From a virus, in IMG/VR virus record IMGVR_UViG_3300027339_000254, positions 1 to 20,453 of that record: DNA of 20,453 bases; one strand, written 5' to 3'. The notes beneath the pieces are model-generated. The model saw only the letters and a list, made by a program, of their open reading frames with translations. It was not told the origin of the DNA and did not search any database. This document shows, one piece after another, positions 1 to 20,453 of the stretch (position 1 is its first letter; every line of letters begins with the position of its first letter). The position numbers and the translations under genes are program-made.

Positions 1-1
1 A

Positions 2-700
2 ATACAAAAGAAAATTGGTAGGCCAAGCAAATTTACCAAAGACCGAAAAGAAAGAATCATAAAAGCGATTCAAGCTGGCTGCACTTATGAGATGGCTGCA
101 GATTATGCTGGTGTGAGTCGCAAAACTTTATGGACTTGGATCCAAAAGGCAGAACAAGAAACCGACAAGAATTATGAAACGTTTCTTCACGATCTAAAAA
201 AAGCAGAAATCGATGGGGCAATAACACATCTTGGAAACATCCAACAAGCAAGTGTGAAAGATTGGAAAGCGAGTGCGTGGATGCTAGAGCGTAGACACGG
301 ATACAACAAAGACCGTGTGCACAAGACACAGGATGAAACTGTAGAACATTTGCCGAAAGACACACTGGAGATATTGCGACAACAAGCGAACGATTTGAAG
401 CGTGGAATGACAAAAGCAGAACAATCGGAATCTTGGCAAGCGTATGCAGCATTGCAAAGACAATTGCTGCAAGTGATCCAACAAATCAAACAAATCGAAG
501 CAGAGCAAGGCATGCAAAGCGAAATGGATGGCTTGACAGATGATCAACTTGTACAAGAGATAACAAATGCAATCATTTCGCTACCTCCAATCTTGCGACA
601 ACGATTGGAAAATGATATATCGAATATAACCAATGTAATTGCATTCAAGCAAAAAACAGTGAACGCACAAGAGGAATACAGCGAGGAATCCGATGATTGA
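2..700 (+). CDS. terS: Terminase small subunit (5' partial)
   Basis: Probable small terminase, the DNA-recognition partner of the large subunit in genome packaging. The reading frame is open from base 2, and the first in-frame ATG (92) would cut through the DNA-binding domain, so the true start lies before the window. The visible 232 residues begin with GRPSKFTKDRKERIIKAI and continue through AGVSRKTLWTWI, a helix-turn-helix of the kind found at the N-terminus of phage small terminases. The C-terminal half is Gln/Lys/Glu-rich and probably coiled-coil, suiting oligomerisation. It ends eight bases inside the next gene, and the large terminase follows about 0.9 kb downstream. The role is inferred from the HTH, the length and the operon position. 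A transposase-type HTH is the main alternative and is unlikely here. Confidence 0.72.
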   Translation: MQKKIGRPSKFTKDRKERIIKAIQAGCTYEMAADYAGVSRKTLWTWIQKAEQETDKNYETFLHDLKKAEIDGAITHLGNIQQASVKDWKASAWMLERRHGYNKDRVHKTQDETVEHLPKDTLEILRQQANDLKRGMTKAEQSESWQAYAALQRQLLQVIQQIKQIEAEQGMQSEMDGLTDDQLVQEITNAIISLPPILRQRLENDISNITNVIAFKQKTVNAQEEYSEESDD

Positions 701-905
701 TGAAACCTATCCAACACCACAACAGAAAGCGATCCAACTATTGACAATCAAAGTTTGGTCGGAATCCCAATATCGTGAACTGATCAATACCATCAAAAGT
801 ATTTTGCGTGGAGAGGATCCGGAAAACCTCCGTGAAAAGTTATATCCTGGCAAGACAAATGAATGGTTTGCAATGTTGCTATTTGAATGTGGGGAAAAAC
901 AATGA
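693..905 (+). CDS. Small protein of unknown function (70 aa)
   Basis: A 70-residue, mostly helical, charged protein that I do not recognise. It starts inside the terminase small subunit gene (ATG 693, overlap of 8 bases) with a GAGG ribosome site just upstream, and its TGA is shared with the next start codon in an ATGA overlap (902-905). This double coupling is the main evidence that it is real. There are no membrane segments, cysteine pairs or catalytic motifs beyond a single Cys in LLFECGEKQ near the C-terminus. Its place between the two terminase genes suggests a late-expressed accessory role, but no function can be assigned. Confidence 0.55.
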   Translation: MIDETYPTPQQKAIQLLTIKVWSESQYRELINTIKSILRGEDPENLREKLYPGKTNEWFAMLLFECGEKQ

Positions 906-1333
906 CAATCACAGCTGCACAACTTATTTTGTTGGGTGTATGTGGTGGAACACTTGGCACCAGTGCACTATTCATTTGGCTTGGCACCAAAGAAGATCCA
1001 ACACAACAAATACTTGATAAGCAAACCGAAACCATCCAACAGATTGCAACATTACAAACCAAAGTGGATGCAGAAAAGATACAAATTCAAAAGAACTTGA
1101 CCAATCAAGACTTGTTGGAAATACCTTGCAGTGCATCTTGGATGGAATCCAATAGCGATTTGCTTTGTCGTGAAATGTTCTGCAGAATGCAAACAAGGGA
1201 AGGTGCTGCAGCATCCCAAGATGAATGTGAACAGATTGCAAACGTGGCCAATTCCATCACCATCATGAAAGAGTGCAAGAAACTAGATCTTGAACAAGAT
1301 AAATGTGCATCGATTGTATATCGGAGAAAATAA
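902..1333 (+). CDS. Membrane-anchored six-cysteine protein (143 aa)
   Basis: Predicted single-pass membrane protein. Residues about 5-28 form a hydrophobic segment with small residues (GVCGGTLGTSALFIWLG). A Gln/Thr/Lys-rich stretch at about 33-70 may be coiled-coil, and a compact C-terminal region holds six cysteines (76, 89, 94, 109, 125, 135), enough for three disulphides. I chose ATG 902 over the in-frame ATG 887 because it makes an ATGA overlap with the preceding stop and leaves the hydrophobic segment at the N-terminus. With few charges before the membrane segment, the Cys-rich part probably lies outside the cytoplasm. The layout resembles an inner-membrane spanin or an exclusion protein, but the location among terminase genes is unusual for a lysis gene. 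Function unknown. Confidence 0.55.
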   Translation: MTITAAQLILLGVCGGTLGTSALFIWLGTKEDPTQQILDKQTETIQQIATLQTKVDAEKIQIQKNLTNQDLLEIPCSASWMESNSDLLCREMFCRMQTREGAAASQDECEQIANVANSITIMKECKKLDLEQDKCASIVYRRK

Positions 1334-1572
1334 TGAACTTTGGGGAATGGATTCGATACACACTAACCAAGCACAAGAAAAGCATGGCATGGATGGCAAC
1401 CGAAATACAGGCAAGCCAATCCCTATTGACTAGATGGAGACAAGGATCGATTCCAAGAACCGAATATTTTTTGCGTGTGTGCATCGTGATTGCAAGGTTG
1501 GAAAAGAAACCATTGCAAGATATTGTTGTGCAAGGCTCCAAAACCATGGGGATCATTATCCATGTCGATTAG
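1333..1572 (+). CDS. Small Cro/XRE-like helix-turn-helix protein (79 aa)
   Basis: Probable DNA-binding protein made almost entirely of one helix-turn-helix domain. MNFGEWIRYTLTKHK is followed by the stretch MAWMATEIQASQSLLTRWRQG, which fits the recognition-helix pattern of XRE/Cro-type regulators, and then by two more helices. ATG 1333 is preferred to an upstream in-frame start because it forms a TAATG overlap with the preceding gene and begins at the first helix of the fold. The gene overlaps the large terminase start by 11 bases. It may regulate late transcription or act at a packaging or operator site; the sequence does not decide this. Such a domain between the two terminase genes is uncommon. 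Confidence 0.6.
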   Translation: MNFGEWIRYTLTKHKKSMAWMATEIQASQSLLTRWRQGSIPRTEYFLRVCIVIARLEKKPLQDIVVQGSKTMGIIIHVD

Positions 1573-2980
1573 AGATGCTGCACAGACAATGCGAGTGCTC
1601 AAGGATCGTGCGATTAGCAATCCACTAGACTACTATTGTCCTACACCTCCACAGGAAACGTGGCTGAAGGATGATAGCAAGATCAAATTGTTCTTGGGTG
1701 GCAATCAGGTTGGGAAAACCACCACTGGATGCGTAGAACTCTTGCATCGATGCTTGGGAACACATCCATATTTGCGAACCGATCCACCACCAATCAGTGC
1801 ATATTTGATCACACACTCACATCAACAATCGGTGACAATCCAAGAAAAACTGTACAATATGTGCCCAAAAGGTTCACTGCATCCAGACTGTGAATTTGTG
1901 GCCGGCAAGGGATTTCGTGGAATACATCCAATCGTGCGATTCAACAATGGCAGTATTATCTATATCAAAACAGCCAATCAAGGATTGGGATTGGCTTCCT
2001 TCACTGCATCATTCGTGCACGTTGATGAACCCGTATCCCAAGAAGTATGGGGAGAGATCGCAGCACGGACATTGCGAGGTGGTGCCGGTGGAAAAAGTGG
2101 AACCATTGCAATCACGATGACACCAGTTGGACAAGATGTGCGATACATGCAAAAACTTGTTGAAGATGGAATAATCTCTTGCACCAAAGCACCATTGACA
2201 GTGGAAGCCACAACACCCAAGTATTGCAAGCCAACACTGACACAAGAAACAATCGATAGAATATCCAACACATATTTGCCAATCGATAGGGCTGCAAGAT
2301 TGAATGGTGATTGGGTGGTTGGTGTTCCAGAAGGAAGGGTATTCGACTGTTTTAGCGAGTCGATGATATCATCATATCCACCACCACCGGCAAACTATGA
2401 AATGGCAGTGGGTATCGATCACGGTTCACAACCCAACACACAAATTGCAATCTTGGCTGCAATCAATATGCGTGACCCACAAAATCCGTGGGTGTATGTA
2501 TTAGATGAATACATAAGTGGAGCAGCACCACCAGAAGCACACGCACGTGCAGTGCTTGAAATGCTGAATCGAAACGGTGTACAACCAGCACAATGTGTGT
2601 GGACAGGTGACAACGTGCATCGTGGTGATGCCAATGGTACAGGGAAAATGAGTAACTCATTGTTGATGCGTGCATTTGAAAGTATTTTGCGAATGCCACA
2701 ATTGCCATTCCGAATCCGAACTATCAAAAAGCCAAGATATAGTGTATACTATGGGAGTGCAATGATACACTCCGTGATGGCCAGAAATCAATTTTTCATC
2801 CATCCCAAATGTTCACGCACAATACAATCGATACAGAGATGGACAATGAAGCAAACACAGAGTGAAAGATCACGTGATGAATGGGGCCACGCTGTTGATG
2901 CGTTGCGTTATGCCATCACTCCTGTTATAGAGAGTACAAGATTTACCACACCACAAATAACTAACTTGAGGATATACTAA
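1562..2980 (+). CDS. terL: Terminase large subunit (packaging ATPase-nuclease)
   Basis: Large terminase, 472 residues from ATG 1562. It is the motor that hydrolyses ATP to translocate DNA into the prohead and cuts the concatemer. The ATPase half shows Walker A at residues 46-54 (GGNQVGKTT) and Walker B FVHVDE at 151-156 with the catalytic Glu. A coupling-motif-like TMTPVG follows at about 185-190. The RNase H-like nuclease half has three candidate acidic metal ligands: D286 in VGIDHG, D350 in WTGDN and D446 in HAVDALRY. All key motifs are present and the length is normal, so it should be active. A longer start at 1490 would add a Cys/Lys-rich extension overlapping the HTH gene and is unlikely. 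The start at 1562 has a weak GGGGA site upstream. The portal gene follows after one base. Confidence 0.95.
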   Translation: MSIRDAAQTMRVLKDRAISNPLDYYCPTPPQETWLKDDSKIKLFLGGNQVGKTTTGCVELLHRCLGTHPYLRTDPPPISAYLITHSHQQSVTIQEKLYNMCPKGSLHPDCEFVAGKGFRGIHPIVRFNNGSIIYIKTANQGLGLASFTASFVHVDEPVSQEVWGEIAARTLRGGAGGKSGTIAITMTPVGQDVRYMQKLVEDGIISCTKAPLTVEATTPKYCKPTLTQETIDRISNTYLPIDRAARLNGDWVVGVPEGRVFDCFSESMISSYPPPPANYEMAVGIDHGSQPNTQIAILAAINMRDPQNPWVYVLDEYISGAAPPEAHARAVLEMLNRNGVQPAQCVWTGDNVHRGDANGTGKMSNSLLMRAFESILRMPQLPFRIRTIKKPRYSVYYGSAMIHSVMARNQFFIHPKCSRTIQSIQRWTMKQTQSERSRDEWGHAVDALRYAITPVIESTRFTTPQITNLRIY

Positions 2981-2981
2981 C

Positions 2982-4436
2982 ATGTATGATACAAAGCCGA
3001 TGAAGCCACTGGCAATGACACCATCAGAACAAGCAAGATGGGAACATTCTGGACTACGAAAAAGAATGATATTGGGTGCTTGGGAAAATGATCTTGAAGA
3101 AGAATTGGGCAGACACTTGCCACCAGATAGAAGGGAAGCATGGGGGCCAAGTGATCTATCTAGTAATCCATTTGAACAGATTACAAGACAACTATCGGTG
3201 TTGTACCATGAAACACCCACTGTAACCAATATGAATGGTGATGTGGATGTGCTTGTTGGTCGTGAAGGTTTGGTTACCAAAGCTGGATTGTGGCAGCTGA
3301 TGCAACGCACTCAACAAATGGTGATTGGAATGCGTGAAGCATTTGTACGCATCGATGTGCATCCCAACCAAAATATGCCACGTGTATCCGGTATACAATA
3401 TCGATTGGTTACATCCGATTTGGTATATGCAGAAGCACACCAAGATCAACCGGATGTTCCTGTGTACTATCAAGAATATCGATTGCGTAAGAATGCCAAA
3501 GGTGGATCGGTATGGGTGATTGATGTATTGGATATTCGTGACATGGAAAATCCATCGATGGCAATGTATGAAATCAATCAAGATGGTACAGTTGGTGCCG
3601 ATGTATCAATGGATTACATGGGTGTGCCGGCCTTGGTTGGTGCTGCATATCCATATCGTGACAAAGATGGTGTTCCATTCTTACCGGTGGTACAATACCA
3701 TGCAGAGAAAACCGGGCATCTTTGGGATGCGTGGACAGGTTCACAAATGGTGTATGGATCTCTTACATCTGCAGTATTGTACAGTATGTGGACACACTTG
3801 GTGAAATCTGCATCTTGGTCGCAAAAGTATATTGCCGGTCTTACTGTTGCCGGGATGAATGCAACCTCTCCAGGAGAGATTGCACGAAGGGCATCTGTTT
3901 CCACTGATCCATCATCGATATTGGTATTCCAAGCAGATCCAGATGCAACAGGACAAGCATTGGTTGGCCAATTTGGTATTGCAACTGACCCGGCTGATTT
4001 GCTTGAATCGATCACCAAATATGAAATGCGTGTTGCATTGAGTGCTGGACTATCTCCAAGTGATATATCAAGACAAAGTGGAGATGCACGCAGTGGATAT
4101 GCTTTGGCTGTTTCCAAGAGTGGCCAAAGAGAAGCCCAAAAGAAATTTGCACCCACATTCAGAATGGGCGATGAAGAACTATTGGCCAAAACTGCAATGC
4201 TATCCAATCGATTCTTGGGCACCAATATTGCAGAAGATGGATATCGTGTCAGTTATCACAGCATGCCACTAACACCGGAAGAAATGCGTGCACAACGTGA
4301 AGATATCATTGCCAAAATGAATGCCGGCTTGATCTCTCCTGTTACTGCAGTGATGATGATGTATGATGATATGGATGCCAAAGAAGCACGTGAATATCTA
4401 TTGCAGATTCGTAGAGAAAGAGCCGAGTTCCTATGA
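2982..4436 (+). CDS. Portal protein
   Basis: Probable portal (head-tail connector ring), 484 residues, the dodecameric channel that terminase docks on and DNA passes through. The assignment rests on position directly after the large terminase, typical portal length, an acidic/charged N-terminus (RKRMILGAWENDLEEELGRH), and the mixed alpha-beta body typical of siphovirus portals. The C-terminal part is helical (EEMRAQREDIIAKMNAGL) and ends with AREYLLQIRRERAEF, like the helical crown of other portals. A GAGG ribosome site precedes ATG 2982. The TGA overlaps the next ATG (4433-4436). I cannot assign a particular portal family from the sequence alone. Confidence 0.8.
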   Translation: MYDTKPMKPLAMTPSEQARWEHSGLRKRMILGAWENDLEEELGRHLPPDRREAWGPSDLSSNPFEQITRQLSVLYHETPTVTNMNGDVDVLVGREGLVTKAGLWQLMQRTQQMVIGMREAFVRIDVHPNQNMPRVSGIQYRLVTSDLVYAEAHQDQPDVPVYYQEYRLRKNAKGGSVWVIDVLDIRDMENPSMAMYEINQDGTVGADVSMDYMGVPALVGAAYPYRDKDGVPFLPVVQYHAEKTGHLWDAWTGSQMVYGSLTSAVLYSMWTHLVKSASWSQKYIAGLTVAGMNATSPGEIARRASVSTDPSSILVFQADPDATGQALVGQFGIATDPADLLESITKYEMRVALSAGLSPSDISRQSGDARSGYALAVSKSGQREAQKKFAPTFRMGDEELLAKTAMLSNRFLGTNIAEDGYRVSYHSMPLTPEEMRAQREDIIAKMNAGLISPVTAVMMMYDDMDAKEAREYLLQIRRERAEFL

Positions 4437-4765
4437 AACCCATGATATGCCAACAGTGTTGTGATCCGATGGATCACACCAAAGCAAAGGTTGAATGGCT
4501 TTCCACTTTCTATGAATGTTCATTGGTGGAAACCATTCGTGTTGTGCATCCAGAATGTGTATATGCTATGACACGTTCACGCACAATGGAATTGCTGAAT
4601 CTTTGTGATCATTGGCTTCCCTTTTGGCAATTGGAAACCTATTTGGAAATTGCAAAAGAAAAGAAATGGGATAATAAAGATTTGGCAATGATTTTTTTCA
4701 AAGATTATATACAACATAAATATCAACGACAAAGTGAGGTACACAATGAAGACACTAAACCATGA
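4433..4765 (+). CDS. CxxC/HxxC zinc-binding-like protein (110 aa)
   Basis: Small protein with paired metal-ligand-like residues: C6-x2-C9 near the N-terminus (MICQQCCDP) and H39-x2-C42 (VVHPECVY). This CxxC...HxxC arrangement is common in small zinc-ribbon or treble-clef-like phage proteins. The rest is helical and Lys-rich. Translation is coupled to the portal by an ATGA overlap, and its end overlaps the start of the scaffold gene by 20 bases. It stands where many phages carry a head maturation protease, but it has no protease motif. A structural or assembly-cofactor role is possible; function is unknown. The zinc call is inference from residue spacing. Confidence 0.6.
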   Translation: MKPMICQQCCDPMDHTKAKVEWLSTFYECSLVETIRVVHPECVYAMTRSRTMELLNLCDHWLPFWQLETYLEIAKEKKWDNKDLAMIFFKDYIQHKYQRQSEVHNEDTKP

Positions 4766-5381
4766 AGGTGAAGAATACGTATTGAAAAGCGATATTGAAA
4801 ATGCATTCAAAGAACGTATACAAAAATTATCATCCAGAGCAATTGCAGCTGAAGACCAATTGAAAACACTCCAAGATCAAATCGATACCCAAAGTGGAGA
4901 ATTGGCCAAGGTGGAAAAGTTGAATGCACAATTGATGGATATGCAAACACAATTGGACAATGCCAACAACCGATACAGCAGACACACTGCAATGGCAGAA
5001 GCCGGATTCACAGATAGCGATATTCGTGATTTGGTAGAATGGCAATACGAAAAAGCAATGCAGAACAAGGCCAAGAAAGACCAAGTACCATTACAAGATT
5101 GGATCAAAGAAATCAAGACCAATCCAGATATGGCACCAATGGCATTGCGACCACACATCAAAACAGATGCTGTGACAACAGAAGCAATTCCACAAACCAC
5201 AACACCAGTGGCCACAACAGAGATGCCAAAAGAACAACCGGTTATATTGCCACCCAAAACCAATGCTGGAGCACAACAAGCACCAGTGCAATCAACTGAT
5301 ATGTTGAAACGTGGAACAGAAGATTTTGAATTCTACAAAGCCAACCGTGATGCAATCAAAAAAGCATGGAGCCAACGATGA
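4746..5381 (+). CDS. Scaffold-like protein
   Basis: Probable internal scaffold directing capsid assembly (211 aa). Residues about 20-80 form a long, heptad-like, Glu/Lys/Gln-rich coiled coil (SRAIAAEDQLKTLQDQ). Next come a helical section, a Pro/Thr/Gln-rich linker at about 140-190, and a short basic C-terminal helix (FYKANRDAIKKAWSQR) of the type that binds coat protein in other scaffolds. The ATG at 4746, preceded by GAGGTACACA, is preferred to the in-frame GTG at 4734. Its position between the portal and capsid genes supports the role. No protease domain is fused to it and none is recognisable nearby. A minor structural coiled-coil protein is the alternative. Confidence 0.68.
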   Translation: MKTLNHEGEEYVLKSDIENAFKERIQKLSSRAIAAEDQLKTLQDQIDTQSGELAKVEKLNAQLMDMQTQLDNANNRYSRHTAMAEAGFTDSDIRDLVEWQYEKAMQNKAKKDQVPLQDWIKEIKTNPDMAPMALRPHIKTDAVTTEAIPQTTTPVATTEMPKEQPVILPPKTNAGAQQAPVQSTDMLKRGTEDFEFYKANRDAIKKAWSQR

Positions 5382-5686
5382 GTGAAAATTATAAAAGTGA
5401 AAATACCTTTCCGGTGATCAAGAATTTCAATGCAACACCATCATGGCTTGAAATCTTATTGCCAAGCAAATGCAAGCATGTGACAATCGGAAGCGATGAA
5501 AGTGCATTGTATGTTTCTTTCTATGGGGTTGATGGTGTACCAATAAACAGTGAACCACGATTCTTTATTGCCAAAGATGGATATATTTCTTTGAACCTGG
5601 GCAGAGGAACAAACCAACAAACAAAAATCTATGTAGCCACCAAAGCAAGTTCACTAGGGAAAGTGACATTGGTTATGGAAGAATAG
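5378..5686 (+). CDS. Small beta-rich head-region protein (102 aa)
   Basis: Unrecognised 102-residue protein with alternating hydrophobic residues suggesting a beta-sandwich (HVTIGSDESALYVSFYGVDG; KIYVATKASSLGKVTLVME). There is no signal peptide or membrane segment. ATG 5378 overlaps the scaffold stop (ATGA) and has a GGAG ribosome site six bases upstream, so it is chosen over the in-frame ATG 5366. Its place just before the fibre and capsid genes makes a capsid decoration or fibre-anchoring role plausible, but this is inference from location and fold impression only. Confidence 0.55.
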   Translation: MSENYKSENTFPVIKNFNATPSWLEILLPSKCKHVTIGSDESALYVSFYGVDGVPINSEPRFFIAKDGYISLNLGRGTNQQTKIYVATKASSLGKVTLVMEE

Positions 5687-5708
5687 CAAAAAACAAACAG
5701 AGGTACAA

Positions 5709-5927
5709 ATGCAAGCAATCTATTTTCCGAGTACGGCAAATCAGCCGACAAGTTATGAATTTACTAACAGCGTACAAGTAACTGTGACCCACAACAAAGG
5801 ATATTTTCCAAGTGTGCAAGTGTATATCAACAACACATTAGTTATGGCAGATGTAACACACATCGATGGAAATACTTTTGTTGTGACTTTCGTAAATGCA
5901 AAGACAGGTACGATATTAGTACGTTAG
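5709..5927 (+). CDS. Stand-alone fibre-tip-like domain (72 aa)
   Basis: A 72-residue beta-rich protein preceded by a textbook AGAGGTACAA ribosome site. It carries a pattern often found at the C-termini of phage fibres: VTVTHNKGYFPSVQVYI, then MADVTHIDGNTFVVTF. The same pattern is visible in the last ~70 residues of the next gene product (TLQHNLNIKHVHVSAYD, then QLDVQLVDNNNLKV). It therefore looks like a free copy of the fibre tip domain. It might cap or decorate the fibre, or attach to the capsid on its own. Function is unproven. Confidence 0.6.
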   Translation: MQAIYFPSTANQPTSYEFTNSVQVTVTHNKGYFPSVQVYINNTLVMADVTHIDGNTFVVTFVNAKTGTILVR

Positions 5928-5979
5928 AATATGCTGATCGTTTTGATCACTTTACAACCAAAATCTAAATGGAGAAACC

Positions 5980-7329
5980 ATGCAATTTTTAAGCTCAACA
6001 AATGTATTCGAAGGTGCAGTACAATTGAACCAAGCACCATCCCAAGATTCACACGCAATTACTCGTGGATTCTTGAAAGCCAACTCTGTTGTGGGCATTG
6101 CTGCTGACAGTGCAAACTATGCAGAACTTGTTACCGAATCCGGTGAACTCAAATTGAAATTGAAACCACTTACCATCACTGATGTATCTGTTGATACTGT
6201 AGCTGCATCTTTGTCTGCTTGGGTTAGTGCAAACTACACAAACGGTGATGAAAAGCAAGAAGGTGATATCATCATCTTGACAGCAGTGTCCGGTCGTGCT
6301 CAAACTTGGATCCACAATGGTGGTTCTGCTGCTGATGTTACTGACTTTACAGAGATCGAGGGACAATCTGTATCTGATGCAGAGGTTCGTGCAGCTCTTT
6401 CAGCTTCTGCTGGTGTAAACTACAATTCTGCAACCGGTGAAATCACTGCTGATCAAGCCGAAATCAAAGGTTTCTTTGGTGCTGGATATGGTTTGGCCTA
6501 TGATGGTGCCAACGGTGTATTCTCTCTTGATGTAGATAGCGATGGAATCAGCGAAGGCGTTAGCAATCTTTATTTCACAGAAGCACGTGCACAAGCTGCT
6601 ATCTCTGTTGGTTTGGGATTGTCTTATGTTGGTGGACAAATCGATCTTGATGCTTCTACTGATGATATCACTGAAGGAACAAATTTGTTCTTTACAAATG
6701 CACGTGCACAAGCTGCTATCAGTGTAACCGGCACCGGATTATCTTACAGTGGTGGTGTATTGGATTTGGTTGCTTCTACTGATGATATCAGCGAAGGAAC
6801 AAAATTATATTTCACGCAAGCACGTGCAAGACAATCTGTACAAGCAGATCCAGCAAATGGCAACTTGTTGAAATACTACAATGCATCTGGTGATATCGCT
6901 GTAATGAAATCAGATGTATTTGCTGCTTTCAGTGCTGGTACCGGGATGTCTTTCAGCAATGGTCAATTTTCTTTCATTGGTACAACATCTATTGTATCAG
7001 AAGGAACAAATTTGTATTTCACTCAAGCACGTGCAAGACAATCTGTGCAAGCAGATCCAGCAGCCGGAAACTTGTTGACATTCAATCAATCGACCGGTGA
7101 TATGCTTGTTCCACTGAGCAAATTCAGAAAATCTTTTGTACCTCAAAGCTTGACTGCAAATACCTGGGCAACACTGCAACACAACCTCAACATCAAACAT
7201 GTACACGTATCTGCATATGATGTATCTGGTAACTTGGTGCAATTGGATGTTCAACTTGTGGACAACAACAATCTCAAAGTGAAATCCACTATCAACGTGA
7301 CAAATGCCGAGATCGTGATCAGCATCTAA
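5980..7329 (+). CDS. Fibre protein with NLYFTxARA repeats (head-fibre candidate)
   Basis: Elongated fibre of 449 residues. An N-terminal domain of about 150 residues is followed by repeats built around SEGTNLYFTQARA. The conserved Glu of the repeat falls at residues 192, 232, 272 and 341; the first three are exactly 40 residues apart. Between repeats lie GTGLSYSGGVLDL-like beta segments. The last 70 residues form a tip domain related to the preceding 72-aa protein. Repeats of this type are found in trimeric phage fibres. The gene sits inside the head block, just before the capsid gene and away from the tail genes, so a head fibre is more likely than a tail fibre. A GGAGA site precedes ATG 5980 and a strong terminator follows. 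Codon choice (many GCT, TCT, GGT) resembles the capsid gene, suggesting high expression. Confidence 0.68.
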   Translation: MQFLSSTNVFEGAVQLNQAPSQDSHAITRGFLKANSVVGIAADSANYAELVTESGELKLKLKPLTITDVSVDTVAASLSAWVSANYTNGDEKQEGDIIILTAVSGRAQTWIHNGGSAADVTDFTEIEGQSVSDAEVRAALSASAGVNYNSATGEITADQAEIKGFFGAGYGLAYDGANGVFSLDVDSDGISEGVSNLYFTEARAQAAISVGLGLSYVGGQIDLDASTDDITEGTNLFFTNARAQAAISVTGTGLSYSGGVLDLVASTDDISEGTKLYFTQARARQSVQADPANGNLLKYYNASGDIAVMKSDVFAAFSAGTGMSFSNGQFSFIGTTSIVSEGTNLYFTQARARQSVQADPAAGNLLTFNQSTGDMLVPLSKFRKSFVPQSLTANTWATLQHNLNIKHVHVSAYDVSGNLVQLDVQLVDNNNLKVKSTINVTNAEIVISI

Positions 7330-7361
7330 TAAAGTTTTCAAAAGTTGTACCTCGCTTTTGG

Positions 7362-7393
7362 GCCCCACACTGATAAGGTGGGGCTTTTTTTTT
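7362..7393 (+). terminator. Intrinsic terminator after the fibre gene
   Basis: A perfect 7-bp stem, GCCCCAC (7362-7368) with GTGGGGC (7378-7384), encloses a 9-base loop and is followed at once by nine T residues (7385-7393). This is a classical Rho-independent terminator ending the packaging/early-head transcript before the capsid promoter region. Confidence 0.9.
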
Positions 7394-7398
7394 GGTGT

Positions 7399-7430
7399 TT
7401 GCAATGTTGCAAAATATAGTGTATATTATA
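7399..7430 (+). promoter_or_regulatory. Promoter/operator region for the capsid gene
   Basis: Just after the terminator lies a 5-4-5 inverted repeat, TTGCA (7399-7403), ATGT, TGCAA (7408-7412), followed by AAA and GTGTATATTAT. TTGCAA at 7399 is spaced 17 bases from TATATT (7422-7427), which would do as a weak sigma70-type promoter. The same inverted repeat followed by AAA and GTGT recurs before the amidase gene (18855), so it may instead be a phage late-regulator site. The assignment rests on position and recurrence. Confidence 0.5.
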
Positions 7431-7498
7431 CTTGTGGAGGGTCGCAACCGTATATAGCAGAGAACCACAATCATCAACAATAACTTTCTTTTTTATAT

Positions 7499-7511
7499 AG
7501 GGGGCCACATG
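7499..7511 (+). promoter_or_regulatory. Ribosome binding site of the capsid gene
   Basis: A GGGGG run followed by CCAC leads directly into the ATG at 7509. The tube gene start at 10377 has nearly the same context (GGAGGCCACATGG), whereas several other genes use GAGGTACA. The shared context marks the two most abundant virion proteins. Confidence 0.6.
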
Positions 7512-8450
7512 GCTATATCTCAATACAATCTTTCTTCTCCAAATGAAGACTTGCGTTTAAGCAAAATGATTTCTCAAGAAATCAAACTTTTATTAACTGA
7601 TTCAACAAACTTGAAAAACTCTCCTTTCATGGATTTCGTTGGTTCTATCAATGGCATGGGTTCTGATACCATTCGTGTTCGTAAAGCTGGACTTGATGGA
7701 TATGATTCTTGGAGTGCTTTCACAGGTGGTACCGAAGAATCTGCAGTTTCTGATACCTCTCTTACAGATGCACATGCTGATGTAGTGGTAAAAAGAAATT
7801 CTTTGTCTTATTCAATCACTGACTTGGCAAGCATGACAGGTTTGAACGGTGGTGATCTTGATCCATTCCGTATCGCTGATTCAATCGCAAAGTCTTATGA
7901 TTCTTTGTTCGCAAAGATGACAGGTGCTGTGGTTGCCGGTTTCAGTGCTTCTGCTGGTGTTTCTGCTGCTGCTTTGACTGTTGATGCTTTCTTGGCTGCT
8001 ATCAACACATTGGAAGCTGCTGGCAGTGGAAAAGGTGCCCCCGGCCCTTATGTTGCTGTATTGCATCCAAAACAATGGGCAGACTTGCAAGATGATATTC
8101 TTGGCTTGACTGCTGGTGTATTGCAATTCGTTCAAGCATCTTACGAAGCAATCAGTGCAAAAGGTTCACACTACAAAGGCAATTTCATGGGTGTTGAAAT
8201 CTACACATCTTCTTTCATCACCAATGATGGAACAGATCACCAAGGTGCTTTATGGGCTCCAGGTGCAATCGGTTTCGCTACTGGTATGCCAACTGCAATC
8301 GGTGCTTCTCAATCTCAAGAAATGGGTGAAGTATTGGTTGAGATGGATCGTGATGCAAGCAAAGCAATCACCAAAGTGGTTGGTCACGCATACTTGGGTA
8401 TGTCTGTAATCGATCAAGATCGTGGATGCTTGTTGATATCTGCTATCTAA
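7509..8450 (+). CDS. Major capsid protein, HK97-like
   Basis: Probable major capsid protein of 313 residues, the usual size for an HK97-fold coat made without a long cleaved delta domain. Supporting features are an N-terminal helical arm (LRLSKMISQEIKLLLTD), a beta-rich E-loop/P-domain region (DTIRVRKAGLDGYDSW), an axial-type segment YVAVLHPKQWADLQDDI, and a C-terminal run with GHAYLGMSVIDQDRGC. Ala/Gly/Ser-rich composition and strong U-ending codon use (GCT, TCT, GGT) fit very high expression. The gene has its own promoter region, a GGGGG ribosome site and a terminator-like hairpin after it. No capsid protease is recognisable nearby, so maturation may not need cleavage. Fold assignment is by pattern; function by pattern and context. 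Confidence 0.85.
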   Translation: MAISQYNLSSPNEDLRLSKMISQEIKLLLTDSTNLKNSPFMDFVGSINGMGSDTIRVRKAGLDGYDSWSAFTGGTEESAVSDTSLTDAHADVVVKRNSLSYSITDLASMTGLNGGDLDPFRIADSIAKSYDSLFAKMTGAVVAGFSASAGVSAAALTVDAFLAAINTLEAAGSGKGAPGPYVAVLHPKQWADLQDDILGLTAGVLQFVQASYEAISAKGSHYKGNFMGVEIYTSSFITNDGTDHQGALWAPGAIGFATGMPTAIGASQSQEMGEVLVEMDRDASKAITKVVGHAYLGMSVIDQDRGCLLISAI

Positions 8451-8465
8451 TAGGTTATATCTGTG

Positions 8466-8497
8466 GGAGTGGGTTGCGAAATCCACTCCTATCTTTT
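8466..8497 (+). terminator. Terminator-like hairpin after the capsid gene
   Basis: GGAGTGGGTT (8466-8475) pairs with AATCCACTCC (8480-8489), ten pairs including one G-U, around a GCGA tetraloop. It is followed by TATCTTTT. The U-tract is short, so partial termination or 3'-end protection of capsid mRNA is likely, with read-through to the downstream genes, which show no promoter of their own. Confidence 0.7.
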
Positions 8498-8519
8498 CAC
8501 ACACTGCATAGAGGTACAC

Positions 8520-9194
8520 ATGCAACAATTTTCTCCACAGGCTTGGCAACCAATCCAACAAACACAATCCAATCTATTGCCAACCCAACCCAACCATCCA
8601 TTCTATTACAAATGGCATCCCACCCACTGGCAATTTGTATATCGTGATGTAATTGTTTCCAAAAAGAAAAGTGAAGAAACAGTAACAATGCGAAAGGGTT
8701 ATTTTTTACCACACATCAGGATGGAACGTATTGTTCCTGGTGTGAATGGTGTTCATCAAATCAATGGTGAACTTGGCAATCCATCATCACGCATCGGTTC
8801 TTTGCAACAGCAAGGATGGGTGTATTTGGATCCCCAAAGATATGACTATATGCATGTGTATCAATGCAGAGGTGGGAAATATCACACACCCAAGTTCAAT
8901 GGCATCAAAGTGATTGCCGGCAAACTGATTGAAAAGTTCGACAAAACATCATTTGAAAACTGGTGTGTATCATTATTGCAAGGTGGTATTCTTGGCCAAC
9001 CGGAACCACATTTTTGGAACTTGATTGTGCATCAAAAAGAAAATTCACGCACGATTGATGTACTTGCGAAAATGCAACATATACCAGAAAAGAAAGCAGA
9101 GTTGGATATAATATATCAAACAGTAAAGGACATGAAATCATTCATTGCAGATTTCGAAAAGAATGGCATGTCAGTATATGAGGATATCAAGTAA
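8520..9194 (+). CDS. Unknown head/connector-region protein (224 aa)
   Basis: A 224-residue protein I cannot assign. ATG 8520 is set by a perfect AGAGGTACAC ribosome site; an in-frame alternative at 8463 would read through the capsid hairpin. The N-terminal 25 residues are Gln/Pro-rich. The middle has a motif-rich core (FLPHIRMERIVPGVNGVH; QQQGWVYLDPQRYDY; QCRGGKYHTPKFNG) with many aromatic and His residues. The end is a helical, Lys-rich tail. The gene is joined to the next by a TAATG overlap, between the capsid and connector genes. A head-completion role is plausible by location only. Confidence 0.6.
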   Translation: MQQFSPQAWQPIQQTQSNLLPTQPNHPFYYKWHPTHWQFVYRDVIVSKKKSEETVTMRKGYFLPHIRMERIVPGVNGVHQINGELGNPSSRIGSLQQQGWVYLDPQRYDYMHVYQCRGGKYHTPKFNGIKVIAGKLIEKFDKTSFENWCVSLLQGGILGQPEPHFWNLIVHQKENSRTIDVLAKMQHIPEKKAELDIIYQTVKDMKSFIADFEKNGMSVYEDIK

Positions 9195-9949
9195 TGACAA
9201 CAGCAACACCATACGCACCACAGATCAAGATACCAGAACTATTGGAACGTGGCAAAAGCCAAGTATCCACATTGCCTGTGTATCGTGATGGTATTTTGCA
9301 AGCTCCAACTGCTGTGAAATACACACTCATTGCACCCAACGGTGTGAAATTGGTGGATGGTGCTGTTGGTACATATCCTGGAAACGTTCCAACATATACA
9401 CACGGTTCAAGTATTTTGAACTCCACACTTGCACTTGGTGAAGGCTATTTGCAAGAATGGGAAATCTCATTTGTTTCCGGTGTATATGTATTCCGTAGAA
9501 ATGCAGCACTTGTATTGCGTAGGTTATACCCTGTTGTCAGTGATATGGATCTCACTGCAACATACAGCCAACTTGCAGAGCTGCGACCAAGCAGCCTTTC
9601 AAGTTATCAACAGTACATTGATGAAGCGTGGTACACGATGATCCAAAGAATGCGACAAGAAGGTGCATTGGAATATCTCGTTATGTCACCTGAAGCATTC
9701 AGGCCGGCACATCAAAATCTTGCATTGTATTACATCTTTCGTGATTTCCATTCATCACTTGGCCAAAGCAATGGCAGATACTTGGATCTCGCAAATGAGC
9801 ATCACAAACAATACCAAAGCGAATGGAAGATAATCAATTTCATCTATGATCAAGACCACAATGGCACCGGTGGTGGTGATCGTGTTGCAAAGAATCCTGT
9901 GATATATCTCACGAATCCACCAACATACAACCGGATGCGTAGAAAATGA
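9194..9949 (+). CDS. Putative head-tail connector protein (251 aa)
   Basis: Two-part protein. The first ~110 residues are beta-rich with an immunoglobulin-like feel (LPVYRDGILQAPTAVKYTLI, then LALGEGYLQEWEISF and VYVFRRNAALVLRRLYP). The rest is helical (SLSSYQQYIDEAWYTMIQRM; YYIFRDFHSSLG), similar in kind to gp6-type connector proteins that sit under the portal. It starts at a TAATG overlap with a GAGG ribosome site and stops in an ATGA overlap with the tail-terminator candidate. Position between the capsid and tube genes agrees with a neck role. The connector label is inference; I see no diagnostic motif. Confidence 0.5.
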   Translation: MTTATPYAPQIKIPELLERGKSQVSTLPVYRDGILQAPTAVKYTLIAPNGVKLVDGAVGTYPGNVPTYTHGSSILNSTLALGEGYLQEWEISFVSGVYVFRRNAALVLRRLYPVVSDMDLTATYSQLAELRPSSLSSYQQYIDEAWYTMIQRMRQEGALEYLVMSPEAFRPAHQNLALYYIFRDFHSSLGQSNGRYLDLANEHHKQYQSEWKIINFIYDQDHNGTGGGDRVAKNPVIYLTNPPTYNRMRRK

Positions 9950-10365
9950 ACGTTGCACAAGTAAGACAAGCAATATCTGCAAAGGTTGCCACGATACCAG
10001 GATACAAAGAATCCAAGCACACACCGGATTTCTTTGGTCGTACCCAAGACACGATTGCACATCGTGCGTACACTGTATCGATGGGATCTAGCACAGGAAT
10101 GGAAGAAAGACAACGTAGGGATGTGGGTGTGTATCTTTCCACATCTGTGGAGGTGATATTTTCATATCGCTTGCGACCGTTGGATATCTATCCAACCGAC
10201 TATGATTTGGCACTTACTGATGAAGCAGCAATTATTTCTGCTATACTAGAAGCATATTCATCGAAAGAATTTACGATTCGATATGTATCATCAGATCGAC
10301 AAGTGACAGATTCCCAAGAATATATTATAATAACCCTAACATTCACAACCCTACACACAATCTAA
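9946..10365 (+). CDS. Putative tail terminator / tail completion protein
   Basis: A 139-residue alpha-beta protein directly before the tube gene, the usual place of the protein that caps the growing tail tube and joins it to the head. It opens with MNVAQVRQAISAKVATIPGY, continues with FFGRTQDTIAHRAYTVSMG, and has a central VEVIFSYRLRPLDIYPTDYD strand-turn pattern, as in other tail-terminator-like proteins. It is coupled to the upstream gene by ATGA. Identification rests on size, pattern and gene order. Confidence 0.55.
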   Translation: MNVAQVRQAISAKVATIPGYKESKHTPDFFGRTQDTIAHRAYTVSMGSSTGMEERQRRDVGVYLSTSVEVIFSYRLRPLDIYPTDYDLALTDEAAIISAILEAYSSKEFTIRYVSSDRQVTDSQEYIIITLTFTTLHTI

Positions 10366-10376
10366 TTGGAGGCCAC

Positions 10377-10886
10377 ATGGCATTTTCAAACATTCCCAAG
10401 ACAAAACGTGATGGTGTCATAACCCTATTGGATGGCACTGGAACACCAGTAACACTTGATATTGCATTCGAAGATGGAAACTTTTCATTTTCACAACCAC
10501 AAACCTATTCAGAACTAGTGGTGATGGACCGTGGAAACTTTGCAGCTGTACGCAAGCAAGATCAACAAGCAATCACAGGTTCTTTTGCATTCCATTTCCG
10601 TGAATTTACAAATGGCAGTACTGCAGGTTCTGTGAAAGATTTCATCAACAAGCAAGGTTTCTACAGTGCAAATATCTCTACAGGCTTGGCCGGAGTTCCT
10701 TACGTAGAACACCATTGTGTTGATATAAAGTATGTTGCAGAAGGCACAGACTTTGGCGATGGAGCAGATCACACTGTAACATTGAGCAAATGCGTGTGTG
10801 CTTTGGATTTCAGCGAAGGTGATCCATCATCATTCACGTTGAATTTCACTTGCTACGGTGGTGCAGTATACACTGGCCCTGTATAA
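10377..10886 (+). CDS. Major tail tube protein
   Basis: Probable tube-forming protein of 169 residues. The beta-rich sequence follows the tail-tube pattern: an N-terminal strand pair (DGVITLLDGTGTPVTLDIAF), FEDGNFSFSQPQTYSEL, MDRGNFAAVRKQDQQAITGSF, then VEGTDF-like AEGTDFGDGADHTVTLSKC and the closing FSEGDPSSFTLNFTCYGG. It has the GGAGGCCACATGG start context shared with the capsid gene and a strong hairpin after the stop, both consistent with abundant expression. It is followed by the G/T chaperone pair and the tape measure, the standard order in siphophages. Confidence 0.8.
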   Translation: MAFSNIPKTKRDGVITLLDGTGTPVTLDIAFEDGNFSFSQPQTYSELVVMDRGNFAAVRKQDQQAITGSFAFHFREFTNGSTAGSVKDFINKQGFYSANISTGLAGVPYVEHHCVDIKYVAEGTDFGDGADHTVTLSKCVCALDFSEGDPSSFTLNFTCYGGAVYTGPV

Positions 10887-10918
10887 TCTTTTTTTGTTAG
10901 TCATATTATTCCTTTGGT

Positions 10919-10946
10919 AAGTGGGGAGAAATCCCCACTTATTTTT
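10919..10946 (+). terminator. Terminator-like hairpin after the tube gene
   Basis: AAGTGGGGA (10919-10927) pairs perfectly with TCCCCACTT (10932-10940) around a GAAA tetraloop and is followed by ATTTTT. It lies 33 bases past the tube stop and about 20 bases before the chaperone ribosome site. It probably terminates part of the transcription, lowering expression of the chaperone and tape-measure genes relative to the tube gene. Confidence 0.8.
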
Positions 10947-10965
10947 CAAAATGTAGAGGTACACA

Positions 10966-11313
10966 ATGAAAATCAATCTAAAAAAACTTGGTGAACACGA
11001 AATCATTCTTCCAAAGTCTGTTGCAGTATCTTTGGACTTTGTCAGCATTTGGGGCAGTGATTTGAACCGTGCACAACTTGGCAGACTTTGTGCCGGTGCA
11101 ATTGCTGTTGCAGTGGATCACGCAAAATGCTTGCCAGCATATCCAATCCACACAGGTGATCCAATCAAATTTGGTTTCAAAGTGATGGAAAGACTTTTGG
11201 AAGCTGGATGCACACCGGCCGATATCTATGATATTGGAACACAAATATTGCTTGAAATGGTGAAAATCATTCCTAGCGAAGAACAGGTGGAAAACCAAAC
11301 AAATTTTTCATAA
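10966..11313 (+). CDS. Tail assembly chaperone, G-type
   Basis: A 115-residue helical protein in the position of lambda gpG, between tube and tape measure. It is preceded by AGAGGTACACA. The family coats the tape measure during tail assembly and is not in the mature virion. Features seen are an N-terminal basic beta hairpin (MKINLKKLGEHEIILP) and a helical core (RAQLGRLCAGAIAVAV; GFKVMERLLEAGCTPADIYD). Near its end it carries the slippery heptamer AAATTTT in the correct register (A AAT TTT). Most ribosomes should stop at 11313, and a fraction should slip by -1 into the T frame to give a GT fusion of about 186 residues ending at 11525. Confidence 0.78.
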   Translation: MKINLKKLGEHEIILPKSVAVSLDFVSIWGSDLNRAQLGRLCAGAIAVAVDHAKCLPAYPIHTGDPIKFGFKVMERLLEAGCTPADIYDIGTQILLEMVKIIPSEEQVENQTNFS

Positions 11314-11381
11314 GCCGATTTGGTTCCTATGATCTCATGGTGATGCGCATTGCATTGCGATGGGGCCAGGAACCAAATTGG
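11301..11381 (+). promoter_or_regulatory. Programmed -1 frameshift signal (slippery site plus stem-loop)
   Basis: The heptamer A AAT TTT (11301-11307) fits X XXY YYZ in the G frame. After a 7-base spacer (containing the G stop codon) an arm at 11315-11328 (CCGATTTGGTTCCT) pairs with 11368-11381 (AGGAACCAAATTGG): 14 pairs with one G-U, of which 11 in a row are perfect Watson-Crick. The 39-base loop includes a small CGCA/TGCG hairpin. The T frame is open from before 11301 to 11525 and is exactly -1 relative to G. All elements of a frameshift signal are present. Confidence 0.82.
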
Positions 11382-11525
11382 TTCTACACATTGGATGAAC
11401 AAACCAAAATCAATGTACTTGCCGAATATCGATTGTTCCACGAAGATAGTGATAAAATCAAAAAAAGACAAGATCGCAATAAAAGTGATATGATGAAAAG
11501 GGAAATCGAACGGAGAACAGAATAA
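11337..11525 (+). CDS. Tail assembly chaperone, T-type (expressed as -1 frameshift fusion)
   Basis: The T half of the G/T chaperone system, 62 residues if counted from ATG 11337 but more likely made only as the C-terminal part of GT. The frame stays open upstream, reading FFISRFGSYDLMVMRIALRW from the slip site. The core WGQEPNWFYTLDEQTKINVL, followed by a Lys/Arg-rich tail, matches the usual T domain with its Trp/Tyr pair. ATG 11337 lies in the loop of the frameshift stem and has no clear ribosome site, which argues against separate initiation. The stop overlaps the next start (TAATG at 11523). Confidence 0.7.
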   Translation: MVMRIALRWGQEPNWFYTLDEQTKINVLAEYRLFHEDSDKIKKRQDRNKSDMMKREIERRTE

Positions 11526-11992
11526 TGGCAAAGTACACCAGTGGCAATGCAGAAATCCATATTGATCAAGATTTGGGCTTTCTTTCCAAGTTCATATCAA
11601 CTGTATTGCCATCTGCTTCCAAGATAATGGAAGAAGAATTGGAACGTATCGAAAAGGAAGCACAACGTGAGTGGCCAAAAAGAAAACCGATTGTGCGTAC
11701 TGATGCCAATGGCAAGATTGTATTTTTCAAGGAAACAAGCAAAGAATCCTGGAGATTGTTCCAACGTGGTATCACAGTGGATGCCAATGGTAATCTAGTT
11801 GTGTATATGAAAAACACAGCACCATACAGCTATGTTATAAGATTTGGTGAGGATAGCAAGAATGCACAAGGCAAAGAAATCATTCAGCCAAGTGGAAAAA
11901 ACGTATCCCAAGAACTACTGATCAAACCACATCGAAAGAGTGCCAACAAGGTTGTGAAAGCATTGGCCAATGATTTAGAAAAGAGGTTGTAA
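11525..11992 (+). CDS. HK97 gp10-like tail protein
   Basis: A 155-residue protein between the chaperone pair and the tape measure. The N-terminus is an amphipathic helical region (SKFISTVLPSASKIMEEELE), the centre has WPKRKPIVRTDANGKI and an NTAPYSYVIRFGED segment. The C-terminus, QELLIKPHRKSANKVVKALA, is the kind of basic helical ending seen in gp10-like tail completion proteins. The start overlaps the T stop in TAATG. The family is most often placed at the head-tail joint or tail tube end. The name is by pattern resemblance and is tentative, and the location after the chaperone genes is somewhat unusual. Confidence 0.5.
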   Translation: MAKYTSGNAEIHIDQDLGFLSKFISTVLPSASKIMEEELERIEKEAQREWPKRKPIVRTDANGKIVFFKETSKESWRLFQRGITVDANGNLVVYMKNTAPYSYVIRFGEDSKNAQGKEIIQPSGKNVSQELLIKPHRKSANKVVKALANDLEKRL

Positions 11993-11993
11993 C

Positions 11994-13979
11994 ATGGCAG
12001 AAGAAAAGAAAAGCATTGAAATCTCCTATAAAGCCGATATCAATGATCTAAAGAATAAACTTGCACAGATTCCCAATATAACCGGTGAAGAAGCCAAGAA
12101 AATGGTGGCTGCACTTGATAGACAACTCAAGCAAGCCGAAAGTGCATCCAAGAAATCAGCAGAAGCCACCAAGAAGGCTGCACAAGAAGCCGGCAAATCA
12201 GCAGCCAATGCAGCACGTGAGTTTGATCACATGTCAGATGCTGCAAAGAGATCAGAAGAGAGACTCGATATGGTGGCTGAAAAGAGTGGTGATATTGATC
12301 GTGGATTCTCCAGTGTTGGTTTGGCATTGCGTGGTGTGAATCCACAATTGGCAGAAGCTGCAGATGGGCTTGCAGATATGTTTGCAGTAGGAGAAGGTGT
12401 ATTGCTAACCTTCAAATCACTCAATCCGGCAGTGCTTGCTGTTACTGTTGCACTTGGTGCATTGACTCTTGGATACACTGCATATCAAGCACAAGTGGAA
12501 GCAGCTAACCAAGCAATCATTGCACAAAAAGAAGCGATGAAAGGCTTGAACAATGCATTGTTGGATCAACGCAACAATTTTTATGCTGCAAATGATGCAA
12601 TCAATGGTATGCGTGATCAACTTGCACTAGCACGTGGAGAAATCACAAAGTACGAATACGATAGAAAGAAAGCAACATTGGATACCGGTGCACAATTTGA
12701 TACATATATTTCCAAGCAAGAAGAAATCATTGCACAACGAAAAGAGGAACAAAAACTTGTACAATCCATTCGTAATGGCAATGTTCTTTTGTCGGAAGAT
12801 GAAAAGAACAGATTGAAGAATCTGCAATTGTTGGTACCAGGTATTTCACTCACACAAGATTTGTTGGATGGTAGTGCACAATCTTCTGGAGAACTGTATA
12901 AAATAGAACAAGCAATATCTGCAAACATCCAACAACAAAATCTTGGCTTGGATCGATTGAAAACACAAAAGGATGAAGCTGTAACCATTGCAAAACAATT
13001 GGTGGATATAGCAGAATCAGAACGGATAGAAAAGGAAGCACAAGCCAAAGTAGAGAAAAAAATAACAAAAGAAAAAGTAGATCAAAAAGATTTAGAAGCC
13101 GAAAGACTAAAGGCAATTGAAGATTCTTTGAAGGCAGATGCAGAACAACAATCTATTAGAGAATCACATCTTGCAGAACTCCGAAAGATCATCGATGATA
13201 ATATTCTTTCCGAAGACCAAAAGAAAGAAGCAGCGTATCAAAAAGAATTGGAACGCATTGATGAACTTGCAAGAATGACTGGTGATATTGGTTTGGCCAA
13301 TATGGCATTGTGGGCAATGGAACACAAAAAAAAGATGGATGATTTGGAAGCAGAACAGCAAAAAAAGAAAGCAATGTTTGAAGAAGATTTGGCCAATGGT
13401 TCTGCACTTGCTGATCAAGTTGCTGGACTTGCATCTACATATTCCGAACTTGCTGCACAGAAAATGCAAGTGATCAAGGTAGATGCAGAAGAACAAAAGA
13501 AGAAACAAGAAGAATTTGCGAAAATGACAGATTTGGAACGTGAAGCATATAATCAACGCAAGAAGATTGCAATGCGTGCATTCCGATTCGAACAGGCTGC
13601 ATCATTGGCACAAATCGCTTTCAACACTGCAGAAGCAATCACCAAAGCATTGGCATATCCTCCGATACTACGTGGGGCAATGATTGCAACCATTGGTGCA
13701 ACAGGTATGGCCCAAGCTGCTGTTGTATCTGGTAGACAACCACCATCGATGCACACTGGGGGTATGGCACCGGATGAAATGGGTGCAAGAGTGCTCAAGG
13801 GTGAAGCAGTGTTGGATCGTGCAACCGTGCGTGCAATTGGTGGTGAGCAAGGTGTGAAAGACTTGCAACAAGGCAATATGCAAGCAAACACAATCGTGAT
13901 ACAACCGTTCAAACATTTTGGCAGATTCGCAAGGGAAATTGGTTTTCAACCACCGAAAAAAACAGGGATAAAGGTGTAA
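11994..13979 (+). CDS. Tape measure protein
   Basis: Probable tape measure, 661 residues, the helical filament inside the tail tube that sets tail length and enters the host envelope on infection. Residues about 1-100 are Ala/Lys/Glu-rich coiled coil. A strongly hydrophobic segment lies at about 137-164 (PAVLAVTVALGALTLGYTAY), and long charged coiled-coil stretches fill about 330-540. A second hydrophobic stretch near 570-590 (GAMIATIGATGMAQAAVV) is followed by the typical end signature HTGGMAPDEMGARVLKGEAV. At about 0.15 nm per residue the tail would be at most about 100 nm, short for a siphovirus. It follows the G/T pair and precedes the tail-tip genes, as expected. Confidence 0.88.
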   Translation: MAEEKKSIEISYKADINDLKNKLAQIPNITGEEAKKMVAALDRQLKQAESASKKSAEATKKAAQEAGKSAANAAREFDHMSDAAKRSEERLDMVAEKSGDIDRGFSSVGLALRGVNPQLAEAADGLADMFAVGEGVLLTFKSLNPAVLAVTVALGALTLGYTAYQAQVEAANQAIIAQKEAMKGLNNALLDQRNNFYAANDAINGMRDQLALARGEITKYEYDRKKATLDTGAQFDTYISKQEEIIAQRKEEQKLVQSIRNGNVLLSEDEKNRLKNLQLLVPGISLTQDLLDGSAQSSGELYKIEQAISANIQQQNLGLDRLKTQKDEAVTIAKQLVDIAESERIEKEAQAKVEKKITKEKVDQKDLEAERLKAIEDSLKADAEQQSIRESHLAELRKIIDDNILSEDQKKEAAYQKELERIDELARMTGDIGLANMALWAMEHKKKMDDLEAEQQKKKAMFEEDLANGSALADQVAGLASTYSELAAQKMQVIKVDAEEQKKKQEEFAKMTDLEREAYNQRKKIAMRAFRFEQAASLAQIAFNTAEAITKALAYPPILRGAMIATIGATGMAQAAVVSGRQPPSMHTGGMAPDEMGARVLKGEAVLDRATVRAIGGEQGVKDLQQGNMQANTIVIQPFKHFGRFAREIGFQPPKKTGIKV

Positions 13980-13980
13980 T

Positions 13981-16900
13981 ATGGGATCGAATATAACTCC
14001 AGATGCAATGCGTGGTTTTCTTATACCATCAGCATTGATAACAAAAGACAATATTTGGGAAGCACAAAGCACATTCCAACAAAGTGGTGCACGTGCCGGC
14101 TTTGCCAATCCACAACAAGCCTACACCGGTTTGACAGTGGTAACCACAGGAGATCAAGCACAACCAATCACCATCACAACCAATGAAGGTGGTACACCAG
14201 GTGAAAAGGCATCATTCGTGTGGGAAAACAATAGCACCGGTATCAAGTTGAACAAGAATGCCAACAATGTGATCACTGATTGGAAATTCTTGCATTATTC
14301 TGCTTCTGCATCACAAGTGTACAATGATTTCAATGTGTGCAGTGATGTGGATGGCACTTTGTATTGGGTGAAAGAGTTCATCAATGGTGCTGTGTATACA
14401 CTATCTGTATCTAGGCAAGTGAAGAATGGAAGCATTGCAAATCTATACACATTCATCACCGTAACATTGAGTAGTTCACCCCACGAAACAGCAAAACCAA
14501 GTATTGCCATTCTTGCAGATGGTTCTATCATTGTCACATATTTTGATTATACATCTGCAGATGTTGTGAATCTTATTGTATGGAGATCATACGACAAGGG
14601 AATAACCTGGACAAAAATATCTAACCGTGCATTGATAAACAATTACATTGATATCAGTTCAACCGGTTGGACAATTGAAACAAGCAATCTTGTTGTGGTG
14701 GATAATCTTGTATCTTTGATTCTTTCATTGAAAAGCAACATCACAAATAGCAACTACCTATTCCAATTTGTTTCACGTGATCAAGGTTCATCGTTTTATT
14801 CTGTGGGCATTGGTGGCAGTGGTACAAGTTATCACATGGTAGCTGCAACAGCATTGCCACATGGTGCAATTGGTATGGCATACATCAATGGCACCACAAA
14901 GATTTCATACACCAAAATCTCAAATCCTGGAATACTTGCAAGTGATTCTGATTACAGAACACAAAAAGAGGTAACTGTATCCACAGGTGCAGTAACTGTG
15001 GCAACAAGTACAGCAACAGGCTTGACAGGTGGTAGAATCACATGTTGGTATCAAGATAATGCACTTTATATTGCAGCAATCAACATATCAACCGGTATTA
15101 TGTATGGGTGGGTATCGTATGATTTGGGGGATAGTTGGGAATATATCAGTAATCCAAATGTATTTCCTACCATTTCAAGTGCTTGGATGTACAACCCAGC
15201 ATCAACCACATCAATGCTATATTTGAAATCTTGCATTTGGGAAGGTAGAGCAGTAATTGCATGTCGCACCGGTTTTTCTATGGGGCTATTGTATTTTGGT
15301 GGTTGGTCAAGTTGGCAACATCCAGAAACCAATACACAACCAGCACGCAACCAATATCAACGTTGGTTTCACAATTGGGTGCACAATCAAGTGCCAAGCA
15401 CATCCACATCATACACAACCACCGGAACAGGATCCGGAACGATATTGGCAGAAGCATTGCGAATCGTGACCAATAACACACTCCGATACTACACATATTC
15501 TGGTTCTGTTACACCAACGCAATACCAAAAATGGAAAATGCGTGTAACAAGTGGAACAAGCTTCTTGAATGATTATATTGCACTTGTACGTAATTCATCC
15601 GATCCATCATTTTCATACACTGTGAAAATCCGATTTGCAACCACAGGATTTCAAATCTACGACCACGCAACGCAACTTGCAAATGTTGCTATATCTTTGA
15701 CCAATTACTATGAATTTGCATTGTTCCAAAATGGAACCACCGTGACAGTATACTATCGCAATTGGGGTGAAAACCAAGCGAAAGAATGGCAATCAGTAAC
15801 CGTGACAATCGGAACACAACCAAGTGGATTGGCCGGCCAAATGTATTGGGGTCACACTCAATTGTTGCTTGGTTCCCTCACATCCTATTGGGCCGAAATG
15901 CACGTATCAGAAGGCAACAACGGATTGCCATCTGCTGATAATCGTGGGGAAATCTATCCGAGTCTATCCGATTACACATACATCGATGCTGGTATGTTGA
16001 TCACAAGTAAGGATGCACCAGCAAGGGCCAACGATGAATATCTTGTTGAACCACGTTATGACTATCCAATATCAAATGTGTTTTGGGATGTTGCCATGTC
16101 ACCACGTGTGGTATGGAAATCTGTGGATGATAGTGCACAACGCATTGCAATCTATATGGATGATATTTTGCAAGCAGCTGAAAAAACACTTGGTGCAAGT
16201 GATCTTCTTTCTTTGCATCTATCAAACATCAATTGGAGAACAGCAACATTGAAATCTTGGAATGGTGCAACCTGGACAACCTTTGCAAGCATTGATACAA
16301 GTGTTGGATTAGTTGGAACATTCCAACGCAAAGGTGCATCATTGATTGCCAATTCTGCAGTAACTGCATTCCAATTGAATTACAATGAATGTGCTGGATG
16401 GCGTGCAGTGTTGGAAAGTGGAGCCACCAAAATAATGGTTCCATTGAAAACCAATAGCGAAGGAATGTGGAGCACATCCAGCAACACGAAACGTGCAATT
16501 GTGTACATCGATACAGACAAGTTCGATCCAACAGGTATCATAACATCCGGAACAATACGATTGATGCCAACAAGTGCAACAATGCTTGTCAGTGCAACCG
16601 AATCTAGTACACTAGGGCAATATGCTTGGGCATTGGAAATCGATAGCCAAAGCACGTTAGAAGGCTATTTTCAAATGGGTTCGATGATGATTGGAAACGT
16701 ATATATCATGGCACCACAATATCAACGTGGCAGATCGATATCATACGAACCAAATGTGCAAACCTATGAAACAGCAGATGGAATGTATTTTGCACGCAAA
16801 ATGAGTGAAGGCAAAAGAACATTCCAGGTTGCTTGGACAGAACCAATTGATACAACTAGATTGTATGACCGTGATCCGGATTATTGGAGATTCAACGATT

Positions 16901-17163
16901 TGGAACAACCTGTTGCCAACTATGGTGATGCAGTTCTTTCTATGATGGGGATTGCACAACATCTTGCAGCAATGAAACCTATTGTGTATTTGCCATCCAT
17001 TCCAAGAGATTATGATGACTACAGCACATTGATCTTCAATCGTTACTACAGTCACGCAATGGTAAGGCTTTCCGGTGCTGTATCAATGGAAAGTGTGATT
17101 GGAAATGAAGAAGACAATGAAATGTTCCGATTGGCAACTATCACACTCCAGGAGATTGAATAA
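13981..17163 (+). CDS. Large tail-tip protein with Asp boxes (receptor-binding candidate)
   Basis: A 1060-residue tail protein directly after the tape measure, where the distal tail protein usually lies. The N-terminal ~400 residues look like a beta-propeller: three Asp-box (BNR-type) motifs are visible, SYDKGITW (203-210), SRDQGSSF (265-272) and SYDLGDSW (379-386). Residues about 455-655 resemble a LamG/concanavalin-like beta-sandwich (LRYYTYSGSVTPTQYQKWKM; FALFQNGTTVTVYYRNWG). The final ~400 residues (YETADGMYFARKMSEGKRTF onward) look like a virion-anchoring tail domain. Asp boxes and such sandwiches often bind glycans, so this is probably the receptor-recognition and distal tail component. 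Enzymatic sialidase activity cannot be claimed. The stop overlaps the hub start (TAATG). Confidence 0.65.
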   Translation: MGSNITPDAMRGFLIPSALITKDNIWEAQSTFQQSGARAGFANPQQAYTGLTVVTTGDQAQPITITTNEGGTPGEKASFVWENNSTGIKLNKNANNVITDWKFLHYSASASQVYNDFNVCSDVDGTLYWVKEFINGAVYTLSVSRQVKNGSIANLYTFITVTLSSSPHETAKPSIAILADGSIIVTYFDYTSADVVNLIVWRSYDKGITWTKISNRALINNYIDISSTGWTIETSNLVVVDNLVSLILSLKSNITNSNYLFQFVSRDQGSSFYSVGIGGSGTSYHMVAATALPHGAIGMAYINGTTKISYTKISNPGILASDSDYRTQKEVTVSTGAVTVATSTATGLTGGRITCWYQDNALYIAAINISTGIMYGWVSYDLGDSWEYISNPNVFPTISSAWMYNPASTTSMLYLKSCIWEGRAVIACRTGFSMGLLYFGGWSSWQHPETNTQPARNQYQRWFHNWVHNQVPSTSTSYTTTGTGSGTILAEALRIVTNNTLRYYTYSGSVTPTQYQKWKMRVTSGTSFLNDYIALVRNSSDPSFSYTVKIRFATTGFQIYDHATQLANVAISLTNYYEFALFQNGTTVTVYYRNWGENQAKEWQSVTVTIGTQPSGLAGQMYWGHTQLLLGSLTSYWAEMHVSEGNNGLPSADNRGEIYPSLSDYTYIDAGMLITSKDAPARANDEYLVEPRYDYPISNVFWDVAMSPRVVWKSVDDSAQRIAIYMDDILQAAEKTLGASDLLSLHLSNINWRTATLKSWNGATWTTFASIDTSVGLVGTFQRKGASLIANSAVTAFQLNYNECAGWRAVLESGATKIMVPLKTNSEGMWSTSSNTKRAIVYIDTDKFDPTGIITSGTIRLMPTSATMLVSATESSTLGQYAWALEIDSQSTLEGYFQMGSMMIGNVYIMAPQYQRGRSISYEPNVQTYETADGMYFARKMSEGKRTFQVAWTEPIDTTRLYDRDPDYWRFNDLEQPVANYGDAVLSMMGIAQHLAAMKPIVYLPSIPRDYDDYSTLIFNRYYSHAMVRLSGAVSMESVIGNEEDNEMFRLATITLQEIE

Positions 17164-18854
17164 TGTTACCAAGTGATATTGAAGGGAAACATATCTGCTT
17201 TCTGCTCGATGTGGAATGGGGTGGGAAAACATATCGGTTTTCTACATTCCCTGTGGATGTGAATGGAGTATGGTATGAAGGTGGATTGGGTGATATATCT
17301 ATCAATCAACGTGCATCCTATGTGAATATATCCATCGATGAAGATACGGTTGCTGTTGATGTAAACTTTCTTGATGTGAATTGGATGGCAGAATGGTTGC
17401 AAGGTCGCACGTTGGAGCAATCACAATGCTATGTTTCAATGGTGGCCACAAAAGACAATGTTGCAACAAGCGAAAAATATTACGTGTTCAATGGTGTGGC
17501 CAAAGATCCAATATTTGCAATACCAGAAAAGCCACTTGGATATATTGCATTTTCGATTGAATCAATGAAACAAACTATTCGATTGATGAATATATCTTTC
17601 AAGATTGATGCGTATCAATTTCCTGGCCTTGATCAAAGAGCTGCAGCACTTGGAAGATTCATACAGTATCCGATGGGTAAATATGTACCGTTTGTATTTG
17701 GCACATTGGGTGAATGGCAAAAAGCCACAGTGCGATTGCCTAGTGGAAATATTGGCCTTGAATATATTGACAAAGCAAAATGCACACCAGTGTATGCAAT
17801 TGATGCCACAGGTAGTGGGGCAACACTAGAGGTAACATATATCATATCAGTTAGTAAAGTTGCAGCAACACGCATCCGTATCTATGATCAAAGTGGTGGA
17901 AACTTTGTCAACACAGTTAGATTGGCTAGAAATGAAGATGGTGTGTTGTACAGTTACACCACGTACAAATTGGGCAGTGTGATTGAAGATAACAGTTTTA
18001 TACCAGCATTGGATGAAGATCAAACCTTTTGGGCATCGTGGTCGGAGTATGGAGATTCCGGATTGGATCCACTCACCAAAGAATCATTGGGCTATGCTGG
18101 AAATCTTTGTTTGTATTTGCTATCTGCTTTGGGTGCAACATACAATCAAGGTGCTTGGCTAGGTATCAAAAATGTGTTGAACCGATACAAATTTGCCGGT
18201 TTTGTGAATGATGGGGAAATCTTGACACTGGATTGGTTGCTAGAGAATATTATCAAATATCTTCCAATCACTGTGGTACCAGGTGAAAAAGGATTGGAAC
18301 CCAAACTGAATATGTATTACTACAATCGTGATATGATTGCACCACAATTCCATATTCAAGAAAGTGGAATGTTCAAGCAACTTACCTCAATGCAGCCACT
18401 TGACTTGGAAATAATAAACAAGATTATAGTAAACTATTGTTTTGAAGGCCAAAACGATCATTTTCTTTCCACATTTGAGATCGATCCAACATTACCCAAC
18501 AATGCAGCTGCACATCCAATGAGACAAAAGGATCCAATATCAATGCTTTCATATACCAGATATGGAGTGCAAGAAACGGAAATTGATCTTCCATTTGTTT
18601 GGGATTATGACACGGTGCAACGCATTGCCAAAGATTATATTCGATTGCGTGCATTGGGTGCGTATGCTGTGGAGATCAAAGCAGATGTGCAATATGCTTA
18701 TGTGCAAGTTGGTGATGTGCTATCCTATACCAATGCAGATATTGGATTGATCAATTACAAGTGCCAAGTGGTTGGAAAATCTTGGCAGAATAACAGTTGG
18801 CATTTCATTCTTCAATTGGAAAACAATACATTTGTGAACCCTAGAACAGTATAG
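17163..18854 (+). CDS. Tail hub / baseplate hub-like protein
   Basis: Probable tail-tip hub of 563 residues, the protein that closes the tube beneath the tape measure. Beta-rich throughout; the N-terminus (VEWGGKTYRFSTFPVDVNG) suggests a tail-tip beta domain. The C-terminal part, VQVGDVLSYTNADIGLINYK followed by CQVVGKSWQNNSWHFILQLE, matches the closing domain of hub proteins of the gp27/Tal group in style. It is translationally coupled to the 1060-aa protein, and the lysis promoter-like element lies directly after it. There is no obvious peptidoglycan hydrolase domain in it. Assignment is by order and pattern. Confidence 0.65.
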   Translation: MLPSDIEGKHICFLLDVEWGGKTYRFSTFPVDVNGVWYEGGLGDISINQRASYVNISIDEDTVAVDVNFLDVNWMAEWLQGRTLEQSQCYVSMVATKDNVATSEKYYVFNGVAKDPIFAIPEKPLGYIAFSIESMKQTIRLMNISFKIDAYQFPGLDQRAAALGRFIQYPMGKYVPFVFGTLGEWQKATVRLPSGNIGLEYIDKAKCTPVYAIDATGSGATLEVTYIISVSKVAATRIRIYDQSGGNFVNTVRLARNEDGVLYSYTTYKLGSVIEDNSFIPALDEDQTFWASWSEYGDSGLDPLTKESLGYAGNLCLYLLSALGATYNQGAWLGIKNVLNRYKFAGFVNDGEILTLDWLLENIIKYLPITVVPGEKGLEPKLNMYYYNRDMIAPQFHIQESGMFKQLTSMQPLDLEIINKIIVNYCFEGQNDHFLSTFEIDPTLPNNAAAHPMRQKDPISMLSYTRYGVQETEIDLPFVWDYDTVQRIAKDYIRLRALGAYAVEIKADVQYAYVQVGDVLSYTNADIGLINYKCQVVGKSWQNNSWHFILQLENNTFVNPRTV

Positions 18855-18896
18855 TTGCATAATTGCAAAAGATTGTGTGTTACTATGTGATACTAT
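18855..18896 (+). promoter_or_regulatory. Promoter/operator region for the lysis genes
   Basis: Immediately after the hub stop codon lies TTGCA (18855-18859), TAAT, TGCAA (18864-18868), then AAA and GTGTGTTACTAT. This has the same 5-4-5 inverted repeat, AAA run and GTGT as the element before the capsid gene. An extended -10-like TGATACTAT sits at 18888-18896. No normal -35 spacing to the -10 candidates is seen, so a phage-specific activator or sigma factor may be used. No terminator is visible between the hub gene and this element. Confidence 0.45.
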
Positions 18897-18914
18897 ACAA
18901 CTAGGAGATATAGA

Positions 18915-19505
18915 ATGATTGTATACATTGACAGGCAACACGCAGGCAAACCCAACAAGATCGATGATCGTGGTGCTGGTGCTGATATAGATGGCAATGG
19001 CACCAAAGATACACACGAAATGGAAGCACATTGGACAGGCTACCTTGCTTTGATGTTGGAATCAAAACTGATGATGATGGGATATCACGTGATGCCGATC
19101 AGTGATGGAACATACAGCCAAAGACACGACCGTGTGAATGAGTATGCGAAATTGTTTCCTGGTGAAAAGCAAATCTATCTTGCCATGCACTTGAATGCTG
19201 GTGGTGGTGATTACTGTGCAATGTTCTATCACCATCAATCTACCTCCGGGCAACAACTTGCAAAAGACATCTGTGATGGTATCAAACAGTTTCAACCATC
19301 TCTAACAAATTTCAAGCAAATACCAGCGCAGCCAAGTGACTGGACAAATCATGCATATAACACCATCAAAGGAGTGCAAAAGCCAGTGTGCATCTGTAGC
19401 GAGCCGCTATTCATGGATACACACAAATCTTTGATCTCCATCGAGGGATTTTCAAAAATAGCTCTAGGGATGTCCTTGGGCATAAAGACATGGAGTGAGA
19501 GATGA
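18915..19505 (+). CDS. N-acetylmuramoyl-L-alanine amidase (endolysin)
   Basis: Probable endolysin of 196 residues, Amidase_3 (LytC-like) type, which cuts the bond between MurNAc and L-alanine in peptidoglycan. Candidate zinc ligands are H9 (RQHAGK), E37 (within HEMEAH) and H92 (LAMHLNA). The likely catalytic Glu is E163 in ICSEPLFMD. RHDRVNEYA matches the Arg-containing helix of this family. The whole protein is one catalytic domain with no signal peptide and no separate cell-wall binding domain, so it needs a holin to reach the wall. A GGAGATA ribosome site precedes ATG 18915. The stop overlaps the next start (ATGA), forming a two-gene lysis cassette. Confidence 0.82.
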   Translation: MIVYIDRQHAGKPNKIDDRGAGADIDGNGTKDTHEMEAHWTGYLALMLESKLMMMGYHVMPISDGTYSQRHDRVNEYAKLFPGEKQIYLAMHLNAGGGDYCAMFYHHQSTSGQQLAKDICDGIKQFQPSLTNFKQIPAQPSDWTNHAYNTIKGVQKPVCICSEPLFMDTHKSLISIEGFSKIALGMSLGIKTWSER

Positions 19506-19801
19506 GTGAAGAAACAATGCTCAGTATATTGACCGGACCAGTTGGAGCACTTGCATTGTGTCTCTTTGCAATTTATTTCGTAGCCAGATGGGTGGCCACA
19601 CATGTTCCCATATGGGTTGACAGACATCTCAAGCAGATTGACAAAATGATTGACTCACACAATAATGACCGCGAGATGTACAAAGAGACACTGGGGACAT
19701 TGACTGTATCTCTCAAAGACTTGGGCAAAGAGGTGGATGTGATCAAGGATGATGTCAAAGAGATCAAGCAAGCAGTCAAAACGGTCACAAAAGGCCAATA
19801 A
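19502..19801 (+). CDS. Holin-like single-pass membrane protein (99 aa)
   Basis: Small membrane protein coupled to the amidase by an ATGA overlap. A single hydrophobic helix at residues about 10-32 (GPVGALALCLFAIYFVARWV) is followed by an amphipathic, charged coiled-coil tail rich in Asp/Lys (LGKEVDVIKDDVKEIKQAV). This matches small single-TM holins and BhlA/UviB-type proteins in layout. Its partner gene and late position support holin. A spanin component is the alternative, but no outer-membrane partner is visible. Its end overlaps the convergent minus-strand gene by 17 bases. Codon use (GTC, CTC, GAG) differs from the upstream tail genes. Confidence 0.6.
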   Translation: MSEETMLSILTGPVGALALCLFAIYFVARWVATHVPIWVDRHLKQIDKMIDSHNNDREMYKETLGTLTVSLKDLGKEVDVIKDDVKEIKQAVKTVTKGQ

Positions 19802-20312
19802 TTTTGCGGATCTTACCAGGTGGGAAGCGGTCAAACTCCACGCGCTTGAAAATAGTTTGATCGCTTGGGTTAGTGACATAGAAGCTTGACAGCTCTTCAT
19901 GTGAATTTGCAATCTCACTCCATAGAGTATGCGTATCAATGATAGCAATATACACTTTCCCACGATAAACAAAAGCCTCAATGGTGTCATCGGACATCAC
20001 ACCACCATTGTGATATGCATCTAGCCTTGACTCCATCTCAAGCGCAAGTGTGACATCACCAGTGCGCTTATATCTGATAGCAAAATGCTTCTGTGGGTAA
20101 GATTGCCACACACGCACAGACAAAGTGCGGATACAGTGGAGATGTGTGGTGATGTAGTCTATCCCATATTGATAGTCGATGGGTGTCCCCTCTGTAGACA
20201 TCCATACTCCAGGATATGCATTTTGCAAGTGTGGTCTCACACATTTTGTGAAGATTGACTCTGCTTGAGACAATCTGATAGGAAAAGAGGGGACATCTGT
20301 GTGCGGTTTCAT
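19785..20312 (-). CDS. Minus-strand protein, possible PD-(D/E)XK-like nuclease fold (175 aa)
   Basis: The only convincing minus-strand gene. From the ATG ending at 20312 it encodes 175 residues. The core IDYQYGIDYITTHLHC followed by TLSVRVW, then FAIRYKRTGD, resembles PD-(D/E)XK-type folds, with D52 and R67 as possible active-site positions and E19 in the first helix; the call is weak. Its start is downstream of a convincing leftward promoter (TTGCAT, 16-base spacer, TATACT), and the predicted transcript would begin at or next to the ATG, so it may be leaderless; no ribosome site is visible. It converges on the lysis genes and overlaps the holin end by 17 bases. A DNA-metabolism or host-takeover protein is possible; function unproven. 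Confidence 0.5.
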   Translation of the reverse strand: MKPHTDVPSFPIRLSQAESIFTKCVRPHLQNAYPGVWMSTEGTPIDYQYGIDYITTHLHCIRTLSVRVWQSYPQKHFAIRYKRTGDVTLALEMESRLDAYHNGGVMSDDTIEAFVYRGKVYIAIIDTHTLWSEIANSHEELSSFYVTNPSDQTIFKRVEFDRFPPGKIRKIIGLL

Positions 20313-20318
20313 CGATAC

Positions 20319-20346
20319 AGTATAACATACATAAAAAAAAATGCAA
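20319..20346 (-). promoter_or_regulatory. Leftward promoter of the minus-strand gene
   Basis: On the minus strand, TTGCAT (20346 to 20341) and TATACT (20324 to 20319) are separated by 16 bases that include an A/T run. Transcription would start about seven bases past the -10, at or next to the start codon ending at 20312. The -35 box touches the left arm of the operator repeat at 20346-20356. Confidence 0.6.
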
Positions 20347-20408
20347 TTATTTGATATTTTGTTGTTGACAGTTATCAAATAATACAATAATCTATCAATA
20401 TGTTGATA
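20346..20408. promoter_or_regulatory. Operator cluster with repeated TATCAA half-sites
   Basis: An 11-bp perfect inverted repeat, ATTATTTGATA (20346-20356) with TATCAAATAAT (20373-20383), and a second one, TATCAA (20393-20398) with TTGATA (20403-20408). The two TATCAA sites are 20 bases apart, near two helical turns. TTGACA (20365) with TATCAA (20373) forms a further near-palindrome. The sites lie between and within divergent promoters, as expected of repressor operators. Confidence 0.65.
20365..20393 (+). promoter_or_regulatory. Rightward promoter of the next operon
   Basis: A perfect -35 box TTGACA (20365-20370) is followed after 17 bases by TAATCT (20388-20393); AATAAT at 20386 with a 15-base spacer is another -10 candidate. 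The right arm of the operator lies in the spacer, so binding there should block transcription. The transcript leads to the gene starting at 20446. Confidence 0.6.
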
Positions 20409-20445
20409 ATCATAAACATAATAACAATATAACCAGAGGTACAAA

Positions 20446-20453
20446 ATGAACTA
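20446..20453 (+). CDS. Start of a further gene (3' partial)
   Basis: An ATG at 20446 preceded by AGAGGTACAAA, the ribosome site used repeatedly by this phage, starts a coding region of which only two full codons (Met-Asn) lie in the window. It is the first gene of an operon under the operator-controlled rightward promoter, probably the early or replication region. Nothing can be said of its product. Confidence 0.55.

Follow-up and report, generated by a model that had tools for sequence, protein, structure and literature searches.

Gene order and reading frames at the tail locus

The window, by which we mean the whole of the 20,453-base IMG/VR virus record analysed here, carries on its + strand a run of tail genes in which two short reading frames meet at a slippery heptamer. 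The first of them is a G-like tail assembly chaperone ORF of 115 aa (10966-11313), named by its position and not by homology, and near its 3' end lies, in its own frame, the heptamer A AAT TTT (11301-11307), followed after a single codon (TCA) by the 0-frame stop TAA (11311-11313). The second, in the -1 frame, is the T extension (11307-11525), which runs for about 72 codons past the slip and then stops; this frame is open from 24 nt 5' of the heptamer, and its stop ends at 11525. A -1 slip is predicted to yield a G-T fusion of 186 aa with the junction QTNF-FISR. The first-pass annotation had claimed just this arrangement, with the heptamer in the G frame, the T frame open across it in the -1 register, and a fusion of that length and junction, and all of it was reproduced from the sequence.

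Heptamers of the X XXY YYZ form occur in frame 19 times across the annotated ORFs of the window, and only at 11301-11307 do a long -1 ORF (74 codons), a 0-frame stop close by and a highly stable fold coincide. The word AAATTTT itself is scarce in the window, being found once against 10.7 expected from shuffles, but once against 1.8 under a maximal-order Markov model; since this rarity mostly reflects the lower-order composition in shorter words, we discounted it as evidence.

Upstream of G lies the gene of a probable major tail tube protein of 169 aa (10377-10886, +), identified by model matches and kept in 17 loci; its model is of low confidence (pLDDT 59), and its top PDB matches are mostly phage tail-tube/Hcp proteins, with a best E of 1.3e-3. 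Downstream, the ORF list and the neighbourhood comparison place an ORF of 155 aa (11525-11992, +) at a conserved position between T and the tape measure gene, whose product of 661 aa (11994-13979, +) matches phrog_1506 with an E of 3.4e-5. That match recurs in 8 of 12 family members, and single members match further tape-measure families. The order tail tube, G, T (GT), 155-aa ORF and tape measure is constant in 17 relatives, as far as their contigs reach, and G/GT is thus found where such genes are expected, between the major tail protein and the tape measure, with one extra ORF before the latter. In the relatives, the extra ORF was present in all those inspected, with a length of 155-160 aa, or 140-145 aa in two of them.

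Pfam and PHROGs searches with G, T and the tail tube protein gave no match, and the tail tube protein also had none in GenBank phages; tail assembly chaperones are strongly divergent, and a match to a known family is not required of them. The AF2 model of the G monomer is mostly helical and of good confidence (pLDDT 88), and no significant match to it was found in PDB or BFVD. Because the homology and structure searches gave no match, the name of tail chaperone is taken here from the position of the genes together with the frameshift.

Conservation of the heptamer and of the T frame

A first scan of IMG/VR gave 61 relatives, with identities down to 54%; in all, IMG/VR yielded about 60 distinct relatives, and the GenBank phage set gave none. 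The heptamer A AAT TTT is in frame in 58 of the 58 first-scan loci that extend to the site. A wider scan, together with one bacterial MAG contig, added about 20 further distinct loci, and the heptamer is present in all of them except L073, where G GAT TTT replaces it and the A-site tetramer U_UUU alone is kept. The exceptional locus (L073:3325-3350), being the sole relative with an altered heptamer and having its T frame still intact, offers a natural test of A-site-only slippage.

This conservation goes beyond the amino acids encoded. Among 25 divergent lineages (less than 85% identical), 27 columns of G keep their amino acid where more than one codon could encode it. The codon varies in 25 of them, and the remaining two are the AAT and the TTT of the heptamer, both invariant in 25 of 25 lineages. 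Outside the site, Asn-Phe pairs in these genomes are spelled nnA AAT TTT in only 7 of 321 cases. The 0-frame stop varies in position, lying 0-3 nt past the heptamer in clade 1 and 18-21 nt past it in clade 2.

In the loci that contain its stop, the T frame runs open for 71-82 codons, and it is under purifying selection, with a dN/dS of 0.09-0.19 overall and of 0.13-0.19 between the window and its relatives; no signal of purifying selection was seen in frames other than T.

Two side observations may bear on the hosts of these phages. One relative, L063 (PBMU01000001.1), lies on a contig of 14.7 kb assigned to a Rhodospirillaceae MAG, its terminase being 74% identical to that of the window, which is a weak hint of an alphaproteobacterial host, or else the sign of a mis-binned virus. 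Several palindromes are also scarce in the window (1-20453): TTAA is found 3 times where about 89 would be expected (3 vs 53 with synonymous ORF shuffling), CATG 47 against 218, GCGC 5 against 29, and CGCG 2 against 15. GATC shows no scarcity in the window (112/81), whereas it is strongly so in the clade-1 relatives L004 (1/39), L007 (5/42), L009 (3/28), L013 (1/32), L014 (3/28) and L018 (5/37). Such lineage-specific avoidance of palindromes perhaps reflects the restriction systems of the hosts.

The downstream hairpin and its counterparts in relatives

Directly past the heptamer in the window, folding predicts a double hairpin of 29 pairs on the + strand. Its lower stem pairs a 5' arm at 11313-11328 with a 3' arm at 11368-11383 through 16 pairs, and within its loop stands a second hairpin (11333-11365) of 13 pairs, formed by 11333-11346 with 11352-11365. 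The first-pass annotation had claimed a stem of 14 bp, and the inverted repeat is indeed there (11315-11328/11368-11381; 14 nt, with 13 Watson-Crick pairs and one G-U, 11317-11379), folding having lengthened it to 16 pairs; the loop of 39 bases also claimed is not open, since it forms the second hairpin. The claimed spacer of 7 bases (11308-11314), which contains the 0-frame stop, stands as the upper value, the distance to the stem being 5-7 nt and falling to 5 nt if the stem is taken to include its weak A-U and G-U pairs at the base. This is the proper distance for a -1 frameshift stimulator, given that stimulators usually begin 5-8 nt 3' of the heptamer (PMC4066793). A downstream structure is a frequent, though not constant, part of programmed -1 signals.

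The minimum free energy of the double hairpin is -39.8 kcal/mol, with a z of -6.1 against dinucleotide shuffles, and it is the lowest among 6790 windows of 84 nt across the contig. Against synonymous-codon shuffles that left both the T protein and the stop of the 0 frame unchanged, the z is -4.4, with about one shuffle in 400 being equally stable. We suggest, from its stability and placement, that this hairpin is a candidate stimulator, probably keeping the ribosome in place on the slip site. A pseudoknot between the loop and downstream sequence was also considered and set aside, the match being of just 7 bases and unconvincing. The same holds for an upstream stimulator: the SD-like CAGGTGGA (11284-11291, +; duplex of -5.9 kcal/mol) ends about 10 nt 5' of the heptamer, and it is no more than the coded peptide yields by chance (p 0.25); in 0 of 60 loci did an SD-like upstream stretch exceed the codon expectation.

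The claim that the stem is a conserved part of the cassette did not hold, though for programmed -1 signals such conservation is a supporting feature and no requirement. Even the closest relatives that turned up, 76% identical to the window in G, do not have the stem, and a search for closer relatives sharing it returned just the identical contig L002. Pair counts on 28 clade-1 sequences give 68% of cells paired, a raw count that favours the window's structure because a single row supplied that structure; under a synonymous null respecting the 0-frame stop, the clade-1 pairing excess is small (mean z 0.68). RNAalifold did not recover the window's stem from the relatives, and no strong structure is common to the consensus folds of the two clades. 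For one hairpin of clade 2, some compensatory cells were seen, though not clearly above controls.

Strong hairpins differing from that of the window are found in L015 and L017, and in L022, L023, L034, L040 and L054 of clade 2. Directly past the slip, 8 of 27 other representatives have a z below -2. Across the 25 lineages, the mean z of 60-nt windows starting 12-42 nt past the slip is near -1.0, a value that is similar at one upstream place in G and turns positive farther down T; a stimulator signal common to the whole family is, on these figures, suggestive and not proven.

How then would the frameshift be stimulated in this family? In the reading that we tentatively put forward, and hold to be possible, the heptamer is fixed and the stimulator turns over, each lineage building its own structure within the T codons, so that replaceable structures may keep or retune the frameshift ratio; the pattern by lineage runs from the double hairpin of the window, through the different hairpins of clade 2, to several close relatives in which none is detectable. 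Rather unlikely, in our estimation, is that the heptamer alone gives low-level slippage, with the hairpin being incidental or serving another purpose and stimulators being unnecessary in the family. In keeping with such an account, the heptamer is near-invariant while the structure is not, no structure beyond codon expectation was detected in the close relatives L004, L009 and L074, and in E. coli many heptamers shift at a low level without stimulators (PMC4066793); the properly placed hairpin of the window, however, goes past its synonymous expectation, and the low z values directly past the slip in other representatives, together with the positive values farther down T, also speak against it.

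A very stable hairpin among tail genes could also be a transcription terminator, an attenuator or an RNA-processing site and not a frameshift stimulator, but we regard this as very unlikely, because no T-run follows the hairpin, the terminator scan of the + strand has no match here, Rfam gives none either, and the hairpin lies within a coding region, beginning at the stimulator distance past the heptamer. As for the further suggestion of the first-pass annotation, that AACCAAA (11293-11299) pairs with TTTGGTT (11319-11325) in competition with the stem and so tunes the efficiency, the seven-base complementarity does exist, but such a switch is extremely unlikely, its ensemble probability being 0.0000 against stem pairs mostly above 0.95, and the AACCAAA arm would presumably sit within the ribosome while the slip site is occupied.

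Proposed mechanism and comparison with known systems

Taken together, the sequence anatomy, the conservation of the heptamer and of the T frame, and the synteny are the observed basis on which we read the site as very probably one of programmed -1 ribosomal frameshifting, of the type known from lambda G/GT. It is hard to credit the alternative that T is made separately, by re-initiation or from an internal start, with the heptamer being merely a conserved Asn-Phe motif: T-frame ATGs do stand 36 and 42 nt past the slip in the window and in most of clade 1, but the T frame of 28 of 60 relatives lacks an ATG within 90 nt of the heptamer, and the amino acids fail to explain the codon-level invariance of AAT and TTT. 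The conservation of the heptamer and its codons, the dN/dS of the T frame and the relatives lacking an ATG thus leave little room for anything other than a programmed -1 slip. The first-pass reading of a tail-chaperone frameshift from G into T is sustained by these lines of evidence together with the synteny, whereas neither a conserved stem in the cassette, nor an unpaired loop, nor the rival pairing as a tuning switch finds support.

In the mechanism that we infer, most ribosomes would read G and terminate at the TAA at 11311, while a minority, their P site holding AAU and their A site UUU, would shift back by one base to AAA/UUU. The slipped ribosomes would then continue in the T frame as far as 11525, producing the 186-aa GT in a small, constant proportion relative to G. 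The 16-pair hairpin topped by the second hairpin, standing 5-7 nt past the heptamer, may pause the ribosome at the slip and so stimulate it, a role that rests on one lineage. By analogy with lambda, the role of G would be to coat the tape measure and that of the T domain to recruit the tail tube.

The lambda heptamer is G GGA AAG, while that of the window is A AAU UUU. In lambda, as in the window, a short ORF lies between the tail tube and the tape measure, with a -1 slip near its 3' end and a T extension, read in the -1 frame, at the C-terminus. Unlike lambda, the window has the extra 155-aa ORF between T and the tape measure and an unusually long hairpin, and, unlike those of lambda and other phage equivalents, its G and T proteins have no detectable homology to known families. 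The slip from lambda G to GT leaves the fusion far scarcer than G, at a ratio of 30:1 that is crucial for tail assembly (PMC5009743), and tail-chaperone frameshifting is described as widely conserved among dsDNA phages with long tails (Xu, Hendrix and Duda 2004, as cited in PMC5009743). The A_AAU_UUU of the window is a member of the H_HH.U_UU.Y class, whose heptamers rank with the most efficient ones listed for E. coli (PMC4066793).

The HK97-like chaperones, a GeneTack cluster of which showed 6-7% frameshifting in reporters (PMC3711429), and TP901-1 gpG/gpT share with the window the operon position and the -1 mechanism; in contrast, the window's G showed no sequence similarity to any GenBank phage, and the TP901-1 heptamer is a different one, GGGAAAG (PMC4493119). 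The -1 signals of dnaX and IS911/IS3 likewise join a heptamer to a downstream structure at 5-8 nt (PMC4066793, PMC3711429), and they differ in their biological role; in dnaX and IS911 an SD-like stimulator stands upstream as well, and the window's CAGGTGGA resembles it, though the peptide predicts as much.

Against these known systems, the mechanism is not new, and the window is a solid fresh example of it in an undescribed phage family, extending the known tail-chaperone frameshift to uncultured phages whose chaperones have no detectable relatives, where the frameshift signal can mark such genes when homology fails. What is modestly novel is the fixed heptamer set against a changing stimulator, and the roughly 60 natural variants, with one heptamer in many downstream contexts, would make a ready series for gauging the weight of the stimulator.
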